The notes below the pieces were generated by a model. That model made no database searches, was not told where the DNA came from, and saw only the letters and a program-made list of their open reading frames with translations. Shown here in pieces: positions 1-64,000 of a stretch of 64,000 bases of DNA (the stretch's first letter is position 1; each line of letters opens with the position of its first letter). The position numbers and the translations under genes are program-made. Source of the DNA: Methylocystis sp. H62 (lineage in GTDB: Bacteria > Pseudomonadota > Alphaproteobacteria > Rhizobiales > Beijerinckiaceae); NCBI RefSeq assembly GCF_015709515.1, contig NZ_JADNQZ010000053.1, positions 62,001-126,000 on the forward strand. Direction: 5' to 3'.

Positions 1-78
1 CGCGAGCGCGTCGGCGGCGAAAAGGCCGGCGGGGCCCGCGCCGATGACGGCGCAGAACGGAGCCTCGGCGTCGCTAAT
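1..78 (-). CDS. NAD(P)/FAD-dependent oxidoreductase, N-terminal fragment
   Basis: Only the first 26 codons are inside the window; the gene runs off the left edge. The fragment contains a dinucleotide-binding P-loop, VIGAGPAGLF, at about residues 11-20, typical of FAD-binding flavoproteins. The start is uncertain: the codon that sits 7 nt after a good Shine-Dalgarno (GGGAGG) is ATT at 78-76, and the only usual in-frame start seen upstream is a GTG at 132-130, which has a GGAGG almost touching it and would add 18 atypical residues. The exact flavoprotein subfamily cannot be decided from this fragment. Confidence 0.7.
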   Translation of the reverse strand, partial: MSDAEAPFCAVIGAGPAGLFAADALA

Positions 79-208
79 GGAAGAGCCTCCCTTGGGCGGC
101 GTTTTTCGATGCGCATAATGGCGAAGGTTCACGCCTCCGCTCGCGCCACGCCCGCGTTTCGGTGGCTCTCATATCATGTGCGCGTCGGCGCGCGGAAAAA
201 AAGCTGAA

Positions 209-1258
209 ATGACAGTCAAGGCTCTGCCTCAAATTGACGCATCCGCCGAGCGCTTCGAATTTCTCGTTGCGCCGCAGCACGCCGGCGCCCGGCTCGACCG
301 CTTTCTCGCCGAACAGCCGGAGATCGTCGCCGCGCATCTGTCGCGCAGCCGCATCAAGGGGCTGATCGAGGACAGCCGCGCGACCCTTGCCGGCGAGACG
401 GCGCGCGATCCGGCCAAGAAGCTCGGCGCCGGAGATCACGTCACGCTCGACGTGCCGCCGGCGACTCCGGCCGAGCCGCAGGGCGAAGATATCGCGCTCA
501 CCATCGTCTATGAGGACGAACATCTCCTCGTCATCGACAAGCCGGCCGGCCTCGTCGTGCATCCGGCGAGCGCGCATGAGAGCGGCACGCTGGTCAATGC
601 GCTGATCGCCCATTGCGGCGACAGCCTTTCCGGCGTCGGCGGGGTGAAGAAGCCCGGCATCGTGCATCGCATCGACAAGAATACGAGCGGCCTCTTGGTC
701 GTCGCCAAGACCGACGCCGCGCATCATGGCCTCTCGCGCCTCTTCGCCGACCACGGCCGCAAACTGTCGCTGACGCGCGAATATTTCGCCTTCGTTTGGG
801 GCGTTCCCGACCGCGCGCATGGAACGGTCGACGCGCCGCTCGGCCGCCATTCGACGCAGCGCGAGAAAATGGCGGTGGTGCCGGAAGCGCGCGGCCGCGA
901 AGCGATCACGCATTGGGAGAAGGTCGAAGATTACGGCGTCGCGTCGCTGCTGCGCTGCCAGCTGGAGACCGGCCGCACGCATCAGATCCGCGTGCATATG
1001 GCGCATATCGGCCATCCGCTGATCGGCGATCAAACCTATGGCGCGGGTTTTAAAACCAAGGTCGCGAAACTGACGCCCGCCGCCCGCGAGACCGTCGAGC
1101 GTTTGGGCCGCCAGGCGCTGCACGCCGCGACGCTGGGGTTTGAGCATCCGGTGACGAAAGAGGAGATGATGTTTGAAAGCGAATTGCCGGAGGATTTGGC
1201 GGGGCTGCGGGAGGCGCTTCGCGCCACAGCGAATAGCGGAACCGCCCGCGGCTCTTAA
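209..1258 (+). CDS. rluD: RluA-family 23S rRNA pseudouridine synthase (RluD-like)
   Basis: Predicted to convert uridines to pseudouridine in 23S rRNA. An S4-like RNA-binding segment (LDRFLAEQ and following, residues ~30-85) precedes the catalytic domain. The active-site motif HRIDKNTSG is present, with the catalytic aspartate at residue 156, followed by the family motif GRTHQIRVHMAHIGHPLIGD. Length (349 aa) fits RluD. An upstream ATG at 176 would add 11 residues; the ATG at 209 aligns better with the family. Its TAA stop overlaps the stop of the converging parE gene by 3 nt. RluD is the best guess because of the S4 domain, but RluA-family specificity cannot be read from sequence alone; a second paralogue lies at 29468. 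Confidence 0.93.
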   Translation: MTVKALPQIDASAERFEFLVAPQHAGARLDRFLAEQPEIVAAHLSRSRIKGLIEDSRATLAGETARDPAKKLGAGDHVTLDVPPATPAEPQGEDIALTIVYEDEHLLVIDKPAGLVVHPASAHESGTLVNALIAHCGDSLSGVGGVKKPGIVHRIDKNTSGLLVVAKTDAAHHGLSRLFADHGRKLSLTREYFAFVWGVPDRAHGTVDAPLGRHSTQREKMAVVPEARGREAITHWEKVEDYGVASLLRCQLETGRTHQIRVHMAHIGHPLIGDQTYGAGFKTKVAKLTPAARETVERLGRQALHAATLGFEHPVTKEEMMFESELPEDLAGLREALRATANSGTARGS

Positions 1259-1545
1259 AGGTGACGCTGGAAATCCATCCGCTGATGCAGGCTGCGGACA
1301 ATTTCGACGCCTTTTGGCGCTTTCCGGTAAAAGAGCACATGAGCGCCGACAGCGTGCTTCCAGTAGCCGGCGCGAACATCGTCGCAGGCGCGGCCGCGCT
1401 CGGGATCGGCGGCGACATACGCCATCGCGACCGCGACTTGGCGAAGATATTTTTCCGCTTGATCGGCGCCCCAACGGGCGACCGTGTAAGTCCAGATGTC
1501 CTCAAGGTCAGCCTGCGCGCGCGGCGTTAACGCGTAACGTCTCAT
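1255..1545 (-). CDS. parE: ParE/RelE-family toxin
   Basis: A 96-aa protein with the ParE fold signature: N-terminal LTPRAQADLEDIWTYT, a central region with RAGYWKHAVGAHVLFYRK, and a C-terminal VEIVRSLHQRMD. ParE toxins poison DNA gyrase and are neutralised by the cognate ParD. The start ATG overlaps the antitoxin stop by 4 nt (ATGA), so the two are translationally coupled with antitoxin first. The gene converges on the preceding pseudouridine synthase and shares 3 nt with its stop codon. The gyrase target is family knowledge, not something visible here. Confidence 0.92.
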   Translation of the reverse strand: MRRYALTPRAQADLEDIWTYTVARWGADQAEKYLRQVAVAMAYVAADPERGRACDDVRAGYWKHAVGAHVLFYRKAPKGVEIVRSLHQRMDFQRHL

Positions 1546-1787
1546 CCCTTAACTTCAGCGCGCTTGCGCGCAATAAACGCCTCCATGTCGAAGGGCGTCG
1601 CTGCGCCGCTCTCTTCGCCTTCGATCAAGGCGACGCGCAGCGCGCCGAGCCTGACCTCCTGCTCTTCGAGCAAGCGCAGCCCTGCTCGGACCACATCGCT
1701 GGCCGAGCCATAGCGACCTTCGGCGACTTGGCTTTCAACGAAGGCGGCGAGACGATCGCCGATGACGATGGACGTGTTCTTAGCCAT
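1542..1787 (-). CDS. parD: ParD-family antitoxin
   Basis: An 81-aa antitoxin starting MAKNTSIVIGDRLAAFVE, a ribbon-helix-helix N-terminus of the ParD/CopG type, with RYGSASDVVRAGLRLLEE forming the helical part and a C-terminal tail (FDMEAFIARKRAEVKG) that would wrap the toxin. The open frame extends upstream to 1889 but the ATG at 1787 matches ParD proteins and sits just after palindromic sequences expected of an autoregulated promoter. It overlaps parE by 4 nt. Likely represses its own operon through those repeats. Confidence 0.92.
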   Translation of the reverse strand: MAKNTSIVIGDRLAAFVESQVAEGRYGSASDVVRAGLRLLEEQEVRLGALRVALIEGEESGAATPFDMEAFIARKRAEVKG

Positions 1788-1798
1788 GGCGGGGCGGC

Positions 1799-1827
1799 TC
1801 CCAATTTTGGGATACCAAAATATGGTA
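1799..1827. promoter_or_regulatory. Two adjacent inverted repeats upstream of parDE (putative ParD operator)
   Basis: Immediately upstream of parD are two back-to-back palindromes: TCCCAA-TT-TTGGGA at 1799-1812 and TACCA-AAATA-TGGTA at 1813-1827. The stretch is markedly AT-rich compared with its surroundings. Ribbon-helix-helix antitoxins bind such repeats in their own promoters, so this is the expected operator; binding itself is inferred. Confidence 0.6.
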
Positions 1828-1939
1828 CAGCGATGTTCGGCGCAACTTCGGGAGGCGTTCGCGCAATCAGGCGATGCTTGCTCGCACACGCCGCCCAGAT
1901 TACCCTTCCGCGCGTTGCTGATTTTGTGGAGTTTTTGTC

Positions 1940-2956
1940 ATGCGCGCACGCGCTGTTCGAATCCTGCTTTGTTCGTCATTGTCGCTCGTCGCCTCAGGCG
2001 CGACGGCGGATACGCCTGCATCGGGAACTTTCGTCGCCCGTCAGTCCTGTCCCGCGCTTCAATCGATCAGAACCGGCGCCAATCCCGGCAATATCAGCGT
2101 CGAGCAGAATGGGCATTATTCCATTTTCGCCAAGAACAAGCCGAACGCGACTCATTATCTCATCGATGTCCCCGACGCTCAGCCGGGGCGCCGGTGGGTC
2201 GCGGTCGGATGCGGCGAGGCGAGGCTCGCTGAGGGCGGCGGCAAGCCGGAGAGCGGCGGCGAAGAAGCCTCGGGCGGGCAAGAGCCTGACGGCGGCGCCG
2301 CGGCGCAAAAGCCGGATTACATCCTCGCCGTGAGCTGGCAGCCGGCGTTTTGCGAAGGCAAGCCCGACAAGACGGAATGCGAAACGCAAAGACCCGACCG
2401 GTTCGACGCGACGCATTTCGCGCTGCATGGGCTCTGGCCCAAAAAACAATATTGCAACGTCGATCGCCACATCGTCGCCGCCGATAAGGACAACCGGTGG
2501 AACGGCCTGCCCGAGCCCGAACTCTCCGACGCGACACGGCATGCGCTGTCGGAAGTCATGCCGGGAACGATGTCGCTGCTCGAACGGCACGAGTGGATCA
2601 AACATGGCACGTGCTTTCCGGGAAGCGCGGCGGAAATCTATTTTTCACGGATGCTGGCGCTGATGTCGCAGCTGAACAGCTCCAAGGTTCAGGGGCTTTT
2701 CGCGGCGCATATCGGCGAGGAAATCACGCGCGATCAACTCAAGGCGGCGTTCAACGAAACCTTCGGCGACGGCGCCGCCGATCGGGTGCGCGTCGCCTGC
2801 AAGAGAGACGGCGGCCGCAATCTCATTGTCGAGATGACCATCGGATTGGTGGGAGACGTCAAACCCGACAGCAAACTCGCCGACCTCATCGCCGCCGCGC
2901 CGACGACAGACCCCGGCTGCCCAAGCGGGGTGGTCGATGCAGTGGGGCTGCAGTAG
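1940..2956 (+). CDS. Secreted ribonuclease T2 family protein
   Basis: A 338-aa endoribonuclease of the T2 family. An N-terminal signal peptide (about residues 1-24, ending near SGATA-DT) directs export. The two catalytic segments are intact: HGLWP with His163, and HEWIKHGTC with His217, Glu218, Lys221 and His222. A conserved Cys follows in the second segment. Between the signal peptide and the T2 domain is an extra region of roughly 90 residues with a Gly/Glu-rich end (about residues 95-120) that is not part of the classical fold. The RBS GTGGAG precedes the ATG. It stands alone, converging on the next gene. A periplasmic or secreted scavenging role for RNA is inferred. Confidence 0.93.
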   Translation: MRARAVRILLCSSLSLVASGATADTPASGTFVARQSCPALQSIRTGANPGNISVEQNGHYSIFAKNKPNATHYLIDVPDAQPGRRWVAVGCGEARLAEGGGKPESGGEEASGGQEPDGGAAAQKPDYILAVSWQPAFCEGKPDKTECETQRPDRFDATHFALHGLWPKKQYCNVDRHIVAADKDNRWNGLPEPELSDATRHALSEVMPGTMSLLERHEWIKHGTCFPGSAAEIYFSRMLALMSQLNSSKVQGLFAAHIGEEITRDQLKAAFNETFGDGAADRVRVACKRDGGRNLIVEMTIGLVGDVKPDSKLADLIAAAPTTDPGCPSGVVDAVGLQ

Positions 2957-2996
2957 AAAAAGGCTGAAGCTTTCGATGGCTCGCGTCTAGTTGCGC

Positions 2997-3269
2997 TCAT
3001 GGCTGGGCGAGAACGCCCGCTAAAAGCGCGGCGCTCAAGATGATCGTGGCGCCGATCACGGCGGTCAACTCCCTGCTAAGAACGATGGCGCCGTCTTCGT
3101 CTTCGAACCTGCACCTGCCGAGCGGCTTGAGCTTCGACTCATCTTCCGAGACGCCCAGCGGGCGGTAACGACCGAAACTAAGAAGCCAGATCACCGGCCA
3201 GCCAAGAATGTAGCCAAGCGTAAAAAGCAACTCCATGCATTGCAGAATTACCGGGCCCCAGTCGATCAT
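2997..3269 (-). CDS. Small inner-membrane protein of unknown function
   Basis: About 90 aa with two hydrophobic segments: residues ~5-30 (LQCMELLFTLGYILGWPVIW and beyond) and a C-terminal one (AVIGATIILSAALLAGVLA), with a charged loop containing DEDESK-like and FEDEDG stretches between them. It follows typA directly. A GTG at 3317, overlapping the typA stop codon, is an alternative start that would add 16 residues (total 106); neither start has a strong ribosome-binding site. I do not recognise a family. Two TM helices and a hydrophilic loop are all that can be claimed. Confidence 0.55.
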   Translation of the reverse strand: MIDWGPVILQCMELLFTLGYILGWPVIWLLSFGRYRPLGVSEDESKLKPLGRCRFEDEDGAIVLSRELTAVIGATIILSAALLAGVLAQP

Positions 3270-3313
3270 TGCAGCGTCGTCTTCGTAGCGTTGCACTTTC
3301 TTCAGCGACGCCC

Positions 3314-5134
3314 TCACTCCACCAGCGCGGCCTTGCCCTTCGCCTTCTTGCGATCATTCGGATCGAGAAACACCTTGCGCAAGCGGATCGACTTCGGCGT
3401 CACTTCCACGCGCTCGTCGTCCTCGATATAGGCCAGCGCCTTTTCCAGCGTCATCTGGATCGGCGGCGTCAGGCGCACCGCTTCGTCCTTCGACTGGGTG
3501 CGGATGTTGGTGAGCTGCTTGCCCTTCAAGACATTGATCTCGAGATCATTGTCGCGCGTATGCTCGCCGACGATCATCCCCTTATAGACCTTCCAGCCCG
3601 GCTCGATCATCATCGGGCCGCGATCTTCCAGCTTCCACATCGCGTAGGCGACGGCTTCGCCGGAGTCATTGCTGATCAGCACGCCGTTGCGGCGTCCCTG
3701 AATCTCGCCCTTGTAGGGCGCATATTCATGGAACAGGCGGTTCATGATCGCCGTGCCGCGCGTGTCGGTGAGAAGTTCGCCCTGATAGCCGATCAGCCCG
3801 CGCGTCGGCGCGTGGAAGACGAGACGCAGACGATTGCCGCCCGACGGGCGCATCTCGATCATCTCGGCCTTGCGCTCGTTCATCTTCTGAACGACGACGC
3901 CGCTATGCTCCTCGTCGACGTCGATAACGACCTCTTCGATCGGCTCCAGAATATCGCCGCTCTCATCCTTCTTGAAAACGACCTTGGGGCGCGAGACGCC
4001 CAACTCGAAGCCCTCGCGGCGCATGGTCTCGATCAGAATGCCGAGCTGCAATTCGCCGCGGCCCGAGACGATATAGGCGTCGCCCGCCGGCGCGTCCTCG
4101 ACGCGCAGCGCGACATTGCCTTCGGCCTCCTTGAAGAGGCGCGCGCGGATCATGCGGCTCGTCACCTTGTCGCCTTCCGTGCCCGCGAGCGGGCTGTCAT
4201 TGACGAGGAAGGTCATGGAGAGCGTCGGCGGATCGATCGGCTGCGCCTGCAGCGGCTCGTTGACTTCCAGCGCGCAGAGCGTGTCGGCGACGTTGAATTT
4301 TTCGAGACCGGCGATGGCGACGATGTCGCCGGCTTCCGCCTCCTCGATCGGCTGGCGCTCGATGCCGCGGAAGGCGAGAATTTTCGACACGCGCCCCTGC
4401 TCGACGATCTTGCCGGTGCGGTCGAGCACCTTCACCGCCTGATTGGGCTTCACGCTGCCGGCGAAGACGCGGCCGGTGATGATGCGGCCGAGATAGGGGT
4501 TGGCCTCGAGCAGCGTGCCGAGCATGCGGAAACCGCCGTCCTCGACGGTGGGCGCCGGCACATGCTTGACGACGAGATCGAACAGCGGCGCCATGCCGTC
4601 CTGCGGGCCGGTCGGCTCCTCGGCCATCCAGCCCTGCTTGGCGGAGCCGTAGATGATCGGGAAGTCGAGTTGCTCGTCGGTGGCGTCGAGCGCGGCGAAG
4701 AGATCGAACACCTCGTTGACGACTTCCGAGACGCGGGCGTCGGGCTTGTCGACCTTGTTGACGCAGACGATCGGCTTCAGGCCGATCTTGAGCGCCTTGC
4801 CGACGACGAATTTGGTCTGCGGCATCGGGCCTTCGGCGGCGTCGACGAGCACGATGGCGCCGTCGACCATCGACAGGATGCGCTCAACCTCGCCGCCGAA
4901 ATCGGCGTGGCCGGGCGTGTCGACGATGTTGATGCGCACATCCTTCCAGGTGATGGAGGTGGCCTTCGCCATGATGGTGATGCCGCGCTCTTTTTCGAGA
5001 TCGTTGGAATCCATCACGCGCTCGACGACGCGCTGGTTTTCGCGAAAGGCGCCCGACTGCTGGAGCAGGCGGTCGACGAGCGTGGTCTTGCCATGGTCGA
5101 CGTGGGCGATGATGGCGATGTTGCGCAGCTGCAT
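3314..5134 (-). CDS. typA: Translational GTPase TypA/BipA
   Basis: A 606-aa ribosome-associated GTPase of the elongation factor superfamily, involved in stress adaptation and 50S assembly. The G1 motif HVDHGKTT is at residues ~11-18, [14 protein letters not shown] is the G3 region and NKVDKPDAR the G4 region. EF-G-like domains III and V and the BipA-specific C-terminal domain ([21 protein letters not shown]) follow. Length is the family norm. The gene is followed by a small membrane protein that may be translationally coupled to it. Confidence 0.98.
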
Positions 5135-5309
5135 GTTTAAAGGCCGGCCAGGTAAAACAGCCGCCTCTGCGGCCGCCCGAGAGCGGCCGGGAACTGGAGA
5201 CGCTGGCTGTTGTTGCGATGCAGCGTCTCATACCCCAAGGCGGTGGAATTTGGAAGCGGAGCCGGCCTGGGCGATCCCGCCAGGGCCAGACCCTGCCCGA
5301 ACCCGCGGG

Positions 5310-6788
5310 CTACCGCGCCGGGCACTGCTCCCGGCAGCGGCGCCAGGCGGGGATGCATTGCGAGCCCAGGCCGCCATCGGCCAGACAGGCGTCGCGCTCG
5401 GCGTTGCATTCCCGCAGGCACTGCTCCCGCGGCGTCGGCTCCGGCGGCGGGGGCGGCGGAGGCCGTGGCGCGGTGAAGGTGGTGAGCTCTCCGAGTTCCT
5501 GCTCGATCAGGCTCATCGGGCTAAAGACGAAGGAGCTGCCGTCGTCGGGCCCGCCCCACAAGATTCCGTGCAGGCTCGCCTGACTGCCGGTCGGCAGGAT
5601 GGAGAAGACGGGCGAGCCGCTGTCGCCATTGTCCGTCAGCTTGTTCGTTCCGGTCACTCGCCCGACGCGGCTCTGGCACAGCAGCCTGACGTCAGTGTCC
5701 GCGACATTGACGTCGATGCAGGTCGCGCGCACATCGCCAAAGGCCCAGCCCGTCGTGCGGCCGATTTTGTTGAGCCTCATGCCCACCACGGAGTCCGGCG
5801 TCTCGCTGACGATCAGAAATGTGCTCGGAGAGCCGTTGATCGTCAGCGAGCCGGTATTGTTCGTCGTTCGCGCGATTTCGAAACGCCCGCGGTCGATCCG
5901 ATAATCGGCGTAGGCGCTGTCGCTGAAGCGGCATTTCTTGCCCGATGGGCACACGCCGCCGGTGAAGTATCGCGGATCGCTATCCTCATCGCCGATCTTA
6001 TTGCCGGAAAGCAGCGGATCATTCGGCTGATGGAAATCGTCGTCATTGCTGACGCCGCGATTCTTGGTGCAGTGAGAATTCGTCACGAAGCCGTCGCGGC
6101 CGTTGCGCACGACATTGAATCCGAGCGTGCAGAGCTTAAAGGCGAAAACGCCGGTGTCGATTTCGATCTGAACGCCTGCGGGCACCGGCCGACGTTTATC
6201 GCGCAACGAGGCGTGGAAACGGATCGGCTGAGTCTCTTCGATGATCAGCGCTTCGAAGGGAACGCCGAGCGATTTCGCCAGGGCTTCGAACCTCTGGCGC
6301 GATGGATCGCCGACGACGCCGACGGTCACGCGATTGCGGCGTTCGTCGAGATCGACGAAGACGATCTCCTGGCCGTCGAGCGCCGGGCTGAAGCTTTTCT
6401 TCCACTTGGCGAGTTCGACGACGTCGTAGTCGCCCTTGATGATATTCGGTTCTTGAGCGCGGCCTTTGGCGGCGGCGTTTTGCGCCAGGAAATCTGCGCC
6501 GAGCACGCTGGCGATGGCCGACGTGACCCGCGACCGCGCGGCTTTCATTGCGTCCGCGCTGCGCAGTTCCGGCGCGTTTTTCATATAGACCTGCAGCGCG
6601 CCCTTCTCGTCGAAATACATCCCCCCGAAACCGGGCGCCTGCTCGCCAATTTTCACGAGCTTGTCGTCGAAGGTGGAGACGGGCGCGGCCGGCGGCGCTG
6701 CGGGCGCTTGGTTCTGCTGAGCCGAGGCGGCTGTCGCAATCGTCATGGCGAGGGCCACAACAGTTTTCAGCAATAATTTAAGGCCCAT
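5310..6788 (-). CDS. Secreted trypsin-like serine protease with proline-rich linker and Cys-rich tail
   Basis: A 492-aa exported S1-family protease. The start at 6788 gives a clear signal peptide (MGLKLLLKTVVALAMTIATA, cleavage after the ASA at about 24). A pro-region of ~200 residues precedes the catalytic domain, which has TNSHC with His239, an Asp candidate in the DSAYADYRID region, and GDSGSP with Ser390. This arrangement resembles bacterial alpha-lytic-type proteases with a folding pro-domain. After the catalytic domain come seven consecutive prolines and a ~40-residue tail with five cysteines in a repeated CLREC / CxxxxDACL / CREQC pattern. It lies 114-135 nt downstream of epmA on the same strand. 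Substrate unknown. Confidence 0.88.
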   Translation of the reverse strand: MGLKLLLKTVVALAMTIATAASAQQNQAPAAPPAAPVSTFDDKLVKIGEQAPGFGGMYFDEKGALQVYMKNAPELRSADAMKAARSRVTSAIASVLGADFLAQNAAAKGRAQEPNIIKGDYDVVELAKWKKSFSPALDGQEIVFVDLDERRNRVTVGVVGDPSRQRFEALAKSLGVPFEALIIEETQPIRFHASLRDKRRPVPAGVQIEIDTGVFAFKLCTLGFNVVRNGRDGFVTNSHCTKNRGVSNDDDFHQPNDPLLSGNKIGDEDSDPRYFTGGVCPSGKKCRFSDSAYADYRIDRGRFEIARTTNNTGSLTINGSPSTFLIVSETPDSVVGMRLNKIGRTTGWAFGDVRATCIDVNVADTDVRLLCQSRVGRVTGTNKLTDNGDSGSPVFSILPTGSQASLHGILWGGPDDGSSFVFSPMSLIEQELGELTTFTAPRPPPPPPPEPTPREQCLRECNAERDACLADGGLGSQCIPAWRRCREQCPAR

Positions 6789-6923
6789 CGCGCCCTCCAT
6801 TAAAATCATGCGCGGCGTGCAAGCGCGTACCGCCCGCGTTCGCCGTCAAATGGCGCCAATATGGACGTCCTAGCCAGCGTAGGATGTACGCGCCAGCGTT
6901 GCGTCGTTTATTCGAATGAGAAA

Positions 6924-7967
6924 CTAGTGCGCCGTGCCGGACTCGGCCACTGGCGTCCACAGCACCTGTTCGATGCGCGCCGCCCCCGCCGCGAGCATCA
7001 CCAGCCGGTCGAAGCCGAGCGCGACGCCGCAGGCCGGCGGCATCTCAGCCAGAGCGGCGAGAAAATCCTCGTCGATTGGATAGGTCTCGTCATAGATGCG
7101 GCGCTTCTCCTGCATCTGCGCCTCGAAGCGCCGGCGCTGCTCCGCCGCGTCGGTCAGTTCGGCGAAGCCATTGGCGAGCTCGACGCCGCAGACATAGAGT
7201 TCGAAGCGATCGGCGAAGCGCGGATCATCCGTGTTGGCGCGGGCGAGCGCCGCCTCGCTCAACGGATAATCCGTCAGAATGGTCGGCCGCTCGCGACCGA
7301 GCATGGGCTCGATCTTTTCGGACATGATCTTGCTAAAGAGATCCGACCAGCCGTCGTCTTCGACAACTCTTATGCCGTCGCGGGCGGCGGCGCGCGCCAG
7401 CCCGTCGCGGTCGTCGAGCAGCGATTCCAGATCAATGCTGGCGTGGGTCGCAAAGGCCTCGCAGACGCTGATGATCTGCGGTTCCTCGAAGGGATCGCAA
7501 ACCCGTCCCATCCAGGCGAAGTCCGTCGCGCCCGCCGCCCGCGCCGCGCTCGCCAGCAGTCCGGCGCAGTCCTCCATCAGCCGCAGCGTCGGCGCCTCGG
7601 CGCGATACCACTCCAGCATGGTGAATTCCGGATGGTGCAGGGCCGAGCGCTCGCGATTGCGGAAGACCCGCGCCAGCGTGAAAATCCGCTCCTCGCCCGC
7701 CGCGAGCAGCTTTTTGCAGGAAAACTCCGGCGAGGTGTGGAGATAGAGCCGGCTCCGCTCGCCACCCGAACCGATCAGCTCCGTCGCGAAGGCCGAAAGA
7801 TGCGTTTCATTGCCGCCCGATAGCTGAAGCGCCGCCGTTTCGACCTCGGCGAAGCCTTCCGCGGCGAAGAAGCGTCGGGTGGCGGCGGCGATCGCCGCGC
7901 GCGCCTTGAGAAAAGGCTTGCGGTCGGCATAAACATCCCGAGCCCACCAAGGCGACGCGCGCGTCAT
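6924..7967 (-). CDS. epmA: EF-P lysine aminoacylase EpmA (GenX/PoxA)
   Basis: A 347-aa class II lysyl-tRNA-synthetase paralogue lacking the anticodon-binding domain. Motif 2 is visible as FRNRERSALHHPEFTMLEWYRAE in two parts around residues 102-124, and motif 3 as CGVALGFDRLVMLAAG near the C-terminus. The enzyme attaches beta-lysine to a conserved lysine of elongation factor P. Its substrate gene efp is the divergent neighbour (start 96 nt away), which supports the assignment. A strong RBS (GGGAGG, 5-nt spacer) precedes the ATG. EpmB, the lysine 2,3-aminomutase partner, is not in the window. Confidence 0.97.
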   Translation of the reverse strand: MTRASPWWARDVYADRKPFLKARAAIAAATRRFFAAEGFAEVETAALQLSGGNETHLSAFATELIGSGGERSRLYLHTSPEFSCKKLLAAGEERIFTLARVFRNRERSALHHPEFTMLEWYRAEAPTLRLMEDCAGLLASAARAAGATDFAWMGRVCDPFEEPQIISVCEAFATHASIDLESLLDDRDGLARAAARDGIRVVEDDGWSDLFSKIMSEKIEPMLGRERPTILTDYPLSEAALARANTDDPRFADRFELYVCGVELANGFAELTDAAEQRRRFEAQMQEKRRIYDETYPIDEDFLAALAEMPPACGVALGFDRLVMLAAGAARIEQVLWTPVAESGTAH

Positions 7968-8063
7968 AAGGCCTCCCGCGAGGCGGGGCCCCGGATTGCC
8001 GGCGCGCCCGAAATATGGTCTGACCGCCGTTCATAAACCAAGCCGGCAATAAGGGATATCGAC

Positions 8064-8633
8064 GTGAAAGTCATCGCCAGTTCGATTCGCAAGGGCAATA
8101 TCATCGAGAGAGATGACGGGCAGCTTTACGTCGTCCTGACCGCCGAAAGTTTTTTCCCCGGCAAGGGCACGCCGACGACGCAGATCGACATGCGCCGCCT
8201 CTCGGACGGCGTCAAAACGTCGGACCGCTACAAGACGACCGAACAGGTCGAGCGCGCCTTCGTCGAGGATCAGGATTTCAGCTATCTCTACAATGACGGC
8301 GACGGCTATCATTTCATGAATCAGGCGAGCTATGAGCAGATCATCGTGCCCACCGACGTGATCGGCGATCAGGCGCAATGGCTGCAGGAGGGCATGGTCT
8401 GCATCCTGTCGATGTTCAACGGCGTGGCCGTTGGCATTCAGTTGCCGCCGCGCGTGACGCTGGAGATCATGGAGACAGAGCCGGCGATGAAGGGCCAGAC
8501 CGCATCCTCGTCCTATAAGCCGGCGAAGCTCGCCAATGGCGCGCGCGTGATGGTCCCGCCGCATATTCAGCCGGGCACGCGCGTCGTGATCCAGACCGAG
8601 GACGGCGCCTATGTCGAGCGCGCCAAGGATTGA
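8064..8633 (+). CDS. efp: Elongation factor P
   Basis: A 189-aa translation factor that relieves ribosome stalling at polyproline stretches by binding near the peptidyl-tRNA. The modification loop is present as FPGKG, with Lys34 exactly where EpmA acts. The start is GTG, preceded by AAGGGAT at a good distance. It diverges from epmA, an arrangement that keeps modifier and substrate together. Relevant locally: several proteins in this window carry proline runs, for example the serine protease tail at 5310 and the TonB-like protein at 30716. Confidence 0.98.
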
Positions 8634-8637
8634 GGGC

Positions 8638-8750
8638 GTGTCCCTCTCCCATCGGGAGAGGGTGTCGCCGGAGGCGACCGGGTGAGGTGAAAAGCCCCCA
8701 CCCGCGCCGCTTTGCGGCGCGACCTCCCCGCAAGGGGGAGGTATGCGCCC
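8638..8750. repeat. GC-rich palindromic intergenic repeat between efp and vsr
   Basis: The whole space between the two converging genes is repeat-like. It contains a 9-bp stem (CCCTCTCCC / GGGAGAGGG, 8642-8662) and an 8-bp stem (ACCTCCCC / GGGGAGGT, 8722-8742), with a GC-rich small hairpin between. Elements of this composition are common dispersed repeats in alphaproteobacterial genomes. It may also end transcription from both sides. Confidence 0.7.
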
Positions 8751-9158
8751 CTACCCCAAGAATTCGCGCAGCTTCTTCTCCGTCGCCGCGGCGTCCTTCA
8801 GCTCGCATTCCCAGATCGTGAGGGCGCGCCAGCCCTGCGCCGCGAGCGCCGTCTGATGCGCCGCGTCGCGCGCGACGTTTCGCGCGATCTTGGCGCGCCA
8901 ATAGTCGGCGTTAGCCTTGGGGCTGCGCGCGCCGCGCGGGCACTCATGCCCGTGCCAGAAACAACCATGGACGAAGATCGCGCGCTTGCGGCCGATGTAG
9001 GCGATGTCGGGAGTGCCGGGAACGTCCTTGCGATGCAGCCGATAGAACGGCGCGAAACGCCTCAACATCGTCCGAACGGCGATTTCAGGAGCGGTGTCGC
9101 GCCCCTTCACCGCGCGCATGATGGCGGAGCGCTGTTCGGGACTTTCTTTCACGCTCAC
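8751..9158 (-). CDS. vsr: Very short patch repair endonuclease (Vsr)
   Basis: A 135-aa nuclease that nicks 5' of the T in T:G mismatches produced by deamination of 5-methylcytosine. Family motifs: MRAVKGRDTAPEIAVR at the N-terminus, PGTPDIAYI with the catalytic Asp, and FVHGCFWHGHEC, whose His/Cys residues bind zinc and metal, then the C-terminal WRALTIWECEL. Length is the family norm. A cytosine methyltransferase is encoded just upstream on the same strand (9310-10521), the expected partner. Both sides of vsr are bounded by palindromic repeats. Confidence 0.96.
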   Translation of the reverse strand: MSVKESPEQRSAIMRAVKGRDTAPEIAVRTMLRRFAPFYRLHRKDVPGTPDIAYIGRKRAIFVHGCFWHGHECPRGARSPKANADYWRAKIARNVARDAAHQTALAAQGWRALTIWECELKDAAATEKKLREFLG

Positions 9159-9166
9159 GCGTAAGA

Positions 9167-9308
9167 CCCCCTCCCCAGCCCTCCCCCGTGGCGCTTCGCT
9201 TGCGGGAGAGGGAGCAGAGACCGCTCGTCATAAAGGTTGCGGCTGGCGCGGCAGCGCTGATCGCGACGATTCCCTCTCCCGCGAAGCAGGGGAGGGTTAG
9301 GGAGGGGG
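9167..9308. repeat. Palindromic repeat between dcm and vsr
   Basis: The 150-nt gap between the methyltransferase stop and the vsr start is occupied by an element whose ends are near-complementary: 9167-9186 (C-rich arm) and 9289-9308 (G-rich arm) match at about 18 of 20 positions. Internal sub-hairpins with CGGGAGAGGG / CCCTCTCCCG are also present. It differs from the repeat on the other side of vsr but shares the CCCTCTCCC core. Confidence 0.7.
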
Positions 9309-9309
9309 C

Positions 9310-10521
9310 TCAAGCCGCCTCCCGCTCGATGCGCGTCTTCAGCAACTGCTCTAACAACTGCCCGATATGCCGCACGACTGGAACGACGACGCCGTCGCCA
9401 GTCAAATGATAGGCGTCGCTATAGGTCGGGGGGAGCAAATAATCCTCCGGCAGGCCCATCAGCCGCGCGGTCTCGCGCGCCGACATCAGCCGCGCGCGCA
9501 CCCTGCCCTTGTCGACGACCAGCACATATTGCCGGCTCGAGCCGCCGGCCGGCGTGCGCAGGCAACCGGCAATCTCGTCGAAACGCGCCTCGGCGCGCTG
9601 GACCTTTGCGCCATTCTGATAGCGCGTGCGGCGATAGAGCGTTCCAACCATTTTGCGCCCGGCGCGTTTCGCCTCGGCGATCTTCGCCAGATTGACGTCG
9701 CTCATCATGGCGATGAGCGCATTTGTCTCGCTTACGCTATGCCACGCCACATCCGTCGGAGCGTCTTCGATCGCGTCGATCAGCGACTTATTGCGCAGCG
9801 GCGGCGCCGGCAAATTCCACCAGAGCCAGTTGTCGCGTAGCCGCTTCGGCAGGCGCTCATGCGCGGCGACAAGCGCGCGGGTGTGAAACGGCGCGTCATT
9901 GCGAGTGACGCGAAGCAATCCAGGGCCGTGAGGCGATTTATGGATTGCTTCGTCGCTGCGCGCCTCGCAATGACGGATGGCGAGCGACGAGGGAACCGCG
10001 ACATCCTCTCGCGCGGCGATGATGAACAGCCGCGGACGCGATTGCGGAACGAACAGCGCCGCGTCGATGACCAGCGCGCCAAATCTGTAACGCTCCTTCG
10101 CCAGCGCCTCGCAGATCTTTTCAAAATCCTTGCCGCCATGCGAGGTCAGCGCGCCGCAGACATTTTCGAGCACGATGAGCGACGGGGCGCGCCCCTCTTG
10201 GCGCAGCGCCTTCATCAAATCCCAGAACGGCCAGAAGGTCCCCGATCGCTCGCCAGCCAGTCCAGCGCCGGCGCCGGCGAGCGACAGGTCCTGACAGGGG
10301 AAGGACGCCCAGACGAGATCGGCGCGGCCGGGCAACTGTGCTGTGGATAACGCGCGCACGTCGCCGACGTGCAGCGCCTCGCCGCCCCAATTGGCGCGGT
10401 AGCTCTCCGCCTTTTTGCGATCGAAGTCATTGGCGAACAGGCAGCGCCAGCCGTCGCCAAGCCCGGCGCGGGCCATGCCGCCGCCGGCGAAGAATTCATA
10501 ATAGGCAGGCCGATCGTCCAT
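9310..10521 (-). CDS. dcm: DNA (cytosine-5-)-methyltransferase
   Basis: A 403-aa C5-methyltransferase. Conserved motifs appear in order: I (YYEFFAGGGMARAGLG, residues ~7-22), IV (SFPCQDLSLAGAG, with the catalytic Cys), VI (LIVLENVCGAL), VIII (QSRPRLFIIA), then a variable target-recognition region and motif X (GDGVVVPVVRHIGQLL). The open frame reaches back to 10575 but MDDRPAYYEFFAGGG at 10521 aligns with the family. Vsr is the next gene, suggesting the pair handles methylation and repair of its deamination products. No restriction gene is adjacent. Residues ~183-209 are encoded by an inserted palindromic repeat (see separate entry), between motif VIII and the recognition region. Recognition site not predictable. 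Confidence 0.93.
   Translation of the reverse strand: MDDRPAYYEFFAGGGMARAGLGDGWRCLFANDFDRKKAESYRANWGGEALHVGDVRALSTAQLPGRADLVWASFPCQDLSLAGAGAGLAGERSGTFWPFWDLMKALRQEGRAPSLIVLENVCGALTSHGGKDFEKICEALAKERYRFGALVIDAALFVPQSRPRLFIIAAREDVAVPSSLAIRHCEARSDEAIHKSPHGPGLLRVTRNDAPFHTRALVAAHERLPKRLRDNWLWWNLPAPPLRNKSLIDAIEDAPTDVAWHSVSETNALIAMMSDVNLAKIAEAKRAGRKMVGTLYRRTRYQNGAKVQRAEARFDEIAGCLRTPAGGSSRQYVLVVDKGRVRARLMSARETARLMGLPEDYLLPPTYSDAYHLTGDGVVVPVVRHIGQLLEQLLKTRIEREAA
9894..9975. repeat. Palindromic element inserted in frame in the cytosine methyltransferase gene
   Basis: An 82-bp element whose ends are inverted copies: CGTCATTGCGAG at 9894 and CTCGCAATGACG at 9964-9975, with inner arms GCGAAGCAATCCA and TGGATTGCTTCGT. 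It lies wholly inside the coding sequence and is read through without a stop as a ~27-residue insert (RHCEARSDEAIHKS, then GPGLLRVTRND). The same sequence type (TCATTGCGAG ... GAAGCAATCC) occurs as dispersed intergenic repeats in many Alphaproteobacteria, which is knowledge rather than something shown here. Confidence 0.85.
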
Positions 10522-10745
10522 GCGCGATTCGCTCCACGTGCAGCGTATCCGCCCGGCGCCGCCGCCGCGACCCAAAAGAAGGGTGACGGCTTTGCGAACG
10601 CGAAACCGAGAACGCTGTCACATGGTTTTTATACTTATGTGATTGGGAAAACTCCCGACCTGCTGGCTGGGCCCAACCGGGGCGACAATTTCGTGCAGCC
10701 GCTGCCTGACGCGCCTGCGCCTGCTCAGCGATAATGGAGTAAATA

Positions 10746-11054
10746 ATGAAAAAGTTCCTGCCTCTCTTAGCGCTGATTTTTACGCCCGCATTTGCTCACG
10801 CGGAGGAGGCCTTCGACTGCAGTAAAAAGTTCGACGGCGAGGTCGAATGCAAGGTCAAGAAGGACAAGGTCGCGGTTAAAGCCGTGGCGATCGACGGCGG
10901 CGAATGCGCCGCGCCGACCTCCTCGAAGGTCTACGGAAAGGCCATGAAGAAGGGCGACAAGTTCAAGCTGCCGGGCGCGCTTGAGTGTTTCTACGTCAGC
11001 GGATTCACCATCACGACGACGGACGGCAAGACCCAAAAGTTTTACGCCTTCTAA
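10746..11054 (+). CDS. Small secreted protein of unknown function
   Basis: A 102-aa protein with a clear signal peptide (MKKFLPLLALIFTPAFAHA, cleavage before EEAF). The mature ~82 residues hold four cysteines (FDCSKK, VECKV, GECAAP, LECFY), suggesting two disulfides, and are Lys-rich with short beta-strand-like segments ending TTTDGKTQKFYAF. The RBS TGGAGT precedes the ATG. It stands alone between divergent dcm and converging rnj. I do not recognise the family; a periplasmic location is the only claim. Confidence 0.75.
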   Translation: MKKFLPLLALIFTPAFAHAEEAFDCSKKFDGEVECKVKKDKVAVKAVAIDGGECAAPTSSKVYGKAMKKGDKFKLPGALECFYVSGFTITTTDGKTQKFYAF

Positions 11055-11062
11055 AAGGCGAT

Positions 11063-11090
11063 CCACCTGAGCGCGCCGCTGCTCAGGTGG
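11063..11090. terminator. Hairpin between converging genes
   Basis: A perfect 10-bp stem CCACCTGAGC / GCTCAGGTGG with an 8-nt loop lies between the secreted-protein gene and RNase J; the rnj stop codon is inside one arm. On the minus strand CCTTTT follows a few bases later. It probably serves as a two-way terminator. Confidence 0.55.
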
Positions 11091-12753
11091 CCACGACCAT
11101 CACATGCACGGTGGGCTTCTTGCCCCAGACGGACGACACCGCGCCGCGCACCGCGCGCTCGATCGCCTTCGAAACGGCGTCGGCGTCGCGGCGCCGCGGC
11201 CGCGACAATCCCTCGAAAGCCGCGAACAGCGCCTCGTCAATGACTTCGCCCATCTCTTCGCCGAATTTGCCGCGTTTCGGCACGCCGGCGAAGACGACGT
11301 CCGGATCGCCGACAAGCTCGCCCTTGCGGTCGACGGCGAGCGCGATGGAGATGACGCCGGTGACAGAGAGGCGCAAGCGGTCGCGCACGGCCCCGTCGTC
11401 TTCGGTCAGGACGACGTCGCCATCCTTCATCAGACGGCCGTGCGGGGCCTTGCCGATAATGCCCGGCGCACCGGGCGCCAGTCGCACGATGTCGCCGTTG
11501 CGCGCCGAGACGACTTGCGACACGCCATGCGACTTGGCGAAGGCCGCATGCGCCGTGAGATGATGCGCCTCGCCATGCGCCGGGATGGCGATCTGCGGCC
11601 GGATCCATTCGTACATTTGCGTGACTTCGCCGCGCCGCGGATGGCCTGAACAATGCACGAGGTGGTCGTGGTCGGTGATGACCTCGACGCCGATGTCGCA
11701 GAGCGCGTTGATGACGCGAAGGACCTCGCGTGCATTTCCGGGAATGACGCGCGACGAAAAGATCACCCGATCGCCCGCGACAAGCTTGATCGCCGGATGT
11801 TCGTTCACCGCCGCCCGGGCCATGGCGGCGCGGGTTTCGCCCTGGCTTCCGGTCGCAATGACGACGGTCTTGTCGCGCGGCAAGGTCGGCAGCAATTCGG
11901 GCGCGTGAAATCCGGGCAGCCCGTCGAGATAGCCGCAGTCTCGCGCAACCTGGATGGCGCGATCCATCGCCCTCCCGGCGACGACGACGGTGCGCCCGCA
12001 GGCCTGCGCCGCCTCGCCGATGCCGCGCAGCCGCGCGATATTGGACGCGAAGGTGGTGACCAGCACCCGGCCCGGGGCTTCGGCGATCAGCGTGCGCAAC
12101 GTGCGCGCGACGTCGGCTTCCGAAAAACTGTCGCCCTCGCGCAGGATGTTGGTCGAGTCGCAGATCAGCGCCGTGACGCCCTCGTCGCCGAGCGCGCGGA
12201 GCCGCGCCTCGTCGATGCGCGTCCCGACGCCGGGCTGCGGATCGATCTTCCAGTCGCCGGTGTGGACCAGCAGCCCGAGCGGCGTTCGGATCGCGAGCGC
12301 ATTCGCTTCCGGAATCGAATGCGCCACGGCGACATATTCGACTTGGAACGGATCGAGATCGAGCTTTGCGCCGGCATGCGTCAGCGAGATGTCGATCTTC
12401 GGCGCGCCTGGTTCGTTCAACCGCCGCACTTCCAGGAGGCCCGCCGCAAAGGGCGTGGCGAACACCCTGCATTTGAGCCGCGGCCATAAGGTCGCGAGCC
12501 CGCCGATATGATCCTCATGCGCATGGGTGATGCAAATGCCGACGAGATCGCGCGCGATCTTCTCGACGAAGGCGATGTCGGCGAAGACGAGGTCGACGCC
12601 GGGCGCCTCCGGCCCGGGAAAGCCGAGGCCGCAGTCGACCATCAGCCATTTGCGCGCTTTCGGCGGCCCATAGCCGTAGAGCGCCATGTTCATGCCGATT
12701 TCGCCCAAGCCGCCGAGCGGCACGAAGACGAGGTCTGTTTCCGGCGTCGTCAT
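11083..12753 (-). CDS. rnj: Ribonuclease J
   Basis: A 556-aa metallo-beta-lactamase/beta-CASP ribonuclease with endo- and 5'-exonuclease activity in RNA maturation and decay. The metal-binding motif HAHEDHIGG is at residues ~76-84, VHTGDWK and ICDSTN are later metal and active-site motifs, and the beta-CASP region includes ATGSQGE and CSGHPRRGE, with PAHGEAHHLTAHA completing the site. Its start overlaps the birA stop by 4 nt. In related Rhizobiales a type III pantothenate kinase gene usually lies between birA and rnj; none is here. Confidence 0.97.
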   Translation of the reverse strand: MTTPETDLVFVPLGGLGEIGMNMALYGYGPPKARKWLMVDCGLGFPGPEAPGVDLVFADIAFVEKIARDLVGICITHAHEDHIGGLATLWPRLKCRVFATPFAAGLLEVRRLNEPGAPKIDISLTHAGAKLDLDPFQVEYVAVAHSIPEANALAIRTPLGLLVHTGDWKIDPQPGVGTRIDEARLRALGDEGVTALICDSTNILREGDSFSEADVARTLRTLIAEAPGRVLVTTFASNIARLRGIGEAAQACGRTVVVAGRAMDRAIQVARDCGYLDGLPGFHAPELLPTLPRDKTVVIATGSQGETRAAMARAAVNEHPAIKLVAGDRVIFSSRVIPGNAREVLRVINALCDIGVEVITDHDHLVHCSGHPRRGEVTQMYEWIRPQIAIPAHGEAHHLTAHAAFAKSHGVSQVVSARNGDIVRLAPGAPGIIGKAPHGRLMKDGDVVLTEDDGAVRDRLRLSVTGVISIALAVDRKGELVGDPDVVFAGVPKRGKFGEEMGEVIDEALFAAFEGLSRPRRRDADAVSKAIERAVRGAVSSVWGKKPTVHVMVVAT

Positions 12754-13553
12754 GCGACGCCCCCCGCCGTGGTCTGGCGCGGGCCGAGCGACACGTCGCC
12801 CGCCTCGATGACGCGCTCGCCGTCACGCGTCGCCAAAACCAGCCGGCCGATCGCGTCGATGCTCGCGAAGCGCCCCTCGACGGTCTCGCGCGGCAGCTCA
12901 ACGCGGATATGGGCGCCGAGATAGGCGGCGTCCTTGAGCCAAGCGTCTCGAATATAGGCGAAGCCCTCGCCGCCGCGCCAAAGATCAAGCGTTTCGACGA
13001 GCGCGTCCGACAGATGCGTAAAGAGCGTCGCGGCGTCCGGCGCGTTCGGCCCGATTGACGCCAGCGCGCGCGCTTCGAAGGGCAGATCGCGCGGCGCCTC
13101 GGCGCAGTTGACGCCAAGGCCGATGATCGCGACGAAGGCGCGCGGCGCGCGCGCATCGCCTGTCGGCACGCCGACATTCTCAAGCAAAATCCCGCCGAGC
13201 TTAGCGCCCTCGAGCAGAAGATCATTGGGCCATTTTAGCGCGAAGCGGCCAGCGTTCCCCGTCGCGGCGCGCAGGCCGCGGATGGCCGCGACGCCCGCCA
13301 CGAAGCCAAGCTGCGGCGCCACGGCGGCTTCGCCGAAATCGCCAAGAACAAGGCTCGCATGGAGATTGCCCGGCGGCGAAATCCAGTCGCGTCCGAGACG
13401 GCCATGGCCGCGCGTCTGCCGCGCGGCGACCACCCATAAAGGTCCCCGCTCGCCCGCCTCGATCAAACGTCGGGCTTCGTCATTGGTCGAATCGACGCTC
13501 TCCAGCGCGAGGAGGCGCACGCCGCGGGCGCGCGCCAATGATCCCAACTCCAC
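12750..13553 (-). CDS. birA: Biotin--[acetyl-CoA-carboxylase] ligase
   Basis: A 267-aa monofunctional (class I) biotin protein ligase; it lacks the N-terminal helix-turn-helix of E. coli BirA, so it should not act as a repressor. The ligase signature is ARQTRGHGRLGRDW at residues ~45-58, followed by LKWPNDLLLEGAKLGGIL, the catalytic lysine region. A C-terminal SH3-like domain is present (VELPRETVEGRFASIDAIGRL). It is 16 nt downstream of nuoN and overlaps rnj by 4 nt, so all three are probably cotranscribed. Confidence 0.96.
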   Translation of the reverse strand: MELGSLARARGVRLLALESVDSTNDEARRLIEAGERGPLWVVAARQTRGHGRLGRDWISPPGNLHASLVLGDFGEAAVAPQLGFVAGVAAIRGLRAATGNAGRFALKWPNDLLLEGAKLGGILLENVGVPTGDARAPRAFVAIIGLGVNCAEAPRDLPFEARALASIGPNAPDAATLFTHLSDALVETLDLWRGGEGFAYIRDAWLKDAAYLGAHIRVELPRETVEGRFASIDAIGRLVLATRDGERVIEAGDVSLGPRQTTAGGVA

Positions 13554-13568
13554 GCGCGAATTACCTCC

Positions 13569-15002
13569 CTAGAAAAGCGACTTCGCCGCCGCCGCCGCCG
13601 CATCCATGACCGGGGAGGGATAGACCCAAAAGCCAAGCAGCGCCAGCGTGGACGCGGCAAGCACCGCGCGCAGCGCCATCGGCGCGCGGTCGAAGGCCGG
13701 CGCCGGCTCGTCGAAATACATGACCTTGACGACCCGCAGATAGTAATAGGCCGCGACCGCGCTCGCCAGGACGCCGATGACCGCGAGGCCAAAGAGGCCA
13801 GCGTCGACCGCGGCGAGGAGCACGTAATATTTGGCGAAAAAGCCCGCGAGCGGCGGAACGCCGGCAAGCGAGAACATCAGCATCGCCAGGAAGAAGGCCA
13901 TCCAGCCATTGGTGCGCGACAGGCCGGCGAGGTCGGAGACATTCTCGACATATCTGCCTTCGACCCGCATCGCGAGAATGGCGGCGAAGGTCCCGAGCGT
14001 CATGATCAGATAGATCGTGAGGTAGATCGCGACGCCGCGCACGCCCGCCTCGTCGCCGGCGGCGAGTCCGATCAGCGCAAAACCCATATGGCCGATCGAG
14101 GAATAGGCCATCAGCCGCTTGATGTTCTCCTGCCCGATGGCCGCGAATGAGCCCAGCAGCATCGAAGCGATGGCGATGAAGATGATGATCTGGCGCCACT
14201 GGTCCTTCACGCCCGGGAAGGCGGTGATGACAATGCGCACGGTGATCGCCACCGCCGCCATTTTGGCGGCCGAAGCGAAGAAGGCGGTGACCGGCGTCGG
14301 CGCGCCCTGATAGACGTCGGGCGTCCACATATGGAACGGCGCCGCCGACATTTTGAAGGCCAGCGCCGCCAGGACGAAGACCAGCCCGAAGATCACCCCG
14401 ATCGGCGGGGAGGTCGAGACGGCCGCCGCGATCCCGGCGAAAGACACCGTTCCGGCGAAGCCGTAGAGCAGCGACGCGCCGTAAAGCATCATGCCGGAAG
14501 AGAGCGCGCCGAGGACGAAATATTTTAAGCCGGCTTCCGACGATCGCCCGTCGTCGCGCGCAAAGGCGGCCATGACATAGAGCGCCAGCGACATCAGTTC
14601 GAGGCCGAGATAGAGCGCGATGAGATTATCGGCCGAAATCAGCAGCAACATGCCGAGCGTCGAAAGAATGATGAGCACCGGATACTCGAATTTCTCGAGC
14701 CCGTTGCGTTGTAGCCAGTCGACGGACAGCAGAATCGACACGATCGCGCCGATGAGCGTCAGCGCTTTCATGAAGCGCGAAAACCCGTCGTCGATATAGG
14801 CGCCGTCGAAGATGCTCGTGTCGGGCGTGCTCGACAGAGCGATCGCGACCAGGGCGAGGCCCAGAATGCCGACGGCCATTTCGTCGACAAGGCCAAAACC
14901 GCGCTCGCCGCGGAAGGCGCCGATGAGGATGAGCGCCATCACGCCGACGGCGAGAATCGTCTCGGGAAGAAAATGATGCGCGAGTTGAACGAAGAAGGGC
15001 AT
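13569..15002 (-). CDS. nuoN: NADH-quinone oxidoreductase subunit N
   Basis: A 477-aa antiporter-like membrane subunit of complex I, about 14 transmembrane helices. It has the conserved lysine-containing core of the family (KMSAAPFHMWTPDVYQGAPT) and the second-half motif NIKRLMAYSSIGHMGFALIG. It takes part in proton translocation in the membrane arm. It is the last gene of the nuo operon, 14 nt after nuoM and 16 nt before birA. Confidence 0.98.
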   Translation of the reverse strand: MPFFVQLAHHFLPETILAVGVMALILIGAFRGERGFGLVDEMAVGILGLALVAIALSSTPDTSIFDGAYIDDGFSRFMKALTLIGAIVSILLSVDWLQRNGLEKFEYPVLIILSTLGMLLLISADNLIALYLGLELMSLALYVMAAFARDDGRSSEAGLKYFVLGALSSGMMLYGASLLYGFAGTVSFAGIAAAVSTSPPIGVIFGLVFVLAALAFKMSAAPFHMWTPDVYQGAPTPVTAFFASAAKMAAVAITVRIVITAFPGVKDQWRQIIIFIAIASMLLGSFAAIGQENIKRLMAYSSIGHMGFALIGLAAGDEAGVRGVAIYLTIYLIMTLGTFAAILAMRVEGRYVENVSDLAGLSRTNGWMAFFLAMLMFSLAGVPPLAGFFAKYYVLLAAVDAGLFGLAVIGVLASAVAAYYYLRVVKVMYFDEPAPAFDRAPMALRAVLAASTLALLGFWVYPSPVMDAAAAAAKSLF

Positions 15003-15015
15003 CGTCAGCGATCCG

Positions 15016-16524
15016 TCATTGGCCAGCGGCCGCGAGCTTAACCGCGTCGATGAGCGCCGTATGGGTCTGGATGAGATTGTCGACCGACGCCTGCGTCGCG
15101 TTCAAAATGGCCTGCGGCTGTATGCCGTAGTAAAGCGTGAGCAGAACAAGCGGCGTGAAGATCGCAATTTCGCGCGGCGTCAGATCGGCGATGTTCTTGA
15201 GGCTGGCCTTGTCCAAGACCCCGAAGATCACGCGTCGGTAGAGATAGAGCGCGTAAGCCGCAGACAAGACAACGCCGCTCGTCGCGATCAGCGCCACCCA
15301 GCTGTTCGCTTGGAACGCGCCGGTCAGCGACAGGAATTCGCCGATGAAGCCCGTCGTTCCCGGCAAGCCGACATTGGCCATGGTGAACAGCATGAACACG
15401 AAGGCGTAGAGCGGCATGCGGTTGACGAGGCCGCCATAGGCCGCGATCTCGCGCGTATGCATGCGGTCGTAGATCACGCCGACGCAAAGGAACAGCGCGC
15501 CGGCGACGAGGCCGTGCGAGATCATCTGGAAGATCGCGCCCTGCATGCCTTGAGCATTGAGCGTGAAGAGGCCCATCGTGACGAAGCCCATATGCGCGAC
15601 GGACGAATAGGCGATGAGCTTCTTGATGTCTTCCTGAACCAGCGCGACGAGCGACGTGTAGACGATCGCGATCACGGACAGCGCATAGATGAGCGGCGCG
15701 AAATTGGTCGACGCGTCAGGAAACATCGGCAGCGAGAAGCGGATGAAACCGTAACCGCCCATCTTCAGGAGAATCGCCGCGAGGATCACGGAGCCGGCCG
15801 TCGGCGCCTCGACATGCGCGTCAGGCAGCCAGGTGTGCACCGGCCACATCGGCATCTTCACCGCGAAGGAGGCGAAGAAGGCCAGCCACAGCCAGGTCTG
15901 CATCTCCTTGGGGAAGTCGGTATGCAGCAGTACGGTGATGTCGGTCGTGCCGGCCTTGCCGTACATGGCGAGGATCGCGACCAGCATGAGGAGCGAGCCG
16001 ACGAGCGTGTAGAGAAAGAATTTAAAGCTCGCGTAGACGCGCCGCTTGCCGCCCCAGATCCCGATGATGAGAAACATCGGAATAAGGCCGCCCTCGAAGA
16101 AGAGATAGAACAGCACGATGTCGAGCGCGCAGAAGACGCCGACCATCAGCGTCTCGAGCACCAGGAAGGCGATCATATATTCCTTCACGCGCTTCTGGAT
16201 CGAGTCCCAGGAGGCGAGAATGGCGAAGGGCATCAGGAAGGTCGTCAGGAGAACGAAGGGCATCGAAAAGCCGTCGACGCCCAGCTTGTAGACCAGGCCC
16301 GAGCCAAGCCAGTTCTTCTGCTCCACGAACTGGAACGCCGCGCTCGTCGTATCGAAGCCGGACCAGATGTAAAGCGACAATGCGAAGGTCGCGAGCGTGG
16401 TCGCCAGCGTCGCCCATCGGATATTGCGCAGGCTCGCTGCATCGTCGCCCTTCTGCGTCAGCAGGAAGGCGACGCCGACGAGCGGCAGAAAGGTGACTCC
16501 GGAGAGAATGCCGAAACCAAACAT
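15016..16524 (-). CDS. nuoM: NADH-quinone oxidoreductase subunit M
   Basis: A 502-aa antiporter-like subunit of the complex I membrane arm. Signatures: [20 protein letters not shown] (with the conserved Glu), [20 protein letters not shown], and [17 protein letters not shown]. Start ATG overlaps the nuoL stop by one base (TGATG), so translation is coupled. Length is typical. Confidence 0.98.
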
Positions 16525-18581
16525 CAGCGCAGCCCCCCGGCGATGAAGTATGTGACGACCGCCGCGACGCCGATGAGCATGGCGAAGGCGTAGTGATAGA
16601 CGTAGCCGGTCTGCAAGCGCACCGCGAGCCTGGCGCCATCGGCGACCCGCGCCGCCACACCGTCAGGCCCGAGGCCGTCAATGATCGCGCCGTCGCCGCC
16701 CTTCCAGAACAGTCTGCCGAGAGCAAAGGCCGGCCGAACGAACAGGAAGTCGTAGAGCTCGTCGAAATACCATTTGTTGAGCAGGAACCGGTAAAGACGC
16801 GGGAAGGTCCTCGCCAGCGCCTGCGCGGTTCCCGGCTTCAGCACGTAGAAATAGAGCGCAACGACGAAGCCCAGAGCCATCACCACAGTCGGCGCCAGAC
16901 CGACGCCGAGCGCCACGTCGTGGAACTCATGGATGATGTGATTGTCGCGGCCGGTGAAGAGAGCGCCTTTCCAGAATTCATCGTAATCATGGCCGATGAA
17001 GTATTTGCCGAAGACGATGCCCGCGCCGAGCGCGCCAAGGCCGAGCACCGCCAGCGGCGCCAGCATGACGATCGGCGACTCGTGCGGCGCGTGATGGCCA
17101 TGGTCGTCGTGGCCATGGCCATGGTCATGGTCGTGCGAATGATCCTGATGGGTGTGATCGCCATCCGCATGGGCTAATTGCGCCGCCGTCGGCTCCTCAT
17201 CCGCATGGTCCGATTGAACAGCATGGGCCTTACGGGCGCCAAAGAAGGTCATGAACACCAGCCGCCAGGAATAGAAGGAGGTCAGGCCGGCGGCGGCCAC
17301 GGTCGCGATAAAGGCGAACATCGCCACGTGATGATGTTCGCTCGCTGCGTAGGCCGCTTCGATGATCGCGTCCTTGGAATAGAAACCGGCGGTGAACGGG
17401 AAGCCCGTGAGCGCGAGCGTGCCGATGATCATCATCGCGAAGGTGAAGGGAATATCCTTACGCAGCCCGCCCATGTTGCGCATGTCCTGCTCGTGATGCA
17501 TGGCGTGGATCACGGAGCCCGCACCCAGGAAGAGCAGCGCCTTGAAGAAGGCGTGGGTGAAAAGATGATAGACGCCGATGCTATAGGCGCCGACGCCTTC
17601 CGCAACGAACATATAGCCGAGCTGCGAGCAGGTCGAATAGGCGATGACGCGCTTGATGTCGTTTTGCACAAGGCCGACCGTCGCGGCGAAAATCGCCGTG
17701 ACCGCCCCAACCAGAGTCACGAATTCAAGCGTCGTGGGCGCGTATTCGAAAATCGGCGAAAGGCGCGCCACCATGAAGACGCCGGCCGTCACCATCGTCG
17801 CGGCGTGAATGAGCGCCGAGACGGGCGTCGGGCCTTCCATCGCGTCCGGCAGCCAGGTGTGCAGCAGGAATTGCGCCGACTTGCCCATCGCGCCGATGAA
17901 GAGCAGGAAGGTGGCGAGCGTCAGCGCGTCGAGATCCATGCCGAAGACATGGATCGTCTTGCCGGCAAGCCCCGGGACGGCGGCGAAGACCTCCTCAAAG
18001 CCAAGCGACTTCGTCAGCTGGAAGACGAGGAAAATCCCGAGCGCGAAACCAAAGTCGCCGACGCGGTTGACGACGAAGGCCTTGATCGCGGCGGCGTTGG
18101 CGGAGGGCTTTTGATACCAGAAGCCGATGAGCAGATAGGACGCGAGACCGACGCCCTCCCAGCCAAAGAACATCTGCACGAGATTGTCGGCCGTCACCAA
18201 CATCAGCATGGCGAAGGTGAACAGCGACAAATAAGCGAAGAAGCGCGGGCGATCCGGATCCTCGTGCATGTAGCCGATCGAATAAAGATGCACGAGGCTC
18301 GACACCGTGTTGACGACGACGAGCATCACCGCCGTCAGCGTGTCGACCCGCAGCGCCCAATCGACCTTGAGGTCGCCCACGGTCATCCAATTGCCGATGA
18401 TCGGCGCATAGCCGTGATTGTGTCCGAGCGCGACGTCAAAGAAGACGATCCACGACAGCACGGCGCAGATCATCAAGAAGCCCGTCGTGACGAGTTCCGA
18501 GGCGCGCACCCCGATCCAAGGTCCGAGCGCGCCTGCGATCAGAAAGCCGACAAGCGGAAGAAAGACGATGGCGTAAATCAT
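16524..18581 (-). CDS. nuoL: NADH-quinone oxidoreductase subunit L
   Basis: A 685-aa distal membrane subunit of complex I with antiporter core and the long C-terminal lateral helix. Motifs: [38 protein letters not shown] and [19 protein letters not shown]. An unusual histidine/aspartate-rich loop sits at residues ~465-500, with about a dozen His residues in alternation with Asp and Gly ([20 protein letters not shown]), before the last helices. It lies 8 nt downstream of nuoK and overlaps nuoM by one base. Confidence 0.98.
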
Positions 18582-18589
18582 CGCTGGGG

Positions 18590-18901
18590 TCAGCCCTTCA
18601 AGGAATTGATGTCTTCGACGGCGATCGTGCCGCGGTTGCGATAGAAGGTGACGAGAATCGCGAGGCCGATCGCCGCTTCCGCCGCCGCCACGGTGAGCAC
18701 GAAGAGCGCGAACACCTGACCCGTCAAATCGGCGAGCGACTGCGAGAAGGCGACGAAGTTCAGTTTGACCGCGAGCAGGATCAGCTCAACCGACATGAGA
18801 ATGACGATGATGTTCTTGCGGTTGAGGATGATGCCGGCGACGCCGAGCGTGAACAGGACCGCTGCGACGACGAGGTAATGCGTAAGGCCGATGGTCAGCA
18901 T
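18590..18901 (-). CDS. nuoK: NADH-quinone oxidoreductase subunit K
   Basis: A 103-aa three-helix membrane subunit of complex I. The family pattern [20 protein letters not shown], then [18 protein letters not shown] with the conserved intramembrane Glu, and the Ala-rich third helix [19 protein letters not shown] are all present. It is placed between nuoJ and nuoL with short gaps, as in other alphaproteobacterial nuo operons. Confidence 0.98.
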
Positions 18902-18912
18902 GGATGTCCTCG

Positions 18913-19515
18913 TTAGACGCCGGTCCGGAACGGAACTTTCTTGATCTCGATCACATTTTCGCGCGTGCGCGCGTTCTGCTCGTCGATCTTCTGCCGTTTG
19001 ATGTTGGGCTTGTGATGGAGCGTCAGCACGATGGCGCCGATCATGGCGGTGAGCAGCACAAGCGCCGACGCCTGAAAGAAAATCACATATTTCGTATAGA
19101 GGATTTGGCCGAGCGCCGCGGTGTTGCTCATTTGCGGAATGATCGGATTGGCGGCGGCGTCCGCGGCCGAGGGCGCCGAACTCCAGCCGAGCGCCACGAA
19201 ACCCAATTCCGCAAGGACGACGACGCCGACTCCGACGCCAACGGGAAGATATTTGGCGAACCCCTGCTTCAGCTCGGCGAAATCGACGTCGAGCATCATG
19301 ACGACGAACAGGAACAGCACCGCGACCGCGCCGACATAGACGACGATCAGGATCATCGCCAGGAATTCCGCGCCGGCGAGCAGAAACAACCCCGCGCCAT
19401 TGCAGAAGGCGAGGATGAGAAAGAGCACCGAGTGCACCGGATTGCGCGCGAAGATCACGACGCCGGCCGAGGCGATCATGATCGTCGCGAAGAGATAGAA
19501 AAATACGGCCTGCAC
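18913..19515 (-). CDS. nuoJ: NADH-quinone oxidoreductase subunit J
   Basis: A 200-aa membrane subunit of complex I with five predicted helices (for example [20 protein letters not shown] and [20 protein letters not shown], the latter including the pi-bulge helix). The open frame extends far upstream, but the start is the GTG at 19515, preceded by GAGGA at the right distance; upstream translation is nonsense from the hairpin region. A 24-bp perfect hairpin lies between nuoI and this start. Confidence 0.97.
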
Positions 19516-19558
19516 GTTCTTCGTCCTCTCGAGCGCTGCGCTTTCGCGCCGCTCACAT

Positions 19559-19616
19559 GCGAGCCTGGAGGCTCGCGGTCCAATTCCTGCCCTGGACCGC
19601 GAGCCTCCAGGCTCGC
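19559..19616. repeat. 24-bp perfect inverted repeat between nuoI and nuoJ
   Basis: Arms 19559-19582 and 19593-19616 are exact reverse complements, separated by 10 nt. Each arm is itself nearly palindromic (GCGAGCCT-GG-AGGCTCGC), so the element could fold as a long stem or as two short hairpins. It is inside a transcribed operon, 9 nt after the nuoI stop and 43 nt before the nuoJ start. The sequence type resembles dispersed intergenic repeats rather than a terminator, as no T-run follows. Confidence 0.85.
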
Positions 19617-19624
19617 AAATCCAA

Positions 19625-20113
19625 TTACCTGTACTGCGCGTCGATCGCGATATTGCGCGCGATCTCGCGCTCCCAGCGGTCGCCGTTCTCGAGCAGACGA
19701 TCTTTGTTGTAGTAAAGCTCCTCGCGGGTCTCGACCGAGAATTCCGAATTGGGCCCCTCAACGATGGCGTCGACCGGGCAGGCCTCCTGGCAGTAGCCGC
19801 AATAGATGCATTTGACCATGTCGATGTCGTAGCGCGTCGTGCGGCGGGTGCCGTCGTTACGGCGCGGTCCGGCTTCGATGGTGATCGCCTGCGCAGGACA
19901 GATCGCCTCGCACAGCTTGCAGGCGATGCAGCGCTCCTCACCATTGGGGTAGCGGCGCAGCGCATGCTCGCCGCGGTAGCGCGGCGACTGCGGATTCTTT
20001 TCGTGCGGATAGTTGAGCGTCGCCTTCGGCTTGAAGAAGTAGCGCATCGACAGCAGGAATGCGCCGACGAATTCGGTGAGGAAGAGCGACTTGGCGGCTT
20101 GATCGAGTTTCAT
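19625..20113 (-). CDS. nuoI: NADH-quinone oxidoreductase subunit I
   Basis: A 162-aa ferredoxin-like subunit carrying two [4Fe-4S] clusters (N6a and N6b) that pass electrons toward quinone. Both cluster motifs are intact: [14 protein letters not shown] and [16 protein letters not shown]. An N-terminal amphipathic membrane-associating stretch ([18 protein letters not shown]) precedes them. It is 7 nt from nuoH. Confidence 0.98.
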
Positions 20114-20120
20114 GACGGCC

Positions 20121-21167
20121 TCAACTGCCTGCCGGTCCCGCCGGCCAGAACTGCAGCACGGCGGCGACGATGACGACCATGGCGAGGGAGATCGGCAGGA
20201 AGACTTTCCAGCCCAGACGCATCAGCTGATCGTAGCGATAGCGCGGCACGAAAGCCTTCACCATGGCGAAGAAGAAGAAGAAGAAGCTCACCTTCAGCGT
20301 GAACCAGATCACGCCTGGCACGTAGGTGAATGGCGCGATTTTGATCGGCGGCAGCCAGCCGCCAAAGAACAGGATCGTCAGCAGCGCGCACATGGTGACG
20401 ATCGCCACATATTCGGCGAGCATGAACAGAACGTAGGGCGTCGCAGAATATTCGATCATGAAGCCGGCGACGAGCTCCGACTCCGCCTCGACGAGATCGA
20501 ACGGCGGACGATTGGTCTCGGCGAGCGCCGAAACGAAGAAGATGACGAACATCGGGAAGAGCCGCAGCCAATACCAGCCGGCCATGCCGTAGGACGTATC
20601 CTGCGCGTTGACGATGTCGGTCAGATTGAGCGAGCCGGCGCAGAGCAGCACCGTGATGATGACGAAGCCGATCGAGACTTCGTAGGACACCATCTGCGCC
20701 GCCGAGCGCAGCGCCGACAGGAACGGATATTTCGAGTTCGACGCCCAGCCGCCCATGATGACGCCGTAAACGCCGAGCGAGGACAGTGCGAATATGTAGA
20801 GGATGCCGACGTTGATGTCGCCGACCGCCCAGCCGTCAGCGACCGGAATGACGGCCCAGGCGGCGATCGAGAGCGTCGCCATGATGAAGGGCGCGAACAG
20901 GAAAACGCCCTTGTTGGCGACGTCCGGAATCACCGGCTCCTTGAGCGCGAACTTGAGAAAGTCCGCGAAGCTCTGCAGCAGCCCCCAGGGCCCGACGACA
21001 TTCGGTCCGCGGCGCAATTGCACCGCCGCCCAGATTTTACGGTCCGCGAGGATCACATAGGCCACGTAGATCAGCAACGCGACCGCGAGCAAAACGCTCT
21101 TCACGAGCGCGAGAACAAGCGGATACGCGATGAAGAAATCCGAAATGGCGCTCGCCCAACCGTTCAC
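20121..21167 (-). CDS. nuoH: NADH-quinone oxidoreductase subunit H
   Basis: A 348-aa membrane subunit at the quinone site of complex I. Family motifs: [21 protein letters not shown], the loop [21 protein letters not shown], and [20 protein letters not shown]. The frame is open to 21224, but the GTG at 21167 with AGGAGC just upstream gives the standard N-terminus [12 protein letters not shown]. The nuoG stop is 11 nt away. Confidence 0.97.
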
Positions 21168-21178
21168 GTCCAAAGCTC

Positions 21179-23239
21179 CTATTCCGCCGCCTGAGCAAGC
21201 CGGCCCTGCGCCAGCGCCGAACATTCCGCCATGACCGCCGAGGCGCGGGCGATCGGATTTGTGAAGTAGAAGTTTTGGATTGCCGGCGCGAAGGAATCCT
21301 TCATCGCCACGGCCGGATGATTGGCGAGCGCGACGACCTGCGCGGCCTCGCCGGGCGCAATCTCATCCAGTTCCGCAAAATGCGGGTGGGACTCGATGAG
21401 CAGCCGGCGCAACGCCGCAAGCGAGTCGAAGGGCAGCGGAGCGCCGAGCGCGCCGGAAAGCGCACGCAACACCGCCCAATCTTCTCGCGCTTCTCCGGGC
21501 GGGAAGACGACGCGGAAGGCGCGCTGCACGCGGCCTTCCGTGTTGACGTAAAGCCCGGACTTTTCCGTATAGGCGGCGCCGGGCAGGATCACATCGGCGC
21601 GATGCGCGCCGCGATCGCCATGCGTGCCGATGTAAACCACAAAGGCGCCGGGTTCGATGGCGATTTCGTCGGCCCCGAGGTTGAAGATGAGATCGAGCGC
21701 GCCGGCCTTCGCCATCGCGCGCGCATCCAATCCGCCGGCGCCCGGCGTGAAGCCGAGATCGAGCGCGCCGACGCGCGCGGCCGCCGTATGCAGGACCGAG
21801 AAGCCGTTCCAGCCGTCGCCGAGACCGCCGAGCCTTTGCGCGGCCTGAGCGGCGAGCGTGAGCGCCGCCTCCCCGTCGTCACGCGACAGAGCGCCCTGCC
21901 CGACGATGACCAGCAGCTTTTCAGCCGGCTTTGCGGAGCGGATGAACTGCAACAGCGATTCCGGTCCGGCCCCGAGATAGTCGTAGTCGTAGGTGAGATC
22001 GGCGCGCTCGCCGACAAGCGAGATCTTGAAGTCGCCTCTGAGCCAGCGCTTGCGGAGTCGCGCATTGAGAACAGGCGCTTCCTTGCGCGGATTGGCGCCG
22101 ATGATGAGCGCGGCGCCCGCCTGCTCGATCCCCGCGACCGTCGCGTTGAAGAGATATGAAGCCCGACCGAATTTCGGATCGAGTTTGGCGCCGTCCTGAC
22201 GGCAATCGAGATTGGGCGTTCCAAGCTGCTCGGCGAGAAGCTTCAGCGCATAGGTCTCTTCGACCGCGGCGAGATCGCCGACGAGCGCGCCGATGCGCGA
22301 CGCGGACGTCGCCTTCGTCTTGGCGGCGACGGCGGCGAGCGCCTCCTGCCAGGAGGCCGGGCGCAACCGGCCATTCTCGCGGATATAGGGGCGATCAAGG
22401 CGCTGCGTCTTGAGACCGTCGACGATCTGGCGCGTCTTGTCGGAAATCCACTCTTCATTCACGAGGTCGTTGATGCGCGGCAGAATGCGCATGACTTCAC
22501 GGCCGCGCGAGTCGACGCGGATCGCCGAGCCAAGCGCGTCCATCACGTCGATCGTCTCGGTCTTCTGATATTCCCAGGGACGGCCACGGAAGCTTTGCGG
22601 CTTGGGCAGCAGCGCGCCGACCGGACAAAGATCCGCGACATTGCCCTGCAGCTCCGAGGTCATCGCGCTTTCGAGATAGGTGGTGATCTCCATATCTTCG
22701 CCGCGGCCGATCGCGCCCATGTCGCCCGTGCCGGCGACCTCCGCCGTGAAGCGGACGCAACGCGTGCAATGGATGCAGCGGTTCATCTCGGTCTTGACCA
22801 GGACGCCGATATATTTGTCCTCGACCGCGCGCTTGTTTTCATGAAAACGCGAGCTGTCGACGCCAAAGACCAGCGCCTGATCCTGCAGATCGCATTCGCC
22901 GCCCTGATCGCAGATCGGGCAATCCAGCGGATGGTTGATCAGCAGGAACTCCATCACCCCTTCGCGCGCCTTCTTCACCATCGGCGACTTGGTGAGCACT
23001 TCCGGCGGCGCGCCGTTCGGACCCGGGCGCAAATCCTTCACCGACATGGCGCATGACGCCTGTGGCTTCGGCGGCCCGCCCTTCACCTCGACGAGGCACA
23101 TGCGGCAATTGCCGGCGATCGACAGGCGTTCGTGATAGCAAAAGCGCGGAATCTCGGCGCCGGCCTGCTCGCAGGCCTGCAGCAGCGTGAACTCTCCGGG
23201 CACGTCCACTTCGACGCCATCGACGAGAATCTTGGTCAC
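21179..23239 (-). CDS. nuoG: NADH-quinone oxidoreductase subunit G
   Basis: A 686-aa peripheral-arm iron-sulfur subunit. The N-terminal [2Fe-2S] motif [15 protein letters not shown] is followed by the His-ligated cluster ([19 protein letters not shown]) and [10 protein letters not shown] for further [4Fe-4S] clusters. The remainder is the molybdopterin-oxidoreductase-like domain, which is structural in complex I. The start overlaps the preceding small coiled-coil gene by 4 nt. Confidence 0.98.
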
Positions 23240-23529
23240 TTCGCCTTCTCCAACTTCTCGACGCGTTCGGTCAGCTCCGCCAGGCGAACCTCGATTTTCT
23301 TGTGCTTTTCATCCGCGTTCACTGCAAAGCCGAGCGCGGTCATCATCGCTTCGCGAAGCGTCTCGACCCGCCCTTCGATAAAGTCGAAACGCAGGGTATG
23401 CGTGTCCTGCACATTGCGAACGGACCGAATGTCGTTTTGAACCCCACGAACGCCTTCACGAAGGTCCGCGATGTCCCCGCGCATCCCGCGCAGCAACTCA
23501 AGAACGAGATTGTCGGGCTCTTGGGCCAT
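23236..23529 (-). CDS. Small coiled-coil protein encoded inside the nuo operon
   Basis: A 97-aa charged protein ([20 protein letters not shown]...) predicted almost wholly helical. Heptad-like patterns run through [20 protein letters not shown] and again at the C-terminus ([19 protein letters not shown]). No signal peptide, cysteines or TM segment. It begins 5 nt after nuoF ends and overlaps nuoG by 4 nt (ATGA), so it is translationally coupled to core complex I genes. It is not one of the 14 core subunits. An assembly or accessory role is a guess from position; the frame is real because it is exactly fitted between the two genes. Confidence 0.75.
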
Positions 23530-23534
23530 GATTC

Positions 23535-24839
23535 TCACTCGGCCGCCACGCGGATCGGATCGGGATGCGGATTGGCCGCATATTGATCGATGCGCTTCTC
23601 GATCACGTCGCGGAAGTGCGTAATGAGTCCCTGGACCGGCCAGGCCGCGGCGTCGCCAAGCGCGCAGATCGTGTGGCCCTCGATCTGCTTCGAGACGTCG
23701 AACAGCATGTCGATTTCTCGTCTGTGCGCGCGGCCTTCGACCATGCGCTGCAAAACGCGCCACATCCAGCCGGTGCCCTCGCGGCAGGGCGTGCACTGAC
23801 CGCAGCTTTCGTGCTTGTAAAAGTAAGAGAGACGCGCGATGGCGCGGATGATGTCGGTGGACTTGTCCATCACGATCACCGCCGCCGTGCCAAGGCCGGA
23901 CTTCAGCGCCACGAGGCTGTCGAAATCCATCGGGCAATCGACGATCTCGTGCGAGGGCACGCAGCGCACCGATGAGCCGCCGGGAATGACCGCGAGCAGA
24001 TTGTCCCAGCCGCCGCGCACGCCGCCGCAATGCGTCTCGATCAGTTCACGGAACGAGATCGACATCGCTTCTTCGACATTGCACGGCCGATTGACGTGGC
24101 CGGAAATCGAAAAGAGCTTGGTGCCGGCGTTGTTGGGTCTGCCGATGCCGGCGAACCAGGCGGCGCCGCGGCGCAGGATGGTCGGCGCGACGGCGATCGA
24201 CTCGACGTTATTGACCGTCGTCGGGCAGCCATAGAGGCCGACATTGGCCGGGAATGGCGGCTTTAAGCGCGGCATGCCCTTCTTGCCTTCGAGGCTTTCG
24301 AGCAGCGCGGTCTCTTCGCCGCAGATATATGCGCCCGCGCCATGATGAACGTAGAGGTCGAACGGATAGCCGTGGATGTTGTTCTTGCCGATCAGCCGCG
24401 CTTCATAGGCTTCGTCGACGGCTTTCTGCAGCGCGATGCGCTCGGCGATGAACTCGCCGCGAATGTAAATGTAACAGGCATGCGCGCCCATGGCGAAGCT
24501 CGCGATGAGCGCGCCTTCGACCAGCGTATGCGGATCGTTGCGCATGATTTCGCGATCCTTGCACGTGCCGGGCTCCGACTCGTCGGCGTTGATGACGAGA
24601 TAATGCGGCCGCTTGGGATCGATTTCCTTGGGCATGAAGGACCATTTCAGGCCCGTCGAAAACCCGGCGCCGCCACGCCCGCGCAGACCCGACGCCTTGA
24701 TCTCATTGATGATCGAGTCGCGGCCCTTGTCGAGCAGCGCCTTGGTGTTGTCCCACTGCCCGCGCTTTCGCGCGCCGGCAAGCGATCTGTCGCCCAGGCC
24801 ATAAAGATTGGTGAAGATACGATCTGCGTCGGAAAGCAT
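23535..24839 (-). CDS. nuoF: NADH-quinone oxidoreductase subunit F
   Basis: A 434-aa NADH-binding, FMN-containing subunit. [16 protein letters not shown] is the glycine-rich FMN/NADH site and [16 protein letters not shown] supplies three cysteine ligands of cluster N3. The ATG at 24839 follows GGAAGAGG at a good spacing; the longer open frame upstream is not supported. It performs the initial hydride transfer from NADH. Confidence 0.98.
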
Positions 24840-24859
24840 GGTTTTTCCTCTTCCCTCCG

Positions 24860-25474
24860 CTACTTCGCGCCGTCGCCGTAAAGCGAGGTCAGGCTCGTGA
24901 GCATGCCGACCGGCTCCGAAGAGACGCGCCCAATTTGCGAGCCGATCTTCACCGGTCGACCCGCGGCGAGATTGTCGAGAAGCTTCTCGAAATTCTCGGC
25001 GGTCAGATCCTCGTAATAGTCGTCGTTGATCTGCACCATCGGCGCGTTGCAGCACGCGCCGAGGCACTCGACCTCGAGCCAGGAAAACAGCCCATCGTCG
25101 GTCACGCGCCGCTGAGGGCCCACCCGGCGATGCAGCACGTCAATGATCTCATCCGAGCCGGCGAGCAGGCACGGCGTCGTGCCGCAAAGCTGGATGAAAT
25201 ATTTGCCGACGGGCTCGAGGTTGAACATCGAATAGAAGGTCGCGATTTCGAGCACGCGAATCTTCGCCATGCCGAGCGCGTCCGCGACTTTTTCGATCGC
25301 CGCCTGCGACAGCCAATTGTCATGCTGCTTTTGCGCCTGCCACAACGCCGGCACGACCATCGAGGCCTGGCGGCCGTCGGGATATTTGGCGATCTGATGC
25401 TCGAGCCACGCCTTGTTCTCGGGCGTGAATTCGAAACTCTCTGTCTGTTTTTCGGCGAGACGACGGACGGACAT
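24860..25474 (-). CDS. nuoE: NADH-quinone oxidoreductase subunit E
   Basis: A 204-aa thioredoxin-fold subunit binding the [2Fe-2S] cluster N1a. The four cysteine ligands are visible as CGTTPC and CLGACC. Length includes a C-terminal extension of about 40 residues beyond the fold ([20 protein letters not shown]), common in alphaproteobacterial and mitochondrial homologues. Its first base is the last base of the nuoD stop region (shared position 25474). Confidence 0.98.
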
Positions 25475-26694
25475 TAGCGATCGACCTCCCCGAACACGAT
25501 ATCGAGCGAACCCAGAATCGCCGAGACGTCGGCGAGCATGTGGTTCTTGCAGAGAAAATCCATGGCGGACAAATGCGCGAAGCCCGGCGCGCGAATCTTG
25601 CAGCGATAGGGCTTGTCGCCGCCATCAGACACGAGATAGACGCCGAACTCGCCCTTGGGCGCTTCGACCGCGGCGTAGACCTCGCCCTGCGGCACGTGGA
25701 AGCCTTCGGTGAAGAGCTTGAAGTGATGGATCAAGGCTTCCATCGAACGCTTCATCTCGCCGCGCGAGGGCGGCGTGATCTTATGATTGGGCGCCATCAC
25801 CGGGCCGCGGTTTTCGGCGCGCATGAGCTTTTCGACGCATTGCTTCATGATCGAGGTCGACTGCCGCATCTCCTCCATGCGGATCACGGCGCGGTCGTAG
25901 CAATCGCCGTGTTTGCCGACCGGGATGTCGAACTCCATCTCCTCGTAGCATTCGTAAGGCTGCGCCTTGCGCAGATCCCAGGCGGCGCCCGAGCCGCGCA
26001 CCATCACCCCCGAGAAGCCCCATTTCCAGGCGTCTTCGAGAGAGATGACGCCGATGTCGACGTTGCGCTGCTTGAAGATACGGTTGCCGATGAAGAGCGT
26101 ATCGAGATCTTCGAGGACCTTGAGGAACGGATCGCAAAACGCGCCGATATCCTCGACGAGCTGGTCGGGCAAATCGCGCGCGACGCCGCCGGGCCGGAAA
26201 TAATTTGCGTGCATGCGCGCGCCCGAGGCGCGCTCGTAGAACACCATCAGCTTCTCGCGCTCTTCATAACCCCACAACGGCGGGGTGAGCGCGCCAACGT
26301 CCATCGCCTGCGAAGTGACGTTGAGCAGATGCGAGAGCAGCCGGCCGATTTCGGCGTAAAGCACGCGAATGAGCTGGCCGCGGCGCGGAACCTCGACGCC
26401 GAGCAGGCGCTCGATCGCGAGACAGAAGGCGTGCTCCTGATTCATCGGCGCGCAATAGTCGAGCCGATCGAAATAGGGCACGTTCTGCAGATAGGTGCGC
26501 GACTCCATCAGCTTTTCGGTGCCGCGATGCAGGAAGCCCACATGCGGATCGACGCGCTCGACGACTTCGCCGTCGAGCTCGAGGATCAGGCGCAGCACGC
26601 CATGCGCCGCCGGATGCTGCGGTCCGAAGTTGATGTTGAAGTTGCGCAAGCCTTGCGATTCGGGCTTCGCTGGCGCGGGGGTTTGATCGTTCAT
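25474..26694 (-). CDS. nuoD: NADH-quinone oxidoreductase subunit D
   Basis: A 406-aa 49-kDa-type subunit lining the quinone pocket. [18 protein letters not shown] at the N-terminus and [14 protein letters not shown] are family signatures, and the C-terminal [14 protein letters not shown] and DIVFGEVDR are intact. The start MNDQTP at 26694 was chosen over an open upstream extension. It is separate from nuoC rather than fused as in enterobacteria. Confidence 0.98.
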
Positions 26695-26704
26695 CTCGAC
26701 GCGC

Positions 26705-27307
26705 TCACTTGCTCGCCTTCTCGTCGCCGGGAAGGTCGTAATGCACGCCCTCCCACGGCGAGAGGAAATCGAAATTGCGGTATTCCTGGCTGAGCCGAAC
26801 GGGCTCATAGACGACGCGCTTCTGCTCGTCGTCGTAGCGCACCTCGACGAAGCCCGTCATCGGGAAGTCCTTGCGCAGCGGATGACCGTCGAAGCCGTAG
26901 TCGGTCATGATGCGGCGCAGATCGGGATGGCCGGAAAAGATCACGCCGAAGAGATCGTAAGTCTCGCGCTCGAACCAGTCCGCGCCGGGATAGAGCGTGA
27001 CGAGCGAGGCGACAGGCGTTTCTTCCGACGCCGGCGTCTTGATGCGGATACGGCGGTTGTGTTTAGGCGAGAGGAAATGCGCGACGACCTCGAAACGCTC
27101 GGCCCGCTGCGGGTAATCCGCCGCCGTCACGTCGATGAAGCACGAGAAAAGGCAGTCGGGACTGTCGCGCAGATGGGCGGCGACCTCAAGCCAGCGGTCG
27201 CGCACGACGGTCAGCGTCAGTTCGCCATAGGCGACCTTCAGCTCCGTCACCGCGCCGGGCAAGGCGCCGCTGATTTTAGCGCCGAGAGCTTCCAACTCAG
27301 CCGACAT
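26705..27307 (-). CDS. nuoC: NADH-quinone oxidoreductase subunit C
   Basis: A 200-aa 30-kDa-type peripheral subunit. Signatures: [23 protein letters not shown] in two halves, then [23 protein letters not shown]. It lies after a 160-nt gap from nuoB, which is filled by a long palindromic repeat, and is followed by nuoD after 10 nt. Confidence 0.98.
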
Positions 27308-27333
27308 TCTAAATTCCTTGGCCTGCCGCCATT

Positions 27334-27442
27334 CCCTCGTCCTTCGAGACGGCGGCTGCGCCGCCTCCTCAGGATGAGCGAATTGCTTGACCCGACCTCA
27401 TCTTGAGGAGCCCGCGCAAGCGGGCGTCTCGAAGGACGAGGG
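27334..27442. repeat. Palindromic repeat between nuoB and nuoC
   Basis: A 109-bp element with perfectly complementary 18-nt ends (27334-27351 and 27425-27442) and a second inner pair, CTCCTCAGGATGAG against CTCATCTTGAGGAG, matching at 13 of 14. It takes up most of the nuoB-nuoC gap and would be transcribed as a large hairpin in the operon mRNA. It resembles dispersed palindromic elements of Rhizobiales genomes. Confidence 0.85.
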
Positions 27443-27467
27443 CGGACAACTCCTCAGTTTCGCGTCG

Positions 27468-28058
27468 TTAGCGCTCGATCGTGCCCGTGCGCCGAATTTT
27501 CTTCTGCAACAGCAGCATGCCGTAGACGAGCGCCTCCGCCGAAGGCGGGCATCCCGGCACGTAGATGTCGACCGGAATGATGCGATCGCAGCCGCGCACC
27601 ACCGAATAGGAATAGTGGTAGTAGCCGCCGCCGTTGGCGCAGGAGCCCATCGAGATCACGTAACGCGGCTCCGGCATCTGGTCGTAGACCTTGCGCATCG
27701 CCGGCGCCATTTTGTTCGTCAGCGTGCCGGCGATGATGATGCAGTCGGACTGGCGCGGGCTTGCGCGCGGCGCAAATCCGAAGCGCTCCAGATCATAGCG
27801 CGGCATCGCCGCCTGGATCATCTCGACGGCGCAGCAGGCGAGACCGAACGTCATCCACATCAGCGAGCCGGTGCGCGCCCAATTGATGACGTCGTCCGTG
27901 GCGGTGACGAAAAATCCCTTGTCGGCGAGTTCGTCGTTGAGATGCAGAAAGAACGGGTCGTCCGAGCCGACAGGCTTGCCGGTGCGCGGATCGATCAGTC
28001 CCTTGGGCTGCGGCGCGATCAGAGTCTGGCGCACGCCTTCCTTTTCGATCAGTCCCAT
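27468..28058 (-). CDS. nuoB: NADH-quinone oxidoreductase subunit B
   Basis: A 196-aa subunit carrying cluster N2, the last iron-sulfur centre before quinone. The tandem-cysteine motif [12 protein letters not shown] is present, with the further ligands in [21 protein letters not shown] and [14 protein letters not shown]. The start at 28058 (MGLIEKEG) has AGGGAGC upstream and overlaps the nuoA end by 10 nt. Confidence 0.98.
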
Positions 28059-28411
28059 TCCAGAGCTCCCTTGCGCCACTCGTAGACGAAGCCGACGGTG
28101 AGCACGCCAAGGAAGGCCATCATCGACCAGAAGCCGAAGGCGCCCGCTTCCTTGAAGGCCACCGCCCAGGGAAAGAGAAAGGCCACTTCAAGATCGAAAA
28201 CGATGAAAAGCAGAGAGACGAGATAGAAGCGCACGTCGAATTTCATGCGCGCGTCATTGAAGGGATTGAAGCCGCATTCATAGGCGGAGAGCTTTTCGGG
28301 GTCCGGCGCCTTGAACGCAAGCAGGAAGGGCGCAACGAGCAATGCGCCGGCAATCACGGCCGAAAGGGCGATGAAGATCACCAGCGGCAGATATTGTTCG
28401 AGCAGCGGCAT
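28049..28411 (-). CDS. nuoA: NADH-quinone oxidoreductase subunit A
   Basis: A 120-aa three-helix membrane subunit and first gene of the nuo operon. [20 protein letters not shown] is the conserved loop near the quinone channel, with the helices [20 protein letters not shown] and [19 protein letters not shown]. The ~185 nt upstream, to the converging-strand neighbour atp12, must contain the operon promoter; I could not place it with confidence. Confidence 0.98.
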
Positions 28412-28595
28412 GAGTCTGGTCCGACTTCGGCGGGGCGAGGGCCGGTCGCGGGAGCGTTTCCTTGGCGTTATTCCTTAGAACGACTCCAGGCCGCGCGTTC
28501 CGTAACAAAGGCCATTGTGCAAAGCAAGAGAGGAAGCGCGCCGTCGGCAAATTGGCCGCAGCCTTTTGGCGAGGCGCCTCTACATTGCGCGTCAG

Positions 28596-29408
28596 TCAGT
28601 CAGGAGCGGAATGGCGCGCCACAGTCGCCGCGGCCTCGAATTCCTGACAGCGTGCTGACCGCCGGGCTATGGCTTCGGCGTCTTCGCCCCAGGCGCGCAT
28701 CTGCCAGTCTTCATCGACATTGGCCGCCTCCCAGGCCTTGCCCGCGTCTATTTCGTGTCGGGCGGCGGCAAGCGCAAGGACCGCAGAGCCCGATAGCGTC
28801 GTCATGACGTGCAGCGCCGCGAGCCTGAGCGGCGCCCCGGCGCCCTCTCCCACATAATCGCGCACGGCGCGCGCAAACGCGTCGAGCGCCTCCTGCGGCT
28901 GTTCGATGAACATGACGCCTTCGGCGAGCGCGAGCTTGGCGCCAAGCTTCTCGCGCGCGAAGGCGACGAGCGGGTCCCAGGCCGAGGATTGCGCCGCCGC
29001 CAGGCTCTCCGGCTGGCCGGCGCGGTAGCAGATGAGGTCGGAGGCGGCATATTTGACGACGTCGGCTTCGACCTCGGCCATTTGCGCCGCCACGCCGTCG
29101 AGCGCGGCGTTCATCAGCTTGGTGAGCGGCATCGTCGCCGGATCGATGGTTTCGCCCTGTTTCGCCCATTCGGCGGCGAGCGCGTCCGCCAGCGGCTGCG
29201 CGGGCGCGGCCAGCGGCCGCCTAGCCGGCGTGTTGACCGGCCGACCGTCAAGGAAAATCCCGTAGCCGCCCTCGACGGGGGCCGCGACCGCTTCCTTATA
29301 GAAGCGCTTCGGCAAGGGGCGCGCCGGATCACGCGCGGCCTTCACCGGATCGCGCTCCTCCGGGGGAACGAAGAAATCGGCCTCGAGTCCGGTCGGCTGC
29401 TTTGACAT
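28596..29408 (-). CDS. ATP12-family F1-ATPase assembly chaperone
   Basis: A 270-aa homologue of mitochondrial Atp12, which binds the alpha subunit of F1-ATPase before it joins beta. The family region KRFYKEAVAAP, GYGIFLDGRPVNTPARRPL begins at about residue 34, with AEWAKQGETIDPATMPLTKL and the SDLICYRAGQPESL helix following. Bacterial members are largely restricted to Alphaproteobacteria. GAGGA precedes the ATG. It is placed just downstream of a pseudouridine synthase gene, a common rhizobial arrangement. Confidence 0.93.
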   Translation of the reverse strand: MSKQPTGLEADFFVPPEERDPVKAARDPARPLPKRFYKEAVAAPVEGGYGIFLDGRPVNTPARRPLAAPAQPLADALAAEWAKQGETIDPATMPLTKLMNAALDGVAAQMAEVEADVVKYAASDLICYRAGQPESLAAAQSSAWDPLVAFAREKLGAKLALAEGVMFIEQPQEALDAFARAVRDYVGEGAGAPLRLAALHVMTTLSGSAVLALAAARHEIDAGKAWEAANVDEDWQMRAWGEDAEAIARRSARCQEFEAAATVARHSAPD

Positions 29409-29467
29409 TTGTCATTCCTCGCCTGAGGCGCCCCAAGGAAACGCCGCCGCCCGGCCGGGCTTTTCCC

Positions 29468-30541
29468 TTAAGCGTCCGGCGCGTCCTCGATCGGGTCATG
29501 ACGCTTCACGTCGAAGCCGAAAAGCTCCCAGCTCTGTTGCATATGATCGGGCAGCGGCGCGGTCACGTCCAGAACGCCGCCCCTTGGGTGCGGCAAGACG
29601 AGCCGGCGGGCGAGCAGGTGGAGCTTGCGCTCGATCCCCTCCGGCACGGAGCGCAGCGGGTCACGACGGCGGACCTCGTCCTCGGCGCGATGGCCATATT
29701 TGGGGTCGCCGAAGATCGGGTGGCCGATCGCCTCGGCATGCGCGCGCAACTGATGCGTGCGTCCGGTGAGCGGCTTCATCGACAGCCAGGCGCAGCGCGG
29801 CGCAACCTTGTCGACGATCGCATAGTAGGTCAGCGAATGCTGCGCATCGGCCTCGCCATGTTTGGCGACGCGCATTTTCTCAAGCTCCCTTGCGCCGCCT
29901 CTGGATTTCTCCATGCCGGCGCCTTTCGCCAGATAAAGCGAAATCCGGCCCTGCGACGGCTTCGGCACGCCTTCGACTAGCGCCCAATAGATCTTCTTGG
30001 CCTGCCGGGAGCGGAAAATCTCGCCGAGGTCGGCGGCCATCCGCCGGTTCTTGGCGACGAGCAGCACGCCAGAGGTGTCGCGGTCCAGGCGATGCACCAA
30101 CACGGGCCGCGTATCGCCCTTGGCGAGCGATTCCAGCATCCCGTCAATATGCCGCGTCTGACCTGAGCCGCCCTGCGTCGCCAGCCCATAGGGCTTGTTG
30201 AGGACGAGCACATCCTTGTCCTCGAACAGCGTCATGTCTGCCAGCGCCCGCGCGTCCGTGGGGTCGGCGCGTTTCACCGCCGGCGCAGCGGGCGCCTCGA
30301 TCTTCAAAGGCGGCACCCGAATCTTTTGGCCCTCTTCGAGCCGCGTCGAGGTTTCGACGCGTTTGCCGTCGACCCGAACCTCGCCTTTGCGGCAGATTTT
30401 GGCGAGATGGGACAAAGCGAGGGTGGGATAACGTCGCTTGAACCAGCGATCGAGACGCATCCCCGCCTCGTCCTCGGTGACGACGGCGGTGGAGACGCCG
30501 CCCGCGGCGGCGGGCGTCTGCGAATTTGGAATGAGGGACAT
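29468..30541 (-). CDS. RluA-family pseudouridine synthase (RluC-like)
   Basis: A 357-aa enzyme with an S4 domain (GMRLDRWFKRRYPTLALSHL and KGEVRVDGKRV, residues ~28-65) and the catalytic motif HRLDRDTSGVLLVAK, with Asp153 as nucleophile. GRTHQLRAHAEAIGHPIFGD is the second family motif. The upstream frame (to 30793) is open, but MSLIPNSQTP at 30541 is the sensible start. It probably modifies 23S rRNA like RluC. It is the second RluA member in the window and is only ~35% like the first by eye. Confidence 0.92.
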   Translation of the reverse strand: MSLIPNSQTPAAAGGVSTAVVTEDEAGMRLDRWFKRRYPTLALSHLAKICRKGEVRVDGKRVETSTRLEEGQKIRVPPLKIEAPAAPAVKRADPTDARALADMTLFEDKDVLVLNKPYGLATQGGSGQTRHIDGMLESLAKGDTRPVLVHRLDRDTSGVLLVAKNRRMAADLGEIFRSRQAKKIYWALVEGVPKPSQGRISLYLAKGAGMEKSRGGARELEKMRVAKHGEADAQHSLTYYAIVDKVAPRCAWLSMKPLTGRTHQLRAHAEAIGHPIFGDPKYGHRAEDEVRRRDPLRSVPEGIERKLHLLARRLVLPHPRGGVLDVTAPLPDHMQQSWELFGFDVKRHDPIEDAPDA

Positions 30542-30715
30542 GGCCGCCTTATCCGCCAAAGCCGCCTCTATGTCGATCAGGATACAGCCGCGGCGCTCGG
30601 CGATCCGGGCGCCACACAAAGCCGCACCCACGCCGCCACGGCTTGAAGCGCGCTGTTTCACGCGCCTATGATGCCGAACGATTTTTAGGCGCATCGGCGG
30701 CGGAGCGCTTCGCAA

Positions 30716-31537
30716 GTGAATAAGACGACTAAAAGTTCGACCGTGGGCGCGCAATTCGAAAAACGCCCCCCGCTCAGGCCCCGTTGGCTGCATCCGGTCG
30801 CAGCCGCTTCGGTCGTCGGGATATTCTGCGCCTTCTTCGCTTCAGGCGTTTACTGGCCGCAGTCGCCGGTCGTCGACCTTAGCAGCATAAATGCAGACCT
30901 CATCCCGGAAGGCGTTTCGCTCGAGGCGGGAGATCCGGCGCCCGAAGGAGATTCGCTGGACGATCCATTGCCGATTGAAACGGCCTCCCTCACCGAGGAA
31001 GGGATGGACGAACTGATCTCCGACGAGCCGCCGCCGCCGCTGATCATGGAGCCCGATGCGGCGCCGACGCCCGCCAAAAAAGAAAAGGCCGAGAAGAAAG
31101 AGAAGGTCGAGAAGCCGAAGAACGCGGAGAAAAACGTCCGCGAGCGCCGAGAAACAGCAGCTGATGGACGCCGCACGGCCGAGAAGGGTCGGCGCTATGG
31201 CCTCCCGGGAGGAACCGGTCAAGGATCCGGAACGGCGAGAGTCGCCGGCCGCTTCGGCTTGCCGGGGGGCCGCGGCGACGCCTCGACGGCTGGGCAGGCG
31301 AGTTGTATCGCCCAGGTCGCCGCCTCAATTCGCGGGCGTACGCCAGCTGTGACGAGCCTTGGCCCGGGGACCGTCTCCGTCTCCTTCTATATCAACTCCG
31401 GCGGCGGCATTTCGAGCATTTCAGTCTCGGGCGGAAGCCCCGCGCATGCGGCGCTGGCGCGGCGCATCGTCGCCTCTTCGCGCGGGCCAAGCAGCTGCGG
31501 GGCCGTGTATGCGCGGCAGGGAATCACGTTTCAATAG
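30716..31537 (+). CDS. TonB-like energy transducer
   Basis: A 273-aa protein with one N-terminal membrane anchor (WLHPVAAASVVGIFCAFFASGV, residues ~25-46), an acidic then Lys/Glu-rich periplasmic spacer (PAKKEKAEKKEKVEKPKN) and a C-terminal TonB-type domain (VSFYINSGGGISSISVSGGS, HAALARRIVAS). Two glycine-rich repeats, YGLPGG and FGLPGG, sit before that domain. The start is GTG at 30716. An ExbB homologue follows after 34 nt, supporting a role in coupling the proton gradient to the outer membrane. No ExbD is present. Confidence 0.8.
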   Translation: MNKTTKSSTVGAQFEKRPPLRPRWLHPVAAASVVGIFCAFFASGVYWPQSPVVDLSSINADLIPEGVSLEAGDPAPEGDSLDDPLPIETASLTEEGMDELISDEPPPPLIMEPDAAPTPAKKEKAEKKEKVEKPKNAEKNVRERRETAADGRRTAEKGRRYGLPGGTGQGSGTARVAGRFGLPGGRGDASTAGQASCIAQVAASIRGRTPAVTSLGPGTVSVSFYINSGGGISSISVSGGSPAHAALARRIVASSRGPSSCGAVYARQGITFQ

Positions 31538-31571
31538 CGCTTAACGCCGCGAGTCTCAGGAGAGCGTTGTA

Positions 31572-32204
31572 ATGGATTTTGCACCCATGTCGCTTGCGCC
31601 CATGTCGCTTGCGCCGATGTCGCCCCTCGGCATGTTCATCTATGCCGGACCCGTCAGCAAACTGGTGATGGCGCTGCTTCTCGCCGCGGCGGTCTGGACC
31701 TGGGTGCTCATCATCGACGGAGTCTTTGTTCTGCGGCGTCTTTCCAAGGCGCTGGATCGCGTGCGGGCCGGTGGCGACGTTGGCGTCCTTTGGCCGATCG
31801 CCGAAGCCGCGCGTGAAGCGTCGCAAGCTCAATTGCCGAACGAAACCATTCATCAAAAGCGCGAACGAGTCCTGCAGCAGATGAACCGCGCCGCGCGCGA
31901 ATTCATGCTCGACGCCGAAGGCGGGCTCCCGGTTCTGGCCATCGTCGCTTCGGCGGGCCCCTTTGTCGGCCTGTTCGGCACGGTTTGGGGCATTATGTCG
32001 AGCTTCTCGGGGATCGCGCAGACTCAAGACACGAGTCTTGCGATCGTCGCCCCGGGCATCGCCGATGCGCTCGCCGCGACGGCCTATGGACTCGCCGCGG
32101 CGATTCCGGCCGCGATCGGCTATAACCGCATGGGCATGGCGTTCGGCGGTCTCAAAGAGAGAATGAGCCGCTACATCCTGACCTATGCGACGTCGATTGG
32201 TTAG
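31572..32204 (+). CDS. exbB: MotA/TolQ/ExbB-family proton channel protein
   Basis: A 210-aa membrane protein with three predicted helices. The first is LVMALLLAAAVWTWVLIIDG; the conserved core is GGLPVLAIVASAGPFVGLFGTVWGIMSSF followed by IAPGIADALAATAYGLAAAIPA-like sequence, the ExbB/TolQ signature. A good RBS (AGGAGAG) precedes the ATG. The N-terminus has three tandem copies of PMSLA/PMSP encoded by a 15-bp repeat. It should work with the TonB-like protein encoded just upstream; the usual ExbD partner is missing, the next gene being a symporter. Confidence 0.9.
   Translation: MDFAPMSLAPMSLAPMSPLGMFIYAGPVSKLVMALLLAAAVWTWVLIIDGVFVLRRLSKALDRVRAGGDVGVLWPIAEAAREASQAQLPNETIHQKRERVLQQMNRAAREFMLDAEGGLPVLAIVASAGPFVGLFGTVWGIMSSFSGIAQTQDTSLAIVAPGIADALAATAYGLAAAIPAAIGYNRMGMAFGGLKERMSRYILTYATSIG
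31584..31622 (+). repeat. 15-bp tandem repeat in the 5' end of exbB
   Basis: The sequence CCCATGTCGCTTGCG occurs twice in full and a third time in part (CCGATGTCGCCC), giving the protein start MDFAPMSLAPMSLAPMSP. Each unit carries an ATG in frame, so alternative starts at 31587, 31602 and 31617 are possible. Such repeats can change length by slippage. Confidence 0.8.
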
Positions 32205-32220
32205 CGGCGAAGACGCGCGC

Positions 32221-32260
32221 GCCATCTTGGCTGGCATCTTGGCCGGCATCTTGGCCGGCG
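32221..32260 (+). repeat. 12-bp tandem repeat between exbB and symporter gene
   Basis: Three consecutive units of the type GCATCTTGGCCG (first copy with CT for CC) lie 17 nt after the exbB stop. No gene covers them on the plus strand and they form no strong hairpin. Function unknown. Confidence 0.75.
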
Positions 32261-32309
32261 AGACGTCCTCATCTAGAGTCGCAGCGTTTCTGATTTAGCG
32301 AGGGCCAGG

Positions 32310-34088
32310 ATGAGCGATCGGTCGACCGAGCAGGCGGCGCTCGAAAGAGCCAATCTTGACGCCCGAATCGCCTTCGTGGCCGCGAGCTTTCTGCTGGCTT
32401 ACGCCTTTGCGGCGCTTCTCGACCGCGTCGGCGCGCCGGAGCGCTTTGTCGGCGCGGCGCCGCCCTATTTCACCATCCTCGGCCTCGCCACGCTCGGTTT
32501 CCTTCTGCATTCGATGCGCGCGTCGGTCTATTACACCGCCGGCCGCGGACTGCCGGCCGCCTATGCCGGCTTCGCCAACGCCGCGGTCGTGATCGCCCTG
32601 ATGCTGCCTTTCGGCGCACGGCTTGCGGGAGGCAGTTGGGCTGTAGGCGCCGTCGCCGGCGTCTTCATCGGTCTCGCCGCGGCGGGTCTTTATGTCGGCC
32701 CGCTGCTGCGTAAAACCGGCGTTTTTTCGATTTCCGAGCTTCTTTGCGCACGTTTTGCAAGCGCCGCGACGCGCGTCGGCTTCATCGGCGCGGTGGCGCT
32801 GTCTTCAACGCTGCTTGCCGCCGCCGGCGGCCTGATTGCGGTGAATGCGCTTGTCGAGCACACCGGCGCCAACCGGGGCTTCGCGGCATTTTTGATCGCC
32901 GCGGCCAGCCTGATCATCGCCGGTCCCGGCGGACTTTCAGGCGTCATGTGGGCGGCCGCCGCCGCCGCTGGCGTGGCGACGCTGGGCTTTGGCTGGCCGA
33001 TCGCGGCGCTCAGTCTCCATGACGCGCTGCCGAGCGGTCTGATCTTTGGCGGCGGCGCCTCCGCGGAGGCCGCGAAACTGCTGGAGAGCTGGGGGGTGAC
33101 GCCAACGCCCATGGGCCTGCCGGTGGAATTCGTCACGACGATCGCCGTGGCGCTCGGGATCGCGACGCTCGCGCCCGTGCTCGCCGCCTCGGTGGCGACC
33201 GCCGACGGGCGCAGCGCGCGGCGCGCCGGAGTCTCCGCCCTCTTCTGGAGCGTCGTCATCGCGCTGCTGGCGGCCGCGGCGATCGCCGCTTCGGCGCTGT
33301 CGCTCGCCCGGGCTACGGCGGGACAGCCGCCGGAACGTCTGCCGCAAGCAGTCTATCAGGCGAGCGAGCGCGGGCTTCTCAGCGTTTGCGGCTATTACGT
33401 GCGTGGGCCGTCGGAGGCTCAGCGGGCCTGCGCGGCAAAGGGCTATGCGCCTGGCGCGCCGCTCGCCGCGGAGGAGATTCGACCGATCGACGGCGACTTT
33501 CTGCTGGGCGCGCTGCCGCAGGCGGCGGAGCTCGGCGCGGCGTCTTCGGGACTTATCGCCTCGGCTCTTGTCGCTCTCGGGCTGGCGCTCGCCACCGCGG
33601 GCCTGCAGGCCTGCGCGACAGCCTTTGGCCATGACGCGCTCTATCGGCTGCGCGGCGAGATCGACCTGACGAGCCGGCGTCTCGCCGTCAACCGCGTCAC
33701 GCTCGTGGTCGTGTCGACTCTGGCTTACGTGACGGCCGTCACCGGAGTCTTCACGCCAGGCGCGCTCGTGGCGGCGGCGCTCGCAGTATCGGCCGCCTGC
33801 CTCGCGCCGCCTCTCGCCCTGGCCTTTTGGGCGCGGGCGGGCGATCGCGAAGCGCTCGTCGCGCTCTGCGGCGGCGCGGTGGGCCTGTTCAGCGCCTTGG
33901 CCGTAGCCGGATCCCCCAATCGCATCGAAATCTATGCGCTCTGCGCGCTTGCGGGCATAACGCTTGGCGGCGCGCTTGGACTGTTGTCAGGACTGACGTC
34001 GAGAAGCGACAAGCCTGCGGCCCGCGCTTTCATCACCCGCATGTTGCGCGGCGACGCTCAGATGCTTCAACCTGACAAGGGCGCCTAA
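32310..34088 (+). CDS. Sodium:solute symporter-like membrane protein
   Basis: A 592-aa polytopic protein with about 13 hydrophobic helices, of the sodium:solute symporter superfamily (closest by eye to the ActP/VC_2705 branch for acetate-like solutes). The YYTAGRGLPAAYAGFANAA region and the VFSISELLCARFASAATRVGF helix are SSS features near the N-terminus. An extra soluble insert with two cysteines (SVCGYYVRGPSEAQRACAAK) and an acidic stretch lies at about residues 350-400, between helices. GAGGGCCAGG precedes the ATG. Substrate cannot be assigned. Confidence 0.8.
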   Translation: MSDRSTEQAALERANLDARIAFVAASFLLAYAFAALLDRVGAPERFVGAAPPYFTILGLATLGFLLHSMRASVYYTAGRGLPAAYAGFANAAVVIALMLPFGARLAGGSWAVGAVAGVFIGLAAAGLYVGPLLRKTGVFSISELLCARFASAATRVGFIGAVALSSTLLAAAGGLIAVNALVEHTGANRGFAAFLIAAASLIIAGPGGLSGVMWAAAAAAGVATLGFGWPIAALSLHDALPSGLIFGGGASAEAAKLLESWGVTPTPMGLPVEFVTTIAVALGIATLAPVLAASVATADGRSARRAGVSALFWSVVIALLAAAAIAASALSLARATAGQPPERLPQAVYQASERGLLSVCGYYVRGPSEAQRACAAKGYAPGAPLAAEEIRPIDGDFLLGALPQAAELGAASSGLIASALVALGLALATAGLQACATAFGHDALYRLRGEIDLTSRRLAVNRVTLVVVSTLAYVTAVTGVFTPGALVAAALAVSAACLAPPLALAFWARAGDREALVALCGGAVGLFSALAVAGSPNRIEIYALCALAGITLGGALGLLSGLTSRSDKPAARAFITRMLRGDAQMLQPDKGA

Positions 34089-34096
34089 GGAAGGTT

Positions 34097-34122
34097 CCGA
34101 AAAAGTTGACGGACTTTTTCGG
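34097..34122. terminator. Hairpin between converging symporter and desaturase genes
   Basis: A perfect 10-bp stem CCGAAAAAGT / ACTTTTTCGG with a 6-nt loop, 9 nt after the symporter stop. The arms hold A5 and T5 tracts, so it could act in both directions. The flanking GGGAGCCTGCTCC makes a smaller stem. The sequence also resembles a dispersed rhizobial repeat. Confidence 0.55.
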
Positions 34123-34208
34123 TGGGAGCCTGCTCCAATATTTGATCCCTTTTTTATCGATATCGTGAGCCCTTCGAGTCGCGCGCGCTTTGCATCCGCG
34201 CACACGGC

Positions 34209-35018
34209 CTAAGGAAGCGGCTTTCGGGGAACAAGATGCATGACGCGCGCAAGCCGGCGCTCGGTGAGAAAGGCCAAACTGAACAGCTGCAGGAAGTTTT
34301 CCGCCTCGATCAGTTCGAGGCCGATGGATTTCGGCGTCAGAACCTTTCGCGTGCGAAAGATGATGTCCCAGATCGAAAGGACAATTCCATAATTGCTGTC
34401 GTGCTCGCTGCGCAGCGTCGAGTGGTGGGCGCGGTGCAGAGACGGCGTGATGATGAAATAGGACAGAATCCTCTCCCCGGGAATCGCGATGTTGGCGTGG
34501 TGGAACAGCACGAAGAACATGCGCGTCACTTCGCATAACACCACGACATACGCCGGCGCGCCGATGACGACGGCGCAGACGCATTTCACGACGACCTCCA
34601 GCAGTTGATCGAAGACGTGGAAACGCAGCCCGGTCGTGACGTGAAAGCTCTTGTCGCTGTGATGAATCTTGTGAAACAGCCAGAGCGCTTCGGATTTGTG
34701 TCCCAGATAGTGCCACGCATACACCGCCAGATCGAACAACACGAAGCTTGCGATCCATTTCAACGGCGCGTCAGGCAGGCTCGATAGCAGGCCATAGCTC
34801 GAATAATTCGAAGCGACGACGAGCAAGCTGGAAACGGACAAGAGATTCATGATGACGTTGTTGATCAGGAAAGCGGAGGTGTTGGTGGAAAATGACGCCT
34901 TCAGCCCCGCGCCCGCGAATTTCTTGTAAGGACGGAATTTTTCGATGACGAGCAGGATCGCGAAAAAACCGAATACGGCGATAAGCAACAGGTTCTCGAT
35001 ATGTGGCGGAGCGCTCAT
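34209..35018 (-). CDS. Sterol desaturase / fatty acid hydroxylase family protein
   Basis: A 269-aa integral membrane di-iron oxygenase. The histidine boxes are WHYLGHK (HxxxH), FHKIHHSD (HxxHH) and HRAHHS (HxxHH), with further His between, the pattern for metal binding. Four hydrophobic segments surround them, starting with LLLIAVFGFFAILLVIE. GAGG precedes the ATG. Known members hydroxylate or desaturate sterols, carotenoids, hopanoids or fatty acids; the substrate here is not evident from neighbours. Confidence 0.92.
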   Translation of the reverse strand: MSAPPHIENLLLIAVFGFFAILLVIEKFRPYKKFAGAGLKASFSTNTSAFLINNVIMNLLSVSSLLVVASNYSSYGLLSSLPDAPLKWIASFVLFDLAVYAWHYLGHKSEALWLFHKIHHSDKSFHVTTGLRFHVFDQLLEVVVKCVCAVVIGAPAYVVVLCEVTRMFFVLFHHANIAIPGERILSYFIITPSLHRAHHSTLRSEHDSNYGIVLSIWDIIFRTRKVLTPKSIGLELIEAENFLQLFSLAFLTERRLARVMHLVPRKPLP

Positions 35019-35238
35019 CGCCGACCTCGCTGGTTTGGGATGGGCCGTTTCAAGGCGCGCGGCGACCGCGGCCCAACCAATGAAATAGGCGCCCTAGCCC
35101 CCTGAAGACCGCCAATGTTCGCCAAACTGCCGCCGTTTTTAGACGGCGCGGGGGAAGTCGCCTTGATCGCCCTTGTCAGTCGCCGGAAAACGCTTAGCTC
35201 GTCTGAGGGAGCCCATCATCTTTCAGGAAGGGCGTCGC

Positions 35239-35766
35239 ATGTTGGGACTTAACGTAAATCTCAAAGGAATGAGCCCGCCCCGCCCGCCAGCCGTCGGCGG
35301 CATTGCAAGAACCGTAATTTCACGGCCGCGCGATTTTGCTTTCGACTTTGTCGCGCGCGATTTTTTCCAGAATTATCCGCGATGGTGTCCGCAAGTGGTG
35401 GAGCTGGAGCCGAATGGAAGCGCGCCCGTGCGCGTCGGGATGACGGCGCGTCAAGTCACGATGGAACGGGGCATACGCAGCGAGAGCACATTCGAGATCG
35501 TGAACCTCGAACGCCCGCGCCTTCTCGCACTGGAAGGAATTTCCGAACCCTTCTCGTCCTCCTACGAATTCGAGTGCGAGTCGCAAGGAACCACGCTGAT
35601 TTTCACCTTCGAATTGCGCGAGATCGAGTTGTCGATGCGACCCTTCGTCAAATTGATTCGCGCCGCATTGCAGGACGGCGCAGAGCAGATCGTCGAGAAC
35701 CTTCGGGCGCTTATCGAAACCGGCGCGACTTCAGCCCAACCCGCCGGCGCATCACAATCAAACTGA
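35239..35766 (+). CDS. SRPBCC (START/polyketide cyclase-like) family protein
   Basis: A 175-aa protein with a ligand-binding helix-grip fold: TVISRPRDFAFDFVARDFFQNYPRWCPQVV in two halves at the N-terminus, then beta-strand stretches (RVGMTARQVTMERG, STFEIVNLERPRLLALEG, TTLIFTFELREIEL) and a long C-terminal helix (IRAALQDGAEQIVENLRALIE). The start at 35239 has AGGAAGGG; a TTG at 35173 would add 22 residues. A LOV photoreceptor gene follows 12 nt after the stop, with its ribosome-binding site overlapping this stop codon, so the two form an operon. The ligand is unknown. Confidence 0.82.
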   Translation: MLGLNVNLKGMSPPRPPAVGGIARTVISRPRDFAFDFVARDFFQNYPRWCPQVVELEPNGSAPVRVGMTARQVTMERGIRSESTFEIVNLERPRLLALEGISEPFSSSYEFECESQGTTLIFTFELREIELSMRPFVKLIRAALQDGAEQIVENLRALIETGATSAQPAGASQSN

Positions 35767-35778
35767 GGTCAGCGAAAA

Positions 35779-36231
35779 ATGTTCGTCGTTCAGAAAGATG
35801 AAGGGATCATCCCGAAGATTTTGACGCAGATTCTCGATTCATGCGTCAACGGCGTCACGCTGGCGGACCCGGATCAACCCGACGCGCCGATCGTCTATGC
35901 GAACAAGGCCTTCGAAAGCATGACCGGCTATGGCCAGGAGGAGATCATCGGCCGCAACTGCCGCTTTCTGCAAGGCGACGACCGGGATCAGGAGGGGCTC
36001 GCGCCGCTGCGGGAGGCCATGCGCAAGCATCACCACATCGAAGTGACGCTGCGCAATTATCGGAAAAATGGCGAGTTGTTCTTCAACAAACTCAACATCA
36101 CGCCGCTGCTCGATAGTCGCGGCGCGGTGATCTACTATCTCGGCGTCCAATATGACGTGACCGAGCTTGTTCGCGCGGAAGCGGAAATCAACAGGCTGGA
36201 CCAGCGACTGAAGGCGCTGGAGAAGGCGTAA
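35779..36231 (+). CDS. Short LOV-domain (PAS) photoreceptor protein
   Basis: A 150-aa protein made almost only of one LOV domain. The flavin-adduct motif GRNCRFLQG is present with Cys61, followed by [19 protein letters not shown], whose two Asn and later Gln ([10 protein letters not shown]) contact FMN in known LOV proteins. A short C-terminal helix ([18 protein letters not shown]) can form a coiled-coil dimer. There is no kinase, DNA-binding or GGDEF output domain. GAGG about 10 nt before the ATG overlaps the stop of the SRPBCC gene, so translation is coupled. Blue-light sensing is established for this motif; the output must be through partner proteins, the SRPBCC protein being the obvious candidate. 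Confidence 0.9.
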
Positions 36232-36379
36232 GACCTCTATCCATCTCCTGCATTTCTGCTATAAGGCCTCGGCACGCCCCGGTCCGCCGGGGCGGCTCCG
36301 TTTTCGCGCGACCCTGCTGGACGACATCCCGGCCTTGGCCGCGGAGCGCGGATCACCCCCGAAAAACAAGGACAATCCG

Positions 36380-36649
36380 ATGTCGATCTCGGCGGAGCGC
36401 AAGCAGTCGCTCATCAAGGAATATTCCACCAAGGCGAACGACACGGGCTCGCCCGAGGTGCAGGTGGCGATTCTCACCGAGAGAATCACCAATCTGACCG
36501 AACACTTCAAGACCCATGCGAAAGACAATCACTCGCGTCGCGGGCTCCTGAAGCTCGTTTCCCAGCGCCGCCAGCTCCTCGACTATGTGAAGGTGCGGGA
36601 CGAACCGCGCTACAAGAGCCTGATCGAGCGGCTCGGCATCCGCCGCTAA
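36380..36649 (+). CDS. rpsO: 30S ribosomal protein S15
   Basis: An 89-aa ribosomal protein, complete: [40 protein letters not shown], then [24 protein letters not shown]. It binds 16S rRNA early in 30S assembly. The start at 36380 was preferred to an in-frame ATG at 36335. It is followed by pnp, the usual pairing, but truB/rbfA are not upstream; a LOV gene is. Confidence 0.98.
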
Positions 36650-36660
36650 CCAGCTGAGCG

Positions 36661-36686
36661 AAAGCGGCGCGACGATGCGCCGCTTT
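36661..36686 (+). terminator. Hairpin between rpsO and pnp
   Basis: A perfect 10-bp stem AAAGCGGCGC / GCGCCGCTTT with a 6-nt loop, 11 nt after the rpsO stop. Only TTT then C follows, so termination would be partial. In other bacteria the rpsO-pnp spacer holds an attenuator and RNase III processing hairpin; this may serve that role. Confidence 0.65.
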
Positions 36687-36844
36687 CCCCAAGATGGGCG
36701 TCCAGAGGGGCGCTCGCCACGACCAACGCGTAAAGTCATGGCAGGATCGCCGGACGCTGCGTCGACGCTTTACGAAACACCGCTGCCGCAGCTTCTCGCC
36801 GTCTTGCTCATGACGAACCGCAGGTTCATCGGAGAAAGACCAGC

Positions 36845-38995
36845 ATGTTCCAGATTCACCGCGAAGAACTCGATTGGGCGGGGCGTAAGCTCGTGCTCGA
36901 GACCGGCAAGGTCGCCCGGCAGGCCGACGGCGCCGTGATGGCGAGTTGGGGCGAGACCACCGTGCTCGCGACAGTGGTTTCCGCCAAGGCGCCGAAGCCC
37001 GGCCTGGACTTCTTCCCGCTCACTGTCAATTATCAGGAAAAAGCCTTCGCGGCGGGCCGTATTCCCGGCGGCTATTTCAAACGGGAGGGACGCCCGTCGG
37101 AGCGCGAGACGCTCCTCTCCCGACTCATCGACCGGCCGATCCGCCCCCTGTTTCCCGACGGCTATCGCAATGAGACGCAGGTGGTCATCACCGTGCTGTC
37201 GCATGATCTGGAAAATGATCCCGACGTTCTCGCCATGGTCGCGGTCTCGGCGGCGCTGACGCTCTCCGGGGTGCCCTTCATGGGGCCCATCGGCGGCGCG
37301 CGCGTCGGCTTGGTCAATGGCGCGCTGAAACTCAATCCGACGATCGAGGAAATGAAGCTCTCCGAGCTCGATCTCTTCGTCGCCGGCACGCAGGACGCCG
37401 TGCTGATGGTCGAGTCGGAAGCCAAAGAGCTGTCAGAAGAGATGATGCTCGAGGCCGTGATGACCGGTCATCGCGGCTTTCAGCCGGTGATCGACGCGAT
37501 CATCCGCCTCGCCGAGCGCGCCGCCAAGGACCCCCGCGACCTCATCATTCCAGACACGACGGAGGTCGCGAGCGCCGTCGCCCAGATCGCCGAAGCCGAG
37601 CTGCGCGAAGCCTATAAGCACACCGTCAAGCAGGAGCGTTACGCCGCCGTCGACGCCGTGAAGGCGAAGGTGACCGCCGCGCTCTTCCCGGAAGGCGGCG
37701 AAGCCAAGTTCACCAAGGAAGAAGTCGGCGCGGCCTTTAAGGAGCTTCAGGCCAAGGTCGTCCGCTGGAACATTCTCGACACCGGCGTCCGCATCGACGG
37801 CCGCGACGTCAAGACCGTTCGCCCGATCGTCTCCGAAGTCGGCGTTCTCCCGCGCACGCATGGCTCGGCGCTCTTCACCCGCGGCGAGACTCAGGCCTTA
37901 GTCGTGGCCACTCTCGGAACGGGCGAGGACGAGCAATATGTCGATTCGCTCGAGGGCACCTATAAGGAGCGCTTCCTGCTCCATTACAACTTCCCCCCCT
38001 ACAGCGTCGGCGAGACCGGCCGCATGGGTTCGCCCGGCCGACGCGAGATCGGCCATGGCAAGCTCGCCTGGCGCGCCATCCGGCCTATGCTGCCGGCCCC
38101 CGCGGAGTTCCCCTACACGCTGCGCGTCGTCTCCGAGATCACCGAATCGAACGGCTCCTCGTCGATGGCCACTGTCTGCGGCACGTCGCTCGCGTTGATG
38201 GACGCGGGCGTGCCGCTGAAGGCGCCGACCGCCGGCATCGCCATGGGCCTCATCCTCGAGGGCGAGCGCTTCGCGGTGCTCTCCGACATCTTGGGCGATG
38301 AGGACCATCTCGGCGACATGGACTTCAAGGTGGCGGGCACGTCGAACGGCGTCACCTCGCTGCAGATGGACATCAAGATCGCCGGGATCACCGAAGAGAT
38401 CATGCGCGTCGCTCTCGCCCAGGCGCGCGACGGCCGCTTGCATATCCTCGGCGAGATGGCGAAGGCGATCACGGCTTCGCGCGCCGAGCTTGGCGAATTC
38501 GCGCCGCGCATCGAGACGTTGAAGATTCCGACCGACAAGATCCGCGACGTGATCGGCACCGGCGGCAAGGTCATTCGCGAGATCGTCGAGAAGACCGGCG
38601 CCAAAATCAATATCGAGGACGACGGCACGGTGAAGGTCGCCTCCGCCGACGGCAATTCGATCAAGGCGGCGATCAACTGGATCAAGTCCATCGCCTCTGA
38701 TCCCGAGGTCGGCTTGATCTACGAGGGCACGGTGGTGAAAACCGCGGACTTTGGCGCCTTCGTCAACTTCTTCGGCGCCAAGGACGGCCTCGTTCACATC
38801 TCGCAGCTTTCCAAGCAGCGCGTGAACAAGACGACCGACGTCGTGAAGGAAGGCGACCGCGTGAAGGTCAAACTCCTCGGCTTCGATGACCGCGGCAAGG
38901 TCCGCCTCTCGATGCGCGTCGTCGATCAGGAGACCGGCGAAGACCTCGAGGCCAAGGAAAAGGCCGAAGCCGTCGCGGCGAACGGCGGGGAATAG
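36845..38995 (+). CDS. pnp: Polyribonucleotide nucleotidyltransferase (PNPase)
   Basis: A 716-aa phosphorolytic 3'-5' exoribonuclease. Two RNase PH domains (the second begins near [19 protein letters not shown]) are separated by an alpha-helical domain, followed by KH ([20 protein letters not shown]) and S1 ([21 protein letters not shown]) RNA-binding domains. The sequence [20 protein letters not shown] is the active-site region. GGAGAAAG precedes the ATG. A strong terminator follows. Confidence 0.98.
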
Positions 38996-39004
38996 GACAT
39001 TCAC

Positions 39005-39035
39005 CGGGCGGCTTTTCGAAGCCGCCCGTTTTTTT
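39005..39035 (+). terminator. Rho-independent terminator of pnp
   Basis: A 10-bp GC-rich stem (CGGGCGGCTT / AAGCCGCCCG) with a TTCG tetraloop, followed at once by seven T residues, 9 nt after the pnp stop. Textbook intrinsic terminator. Confidence 0.93.
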
Positions 39036-39185
39036 AACGCGCGGAAACGGACGCGCGAATTCACGATTGTATCGGCGCGCCGCCGCCGCCCGCAGCGCGA
39101 TTTAAGCGCGCTCGCGCTCCGCGCCTCCTTGCCAAGCCCGCGGCGCGCCCTGTCTATAGGGTGGAACGCAGCGACAGGGGCGGAC

Positions 39186-40259
39186 ATGAACGAGGAGCTG
39201 GAAGCGGCGGCGCTCGTCGAACAGGATCAGAACCTCTCAATCGACGTTTTTGTTCTCGCCAGGCTTGCTGTCACGCTTGCGTTTCTCTCCGCCGCGATTC
39301 TGATATCTGCGCCATTTCTGCCGGCGCTCACCTGGGCGCTCGTGCTCGCGGTTGTATTCATTGCTCCGCATCGCCTGCTGGAGCGTTTCCTGCCGCCCTC
39401 CCTTGCCGCCGCCGCATCCATGCTGATCGTCGGGCTCGTCGTCGTTGGACCGCTGCTGCTGGTGATCGAACGGCTCGTCAGCGAGGCCGCCGCAGGCGTC
39501 GACTATGTTCAGAAAACGGTGCAGCAAGGCGACTGGCAAACGATGCTCGACGGGCATCCTTGGCTCGGCGGTTTCCAAAGCTGGATCGCACGCAGGTTCG
39601 ATCTGCAAGCGACGTTCTCGCAGCTGGGCGGCTTTGTCACCAATATGGCCGCAAACTTTTTGCGCGCGTCTACCGGTCAGATCATCACCACTCTTCTGGC
39701 TTTCTACCTCCTGTTCTTTTTCCTGCGCGACCGCGCCGTGGCGCTGCAGACGCTCGCGCGATTGTCGCCCTTCTCGAACATCGAAACCGGCAAGATCATC
39801 GTGCGCGTGCGCGATACGATCAATGCAATCCTCTTTGGCACGCTGGCGGTGTCGGCGCTGCAAGGCCTGCTTGGCGGAATCATGTTCTGGCTGCTGGATT
39901 TCAACTCGCCGGTGCTATGGGGGTTGATCATGGGGCTTGTCTCGATCGTGCCGGTGCTCGGCTCTTTCATCATTTGGATTCCGGCGACGATTTACCTTTT
40001 GATCGAGGACCGTTGGGTTGAAGCCATCATTCTCGGGCTGTGGGGCGGCGTGGTGATCTCCAGCATCGACAATCTGGTTCGACCGCTGCTCATCGGCGAC
40101 AGCTTGCGGCTCCATACGGTGCCCGCGTTCATCGCCATGCTCGGCGGCCTTCAATTGTTCGGCGCTTCGGGCATCGTCCTTGGCCCCATCGTTATGGCGC
40201 TCAGTCCGTTGCTGCTGGAATTCTGGAGACGTCGCGTCGGACCCGATCAGCCGGCTTAG
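39186..40259 (+). CDS. AI-2E family transporter (PerM/UPF0118-type permease)
   Basis: A 357-aa membrane protein with about eight helices of the PerM family (two near the N-terminus, e.g. LTWALVLAVVFIAPHRLLERFL, then a soluble region, then a compact C-terminal group). The conserved LWGLIMGLVSIVPVLGSFIIWIPA and SIDNLVRPLLIGDSLRLH segments are intact. The ATG at 39186 follows AGGGGCGG. The longer open frame starts inside pnp and is not real. Family name is historical; substrates are mostly unknown. Confidence 0.9.
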   Translation: MNEELEAAALVEQDQNLSIDVFVLARLAVTLAFLSAAILISAPFLPALTWALVLAVVFIAPHRLLERFLPPSLAAAASMLIVGLVVVGPLLLVIERLVSEAAAGVDYVQKTVQQGDWQTMLDGHPWLGGFQSWIARRFDLQATFSQLGGFVTNMAANFLRASTGQIITTLLAFYLLFFFLRDRAVALQTLARLSPFSNIETGKIIVRVRDTINAILFGTLAVSALQGLLGGIMFWLLDFNSPVLWGLIMGLVSIVPVLGSFIIWIPATIYLLIEDRWVEAIILGLWGGVVISSIDNLVRPLLIGDSLRLHTVPAFIAMLGGLQLFGASGIVLGPIVMALSPLLLEFWRRRVGPDQPA

Positions 40260-40275
40260 CCTCAGCCTGCGGGAA

Positions 40276-43200
40276 CTACGTCAGCGCGCAAGCGAGCGCA
40301 TCGGCCAGCGCCGATTCATCGGCTTCGAGCACGCTGGCGTTCTGCGTGTAGATCAGAAAGCAGCGCAGCCGCTTGCCGGGGAAGAGCGGCGCGATCGCGG
40401 CGCGATAGAGCGCAAGCTGGCGCAAATGCGCATCTTCGAGCTTGGCGCGCGGCCGTCCCGTCTTGAATTCGGCGATGAGCGCCTCGCTCGCCGTTTCGGC
40501 AAGCCGGTCGATGCGGCCCGAAACGACGGCTCCGTTTTCGAGCGTCGCGACGATGTCGACCTCAGGAGTCGAGTCTGGGCCAAAGAGCGGCGCGAGACGC
40601 GGATCGGCGAGAACCGCGAGCGCCGACTGCGCCAGCGCCTTTCGCCTGTCTTCGACCAGAAAGCCGCCACGCGCCGCAAGGAAGCGCCGCGCCGCGCTTT
40701 GCCGATGGTCGGGCGCGCAGGCCGGCAGATGCTGCAGCAGCGCATGGACGAGACGGCCGTGCAGCAGACGTTCCGCTTCGCCTCGGCGCGCAGCCACGCC
40801 GTCCGCGCCATTGGCGATGAGGTCTGCGCCAGCCAGCGCGCTCGAGGGACGCAGCGGCGGCGCCGGGGCGACTTCGGGCCGCGCCTTGGTCCTCGCGAAG
40901 GCCGGTATGTCCACGGCGTCGGTCCGCAGCGCTCTTCTCGCAAGATCGAAGCGCGGCGGAACCGCGCCGCGGCGCAGAATCGTCGATGTCGCATCGAGGG
41001 GGTCGGGCACAATCTCGCAATTGGGTTCGAGCGCGTCGCGTACGGCGTCGTACCAGCAGCCGTCAGCGCGCCCGCTCACGCCGTGAGCGCCACAAATGTA
41101 AAGCCGCTCCTCGGCGCGCGTCAGCGCGACATAAAGCAGGCGCTGGCTTTCTTCGCGCTCGCCGCGCCGATGCGCCTCGCGCGCCTGGTGGAGGGCGATC
41201 GGGTCGCTGTCCTTGCCGATCGACCAGAGGAGCGCCGCTTCGTCAACCTCGCCGAGCGCATAGAGCTTCGGATCATGCTTGCCGGCGGACGCCCCGCAGG
41301 TGTCCGGCAAAAACACGATCTTCGCCTCCAGACCCTTCGCCGCATGAGCGGTCATCACCCGCACGGCGCCGCCGGCCGATTCCATGTCGCGCTTGATGGA
41401 AAGATCGAGCGACTCGGCCATCGCCAGGAAGGCCGTCAGCGATGGCGGCTGTTCGCGTTCGAAACTCGCTGCGAGCTTTAAGAATTCGTCGATGGCGTCC
41501 TCGGCTTCGCCGCCCAGTCTCGCCATGAGCCGCGCGCGCCCGCCCTCAGGGCCGAGAACGCTGCTGTAGAAATCGAACGGCGCCAGAGCCGCCGCATCGC
41601 GTCGTAAGCGTTGCAGCCGCGCCGCGGCCTCCCGGCAGCGCGCGTCTTCGGACTGCTCAAGCGCGTCGATCAGTGACGCGCGACGGCCTGGCGCGAGCGC
41701 GATGAGATCGTCGTCGTCGAAGCCAAAGAATGGCGACTTCAACACGCACGCCAGCGTCAGATCGTCTTGCGGCAACAGCGCGGCGCGTCCAAGCGCGATG
41801 AGATCATGGACGGCGATGTGGTCGGCGAGATTGAGCCGGTCGGCGCCCGCGACGGGGACATGTTCGTTTTTCAGAGCGCGAATGATCGCCTCGAAGAGCG
41901 GGCCACGCTTGCGCACGAGAATCAATATGTCGCTAGGTTCGACGGGACGCAGCGCGCCGCCGTCCTCCACGCATTCGCCGCTCTGCGGCGCAAGCAGCGC
42001 CCTGACTTTGCGCGCCAGTCGTTCCGCCAGACGCTCATTGGGGTCGCTCGCGTCGACATAGTCGAGCGGCAGGCGCCAATCGCTCGGGTCCTGCGCTTTT
42101 TCCGCGCCGATCGGCTCCCAGATTTCGATGAGCGCCGCGACATCGGATTTCCACGCCTCATGCCTTGGCGCCGGCTCCTGGGGATCGCAGCACAGGCCGA
42201 GGCGATTCTCTTCGATCGCGAAAATGTCGTCGACGGCTTGCAAGACGCCGGGCGAAGAGCGGAAGGATTGCGTGAGCCTCACCGCTTCGAAACGGCGTTC
42301 GACGCATTCGAATCTTCGGCGAAACTCGCGCCGCATCTCGTCGAATCTTTCCGGCGCCGCGCCCTGGAAGGAAAAGATCGATTGCTTCTCGTCCCCGACC
42401 GCAAAAAAACTGCGCGGCGGCCCCCCCCTCGCTTCGCGCGCGCTGGCGCCTGCGCAAAATTCGTCAGCGATCGCCGCCAATATGTCCCACTGCGCCGGAC
42501 TCGTATCCTGCGCCTCATCGAGCAGGATGTGGTCAATCTGCGCGTCGAGCTTATAGAGCACCCAGGACGGGCTCGAACGATGAAGCAGGCGGCGCGCGCC
42601 CTCGATCAGATCGTCATAGTCGAGTAGTCCCCGACGTCTTTTGGCATGCTCATATTCGCCAAGAATGGCGTCGCCGAGAACATGCAGCGCCAGCGAGCGT
42701 TCGGCCGCCGCCGCGGCCTTGCGCTTTTCGATGAGTGTGACGAGTCTGTCGCGCTCGGCCTCCATGCGCGCAAGAAGCTGTGGCTCGCATTTGGCGAGCG
42801 GGCCGGTGATGATTTTTGTTTTTCCCAGGCCGCGCGGATCGCCATCTGTTTTGAAGAAGGCCGCGAGATAGCTTTCGATACAGTCCGGATGCGGGGCAAG
42901 AGCGGCTGCGGTCTCAAGTGAATCGGCGAGTTTGCCGTCGTTGGTCGAACCGCCGCGCAGCATTTTGGCGAGCGTCGGCCATTCGGACGGCGGCTCGCCG
43001 TCCTCGATGATCGCCGCTTCGATTCGCGCCAGCGTTTCATCTGTCGTCAAACCAAGCGCAGCAAAGACACGCGCCTCATAGTCGTCCTGCTCGCGCATGC
43101 GCGCGATCTTTTGGCGATGATGCAGCAATTCTTCGCAGAGCGCGTCGAATCCCGCGGCCGTCGTCTCACGGGCGACAAGCTCCAGCGCTTTTCGCAGCGA

Positions 43201-43725
43201 TCCATTGTCTCGCGTGGCCGCCTCGAGCGCGCGCCGGCGCGCTGCGTCCATCAGCTCGGCGCGCTCCAGATCGTCGACGACGCGGAAGGACGCCGGAACA
43301 TTGGCTTCGAAAGGAAAGATATGCAGCAGCTTTTCGCAGAAGGCGTGGATCGTCTGAATCTTGAGGCCGCCGGGCGTCTCGACGGCGCGCGCGAAAAGCC
43401 GCCGGGCGAAATCAAGATCGATGCGCGACTCGACCGTCGCGCCCATCTGAGCGATTTCATTGGCCAGCGCTGCATCGTCGAGCGTCGCCCAGCGCGCGAG
43501 CGCATCAAAGACGCGCGAACCCATATTGGCGGCGGCCGCCTTCGTATAAGTGAGGCAGAGAATCTGCGACGGCCGCGCGCCGGCAAGCAGCAGCCGCAAA
43601 ACGCGCTGCGCGAGCACATGCGTTTTCCCGGAGCCAGCATGCGCCGACACCCAGGCGGACGTGAACGGATCTGACGCCGTTTGCTGGCGCCGGATCGTCA
43701 GGGCGCCGACGGGCCGCTCGCTCAT
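40276..43725 (-). CDS. addA: Double-strand break repair helicase-nuclease AddA
   Basis: A 1149-aa UvrD-like helicase with C-terminal nuclease. Walker A is HAGSGKTHVLAQR at about residues 29-41; DEAQDTSPAQWDIL is motif II, and ALTRAEERLYI is near motif VI. The C-terminal PD-(D/E)XK nuclease is visible as LIAEFKTGRPR with QLALYRAAI after it. Together with AddB it resects double-strand ends and loads RecA. Its ATG overlaps the addB stop (ATGA), so the two are coupled. Confidence 0.96.
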   Translation of the reverse strand: MSERPVGALTIRRQQTASDPFTSAWVSAHAGSGKTHVLAQRVLRLLLAGARPSQILCLTYTKAAAANMGSRVFDALARWATLDDAALANEIAQMGATVESRIDLDFARRLFARAVETPGGLKIQTIHAFCEKLLHIFPFEANVPASFRVVDDLERAELMDAARRRALEAATRDNGSLRKALELVARETTAAGFDALCEELLHHRQKIARMREQDDYEARVFAALGLTTDETLARIEAAIIEDGEPPSEWPTLAKMLRGGSTNDGKLADSLETAAALAPHPDCIESYLAAFFKTDGDPRGLGKTKIITGPLAKCEPQLLARMEAERDRLVTLIEKRKAAAAAERSLALHVLGDAILGEYEHAKRRRGLLDYDDLIEGARRLLHRSSPSWVLYKLDAQIDHILLDEAQDTSPAQWDILAAIADEFCAGASAREARGGPPRSFFAVGDEKQSIFSFQGAAPERFDEMRREFRRRFECVERRFEAVRLTQSFRSSPGVLQAVDDIFAIEENRLGLCCDPQEPAPRHEAWKSDVAALIEIWEPIGAEKAQDPSDWRLPLDYVDASDPNERLAERLARKVRALLAPQSGECVEDGGALRPVEPSDILILVRKRGPLFEAIIRALKNEHVPVAGADRLNLADHIAVHDLIALGRAALLPQDDLTLACVLKSPFFGFDDDDLIALAPGRRASLIDALEQSEDARCREAAARLQRLRRDAAALAPFDFYSSVLGPEGGRARLMARLGGEAEDAIDEFLKLAASFEREQPPSLTAFLAMAESLDLSIKRDMESAGGAVRVMTAHAAKGLEAKIVFLPDTCGASAGKHDPKLYALGEVDEAALLWSIGKDSDPIALHQAREAHRRGEREESQRLLYVALTRAEERLYICGAHGVSGRADGCWYDAVRDALEPNCEIVPDPLDATSTILRRGAVPPRFDLARRALRTDAVDIPAFARTKARPEVAPAPPLRPSSALAGADLIANGADGVAARRGEAERLLHGRLVHALLQHLPACAPDHRQSAARRFLAARGGFLVEDRRKALAQSALAVLADPRLAPLFGPDSTPEVDIVATLENGAVVSGRIDRLAETASEALIAEFKTGRPRAKLEDAHLRQLALYRAAIAPLFPGKRLRCFLIYTQNASVLEADESALADALACALT

Positions 43726-46700
43726 GCCGTCTCTCCGCCGCCGCGCATCCATTCCTTGACGCGCGCTAGATGGTCGTAGTCGCCGACATCGCTCATAAAG
43801 GCTGGATGCGGCCGCGACGCATAGGGCGTCGATTCACTGGAAAACTGCGACAGCAGCTCTTCGAGCTGCGCGCGATGCGCCGCGACGACGTCGGCGAAGC
43901 GCGTGTCTTTCCATTCGAGCCAGAGAGTCTCGCCGCCCTTTCGCAAGCCGATATAGGCGGCGCCGGCGACCGGCCGCGGGCCGATCTTTTCGAAAGCGCC
44001 GGCTTCGATCATCGCCGCCTCCAACGTCAGCTGCGGCGACCAGCCGGCCTTGACCTGCTTTTTCGACGGCGGCGCGCCGGTCTTGTAGTCGAAGACATAG
44101 GCCTGGCCCTCGCGATCCACCTCGATGCGATCGGCGATCGCGGTCAGGCGAAAGGTCGTTCCGTCAATGAGCGCAAGCGCGATCTCGCCCCGCGTTTCGA
44201 CATGAATGTCGCAGTCCAAAGCGCGCCGCTCCTGTTCGAAGCTGAACGCATGATCGAGCCCCGCTTCGATGCGCGGCCATTGAAAACTCACGAAGGCGGG
44301 ATCGGCCATGAACCCGTCGAGTTTCTCGCGCGCGAGATCGCGGAGAACGTCGCGGGCGCCAGCGGGAAGCGCGCCGCGCGGATGGCGCGCGACGAACGCC
44401 GCAAGCGCCGCATGGATCGCAACGCCGATTTCGCGCGCGCCGGCCTCAGCGCCGATCGGCGGCAGCGGCGTGAGTTTGAGAATATATTCGGCGAAGATCG
44501 CGTAAGGATCGCGGCGCAGGCGCTCGACGCGGGTGACGCTCAAGCGTTGCGGGCGCAGCGCCGCCGGCGGGCGCGGCTGCGGCCGCTCGATCGCAATCGT
44601 CTTTTCCGGACGATCAAGCGCCGCGGCGATCGCGAGCATCGCGTCGCCGCGTTTCCTGCAGTCGTCGAACGCGTCGCCGGCAAGCGCCGAGAGGCGCGCG
44701 ATGAAGCGGGAAGGAACGGTTGGCGCGCCATTACGCTTGATGGCGCGGCTGAGCACGACGCGCGCTGCGCCCAAAGCCATGATGAAGTCATGCGCGCTTT
44801 GGCCGATGCGTCGCTCCGGCGCCATCAAGCCGAGTTGCGCGCGCATCGAGCGATTGAGAAAAGCTCCGGTGTCCGTCTGCGGCGGCCATACGCCTTCATC
44901 GAGCCCGGCGAGCAGGATGAGGTCGGCCTCGATGAGCCGCGCCTCCAAAGGGCCAAGGATTTTTAAGCGCGGATGGGCGCGTCTTGGACCGCGCAGTATT
45001 GTCTCGGCGGCGACGCGGTCGAAGAGCGCCGCGTAGTTTTGCGAGTCAAAGCCTGCCGGCGCCTCGGCATGCGCGAGCCGATCGAGGAGTTCGAACAGCG
45101 CCGACGCGCCCTCTGCATCAGCGTCGTCGGCGCCGGCGATCACCGCTTCAAGCGCGCTGCTGTGCGCGCGCGCGCGGTCCGACAGCGACGCCGACGGCGT
45201 CAGCGCGGCGAAGGGCGAGAAAGCGGCGTCAATACGCGCAAGCGCGACTTCGATCGCGCGCCAGTCGTCGTCGCTGATGCGGCGCGCCGCCGGATGCGCA
45301 TGCGGCGCGCGCGCCACTTCGCGCGCCGGCGGGACGCGCGCCGCCCAGCCGCCGTCAGGCTGCGCGAATGTCCGCAGCACGCCGATCTCGACGAGCGGCG
45401 CGAGCGATGCGACATGCACGCGCGAAAGGCCGAGCGCGGTCAGCGGATGGGCGAGCAGCGCGGCGACGTTCACGGCGCCGGCGCGATCCGATCCGATCGC
45501 GGCGACGAGCCGCGCCAGCGCGCCGATGGACGTTCTTGCGAGCGGCATGCCGCCAGAATCGTCGATCTCAATGTCGAAGCGTCGCAACTCGGCGGCGACG
45601 CGCTGCGCGACGAGCCGGTCCGGCGTCACAAGCGCCGCCGTTCGGCCGGGCGTCTCCAGCGCCTCGCGCATGAAGAGCGCAAGCGCCAAAGCTTCGAGCC
45701 GCTCGTCCGGCGCTTCCAGCGCAATGACGCCGTCGAGCGCCTGTGCGAAGCCGCCGCTCTGCGAAGCCTGATAGCCGCGCCACGCTGACGTCGCGTCGGC
45801 AGGCGTCATCGCTTGCGAGACAAACGCGCGGCGCGCCGCGAGAGCCGGGGTCACGCGCGCGAGTTCCCGCGGCTCGTCGCGCGCCGCGCCCATGGCGGCG
45901 AGCAAGCGTTTCAGCATCGTTTGCGGATGGGTGAATGCCGGTTCTCCGCCTCTCTCCGTCTGACCCACGCCCGCCCAGGCCTCCGCGCTCATGATCTGAT
46001 CGAGTCCCGGCAGGACCACGGCGCCATTTTCGAGCCCGGCGATGGCGGCGAGCAGCCGCGTGGTCGTCGGCTGCGCGCCGGTGGAGCCAAGCGCGATCAC
46101 CGGCGTGGTCGGCGGCGTGCGGACGAGTTCCGCGATCTGCGCTTCAACGAGGCGTTTTTGATAGGCGCTGGCGTCGATCCGTCCGCGGTCGGCGAGAATT
46201 TGCGGCCATTCGCGCAAGGCTATCTGCAGAAATTTCGTCGTGATCGCCCAGAAATCGCTGTAGGCGTCGTCGCTCAAAGTATCGAACCTGTCGACCGAAA
46301 TATCTTCGATGTGCAATTCGTCGATGAGGGCGCCGAGCTCGGCGGCCAGCGCATAGGCCGCCGACGGCGTCGATGCGACGAGAAGCGGCTCGCTCTCATG
46401 CAGGCTGGGCGCGCCGCTTGCATCAACCGAGATGAGCGCGCGCCCGATCGCTTCCGCCCATTGCAGAATGAGCCGCGACAACAGCAGGCGTCGCTCCAGC
46501 TCTTCGATCGGCGCGCCGAGGGACGCGTCCGCCTCGACGTCAAAGTCTGCGCCGAAAAACGCGGCGTTCTCGCGCTCCTCCAGCGCGCCAAGCGGCAGGA
46601 TGCGCGGCAGCAGCGTCGCGCGCCGATCCAGCGCCTGCGCGAATTCAGCCGCGAGCGCCCGCGCCGCGCGCTGGGTCGGCACATAGATCGTGGCGCGCGC

Positions 46701-46829
46701 CATTGTCAGCGGCGGCGTGTCGCGCGAGAGGGCGGGAACGATCTCGCCGTCGAGCAGCGCCGAAACGAACGTCTGCAGAAACGGCGCGCCAGGCGCAATG
46801 GTGAAAAGATTGCGGCGACGAGCGAGCAT
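43722..46829 (-). CDS. addB: Double-strand break repair protein AddB
   Basis: A 1035-aa partner of AddA with an inactivated helicase-like N-terminal half and a C-terminal PD-(D/E)XK nuclease (GQAYVFDYKTGAPPSKKQVK, with LTLEAAMIEAG after). IYVPTQRAARALAAEFAQAL marks the helicase-like region; the classical Walker A lysine region is degenerate. MLARRRNLFTIAPGAPFL at 46829 is the chosen start; the frame is open further upstream into the previous gene. It follows the nucleotidyltransferase by 5 nt. Confidence 0.95.
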   Translation of the reverse strand: MLARRRNLFTIAPGAPFLQTFVSALLDGEIVPALSRDTPPLTMARATIYVPTQRAARALAAEFAQALDRRATLLPRILPLGALEERENAAFFGADFDVEADASLGAPIEELERRLLLSRLILQWAEAIGRALISVDASGAPSLHESEPLLVASTPSAAYALAAELGALIDELHIEDISVDRFDTLSDDAYSDFWAITTKFLQIALREWPQILADRGRIDASAYQKRLVEAQIAELVRTPPTTPVIALGSTGAQPTTTRLLAAIAGLENGAVVLPGLDQIMSAEAWAGVGQTERGGEPAFTHPQTMLKRLLAAMGAARDEPRELARVTPALAARRAFVSQAMTPADATSAWRGYQASQSGGFAQALDGVIALEAPDERLEALALALFMREALETPGRTAALVTPDRLVAQRVAAELRRFDIEIDDSGGMPLARTSIGALARLVAAIGSDRAGAVNVAALLAHPLTALGLSRVHVASLAPLVEIGVLRTFAQPDGGWAARVPPAREVARAPHAHPAARRISDDDWRAIEVALARIDAAFSPFAALTPSASLSDRARAHSSALEAVIAGADDADAEGASALFELLDRLAHAEAPAGFDSQNYAALFDRVAAETILRGPRRAHPRLKILGPLEARLIEADLILLAGLDEGVWPPQTDTGAFLNRSMRAQLGLMAPERRIGQSAHDFIMALGAARVVLSRAIKRNGAPTVPSRFIARLSALAGDAFDDCRKRGDAMLAIAAALDRPEKTIAIERPQPRPPAALRPQRLSVTRVERLRRDPYAIFAEYILKLTPLPPIGAEAGAREIGVAIHAALAAFVARHPRGALPAGARDVLRDLAREKLDGFMADPAFVSFQWPRIEAGLDHAFSFEQERRALDCDIHVETRGEIALALIDGTTFRLTAIADRIEVDREGQAYVFDYKTGAPPSKKQVKAGWSPQLTLEAAMIEAGAFEKIGPRPVAGAAYIGLRKGGETLWLEWKDTRFADVVAAHRAQLEELLSQFSSESTPYASRPHPAFMSDVGDYDHLARVKEWMRGGGETA

Positions 46830-46834
46830 CGCGC

Positions 46835-47575
46835 TCAGTCCCGGCGCGCGGCGATCGCACGCTCGGCGTCTGCAATAGCTGCGACCGTGCCGACGTGAAG
46901 CCAAAGACCGCTGGAGACGACTCCATAGAGCCGCCCCTTGCGCGCGGCCTCGAAGAAGAAGGGCGCGAGCTTGAAGACATCATCCGCGACGCCGGCGAAG
47001 AGCTGCGGCTTCATGAGGCCCACGCCGGTATACACATAAGGTTTCTGGCCATCGCGGCGAATGATGCGCCCTTCCGCGTCCAGATCGAAATCGCCGCCCC
47101 AGTCGACTCCGACGCTTCCCGATGTCGGCGCGAGCAGCAGCGCCGCGTCCATCATGTCGGGGTCAAAGGCGTCCGCGAGCGCCAGAACATTGGAGCGCGC
47201 CGCGCCGATCCAGAACGCGTCGGTGTTGCAGACGAAAAATGGATCGTCTCCGATCAAAGGAAGCGCTTTCTTGATCCCGCCGCCTTGATCCAGCAGCAGC
47301 GCGCGTTCGTCAGAAATGACGACTCGCGGACGGACGCGGCTCGCGAGATGCGTTTCGATCTGATCGGCGAGATGATGGACGTTGACGATGACGCGTTCGA
47401 CGCCAGCGCTTTCGAATTCATCGAGCGCGCGATCGATCAGCGTGCGGCCGGCGACGGAAACGAGCGGCTTTGGCGTCTTCTCGGTGATCGGCCGCATGCG
47501 CGCGCCAAATCCGGCGGCGAACACCATCGCGACGCTCGGCGCAGGCGCGCGCGCGCGCTTCTCAGGCGTCGCCAA
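46835..47575 (-). CDS. murU: Nucleotidyltransferase, MurU-like (N-acetylmuramate-1-phosphate uridylyltransferase)
   Basis: An NTP-transferase of ~230-246 aa. The N-terminal signature AAGFGARMRPITEKTPKPLV is the nucleotide-binding loop, followed by CNTDAFW and LHVGTVAAIADAERA. In alphaproteobacteria and Pseudomonas such proteins transfer UMP to MurNAc-1-phosphate in peptidoglycan recycling, next to the AmgK sugar kinase, which is fused to TsaE in the preceding gene. Start is unclear: a TTG at 47575 overlaps that gene's stop, the ATG at 47527 would give 231 aa; neither has a good ribosome-binding site. Function inferred from family and neighbour. Confidence 0.8.
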   Translation of the reverse strand: MATPEKRARAPAPSVAMVFAAGFGARMRPITEKTPKPLVSVAGRTLIDRALDEFESAGVERVIVNVHHLADQIETHLASRVRPRVVISDERALLLDQGGGIKKALPLIGDDPFFVCNTDAFWIGAARSNVLALADAFDPDMMDAALLLAPTSGSVGVDWGGDFDLDAEGRIIRRDGQKPYVYTGVGLMKPQLFAGVADDVFKLAPFFFEAARKGRLYGVVSSGLWLHVGTVAAIADAERAIAARRD

Positions 47576-49100
47576 ACAAGCCGGGGATGTTGGCCTCATA
47601 CCACGCCCTGATGTCGGCCAGCGCCGGATGGCGGAGGCTCTTTTTGAGATAGGATTCAACGCGCGGAAGATGCGCGAGATATTGCGGCTTGCCGTCGCGC
47701 TGATCCAGCCGCGCGAAAATCCCCAGGATCTTTGTCGCGCGCTGCGCCGCCAGGATCGCATAAGCCTTGGCGAAAGCGGCCATGTCGAATGCGGAGTCGG
47801 CGTCGCGGCGCAGTTTGGCGTAATGGGCGAGGAGCTTCAACTCCAAATCGTCGGGCACGTCGACGCGGGCGTCCTGCCCAAGCGAAGCAACGTCATAGGC
47901 GGGATGGCCGAACACACAGTCCTGGAAATCAAGGATGCCGATCCGCGCCAGACCATTCCGCTGCGCGAGCCACAAAAGATTGGGAGAGTGATAGTCTCTC
48001 AGAGTCCATGTCGGCGCGGCGCTCGCGACATCAACAAGCGCTTGGCGCCAAAGATTGAGAAAGATGGCCTTGGCGCCGGACGAGACCGACGCCTTCTGGC
48101 GCGTGAGATACCAGTCGGCGAGCAATTCCACTTCGATCAGCAATGCGTCGAGGTCATAGGGCGGGATGCGGTAATCGCCGTCGCCCTCGATCATGACCGT
48201 ATCCGGCAGGCGCTGCGCGTGAAGATAGGCGAGCGCGCCCGCCGCTTCGAGATAGCGCTCGACGATCGGGCCGCTCCCATCGACGACGCCCTCGCCGCCA
48301 AAGTCCTCGATGATCAGCAGGCCGGCGTCGACATCTTTGGCGTAGACTTCCGGAGCCGAGAGCCCCAAGCCACGCAGCCCTTGAGACATCGCGACAAAAG
48401 GAGCGACATTTTCGGCGAGGCGCGCGATCGCGCTATAGGATTTGCCGAAGCGGATCGGCGGTCCGTCCGGACGCGCCGGCGAGATCATCAGGATCGCGCG
48501 CTGTCCATTTTCCTTTTCGAGCCGCTCATAGGCGCGCGTCGAGGCGTCGCCTTGCAAAAAGCTGCGCTTGGCGTCGCTCCAGCCCGCCTTTCGCACAAGC
48601 TCGTACAGCGCCTTGAACGACGCGAGGCGCGACACGAAGCCGCCATAGCCGGAAATCGTGAACCGACGCGCCTCGCGATTGTCGCCGTCGACGAAGCTTA
48701 GTCGCACTTCGAGACGATCGGGCGAGAGCGCTTCGCGCGCACGTTCCGCCCATTCGACGAGCACGATCGCGTCGTCGGTCGCCTCCTCCCAGCCTAGTCC
48801 CTCAAGCTCCCCAGTGTTCTCCAGCCGATAGAAATCGGCGTGGACGATACGATTGCCTGCGCCCTCGTAGATTTGCATCAGCGTGAAGGTCGGGCTTGGC
48901 GCCTCAAGCCGCGGGTCTTCGACCAAGGCGCGGATCATCGCGCGTGCGAACGTGGTCTTGCCGGCGCCGAGATCGCCCGAAAGCATGACGGCGTCGCCGT
49001 TGCGAACGAGCGTCGAAAGTTCTTGCGCGAGTTCGATCGTCTCGGCTTCGCTGGCGACATCGAGGCGCCAGACAGATTTCGGCGCCGCCTCCTCGCTCAT
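47562..49100 (-). CDS. Fusion of TsaE (tRNA t6A ATPase) and AmgK-like aminoglycoside phosphotransferase fold kinase
   Basis: A 512-aa two-domain protein. Residues ~1-150 are TsaE, the ATPase of t6A37 tRNA modification, with GDLGAGKTTFARAMIRAL (Walker A) and HADFYRLENTGELEGLGWEE in pieces. Residues ~170-512 form an APH-fold kinase with the Brenner motif DYHSPNLLWL and the metal motif ILDFQDCVFGHPAYDVASL. The second half matches AmgK, the MurNAc/GlcNAc anomeric kinase of cell-wall salvage. It overlaps the DivL-like kinase stop by 4 nt upstream and the MurU-like start downstream. No stop or frameshift separates the domains. Confidence 0.92.
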   Translation of the reverse strand: MSEEAAPKSVWRLDVASEAETIELAQELSTLVRNGDAVMLSGDLGAGKTTFARAMIRALVEDPRLEAPSPTFTLMQIYEGAGNRIVHADFYRLENTGELEGLGWEEATDDAIVLVEWAERAREALSPDRLEVRLSFVDGDNREARRFTISGYGGFVSRLASFKALYELVRKAGWSDAKRSFLQGDASTRAYERLEKENGQRAILMISPARPDGPPIRFGKSYSAIARLAENVAPFVAMSQGLRGLGLSAPEVYAKDVDAGLLIIEDFGGEGVVDGSGPIVERYLEAAGALAYLHAQRLPDTVMIEGDGDYRIPPYDLDALLIEVELLADWYLTRQKASVSSGAKAIFLNLWRQALVDVASAAPTWTLRDYHSPNLLWLAQRNGLARIGILDFQDCVFGHPAYDVASLGQDARVDVPDDLELKLLAHYAKLRRDADSAFDMAAFAKAYAILAAQRATKILGIFARLDQRDGKPQYLAHLPRVESYLKKSLRHPALADIRAWYEANIPGLFGDA

Positions 49101-51601
49101 TCCGCGCCTCCAGCGCTCGCCGCCAGAAGAGGCACCTCTTCTTGCGCGGCATGCGCGGGAAAGATGCAGGTGACGGTCGTGCCTTCGCCAGGGGCGGAAT
49201 CAATCAAGACTCTGCCGCCATGAAGCTCCATCAAGGCGCGCACGATGGAAAGGCCGAGCCCGACGCCGCGGTGGCGGGAACCGGCGGTGTGCGACTCAAA
49301 GCGATCGAAGATGCGTTCGAGGATTTCCGGCGAAATGCCGCGGCCGCGATCCGTGACTTTGAAGACGATTTCGGTCTCGCGCCGCAACACGGCAAGCGTC
49401 ACCGTCTGCCCCGGACGCGAAAATCCGATGGCGTTCGAAAGAAGATTGAACAGGATCTGGCGCACGCGTTTGGCGTCGCCGCGGAACGATCCGACATCGT
49501 CCATGGCGACGATCTGCACGTCGATCGAATTCTCGGCGAGCCGATCCTGCACGCCTTCGATCGCGGCGCGCATCGTCGCCTCGACGTCAACCTCGGAAAC
49601 TTCAAGCTCCAGCGCATCCTCGTCGATGGTCGCCAGATCGAGAATATCGTCGACGATGGCGAGCAGCGCCGCGGAGGATTTGTTGACATAGCCGAGATAT
49701 TCGCGCTGGCGCGGATTGAGCGGGCCGGTTGAATCCTCTCCGAGGAGATGCACGAAGCCGTTGATGTTGTTGAGCGGCGAGCGCAACTCGTAACTGACGT
49801 GATGGATGAAGTCATTGCGCAGCTTTTCTGCGGCGAGCAGCGCCTTGTTGCGGTCCGTCAATGCGCGTTCGACATTCACGTCGGCGGAAACGTCGACGAA
49901 GGTCAGGAGCGCCGCGCCATCGAGCAGTGATTGCGCCGTACAGTCCAAGACGACGCCATCGCTGCGTTCGATGCGCCGGGTAAAGCCTTCGCGCAGCTCA
50001 TTGAGACCGGTGACGAAGCCTTGCAACGCCGCCCATGTCTCCTCTGTGGCGTGCAGCGCGCGGCATTTCGCGGCGAGCGCGTCGAAGCGCGGCCGCTTCG
50101 TGAGCTCCTCGGGATCGAGCCGCCACAAATGGGCGAAGGCGGGATTGCTGAATTTCAAACGCCCGTCGGAACCGAAAACCGCCACGCCCTCATGCAGCGT
50201 CTCGAGCGTTTCGCTCTGCATGCGGGCGAGCGCGTTGAAACGGGTCTGGAGATCGTAAGCCTTGGTGGCGTCGTCATAAAGATAGGTGACGCCGCCTTTG
50301 GGGTTCGGATGCGCGACGACGTCGATGATGCGGCCATCCGGCAGATGCCATGTGTGGCGTATGGGCTCTGGCGAGCGATAGGCTTCGAACAGCCGCTCCT
50401 TCCACGCCCTGTAATCCGATTCGACGGGCACGCGCTGCTCGGCGCGCAGACGGTCGAGAATCTGTCCGTCGGTCGGCCGTTGTTCGAGGAACCTTGGGTC
50501 GAGCTGCCACAGCTTGGCGTAAGCGTCGTTGCTGTAAATGAGTCGCCGCGCGCGATCGAAGCTCGCGACCGCCGTCGGCAGCTGATCGAGCGTGCGCACA
50601 TGCGATTGCATCTGCTGCTCAAGATCGGCGCGCACCGTCTCGACCTCATGACGATCGATCGCGATGGCGGCGGCGGCGCCCGCGGCGGAGGCCTGTGTGA
50701 CGTCGAGCCGATGGCGCGCGCCCGCGACGACGGCGTTGACGCGCTCACGCCAAACGGTGTTCTTGGCGCGCGCTTCCTCGGCGGCGCTACGCGCCGTCTG
50801 GTCGAGCAACTCCAGTTTGCGGGCGAGGGCGTCCTCGGGGTTCTTGGCTTCGACCGCCTGCGCATAGGCGTCGTTGACGAAGATGAGTTCGCCCTTGTCG
50901 TCGCGTATCCAGAATGGCGCGGGCAGCGTCTGGAGCATCGCGCGCAGACCGGAGAGTTCGGATTGCGCCGACGCGTGGCGCGCACGAAGGCCGATCAGCT
51001 CCAACCGGTCGCCGGAGACTTCGCGGACGCGCAACACGACGCTGCCGCCAACCGCTCGACCGTCGGCGTCAAAATGCCGACCGGCGACGCCGGCAAGCGC
51101 CAGGCGGAAGCTTTCGCCGCTCTTGCGCAGACGGTCGACGGCGTTTTCGAGCGCCTGAGCGTCTTTGGGCGCAAGCCAGGCGCCAAAACTCAATATGCGG
51201 CGCGGCGCGGCGACAGCCCCGGTCATGATCAGAGACGAAGAATGGATATCGGGCTCGGCGTCGGGCGCCGTCCACGCGACGAAGATCTGCGGCTCGGACG
51301 CGAGGAAGGTTTTCGCCCGGCCGAGCTGGGCGCGGGCGTCGTCGAGCTCGACGCTCAAGGCGGCTTCGCGGCGGCACCAGGCGGCGCGTTCGCGCACATG
51401 CGTCGCAACGATCGCAGCGGCGAAAATCGCCAGTCCGCCGCTAAAAGCGAAGCTGACGATCTGCGGATCAATCGCCAGATCCTCGAGGAAGCCTGCCGCG
51501 CGCGCCGGCGTCGCCTCGAGCCATAGAAGCAAAGACCCGAGGGAAGCGCCAGCAAAGGGAGGAGCGCCAGAGTGGTTGATCGCGCGCCGCCGTCTCGTCA
51601 T
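49097..51601 (-). CDS. divL: DivL-like PAS histidine-kinase family protein with Tyr at the acceptor site
   Basis: An 834-aa membrane sensor. An N-terminal signal/anchor and a TM helix (IVSFAFSGGLAIFAAAIVAT, about residues 55-75) precede coiled-coil and three PAS-like segments (near FWIRDDKGELIFVNDAYAQA; AVASFDRARRLIYSNDAYAK; GVAVFGSDGRLKFSNPAFAH). The dimerisation/phospho-acceptor helix reads VSYELRSPLNN: the canonical His is Tyr604, as in Caulobacter DivL. The ATP-binding domain is intact (NLLSNAIGFS, DRGRGISPEILERIFDRF, GVGLGLSIVRALMELHGG). DivL controls CckA/CtrA and the cell cycle; orthology is inferred from the Tyr and domain order. ahcY is upstream, TsaE-AmgK downstream. Confidence 0.82.
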   Translation of the reverse strand: MTRRRRAINHSGAPPFAGASLGSLLLWLEATPARAAGFLEDLAIDPQIVSFAFSGGLAIFAAAIVATHVRERAAWCRREAALSVELDDARAQLGRAKTFLASEPQIFVAWTAPDAEPDIHSSSLIMTGAVAAPRRILSFGAWLAPKDAQALENAVDRLRKSGESFRLALAGVAGRHFDADGRAVGGSVVLRVREVSGDRLELIGLRARHASAQSELSGLRAMLQTLPAPFWIRDDKGELIFVNDAYAQAVEAKNPEDALARKLELLDQTARSAAEEARAKNTVWRERVNAVVAGARHRLDVTQASAAGAAAAIAIDRHEVETVRADLEQQMQSHVRTLDQLPTAVASFDRARRLIYSNDAYAKLWQLDPRFLEQRPTDGQILDRLRAEQRVPVESDYRAWKERLFEAYRSPEPIRHTWHLPDGRIIDVVAHPNPKGGVTYLYDDATKAYDLQTRFNALARMQSETLETLHEGVAVFGSDGRLKFSNPAFAHLWRLDPEELTKRPRFDALAAKCRALHATEETWAALQGFVTGLNELREGFTRRIERSDGVVLDCTAQSLLDGAALLTFVDVSADVNVERALTDRNKALLAAEKLRNDFIHHVSYELRSPLNNINGFVHLLGEDSTGPLNPRQREYLGYVNKSSAALLAIVDDILDLATIDEDALELEVSEVDVEATMRAAIEGVQDRLAENSIDVQIVAMDDVGSFRGDAKRVRQILFNLLSNAIGFSRPGQTVTLAVLRRETEIVFKVTDRGRGISPEILERIFDRFESHTAGSRHRGVGLGLSIVRALMELHGGRVLIDSAPGEGTTVTCIFPAHAAQEEVPLLAASAGGAE

Positions 51602-51618
51602 TGCGAGGACGACTCCGC

Positions 51619-51654
51619 TTGCAAGCGATCGAATTGTTGCAAACGATCGAATTG
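51619..51654 (-). repeat. 18-bp direct repeat upstream of divL
   Basis: Two adjacent copies, TTGCAAGCGATCGAATTG and TTGCAAACGATCGAATTG, differ at one base. They lie 18-53 nt before the divL start on the minus strand, a plausible site for a regulator binding as tandem units. Confidence 0.8.
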
Positions 51655-51898
51655 GCGCGTCATGAGAACCGGTCTCCACGATCAATTGCGGGTGCTCAAC
51701 ACAACAACGCCGTAAACGGTTTCTTGCAGAACGCGGACGCAGCCTGCCGGGCGCAGGATGCGGATAGGCTCCGACGACAGGAAGACGGAGGGCTCCGTCG
51801 GTGGCCCGCCGCGCCGCACACGAATCAACCCCAATCTAAAGCGCAATTGCTCAAAACGGAATCGGCGTTTCGGCCATAAGCCGAGCCATCTCAAAAGA

Positions 51899-51928
51899 CG
51901 GCCTCGCTCCAGGCAAGGAGCGAGGCCG
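51899..51928 (-). terminator. Terminator of ahcY
   Basis: A 12-bp stem, CGGCCTCGCTCC / GGAGCGAGGCCG, with a 6-nt loop, 28 nt past the ahcY stop. On the minus strand TCTTTT follows the stem. Confidence 0.8.
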
Positions 51929-51955
51929 CAAAATGGGCAAAAACCTGAACTGCGT

Positions 51956-53365
51956 TCAGTAGCGGTAATGTTCCGGCTTGAAGGGGCCGTTCTTGGGCAG
52001 GTTCAGATATTTGGCCTGCTCATCGGTCATCTGCGTCAGCTTCACGCCGATCTTGTCGAGATGCAGCGAGGCGACCTTCTCGTCGAGGTGCTTGGGCAAC
52101 GTGTAGACGCCGACCGGATACTGGCCCTGCTTGGTCCAAAGTTCGATCTGCGCCAGCGTCTGATTGGTGAAGGACGCCGACATCACGAAGGAGGGATGAC
52201 CCGTCGCGCAGCCCAGGTTCACGAGGCGGCCTTCGGCGAGCAGCAGGATGCGCTTGCCGTCCGCGAACTCGATCTCGTCGACCTGCGGCTTCACATTGTG
52301 CCACTTCAGGTTCTTCAGGCCGGCGACCTGAATCTCCGAGTCGAAATGGCCGATGTTGCAGACGATGGCGCGGTCCTTCATGGCGCGCATATGGTCGACG
52401 GTGATGACGTCGACATTGCCCGTCGCCGTGCAGAAGATGTCGCCGCGCGGCGCAGCGTCTTCCATCGTCGTGACTTCATAACCTTCCATCGCCGCCTGCA
52501 GGGCGCAGATCGGGTCGATTTCGGTGACCAGCACGCGGCAACCGGCGTTGCGCAGCGACGCCGCCGAGCCTTTGCCCACGTCGCCATAGCCGGCGATGAC
52601 GGCGACCTTGCCGGCCATCATCACGTCGGTGGCGCGGCGCACGCCATCGACCAGCGACTCGCGGCAGCCATAGAGATTGTCGAATTTCGACTTGGTGACC
52701 GAGTCGTTGACGTTGATCGCCGGCCAGAGGAGCTTGCCCTCCTTGTGCATGACATAGAGGCGATGCACGCCCGTCGTCGTCTCTTCGGTGACGCCTTTGA
52801 TCGCCTCGGCGTTGCGCTTGTAGAAGCCCGGATTGGCCTTCAGGCGCTTCTTGATCGAGGCGTAGAGAACTTCTTCTTCTTCATTCGAAGCGGTTTCGAG
52901 GAAGGCGACGTCGCCCTGCTCGGCGCGCAGGCCCAGATGAATGAGCAGCGTGGCGTCGCCACCGTCGTCGAGGATCATGTTGGGGCAGCCGCCGTCGCTC
53001 CATTCGAAGATCTTGTGGGTGTAATCCCAATAATCTTCGAGGCTCTCGCCCTTCTTGGCGAAGACCGGCGTGCCGGTCGCGGCGATGGCGGCGGCGGCGT
53101 GGTCCTGCGTCGAATAGATGTTGCAGGAGGCCCAGCGCACGTCGGCGCCGAGCGCCTTCAAAGTCTCAATCAGCACGGCCGTCTGGATGGTCATGTGCAG
53201 CGAGCCGGCGACGCGCGCGCCTTTCAGCGGCTGCGACGGGCCATATTCGGCGCGGGTCGCCATCAGGCCGGGCATTTCCGTCTCGGCGATGGCGATTTCC
53301 TTGCGGCCCCATTCCGCCAGCGAAAGGTCGGTGACGGCGAAATCGTTAAAGTGATGTGCGGTCAT
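51956..53365 (-). CDS. ahcY: Adenosylhomocysteinase
   Basis: A 469-aa NAD-dependent enzyme that hydrolyses S-adenosylhomocysteine to adenosine and homocysteine. [10 protein letters not shown] at about residues 248-257 is the NAD-binding loop; [20 protein letters not shown] and the C-terminal KPEHYRY are family signatures. The AGAGGA before the ATG is a good RBS. It supports the activated methyl cycle. A palindromic repeat occupies its upstream region. Confidence 0.98.
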
Positions 53366-53400
53366 GCGAAATCCTCTGTTTCTCGTGCGGCTCGTCGGCT

Positions 53401-53504
53401 GTCATTCCCGACGCTTCGCATCGCGAAGCGAGGGAGTATCCGAGCAAAGCCGGCGTCTCTCGGCTCTGGATTCCCGGTCAGGCCTGCGGCTGGCCGGGGA
53501 CGAC
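53401..53504. repeat. Dispersed palindromic repeat upstream of ahcY
   Basis: Begins GTCATTCCCGACGC and ends with GGCCGGGGACGAC, roughly inverted, with inner pieces ACGCTTCGC / GCGAAGCG and CTGGATTCCCGG. Elements with TCATTCCCG...GGATTCCCGG are typical dispersed repeats of Rhizobiales. It lies 36-139 nt before the ahcY start, in the space where its promoter is expected. Confidence 0.65.
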
Positions 53505-53619
53505 ACGCCAAGCGAATGGCTCAACCGAATACGCGCCGCTGGTTTACGCCAGCGGCTCGGAGCGAGCCTATAGCAGGGGTGGGCGAGGAAGGCAATAAAG
53601 ATATAAAGATGCGTTTATG

Positions 53620-54444
53620 TCAATTCCCGTACGCCGGCGCCGTGACCTCCTCGGCGATGACCCTGAAGCTCGCGAGCGTGCACGGGCCAAATGAGGTCAC
53701 CATCGCGACGTCGGTCGCATCTCGTCCGCGCGCAATCAGGATGCGCCCGATTCGCGGGGTGTTGTGGCGGGCGTCGAAGGTGTGCCAGCGGCCGCCGAGA
53801 TAGACTTCGAACCAGGCGCTGAAATCCATCGCGGCGTCGTCCGGCGGCACGCCGATGTCTCCAAGATAGCCGGTGCAGTAACGCGCAGGAATATTCATGC
53901 AGCGGCACAAGGCGACGGCGAGATGAGCGAAGTCGCGGCACACGCCGCGTTGCTCTGCATTCGCGTCCCACGCTGTTCTTGTCGGGCTCGCATGCTGGTA
54001 ATCGAAGGCGAGGCGGTCATGGACATAGTCACAGATCGCCTGCGCCAGCGGCCAACCCTTCGGAACCTGACCGAAAAGCGACCACGCCAAATCCGACAGG
54101 CGATCGGTCTCGCAATAGCGGCTGCCGAGCAGATAGATCAGAACCTCCACCGGCAGGTCTTCGAGCGCATGCTGCTCGGCCTGCGCGGCGATTGGGTCGG
54201 GTTCGCCATTGTCCTGCACCAGAAAGTCCGAGGACATTGTCAGCCGGCCCACAGGTGCGCGGATGACGTGGCAGAAATTGCCGAAACTGTCGTGATAGGT
54301 GTTGGCGGGGATGGGCGGATCGAGGCGCATGCGATCCGCGGTCAGCACATCAGCGAGGCGTGACGGATGGACGCTCAGCGTCAGAATCATCGGCGTCGGC
54401 TGCGGGCAGTCATAGGTGATTTCATAGCCGGCGCGAATCTTCAT
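53620..54444 (-). CDS. Transglutaminase-like cysteine protease family protein
   Basis: A 274-aa protein with an N-terminal beta domain (residues ~1-110) and a transglutaminase-like core. The catalytic Cys is in GVCRDFAHLAVALCR, the His and Asp in WFEVYLGGRWHTFDARH. No signal peptide. AGAGGAGG is 8 nt before the ATG, a very strong site. It is 51 nt downstream of a second member of the family, so the pair is likely an operon. Proteins of this type act as peptidases or amidases rather than protein crosslinkers; substrate unknown. Confidence 0.9.
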   Translation of the reverse strand: MKIRAGYEITYDCPQPTPMILTLSVHPSRLADVLTADRMRLDPPIPANTYHDSFGNFCHVIRAPVGRLTMSSDFLVQDNGEPDPIAAQAEQHALEDLPVEVLIYLLGSRYCETDRLSDLAWSLFGQVPKGWPLAQAICDYVHDRLAFDYQHASPTRTAWDANAEQRGVCRDFAHLAVALCRCMNIPARYCTGYLGDIGVPPDDAAMDFSAWFEVYLGGRWHTFDARHNTPRIGRILIARGRDATDVAMVTSFGPCTLASFRVIAEEVTAPAYGN

Positions 54445-54495
54445 CCGGAAAGCCTCCTCTGCTCGAACAAGCGGAGCCGTCGCAACGGTCGGGCG

Positions 54496-55395
54496 TTATC
54501 CTCCCGCGCACATGAGAGCGCCGCATTCGGCGTCCGCAGCGGCGGCGACTTTGACGGCGACCTTCATGGCGAGATGGTCGGACGCCGTCCCGATCCATGT
54601 TCCTTGCAGCGGAATCGCTTCCCTTGGCTCATCCACGACCGCGATGCGCACCAAATTCCGATTCCCGAACATGCCGCTCGATGGATCGAAGTCAACCCAG
54701 CCAGGGCCGGCGATATAGGCCTGGACCCAGGCGTGGGTGTTGCCCCCGACGTCGTCGTCGTCATCATCGTCAAGATGCAGATATCCGGAGACGAATCGCG
54801 CGGCGATTCCAAGCGACCGCAGCGCCGCGATCATCAGCGTCGCAAGGTCGCGACAACTTCCACTCGCGAGCTCCAACGTCTGCACCGGATCCTGCACGCC
54901 CTTCTCATGTCGCGATACATGCTTGAAGGTCCGGTTGATGGTCTGCGTCATCTCGACGAGAAGCTTGTGGGTGTCGGCCGATCCATCCTCCCGCAGGAAC
55001 GCGGCGGCCCAGCGATCGAGCCGGGGATGCTGCGACTGTGGCGTGAGGAAGCGCGCGAGATCGCGCCTCTCTGCTTCGCCGTAAGCAAACGGATGGCTCC
55101 GCGCAAAGTCCTCAATATCGGCTTCTTTGAAGTCGGTCGGCGCGTGGCGGAGACGCATGGTGCTTTCGACGCGAAGCTCCGAGGCGCGTTCCGCGAAACG
55201 GGCCGTCGCGACATGATTGCCGAAAATATCCCGCGTCCAGGAGATTTGGCTCGGCGCGGGCGTAATTTCGAGTTCGGACTCGAGCACGATCTGGTCGTCG
55301 TCGTCGCGCGGACGCAGCATCATCCGGTGCTCGCCGAACGCGACAGGCTGCGCATAATGGTAAGTCGTGACGTGTCGGACGGTGAGAATCGGCAT
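54496..55395 (-). CDS. Transglutaminase family protein (paralogue with Asp run)
   Basis: A 299-aa transglutaminase-like protein with the bacterial N-terminal domain (MPILTVRHVTTYHYAQPVAF). The catalytic Cys is in ASGSCRDLATLMIAALRSLG, His in THAWVQAYIAGPGWVDFDPS, with Asp in DFDP. Seven consecutive aspartates (about residues 199-206, HLDDDDDDDVGG) lie eight residues before the catalytic His. The start at 55395 fits the family; the frame is open to 55455. Its pair partner is the next gene. Confidence 0.9.
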   Translation of the reverse strand: MPILTVRHVTTYHYAQPVAFGEHRMMLRPRDDDDQIVLESELEITPAPSQISWTRDIFGNHVATARFAERASELRVESTMRLRHAPTDFKEADIEDFARSHPFAYGEAERRDLARFLTPQSQHPRLDRWAAAFLREDGSADTHKLLVEMTQTINRTFKHVSRHEKGVQDPVQTLELASGSCRDLATLMIAALRSLGIAARFVSGYLHLDDDDDDDVGGNTHAWVQAYIAGPGWVDFDPSSGMFGNRNLVRIAVVDEPREAIPLQGTWIGTASDHLAMKVAVKVAAAADAECGALMCAGG

Positions 55396-55515
55396 TGCGG
55401 TCCCGCGGTGATCAAGTTGCGGATAATGCAAGTTCCGATAGCAGGCAATTTCCACGCCAGGAACAGGACTCGTTTATCGCTTTGCGCCGTCGCCGCTCCA
55501 ACGAAGAGAACGCCC

Positions 55516-56313
55516 ATGACTGGATCGCCATACAGACTGTTGGCGGCCGATGACCCGGCGCCGATCACGGTGCACAATGAAAACGGCCTCTCGCCGCTGC
55601 TGATCGTGGTCGATCACGCGGGCAATGCCCTCCCGCGCGCGCTCGGCCGGCTCGGCGTTCCGGAAAGCGAATTGGCGCGCCACATCGCCTGGGACATTGG
55701 CGTCGCTGCGGTTTCGCGCTTCGTGGCGGATGCGCTCGACGCCACTTTGGTGCAGCAGAACTATTCGCGCCTGGTCATCGACTGCAACCGCGCGCCGGGG
55801 TCGGAAACGTCAATCCCCGAAATCAGCGAGTTTACCCAGATCCCCGGAAACGTCGGCTTGAGCGAAGGCCAGAAGGACGCGCGGCTGCGCGAGATTTTCC
55901 AGCCCTATCATGATCGGATCAAAGCCGAGCTTGATCGGCGATGGCGGGAGGGCCGGCCGGCGGCGTTGATCGCAATGCATAGTTTTACGCCGGTCTACAT
56001 GGGCGCGGCGCGGCCCTGGCATGCCGGCGTGCTGTACAATCGCGACGCGCGTTTCGCCGATCTGCTGATCGCTTCGCTCAAGCGCGAAGACGGACTCGTC
56101 GTCGGCGATAACGAGCCTTATAGCGTGACCGATGAGACGGATTACACCATTCCGGTGCATGGCGAGCGTCGCGGGCTGCTTCACGTCGAGGTCGAGATCC
56201 GCCAGGACCTGATCGCCGGCGACAGCGGACAGCGCGCGTGGGGTTCGCTGCTCGCGCGTTTGCTGCCGCAGGCGTATCGAGAGCTGACGACGGCGTCGTC
56301 GCTGCGGCCCTAG
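55516..56313 (+). CDS. N-formylglutamate amidohydrolase family protein
   Basis: A 265-aa hydrolase of the N-formylglutamate deformylase family, which acts in histidine degradation or related amide hydrolysis. Signatures: LIVVDHAGNALP near residue 30, DIGVAAVSRFVADAL, YSRLVIDCNRAPGS and ALIAMHSFTPVYMG, followed by HVEVEIRQDLI. The start is ATG at 55516; the long open frame reaching back to 54367 is antisense to the transglutaminases. No other hut genes are near, so a different N-acyl amino acid substrate is possible. Confidence 0.9.
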   Translation: MTGSPYRLLAADDPAPITVHNENGLSPLLIVVDHAGNALPRALGRLGVPESELARHIAWDIGVAAVSRFVADALDATLVQQNYSRLVIDCNRAPGSETSIPEISEFTQIPGNVGLSEGQKDARLREIFQPYHDRIKAELDRRWREGRPAALIAMHSFTPVYMGAARPWHAGVLYNRDARFADLLIASLKREDGLVVGDNEPYSVTDETDYTIPVHGERRGLLHVEVEIRQDLIAGDSGQRAWGSLLARLLPQAYRELTTASSLRP

Positions 56314-56349
56314 GATTGGCGGCGCCTGAAAAGGAATTGACCCCGCTGG

Positions 56350-57060
56350 CTACGCCGGCAGCATGACCACCTTCGTCTTGACCGGCGTTCGCGAATAGAG
56401 GTCGAGCATGTCCTGACTGAGGAGGCCTGTACAGCCGCTCGTGATGCCCTGCCCGAGCGTATCGGGGTCGCTGGTGCTGTAGATCGTATAGACCGTGTAG
56501 ACGCCGTTTTTATAGAGATACAGCACGCGGGCGCCGAGCGGATTCTCCAGACCTCCCGGCATGCCGCCGGCATATTTGCGCGCCTCTGGCTGGCGCGCGA
56601 TCATCTCCTTGGGCGGCGTCCAGGTGGGCCACTCGGCCTTGCGCCCGACATAGACATCACCGCTCCACAGGAATCCGGGGCGGCTGACATTGGCGCCATA
56701 GCGGGTGGCCATTCCGTCGCCTTCGATGCGGTAAAGATGGAATTTGCCAGGATCGACGATGATCGTGCCGGGCGCTTCCTTGCTGTCGTAGCGCACTTTC
56801 TGGCGAAAATATCTCGGATCGACCCTGCTGATGTCGACAGCCGGGATCGCGAATTTGTCGTTGGCAACCGGCCCGTAAAGCTTCGCCGCTTCGGCGCGCA
56901 TCAAATCGTCGGACGACACGCAACCGGCGAGTCCCGCCGCGCCGAGACCGGCGGCGGAGCCGACCAGAAACGACCGGCGGTTGAGACGCCCCGACGCAAG
57001 CCCAAGCGGAGCTTCCTCGTTTCTTTCGCCGGCATCGGCGATCCCATCGTCCATGATCAT
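56350..57060 (-). CDS. L,D-transpeptidase (YkuD) with Tat-type signal
   Basis: A 236-aa exported enzyme. The N-terminus has a twin-arginine signal (LNRRSFLVGSAAGLGAAGLAGC), which also ends in a lipobox-like LAGC, so export by Tat with lipid anchoring is possible. The YkuD domain holds GVYTVYTIYSTSDPDTLGQG and the catalytic Cys in TSGCTGLLSQD; the usual SHGCxR is altered. These enzymes make 3-3 crosslinks or attach lipoproteins to peptidoglycan. ATG at 57060 has GGGAA upstream. It converges on the amidohydrolase gene. Confidence 0.88.
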   Translation of the reverse strand: MIMDDGIADAGERNEEAPLGLASGRLNRRSFLVGSAAGLGAAGLAGCVSSDDLMRAEAAKLYGPVANDKFAIPAVDISRVDPRYFRQKVRYDSKEAPGTIIVDPGKFHLYRIEGDGMATRYGANVSRPGFLWSGDVYVGRKAEWPTWTPPKEMIARQPEARKYAGGMPGGLENPLGARVLYLYKNGVYTVYTIYSTSDPDTLGQGITSGCTGLLSQDMLDLYSRTPVKTKVVMLPA

Positions 57061-57538
57061 GATTTTGGAGTTCCCATGTCCTGTTGCCGACCAGAGAATG
57101 CTCCGGCCTAAACCCGCCGAACGTCTTTGCTGAGCCGAGACCTTGCCATCACTTGCTTTTCGGAATGTAAAGACTGTCGCCTTTGACCGGCAATTTCGGT
57201 CATTCTGTGGCGGTGTTCGCCAATGGCGATAGGCCGTCGTATGAGCGCTCACCAATACAGTTGGATTGTCACTGGGTTAGCCTGCTCGGGCTGAATCGGC
57301 GATAACGCGCTCGCCCTTTCCGAGCAATCCGACGTGCGATCGAAGGCCGGCGGCATTGTGCTGTCGCCGGCGCGCCCGCGCCGCGAATCGACACAAGTTT
57401 GCGACGAGCCGCTGCCTGTCGAAACTTCTCGCGGGAGAAAAGCGAGCCTCTCGGCAGTCCCGAGCAAACTCAAAATCCAAAAGTCCCCCGCTTACTCAAC
57501 GGCTCGTTGTTGAATGCCCAGAACAATCAGTTCTGCTC
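57061..57538. other. Intergenic region between L,D-transpeptidase and Mrr-like gene
   Basis: 478 nt with no supportable gene on either strand; short frames here have no family features. A 6-bp hairpin (CAGAAC / GTTCTG, 57519-57535) sits just past the end of the Mrr-like gene but lacks a T-run. The transpeptidase promoter should be in the left part. Base composition shifts toward AT in the right part. Confidence 0.5.
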
Positions 57539-59167
57539 TTAATGACCCCGACGAGGGCGAGTGGGCCTGGTGCGCAGCTCTTCGCACACTGCAGTCGTCT
57601 CCATGACCCTGCCCACGTTGGCGTCGATCAGCTCTTCTTTGTAAATGCGAGCGCCATTTGGGCTTCGATGGCTCAAGCTAGCGACCATTTTTAATTCGCG
57701 ATTCCGCCGATGCACGCCTTGCCAGGAGAGTTCGCGCGCTCTGCTTGTATCCAAGATGTCATATTGTGCGCGGCGCTCAATGGCGGCGCCCTTTTTCTGG
57801 CGGTGTCGCACCGTCCATTTATCACCTGTGATCGAAATATCAATCGATGTCGTCTCTCCGGCGGATGCCGGCAAACAACGCAGAGCTAGCGCGAAATGAG
57901 GTAGAGGATTGTCACCCGCGCTTGTCCGAGGAATACGACTCACCTTATCCCCGCCTTCAACGGCAGCCTCGACATTACCCCTTGCAGATGGCGGCGCCCT
58001 TGGATCGGGGCTCGACCTTGAAACTGGTTGGGCGGTTGCTTCGGAAGGCGACGACGGATCCTTTGCGGTCACGTCCGAGATCGATGACGTCCCACGACTT
58101 GATGCGCTCGGCGCCGACGTTCCGGACGCGAGAGTTTTTTGCACCTGATGTTTTGGGTCCTGGATAGACCGGGAGTTCATCACATTCGGAGGCGCACGGT
58201 TAAGAAAGATTGAAATGATAATGGCAGATACGACTGCCGCCATCGTATAAAATAGAATAGGCATGCTCTGCTGCGGACGGGTGGCTTCTGCGAAAGCCGC
58301 TTCCCGAGGAACCTCCACGGACGAGATTGCTGGATACGGAAAAAACCGTTCAGAAGCTTCTTTGGGAAAGCTTAGAATTTTATCGATTTTTGCGAGGTCG
58401 CGATGGTGTAGCAAAATAACGTTGTTCGTTCGTGCGAGTTCCTGGGCAGCGGGAGTATAACTGTTATTGCTTACGACAATTGCGTAATCCGCCATTTCAT
58501 GAGCTCGGGCTGCAACGACCTCTTGCACTGCTTTGTTGCCGACGGGAGATCGGTAGAGTTTGCATTGAACCGCAAGCCGAATTCCCGATTTTTGAGCAAT
58601 TACGTCCACGCCTTGATCGCGGCTGGCCATCGTCACCCGCGCGTCCCAACCGCTGCGATTAAGTTCTTCGGCACAGTAATGCTCATAATCTATGGGCGTC
58701 ATCTCATCTCGAAACGCCTGATGACGTGGTTCGAGCTCTGTTTTCGAAGCAACCGTGCTCTCAACATAATCAGTTAGCTCGGGCGCTCGCTCAGCCGCAA
58801 CAAAGCGGTCATAATCGCTGTCCAGTCCCAAGAACAGGTTATTCGAAATAAAGTAATCTATCTCCTTTAACCATTTTTCCGGCTTCAAATTGCCGTAGGG
58901 ATCGAGCTGCAATAATTGAGATCTCCTCCGCGCTAGAACCTCAATGTTGGCGTCAACGACTTCTTTTAGCGTACTATCCACGCGTCTCGCGGCGCGCGAA
59001 TACTTCACGTAACTCGTAGTCCAAACGGCGATAGTCCCCAGTCCGGCTATCGCTAGAAGACCCGCTAAGATTTTACTGAGCTCGCTTGGCCAACCCGCCC
59101 AAGCCAGAAGTCCTGCGAATGGTAGGAGGACCAGACCAGAGCCATTATTTTTCTTTTTTTTCGCCAT
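57539..59167 (-). CDS. Membrane-anchored Mrr-type restriction endonuclease-like protein
   Basis: A 542-aa protein in visibly AT-richer DNA. Two hydrophobic helices lie at residues ~10-55, a third at ~303-320 (AAVVSAIIISIFL). Between them is an Mrr-cat nuclease domain (residues ~155-265): DYEHYCAEELNRSGWDA, then DQGVDVIAQ with Asp188 and AVQCKLYRS with Gln201 and Lys203, the D...QxK active site, and DYAIVVSNNSYTPAAQELA. A Ser/Pro-rich linker (~335-400) leads to a C-terminal domain of ~140 residues I do not recognise. The nuclease should face the cytoplasm. Family knowledge points to DNA restriction; a defence role is inferred. Codon use and isolation suggest transfer. Confidence 0.82.
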   Translation of the reverse strand: MAKKKKNNGSGLVLLPFAGLLAWAGWPSELSKILAGLLAIAGLGTIAVWTTSYVKYSRAARRVDSTLKEVVDANIEVLARRRSQLLQLDPYGNLKPEKWLKEIDYFISNNLFLGLDSDYDRFVAAERAPELTDYVESTVASKTELEPRHQAFRDEMTPIDYEHYCAEELNRSGWDARVTMASRDQGVDVIAQKSGIRLAVQCKLYRSPVGNKAVQEVVAARAHEMADYAIVVSNNSYTPAAQELARTNNVILLHHRDLAKIDKILSFPKEASERFFPYPAISSVEVPREAAFAEATRPQQSMPILFYTMAAVVSAIIISIFLNRAPPNVMNSRSIQDPKHQVQKTLASGTSAPSASSRGTSSISDVTAKDPSSPSEATAQPVSRSSPDPRAPPSARGNVEAAVEGGDKVSRIPRTSAGDNPLPHFALALRCLPASAGETTSIDISITGDKWTVRHRQKKGAAIERRAQYDILDTSRARELSWQGVHRRNRELKMVASLSHRSPNGARIYKEELIDANVGRVMETTAVCEELRTRPTRPRRGH

Positions 59168-59401
59168 CGCCGATAAATTTGTTCGTAGGCGGACTTAACC
59201 GCAGCGTCGCGAGATATCTTAATCGTCTCCGCGCAAAAATACATGGCCAAGCCTCAGCGTGACGGTGGGCCCCATGCCGAAATATCTGCAAACTTTCCCC
59301 AGTTCTGGAGAGCGACGGCGTGTTCCGCGTCAAGCTATCCTTCCCCGCCCCCGCTCTATACGGATTTGCAACGCAGCTCCCGCCCCGCTAGCTTCGCCGC
59401 C

Positions 59402-59899
59402 ATGTTCTCAGCGCTCAAAAACTTCATCAATGAACTCACCGGCGAGGCCGAGCGGCCCAAGGCCTTTGAGGCCGCGGACTATCAGCTCGCCGCCGCCGCG
59501 CTTCTCGTCCATATCGCCTCGGTCGACGGGCAATTCGACGACACGGAGAAGGCCCGCATCCGGCAGCTCGTCGAGGCGCGCTTCAACCTCCAGGGGGACG
59601 AGGCGGCCGAATTGATCGACGCCGCGCAGGCGAGCGAGCGCGACGCCGTCGACCTCTATCGCTTCACCAGCGTTCTGAAGCGCCGGCTCGACGAGGACGG
59701 GCGCCGCCAGATCATCGGCATGCTCTGGGACATGGCGCATGCCGACGGCGCGGTGCATGAGTTCGAGGAGAACGTCGTCTGGCGCGTCGCCGAATTGCTC
59801 GGCGTCTCGACGCGCGAACGCGTCGAGCTGCGCCGCGAGTTCCGCGACGCGGCGCCGGCGCCGAGCGGTCCCTGGTCGCGCGATAAGGACGAACTGTGA
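59402..59899 (+). CDS. TerB-family tellurite resistance-like protein
   Basis: A 165-aa helical protein of the TerB family. LLVHIASVDGQFDDTEKARI and MAHADGAVHEFEENVVWRVAELLGV are the two repeats with conserved Asp/Glu residues (metal-binding in TerB). Mostly acidic, no signal peptide. The last base of its stop is the first base of the next gene's start. Members occur widely outside tellurite operons; none of the other ter genes are here. Confidence 0.9.
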   Translation: MFSALKNFINELTGEAERPKAFEAADYQLAAAALLVHIASVDGQFDDTEKARIRQLVEARFNLQGDEAAELIDAAQASERDAVDLYRFTSVLKRRLDEDGRRQIIGMLWDMAHADGAVHEFEENVVWRVAELLGVSTRERVELRREFRDAAPAPSGPWSRDKDEL

Positions 59900-60681
59900 T
59901 GCGCCCTGTCGCGGTGATCACCGGCGCGTCCGACGGCATCGGCGCGGCGCTTGCCCGCATCTTCGCCGCCCACGGCCATGAACTTGCGCTCGTCGCCCGT
60001 CGCGGCGACCGGCTGGAGGCGCTGGCCGATGAAATCGCCGCCGATGGCGCCGTCCGCCCGCTCGCGATCGAACTCGATCTCACCACCGAGGGCGCCGCGG
60101 ATACGCTGTCGGAGCGGCTGGCGGAAGCCGGCGTCGCTCCAAACTTCCTCGTCAACAACGCGGGCTTCGGCATCATGGGCCGCGCCATCGAACTCGACGC
60201 CGCCGAGCAGCTCGCGATTGTCGATCTCAACATGCGCGCGCTCACCGCGCTGACCTTGCGCTTTCTGCCGGCGATCGTCGCGGCGAAGGGCGGCGTCCTC
60301 AACGTCGCCTCGGTGGCCGCCTTCATGCCGGGACCGGGCTTTGCGGTCTATTACGCCACCAAGGCCTATGTGCGCTCGTTCAGCGAAGCGCTGTCGCAGG
60401 AATTGAAGCCGCTGGGGGTGAAGGTCGCGTGCCTGTGTCCCGGTCCGGTGCAGACCGGCTTCCAGGCGCGCGCCGGGATGGATCTCTCCGGCTTCATGAC
60501 GGCGATCAAGCCGGCGATGCTGCCGGCGGCGGAAGTCGCGCGCCAGGGCTACGCGGGTCTGATGGCCGGCAAGCGCGTCATCGTGCCGGGCCTCGTCAAC
60601 CGGATATTCGTTTGGGGTGCGGCGGCGGCGCCGCGGGCGCTTTTGCTGCCGCTGCTCGCGACGGCCCAGCAGCGGCGCTGA
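59899..60681 (+). CDS. SDR-family NAD(P)-dependent oxidoreductase
   Basis: A 260-aa short-chain dehydrogenase. TGASDGIG (residues 8-15) is the coenzyme loop, LVNNAGFGIMG the central motif, with catalytic Ser in NVASVAAF and Tyr/Lys in YYATKAY. CPGPVQTGF follows. It starts with ATG overlapping the TerB stop by one base (a GTG one codon earlier is also possible), so translation is coupled. Substrate unknown. Confidence 0.94.
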   Translation: MRPVAVITGASDGIGAALARIFAAHGHELALVARRGDRLEALADEIAADGAVRPLAIELDLTTEGAADTLSERLAEAGVAPNFLVNNAGFGIMGRAIELDAAEQLAIVDLNMRALTALTLRFLPAIVAAKGGVLNVASVAAFMPGPGFAVYYATKAYVRSFSEALSQELKPLGVKVACLCPGPVQTGFQARAGMDLSGFMTAIKPAMLPAAEVARQGYAGLMAGKRVIVPGLVNRIFVWGAAAAPRALLLPLLATAQQRR

Positions 60682-60776
60682 TCAACGCCGGCGAAGCCTT
60701 TCCTGCCACGGCAAAGGCGCTGCCGGCCGCCTCTTGCGTGAAAACAAATAACTCAGCGACTAATTCGAAGTTCAAC

Positions 60777-61538
60777 TTACCCCATTTTGATAATGTCGAC
60801 TGCAGATTTCAGAGGTTCGGTTGGAACAGTGAAAAACCCCTGGAATGGCCGATCGAGCTCCACCAGCAGAAAGATCGCCCCGGAGACGCATATGGACGCC
60901 GTGACAAGCCCAAGCGCCGCTGTCCAATGATGGTGCGAAATGACGCCGAAATTAAAGAAAACCGTCACGAGGAGCGCGATCAGGAATATGACCACCTCTA
61001 GCGGTATATTGGCGTTCAAGTCGTTATATATTTTCCATCTTATGCCGGAAATTTCTTGCGTTAAATTAAGCGCGGCCGTTTTCGCCCATGATTTTTTCTC
61101 ATCTTTTGCTTCTAAACTGAGCACGGCCTCTCGAAATGAATCGATCTTGGCTTTTTTAAAAGCCTCTTTTTGATCGATGTTATCGCCGCTCGCGACCTGC
61201 AATAGATCAATCTGACCCTGCAGAGTGCGCATGATCTTTGTTCTCGCTTCGTTAGCTTCGTCGCCAAACAAATCTAACACGCGATGCAACAAAACAACCT
61301 TGGACGCTTGCGTCCTGACCTCGTCAACCTTCTTATCAAAATTGTTTTTTGCTGTTACCAATAAAAATCCGAGACATACCGCAAGTAGTGAAGCAATCAT
61401 GTTTCTCACTGCTTTGAACTGATCCCTTGATACTCCATCAAGCCAGCTCTCTTTCAGCCTTAGCGTAACGGCAAATCCAAATATGCCTGCTAGCAATGTC
61501 GCAAAAAAAGTAACTATAGCTATATCTATGCTATTCAC
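60777..61538 (-). CDS. DUF4239-like membrane protein
   Basis: A 253-aa protein in AT-richer DNA than its flanks. Two helices at the N-terminus (IAIVTFFATLLAGIFGFAV and MIASLLAVCLGFLLVTA), a central soluble helical region rich in Lys/Glu/Asp, then two helices (VVIFLIALLVTVFFNFGV and ALGLVTASICVSGAIFLLVE). The ending SGAIFLLVELDRPFQGFF is the hallmark of DUF4239 proteins, which resemble bestrophin-like membrane proteins; no function is established. It faces away from the SDR gene and is alone in its operon. Confidence 0.78.
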   Translation of the reverse strand: MNSIDIAIVTFFATLLAGIFGFAVTLRLKESWLDGVSRDQFKAVRNMIASLLAVCLGFLLVTAKNNFDKKVDEVRTQASKVVLLHRVLDLFGDEANEARTKIMRTLQGQIDLLQVASGDNIDQKEAFKKAKIDSFREAVLSLEAKDEKKSWAKTAALNLTQEISGIRWKIYNDLNANIPLEVVIFLIALLVTVFFNFGVISHHHWTAALGLVTASICVSGAIFLLVELDRPFQGFFTVPTEPLKSAVDIIKMG

Positions 61539-61649
61539 GAGTATTTCCTCCGCAGGATCCTACCCGGCAAGGACGCCCTTGCAAACCTTCGCGTAGCCTG
61601 AGCGATCCCCGACCGCCTGGCATGAATAAGGCCCGCATGACTGTTCGAA

Positions 61650-61681
61650 AACAAAAAAGCGAGCCTCGCGGCCCGCTTTCA
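61650..61681 (-). terminator. Terminator of rpmF
   Basis: On the minus strand the stem AAAGCGGGCC / GGCTCGCTTT (with one mismatch) and loop GCGA is followed by a run of six T residues. It lies about 20 nt after the L32 stop. Confidence 0.8.
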
Positions 61682-61702
61682 CTTCATCGCACGTCGGAGC
61701 GA

Positions 61703-61891
61703 TTATTCCTCGACGGCTTTCGGCTTCAGCACCTGACGGCCACGATACATGCCGGACTTGAGGTCGACGTGATGCGGCCGGCGAAGCTCGCCGGAATCCT
61801 TGTCTTCGATATAGGTCGGCGCCTTGAGGGCGTCGGCGGAGCGACGGAATCCCCGCTTCATCGGCGAGGTTTTTCTCTTCGGAACGGCCAT
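61703..61891 (-). CDS. rpmF: 50S ribosomal protein L32
   Basis: A 62-aa ribosomal protein starting [20 protein letters not shown], the L32 signature, with [15 protein letters not shown] and [12 protein letters not shown]. No zinc-binding cysteines, as usual in Alphaproteobacteria. AGAGAG precedes the ATG. A terminator follows. Confidence 0.98.
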
Positions 61892-62030
61892 TTATTCTCT
61901 CTCTGACGGAAGGCTGCGGGCGGGAGCGCCGCGCGGCGGAAACTGGCGTTGGGCCTATACGCGAAATCTCGCCCCATGGCTACCCCGTCGAGGGCTGTTA
62001 CCAGGGCGATCGGTCGCTGCAGCTTTCCGC

Positions 62031-63035
62031 CTATTGGACGGCGGCCGGCGGGACGGGAGCGCTCGCCGCCTTGTCATAGGCGTTCTTTTCGCCGCCCGAC
62101 AGCATCGCCGGATCTTCCTCGATGAGCTGCTTGCCGCCGCGATCGTCGGTCGGCCGCGCCGCGACCGGCGCCGCCGCCAGGCCGGTCTGATGCGCGAGCC
62201 AGCTTCGCCAGTGATCGGCTGAGCCGTTGAACGTGTTCTGGTCCACCGCGCCGGTGATGCCGGGCACGCGCCCGTCCGAGCGATACTGCCAAAAAGTCCA
62301 TTTGCGGTCGCCGTAACGCACCTGTGGGTGATATTTCGTCGAGCGGACCCAGATCGGATATTCGGACAGAGCGTCGGAATGCAGGATCGCCTGATAGAAG
62401 TCGACCGATGAATAGATGATCGGCTTCTTGCCGTAATGGCGCTCCATCTGCGTGAGCATGTCCTTCATGTCGCGCAGCACTTCCTCGCGATAGAGCGTGC
62501 GTTTGCAGGTTCCCGACGTCGGCGTCGCCTCGACATCGAGCACCGGCGGCAGCGCGTCGGGCTCATTCGGCACGATGCTGGCGAAATTGCCAATCTCTTC
62601 ATGCGGCCGGCGACACCAGTATACGAAGTGATAGGCGCCGCGCGGCACGCCGGCCGCCTTCGCCGCCGCCCAATTTTGGGCGAACTTCGAGTCGACCCGG
62701 TCGCCGCCTTCCGTGGCCTTGATGAAGGCGAAGGAGACGCCGGATTCCTTCACCTGCTCCCAGTCGATATTCCCCTGATATTTCGACACGTCGATGCCGT
62801 GGACGGCGAATTCGGCGCTGCGCGTCGCCGGGAATTTATGGAGATCGTTCTCCGGCACGGCGTAGGCGAGAAAGCTCGGGTCGCGCTTGGGATTGATTAG
62901 CGGCGCGCTGGTCTGGAACCGCGGCCGGCGCGAAAAGCCCGGATCATAAGAGCTGCCGCAGCCCGCGAGCGTCGCCGCCAATGCAGCGCACACGAGGGCC
63001 GAGGAAAGCGGGGAAAAACATTTCAACGAGCGCAT
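62031..63035 (-). CDS. GH25 lysozyme-family lipoprotein
   Basis: A 334-aa glycoside hydrolase family 25 (muramidase) protein. Lipoprotein signal ending in LAGCGSS, so it should be lipid-anchored. Catalytic-region motifs: HGIDVSKYQGNIDWEQVK with the conserved Asp, FAFIKATEGGDRVD, PPVLDVEATPTSG with the catalytic Glu, and WTFWQYRSDGRVPGI. A 50-residue low-complexity tail follows the domain. TTGGAGAA precedes the ATG. It would cut peptidoglycan glycan strands. Confidence 0.94.
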   Translation of the reverse strand: MRSLKCFSPLSSALVCAALAATLAGCGSSYDPGFSRRPRFQTSAPLINPKRDPSFLAYAVPENDLHKFPATRSAEFAVHGIDVSKYQGNIDWEQVKESGVSFAFIKATEGGDRVDSKFAQNWAAAKAAGVPRGAYHFVYWCRRPHEEIGNFASIVPNEPDALPPVLDVEATPTSGTCKRTLYREEVLRDMKDMLTQMERHYGKKPIIYSSVDFYQAILHSDALSEYPIWVRSTKYHPQVRYGDRKWTFWQYRSDGRVPGITGAVDQNTFNGSADHWRSWLAHQTGLAAAPVAARPTDDRGGKQLIEEDPAMLSGGEKNAYDKAASAPVPPAAVQ

Positions 63036-63086
63036 TTCTCCAAATTATCTCCGCAGGCGGTAACGGAGCGTAAACGCCGACGCGCC

Positions 63087-64000
63087 TCAGCCCAAATGGA
63101 ACCACATACTGGCGATTGTAAGGAACGCCCCGTAGCCGACCACGTCGGTGATGGTCGTCACGAAAGGCCCCGACGCGACGGCAGGATCGAACTTCAGCTT
63201 GTCGAACGCAAGCGGCACGACGATGCCGCCAAGTGCTCCCGCCACCAGATTCGTGAACATCGCCATGGCGATGACAGGCCCAAGCCCAACATTATGGAAC
63301 CAGTTGGCGGCGACGACGCCGGTCACGAGGCCAAAGGCCGCGCCATTGACCGCGCCGATGGCCAGCTCCCGGAAAATAATCCGCATGGCGTTGGCGCGGG
63401 TCAGCTCGCGGGTGGCGAGCGCCCGAACGGCGACGGTCATGGTCTGGGTCGCGGAATTGCCGCCCTGGCCCGCGACGATCGGCCCCAGCACCGCCAGCGC
63501 CACCATTTGCTCCAGCTGCAACTGAAAATGCTTGAGCACGCTGGAGGTGATGAAGGCGGTCAGCATATTCACTGAGAGCCAAGTGAAGCGGCTCCGCGCG
63601 ATCCACCAGAAATTGTCGGTCAGCTCTTCTTCGGGGTTGACGCCGCCGAGCGCCAGGATCTCGTCCGACGCCTGCTCCTGGATGACGTCGACGATGTCGT
63701 CGATGGTGAGAACGCCGACGAGCCGTTCGGATTCATCGACAACCGGCACGGAGACGAGATTGTAGCGCTCGAAGAGCCGCGCCGCCTCGGCGCCGTCCTC
63801 GGTCGCATTCACCCGCCGCCGATCCTCCTGCATGATTTCGTCGAGCCGCACGCTCGGCCTGGCCCGCACCAGAGCGTCGAGGAAAACGGTCCCCAGCAAA
63901 CGGTAGCCGGGATCGACGACGAAGACCTCGAAGAAGTTCTCGGGCAGATTCTCTTCACCGCATTCTCGAAAAAAATCGAGCACGCGCCCCGCCGTCCAGA
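63087..64000 (-). CDS. mgtE: Magnesium transporter MgtE, C-terminal part
   Basis: Incomplete: the gene continues beyond the right edge; 303 codons are visible. It holds part of the cytoplasmic N-domain and two CBS repeats (YRLLGTVFLDALVRARPSVRLDEI and VSVPVVDESERLVGVLTIDDIVDVI), then five helices of the channel domain (WLSVNMLTAFITSSVLKHF, GPIVAGQGGNSATQTMT with the family-diagnostic GGN, and TTITDVVGYGAFLTIASMWF at the end). CBS domains sense Mg2+ to gate the pore. The preceding codons read in frame to the edge (WTAGRVLDFFRE). Confidence 0.96.
   Translation of the reverse strand, partial: WTAGRVLDFFRECGEENLPENFFEVFVVDPGYRLLGTVFLDALVRARPSVRLDEIMQEDRRRVNATEDGAEAARLFERYNLVSVPVVDESERLVGVLTIDDIVDVIQEQASDEILALGGVNPEEELTDNFWWIARSRFTWLSVNMLTAFITSSVLKHFQLQLEQMVALAVLGPIVAGQGGNSATQTMTVAVRALATRELTRANAMRIIFRELAIGAVNGAAFGLVTGVVAANWFHNVGLGPVIAMAMFTNLVAGALGGIVVPLAFDKLKFDPAVASGPFVTTITDVVGYGAFLTIASMWFHLG

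Follow-up and report, generated by a model that had tools for sequence, protein, structure and literature searches.

A short LOV photoreceptor gene of Methylocystis is linked to genes for an SRPBCC helix-grip protein and a membrane hydroxylase in two bacterial classes

Short LOV proteins are blue-light photoreceptors without an output domain, and their action is described as poorly explored in the available parts of the study of the McLOV proteins (El-Arab et al. 2015, PMC4416707). According to the same parts of that study, McLOV proteins bind flavin, bleach at 450 nm and are dimers in the dark state, with adduct lifetimes of 38 s for McLOVn and 80/180 s for McLOVr; Methylocystis also has an AraC-HTH-LOV factor (LOV-TF), and competitive dimerisation between this factor and the short LOV was proposed. 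The work covers the LOV protein alone and the LOV-TF, and no mention of the gene context of McLOV was found in the text available to us, whereas the gene context is the focus here. A second system comes from Pseudomonas mendocina, where, as far as the accessible text of PMC9758184 goes, a short LOV (PmSB-LOV) is encoded beside its effector PmlR2, a class II LitR protein, binds this effector in the light and signals by contact.

The window analyzed here is a stretch of 64,000 nucleotides from Methylocystis sp. H62, for which a preliminary description had proposed three open reading frames whose positions and strands we recovered unchanged. A membrane di-iron fatty-acid-hydroxylase/sterol-desaturase-type protein of 269 aa (FAH; 34209..35018, minus strand) is separated by a divergent intergenic region of 220 bp (35019..35238), which probably holds the promoters of both arms, from the gene of an SRPBCC / Polyketide_cyc2 helix-grip protein of 175 aa (35239..35766, plus strand), which is followed by the gene of a short LOV protein of 150 aa (35779..36231, plus strand). 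The letters after the SRPBCC stop codon are TGAGGTCAGCGAAAAATG; a GAGG Shine-Dalgarno-like element (35765..35768, plus strand) overlaps this stop, as had been described, and ends 10 nt before the ATG of the LOV gene. The LOV gene starts 12 nt after the end of the SRPBCC gene, and both are in one frame. On the 3′ side of the module, inspection by eye assigns the ORFs to rpsO and pnp. An alignment of the upstream regions of the window and seven other Methylocystis loci contained only short conserved blocks and no clear operator upstream of the SRPBCC gene.

Using five Methylocystis relatives for each gene, dN/dS values were 0.10–0.36 for SRPBCC, 0.08–0.25 for LOV and 0.07–0.16 for FAH, which indicates from the codon comparison that the three genes are under purifying selection. 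Because of these values (0.07–0.36 overall) and because two bacterial classes share the arrangement, the locus is more than a chance assembly. A plasmid-borne pair was rejected as an explanation, since SRPBCC gave no plasmid match and the plasmid matches of LOV and FAH were all less than 60% identical; a defence system was rejected for want of a PADLOC match.

The membrane hydroxylase that had been noted upstream and divergent is borne out by a PF04116 match (1.1e-24; 87.8 bits, cut-off 31) and by three His boxes of the forms HX3H, HX2HH and HX2HH (H103YLGH, H116KIHH and H195RAHH), which we take to be di-iron sites. FAH shares such membrane di-iron His boxes with the OlsE-type ornithine-lipid hydroxylases and PF04116 but differs from OlsE in scoring 82.2 bits against the 475 bits needed for model NF052566. 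No convincing solved relative of SRPBCC or FAH was found by sequence.

Cys22 and Cys61 are both present in the LOV protein, the latter in the adduct-cysteine motif GXNCRFLQ, so that the flavin-adduct cysteine previously described as intact is indeed seen in the sequence. The reading that it has no output domain also holds: Pfam found PAS-type models only in the 150 aa, the best being PAS_9 at 3.7e-23, and the C terminus is a predicted helix in the read-through SRPBCC-LOV model described below. The nearest solved relatives are titled 'Sensory box protein', the first being 3sw1, which we take to be the P. putida short LOV PpSB1-LOV. M. rosea SV97 encodes a homologue with 95% identity to the window LOV; this strain has two short LOVs (L012, the 95% identical one, and L082), one of which is McLOVr. 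As far as can be compared with the available text of PMC4416707, the window LOV shares with the McLOV proteins Pro12, Asp20, Cys22 (in the 21–24 turn), Thr27, Cys61 and Gln124. By its sequence, the window LOV is thus a member of the already characterized McLOV family, and the photocycle has been published for its relatives McLOVn and McLOVr. The earlier suggestion of an undescribed system therefore falls for the kind of LOV protein, which is known from PMC4416707, and stands for the gene context, of which we found no description, including in the accessible parts of that paper.

Recurrence of the linkage was evaluated in 151 gammaproteobacterial genomes of the family of Methylobacter tundripaludum (G200), presumably a methanotroph family. 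SRPBCC was found at 106 places in 82 of these genomes, close LOVs at 95 places in 78 genomes (E <= 1e-45, best 25 candidates per genome), and module-type FAH at 86 places in 80 genomes, the 86 being matches of at least 285 bits plus two cut, lower-scoring pieces (G331:C416 and G350:C69), with all other matches at or below 268 bits. An SRPBCC gene lay within 700 nt on the same strand for 92 of the 95 LOVs, and LOV was the downstream gene in 92/92 pairs (best 25 candidates per genome). The three LOVs without SRPBCC were one at a contig end (G340) and two second copies adjoining a BLUF-type gene (G328 and G337). Module-type FAH was at most 1.5 kb from SRPBCC or LOV in 84/86 cases, the other two being pieces, one of them at a contig start. 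The complete SRPBCC-LOV-FAH triple was present at 80 places in 76/151 genomes. Together with its presence in Methylocystis, this answers the call in the preliminary description for a survey of other genomes: the pair recurs, with the hydroxylase.

At 14 of the 106 SRPBCC places there was no counted LOV. Seven of these are explained by a contig break (G250), a short piece (G255), weak matches (G242:C146 and G246) or broken LOV frames (G235, G331:C416 and G309:C14). The seven true departures have MsrPQ alone (G218, G282 and G350), FAH alone (G228, G254 and G309:C9) or, in G229, an FAD oxidoreductase and a COQ10-like gene beside SRPBCC and no LOV.

At three loci, a second short LOV gene without SRPBCC is followed by the gene of a protein that carries a BLUF domain at its C terminus (L197:3583-4960, L190:3757-5124 and L200:1592-2961, all on the minus strand; BLUF assigned by Pfam on L197 and L190 and by similarity on L200), which places two different blue-light receptor chemistries side by side. 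A protein that by eye looks photolyase-related is encoded upstream of SRPBCC in G250 (L202:365-1885, plus strand).

Among 199 genomes of the window's own family, SRPBCC occurs at nine places in six of the ten own-genus genomes, the window's own included; the other four own-genus genomes gave no SRPBCC match. Clear matches in this sample were confined to the own genus; a weak match in another genus (G044, E 8.6e-4) contains an internal stop and was excluded from the count. LOV follows SRPBCC directly at 7/9 of the own-genus places, and FAH is divergent beside it at 8/9. At L041, SRPBCC has no adjacent LOV, no FAH was seen and there is a diverged LOV at a distance of about 5.5 kb. At L046/L178, there is no LOV, and SRPBCC and a HATPase_c kinase-type domain form one fusion protein, with a divergent FAH gene beside it. 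The fusion protein (L178:5033-6256, minus strand) has no Pfam HisKA match, and the usual phospho-accepting His reads Leu by eye. In the closest named relative (L009:5414-5988), the SRPBCC frame is split into two ORFs, owing either to an assembly error or to a broken gene. In Methylocystis suflitae NLS-7 (L036:5941-6302), a 33-residue match to the FAH C terminus (82%) lies beside a diverged partial LOV match, and these pieces are possibly the remnant of a lost module.

In wider samples that included the known carriers, SRPBCC was found (E <= 1e-10) in 9/369 genomes of the class of G200 and in 3/398 genomes of the own-phylum sample. A distribution restricted to methanotrophs was not borne out: PF02461 was not found in the SRPBCC carriers G515, G625, G720, G623, G202 and G199, of which G515, G625, G202 and G199 have LOV. 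In G515, G625 and G202, LOV follows SRPBCC, and no FAH was found in the stretch examined. The PF02461 test was positive in 18/30 genomes and is limited by incomplete assemblies, having missed also the own-genus G057 and G164 and others. The SRPBCC-LOV pair is therefore centred on methanotrophs and perhaps not limited to them.

Among 53 chosen loci, the Methylocystis order is FAH divergent from SRPBCC-LOV, whereas the gammaproteobacterial order is SRPBCC-LOV-FAH in line, with one divergent exception seen (G331:C204). That the gene order is mostly unlike between the classes argues for a selected linkage, and the linkage of SRPBCC, LOV and FAH is real and strong.

The commonest neighbours outside the module, among 44 SRPBCC-anchored loci of which L016 and L179 are the same place, were an MsrP-type protein (17 loci, one being the weak case L193) and MsrQ (14 loci); the MsrP-type cluster alone spans both classes among the 25 largest neighbour clusters listed. 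The MsrPQ system repairs oxidised periplasmic methionine. It was found that MsrP follows FAH at 12 of 20 gammaproteobacterial loci with enough sequence (the duplicate L179 and the cut L015, L167 and L175 excluded; 4/20 without an intact LOV), and that MsrQ comes next in 10 of these 12, the other two being cut. The genes after FAH in L016 score 438.5 bits for MsrP (cut-off 207) and 172.7 bits for MsrQ (cut-off 130) with the NCBIfam models, whereas the window module has no adjacent MsrPQ. No true MsrP was found at the Methylocystis loci among the 53; the neighbour in L193 (Methylocystis) was rejected as MsrP, being convergent, 24% identical and at 71/207 bits.

A second neighbourhood theme is represented by L185, with the order FAD oxidoreductase - SRPBCC - LOV - COQ10/RatA-like, and L015 joins both themes as FAD oxidoreductase - SRPBCC - LOV - COQ10-like - FAH. 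The COQ10-like protein matches PF03364 and scores 132.5/258 bits with the RatA model, and the FAD oxidoreductase matches PF07992 without a more specific name. COQ10 is a quinone chaperone. In the available text of PMC8238504, MsrQ is called a quinone-binding subunit. The lipid module suggested in the preliminary description is upheld in its link to a hydroxylase; as a label, membrane redox or oxidative damage is equally good, given the presence in relatives of MsrPQ or of the FAD oxidoreductase with its COQ10-like companion.

These neighbours also permit a reading in which LOV, SRPBCC, FAH and MsrPQ form a co-expressed light/oxidative-stress operon, needed together and without direct contact, the target of LOV being unlinked. 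The frequent position of MsrP after FAH fits this, and operon membership alone could account for the linkage. However, SRPBCC-LOV is a very tight pair with an invariant order, it occurs without FAH and MsrPQ, and SRPBCC is itself joined to a HATPase domain in L178, so that we regard an operon without contact as rather doubtful.

The pattern of gene loss distinguishes the three genes. Pairs of SRPBCC and LOV without FAH were seen at L160, L161, L165, L185 and L188; SRPBCC and FAH without LOV at L169, L172 and L173, and with broken LOV frames at L167, L170 and L175; FAH and LOV without SRPBCC were seen only at the contig end in G340. SRPBCC is therefore the hub gene, which stays when LOV or FAH is missing. 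LOV is dispensable at L169, L172 and L173 and at L171, L174 and L176, where SRPBCC paralogues stand with MsrPQ alone. Partial correlations of gene distances gave 0.54 for SRPBCC-LOV, 0.64 for SRPBCC-FAH and 0.24 for LOV-FAH over 55 triples, and 0.43, 0.63 and 0.31, respectively, over the 41 gammaproteobacterial triples; these values are suggestive of SRPBCC as hub, and unequal distance noise can yield the same pattern. Outside the LOV module, the gene of a distant SRPBCC relative stands immediately ahead of one for an NAD(P)-binding/DUF2867 protein (L164:3444-5411, minus strand).

The SRPBCC protein matches PF10604 (2.3e-11; 44.6 bits, cut-off 27.4) and falls below the cut-off of the Rv0910-type toxin model NF047960 (20/100 bits). 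Its AF2 model (pLDDT 89.5, pTM 0.80) has a helix-grip fold. The top matches by Z score were PYR/PYL receptors, at up to 18.5 over 146 residues; the bacterial helix-grip proteins MSMEG_0129, SMU.440 and TcmN matched at Z 16.4–17.1, and the Foldseek ranking by E-value placed the onion lachrymatory-factor synthase first. Because other helix-grip proteins are nearly as good and the Foldseek top differs, the structural matches of the model indicate a fold and not a family or function. The PYR/PYL/RCAR abscisic-acid receptors, whose protein contacts are controlled by a small molecule, share this helix-grip fold but differ in being plant proteins and in having 9–17% identity to SRPBCC.

Their likeness nevertheless raises the reading that SRPBCC itself signals as a PYR/PYL-like lipid or quinone sensor, with LOV as co-sensor in the same complex and an unlinked kinase, phosphatase or regulator as output. 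The SRPBCC-HATPase fusion would fit, as would L173, where SRPBCC-FAH is followed by a PAS-SpoIIE phosphatase gene, and L169, which has a similar ORF. However, one fusion and two neighbouring loci are all that was seen, the other helix-grip proteins match almost equally, and fold likeness at such identity shows no function; we consider a signalling SRPBCC quite improbable. The multi-PAS + SpoIIE phosphatase genes of L169:1506-3758 and L173:1661-3916 (both on the minus strand) lie directly after FAH at loci with SRPBCC-FAH and no LOV, the assignment having been made by Pfam on L173 and by similarity on L169.

A contact between SRPBCC and LOV is suggested by an AF2 model of the read-through SRPBCC-LOV chain (pLDDT 83.8, pTM 0.73, from 17 paired rows and with no negative control), because this pTM exceeds the value of about 0.45 that is our own rough estimate for two domains without fixed orientation. 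No natural SRPBCC-LOV fusion was found in the loci examined. The conserved adjacency of a short LOV to its partner, as in PmSB-LOV/PmlR2, is found for 92/95 of the close LOVs in the gammaproteobacterial sample. In terms of the accessible text of PMC9758184, the partners differ: PmlR2 is a DNA-binding repressor, whereas SRPBCC is a helix-grip protein in which no DNA-binding domain was found. No MerR/LitR regulator was seen by eye among the 25 largest neighbour clusters listed, and the conserved LOV partner is SRPBCC.

The published proposal offers a different partner. On that account, the short LOV would heterodimerise with the LOV domain of the AraC/HTH LOV-TF and tune the light response, as VVD does with WC-1, and SRPBCC and FAH would be incidental or targets of the LOV-TF. 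In the available text of PMC4416707, both LOV types are shown to form dimers and competitive dimerisation is proposed; the window genome has a LOV-TF, whose LOV domain is 63% identical to the short LOV; and in our LOV tree the LOV-TFs and the Methylocystis short LOVs fall together (98/85), within a short-LOV group set apart from other LOVs (100/94), although the outgroup branches of this tree are long and drew a program warning. However, a LOV-TF query matched 78/151 gammaproteobacterial genomes (E <= 1e-40, best 10 candidates per genome) from residue 310 or later in every case, in open frames of at most 186 aa without the AraC part, whereas HTH_18 spans residues 250–327 of the query. A LOV-TF was thus found in 0/78 of the matching genomes among the best 10 candidates per genome and is not present wherever the short LOV is; in this sample, the short LOV appears to work without it and nearly always with SRPBCC. 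Conversely, G135 has a LOV-TF but gave no match to SRPBCC, and its listed matches include no short LOV.

Because no LOV-TF was seen in the 151 gammaproteobacterial genomes among the best 10 candidates per genome, competitive dimerisation is unlikely to be general, and as the main explanation of the locus we hold it to be unlikely. The LOV tree and the matching of the query only at its LOV end indicate that the partnership with SRPBCC extends more widely than the LOV-TF and probably predates it. Inside Methylocystis, both may hold. The earlier remark that the partner of short LOV proteins is usually unknown needs amending: the SRPBCC candidate gains from the conserved pairing, and the LOV-TF had already been proposed as a partner in the accessible part of PMC4416707.

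The LOV-TF of the window genome (L002:1492-2958, minus strand, contig C59) combines DJ-1/PfpI, HTH_18 and PAS_9 domains in 488 aa, the McLOV-TF architecture given in the available text of PMC4416707. It adjoins and converges with a gene matching the autoinducer synthase model PF00765 at 49 bits (L002:408-1064, plus strand), and a link between light sensing and quorum sensing is possible.

We prefer the reading that the short LOV has SRPBCC as its direct partner and that the two belong to a light-responsive lipid/quinone-redox module of the membrane, to which, judging from the comparisons of sequences and loci, we give about an even chance. Blue light would form the Cys61-flavin adduct, as published for the relatives, and alter the LOV dimer. 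The altered dimer would change the seating of LOV on SRPBCC, whose helix-grip pocket would take up or release a hydrophobic ligand, either a lipid of the membrane or a quinone; the physical contact, the ligand and the direction of control are what we infer here. SRPBCC would then serve or report to membrane enzymes, mostly the co-encoded FAH and often then MsrPQ, and in some relatives the FAD oxidoreductase and COQ10-like protein, so that in methanotrophs the module would match the lipid/quinone chemistry of the membrane to light and photo-oxidative stress. More specifically, and more tentatively, blue light could gate ligand exchange by SRPBCC and so the supply of substrate or electrons to FAH and MsrPQ, which would give methanotrophs a fast post-translational response of the membrane to light.

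A full-text search of the open-licence literature found no description of SRPBCC together with a LOV domain or short LOV; for LOV domains in the methanotroph literature, it found only papers with titles on unrelated topics, and for a LOV domain with a sterol desaturase, only a fungal-pigment review. The finding is the gene context. It provides an orphan sensor with a candidate partner whose conservation spans two bacterial classes, and a test would need no more than two small soluble proteins. If the more tentative reading is true, LOV would act on a START-like carrier and not on DNA-binding proteins, kinases or nucleotide enzymes. For optogenetics, a carrier of lipids or quinones under LOV control would be a new type of output. 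According to the available parts of PMC7474682 and PMC12211021, an inhibition of methane oxidation by light has been suggested for lakes, and one of the two also doubts the size of the effect. If half of the sampled methanotroph-family genomes carry a membrane module that senses light, this would offer a molecular handle on the inhibition, and the module is a hint that methane-eating bacteria may adjust their cell membrane to light.
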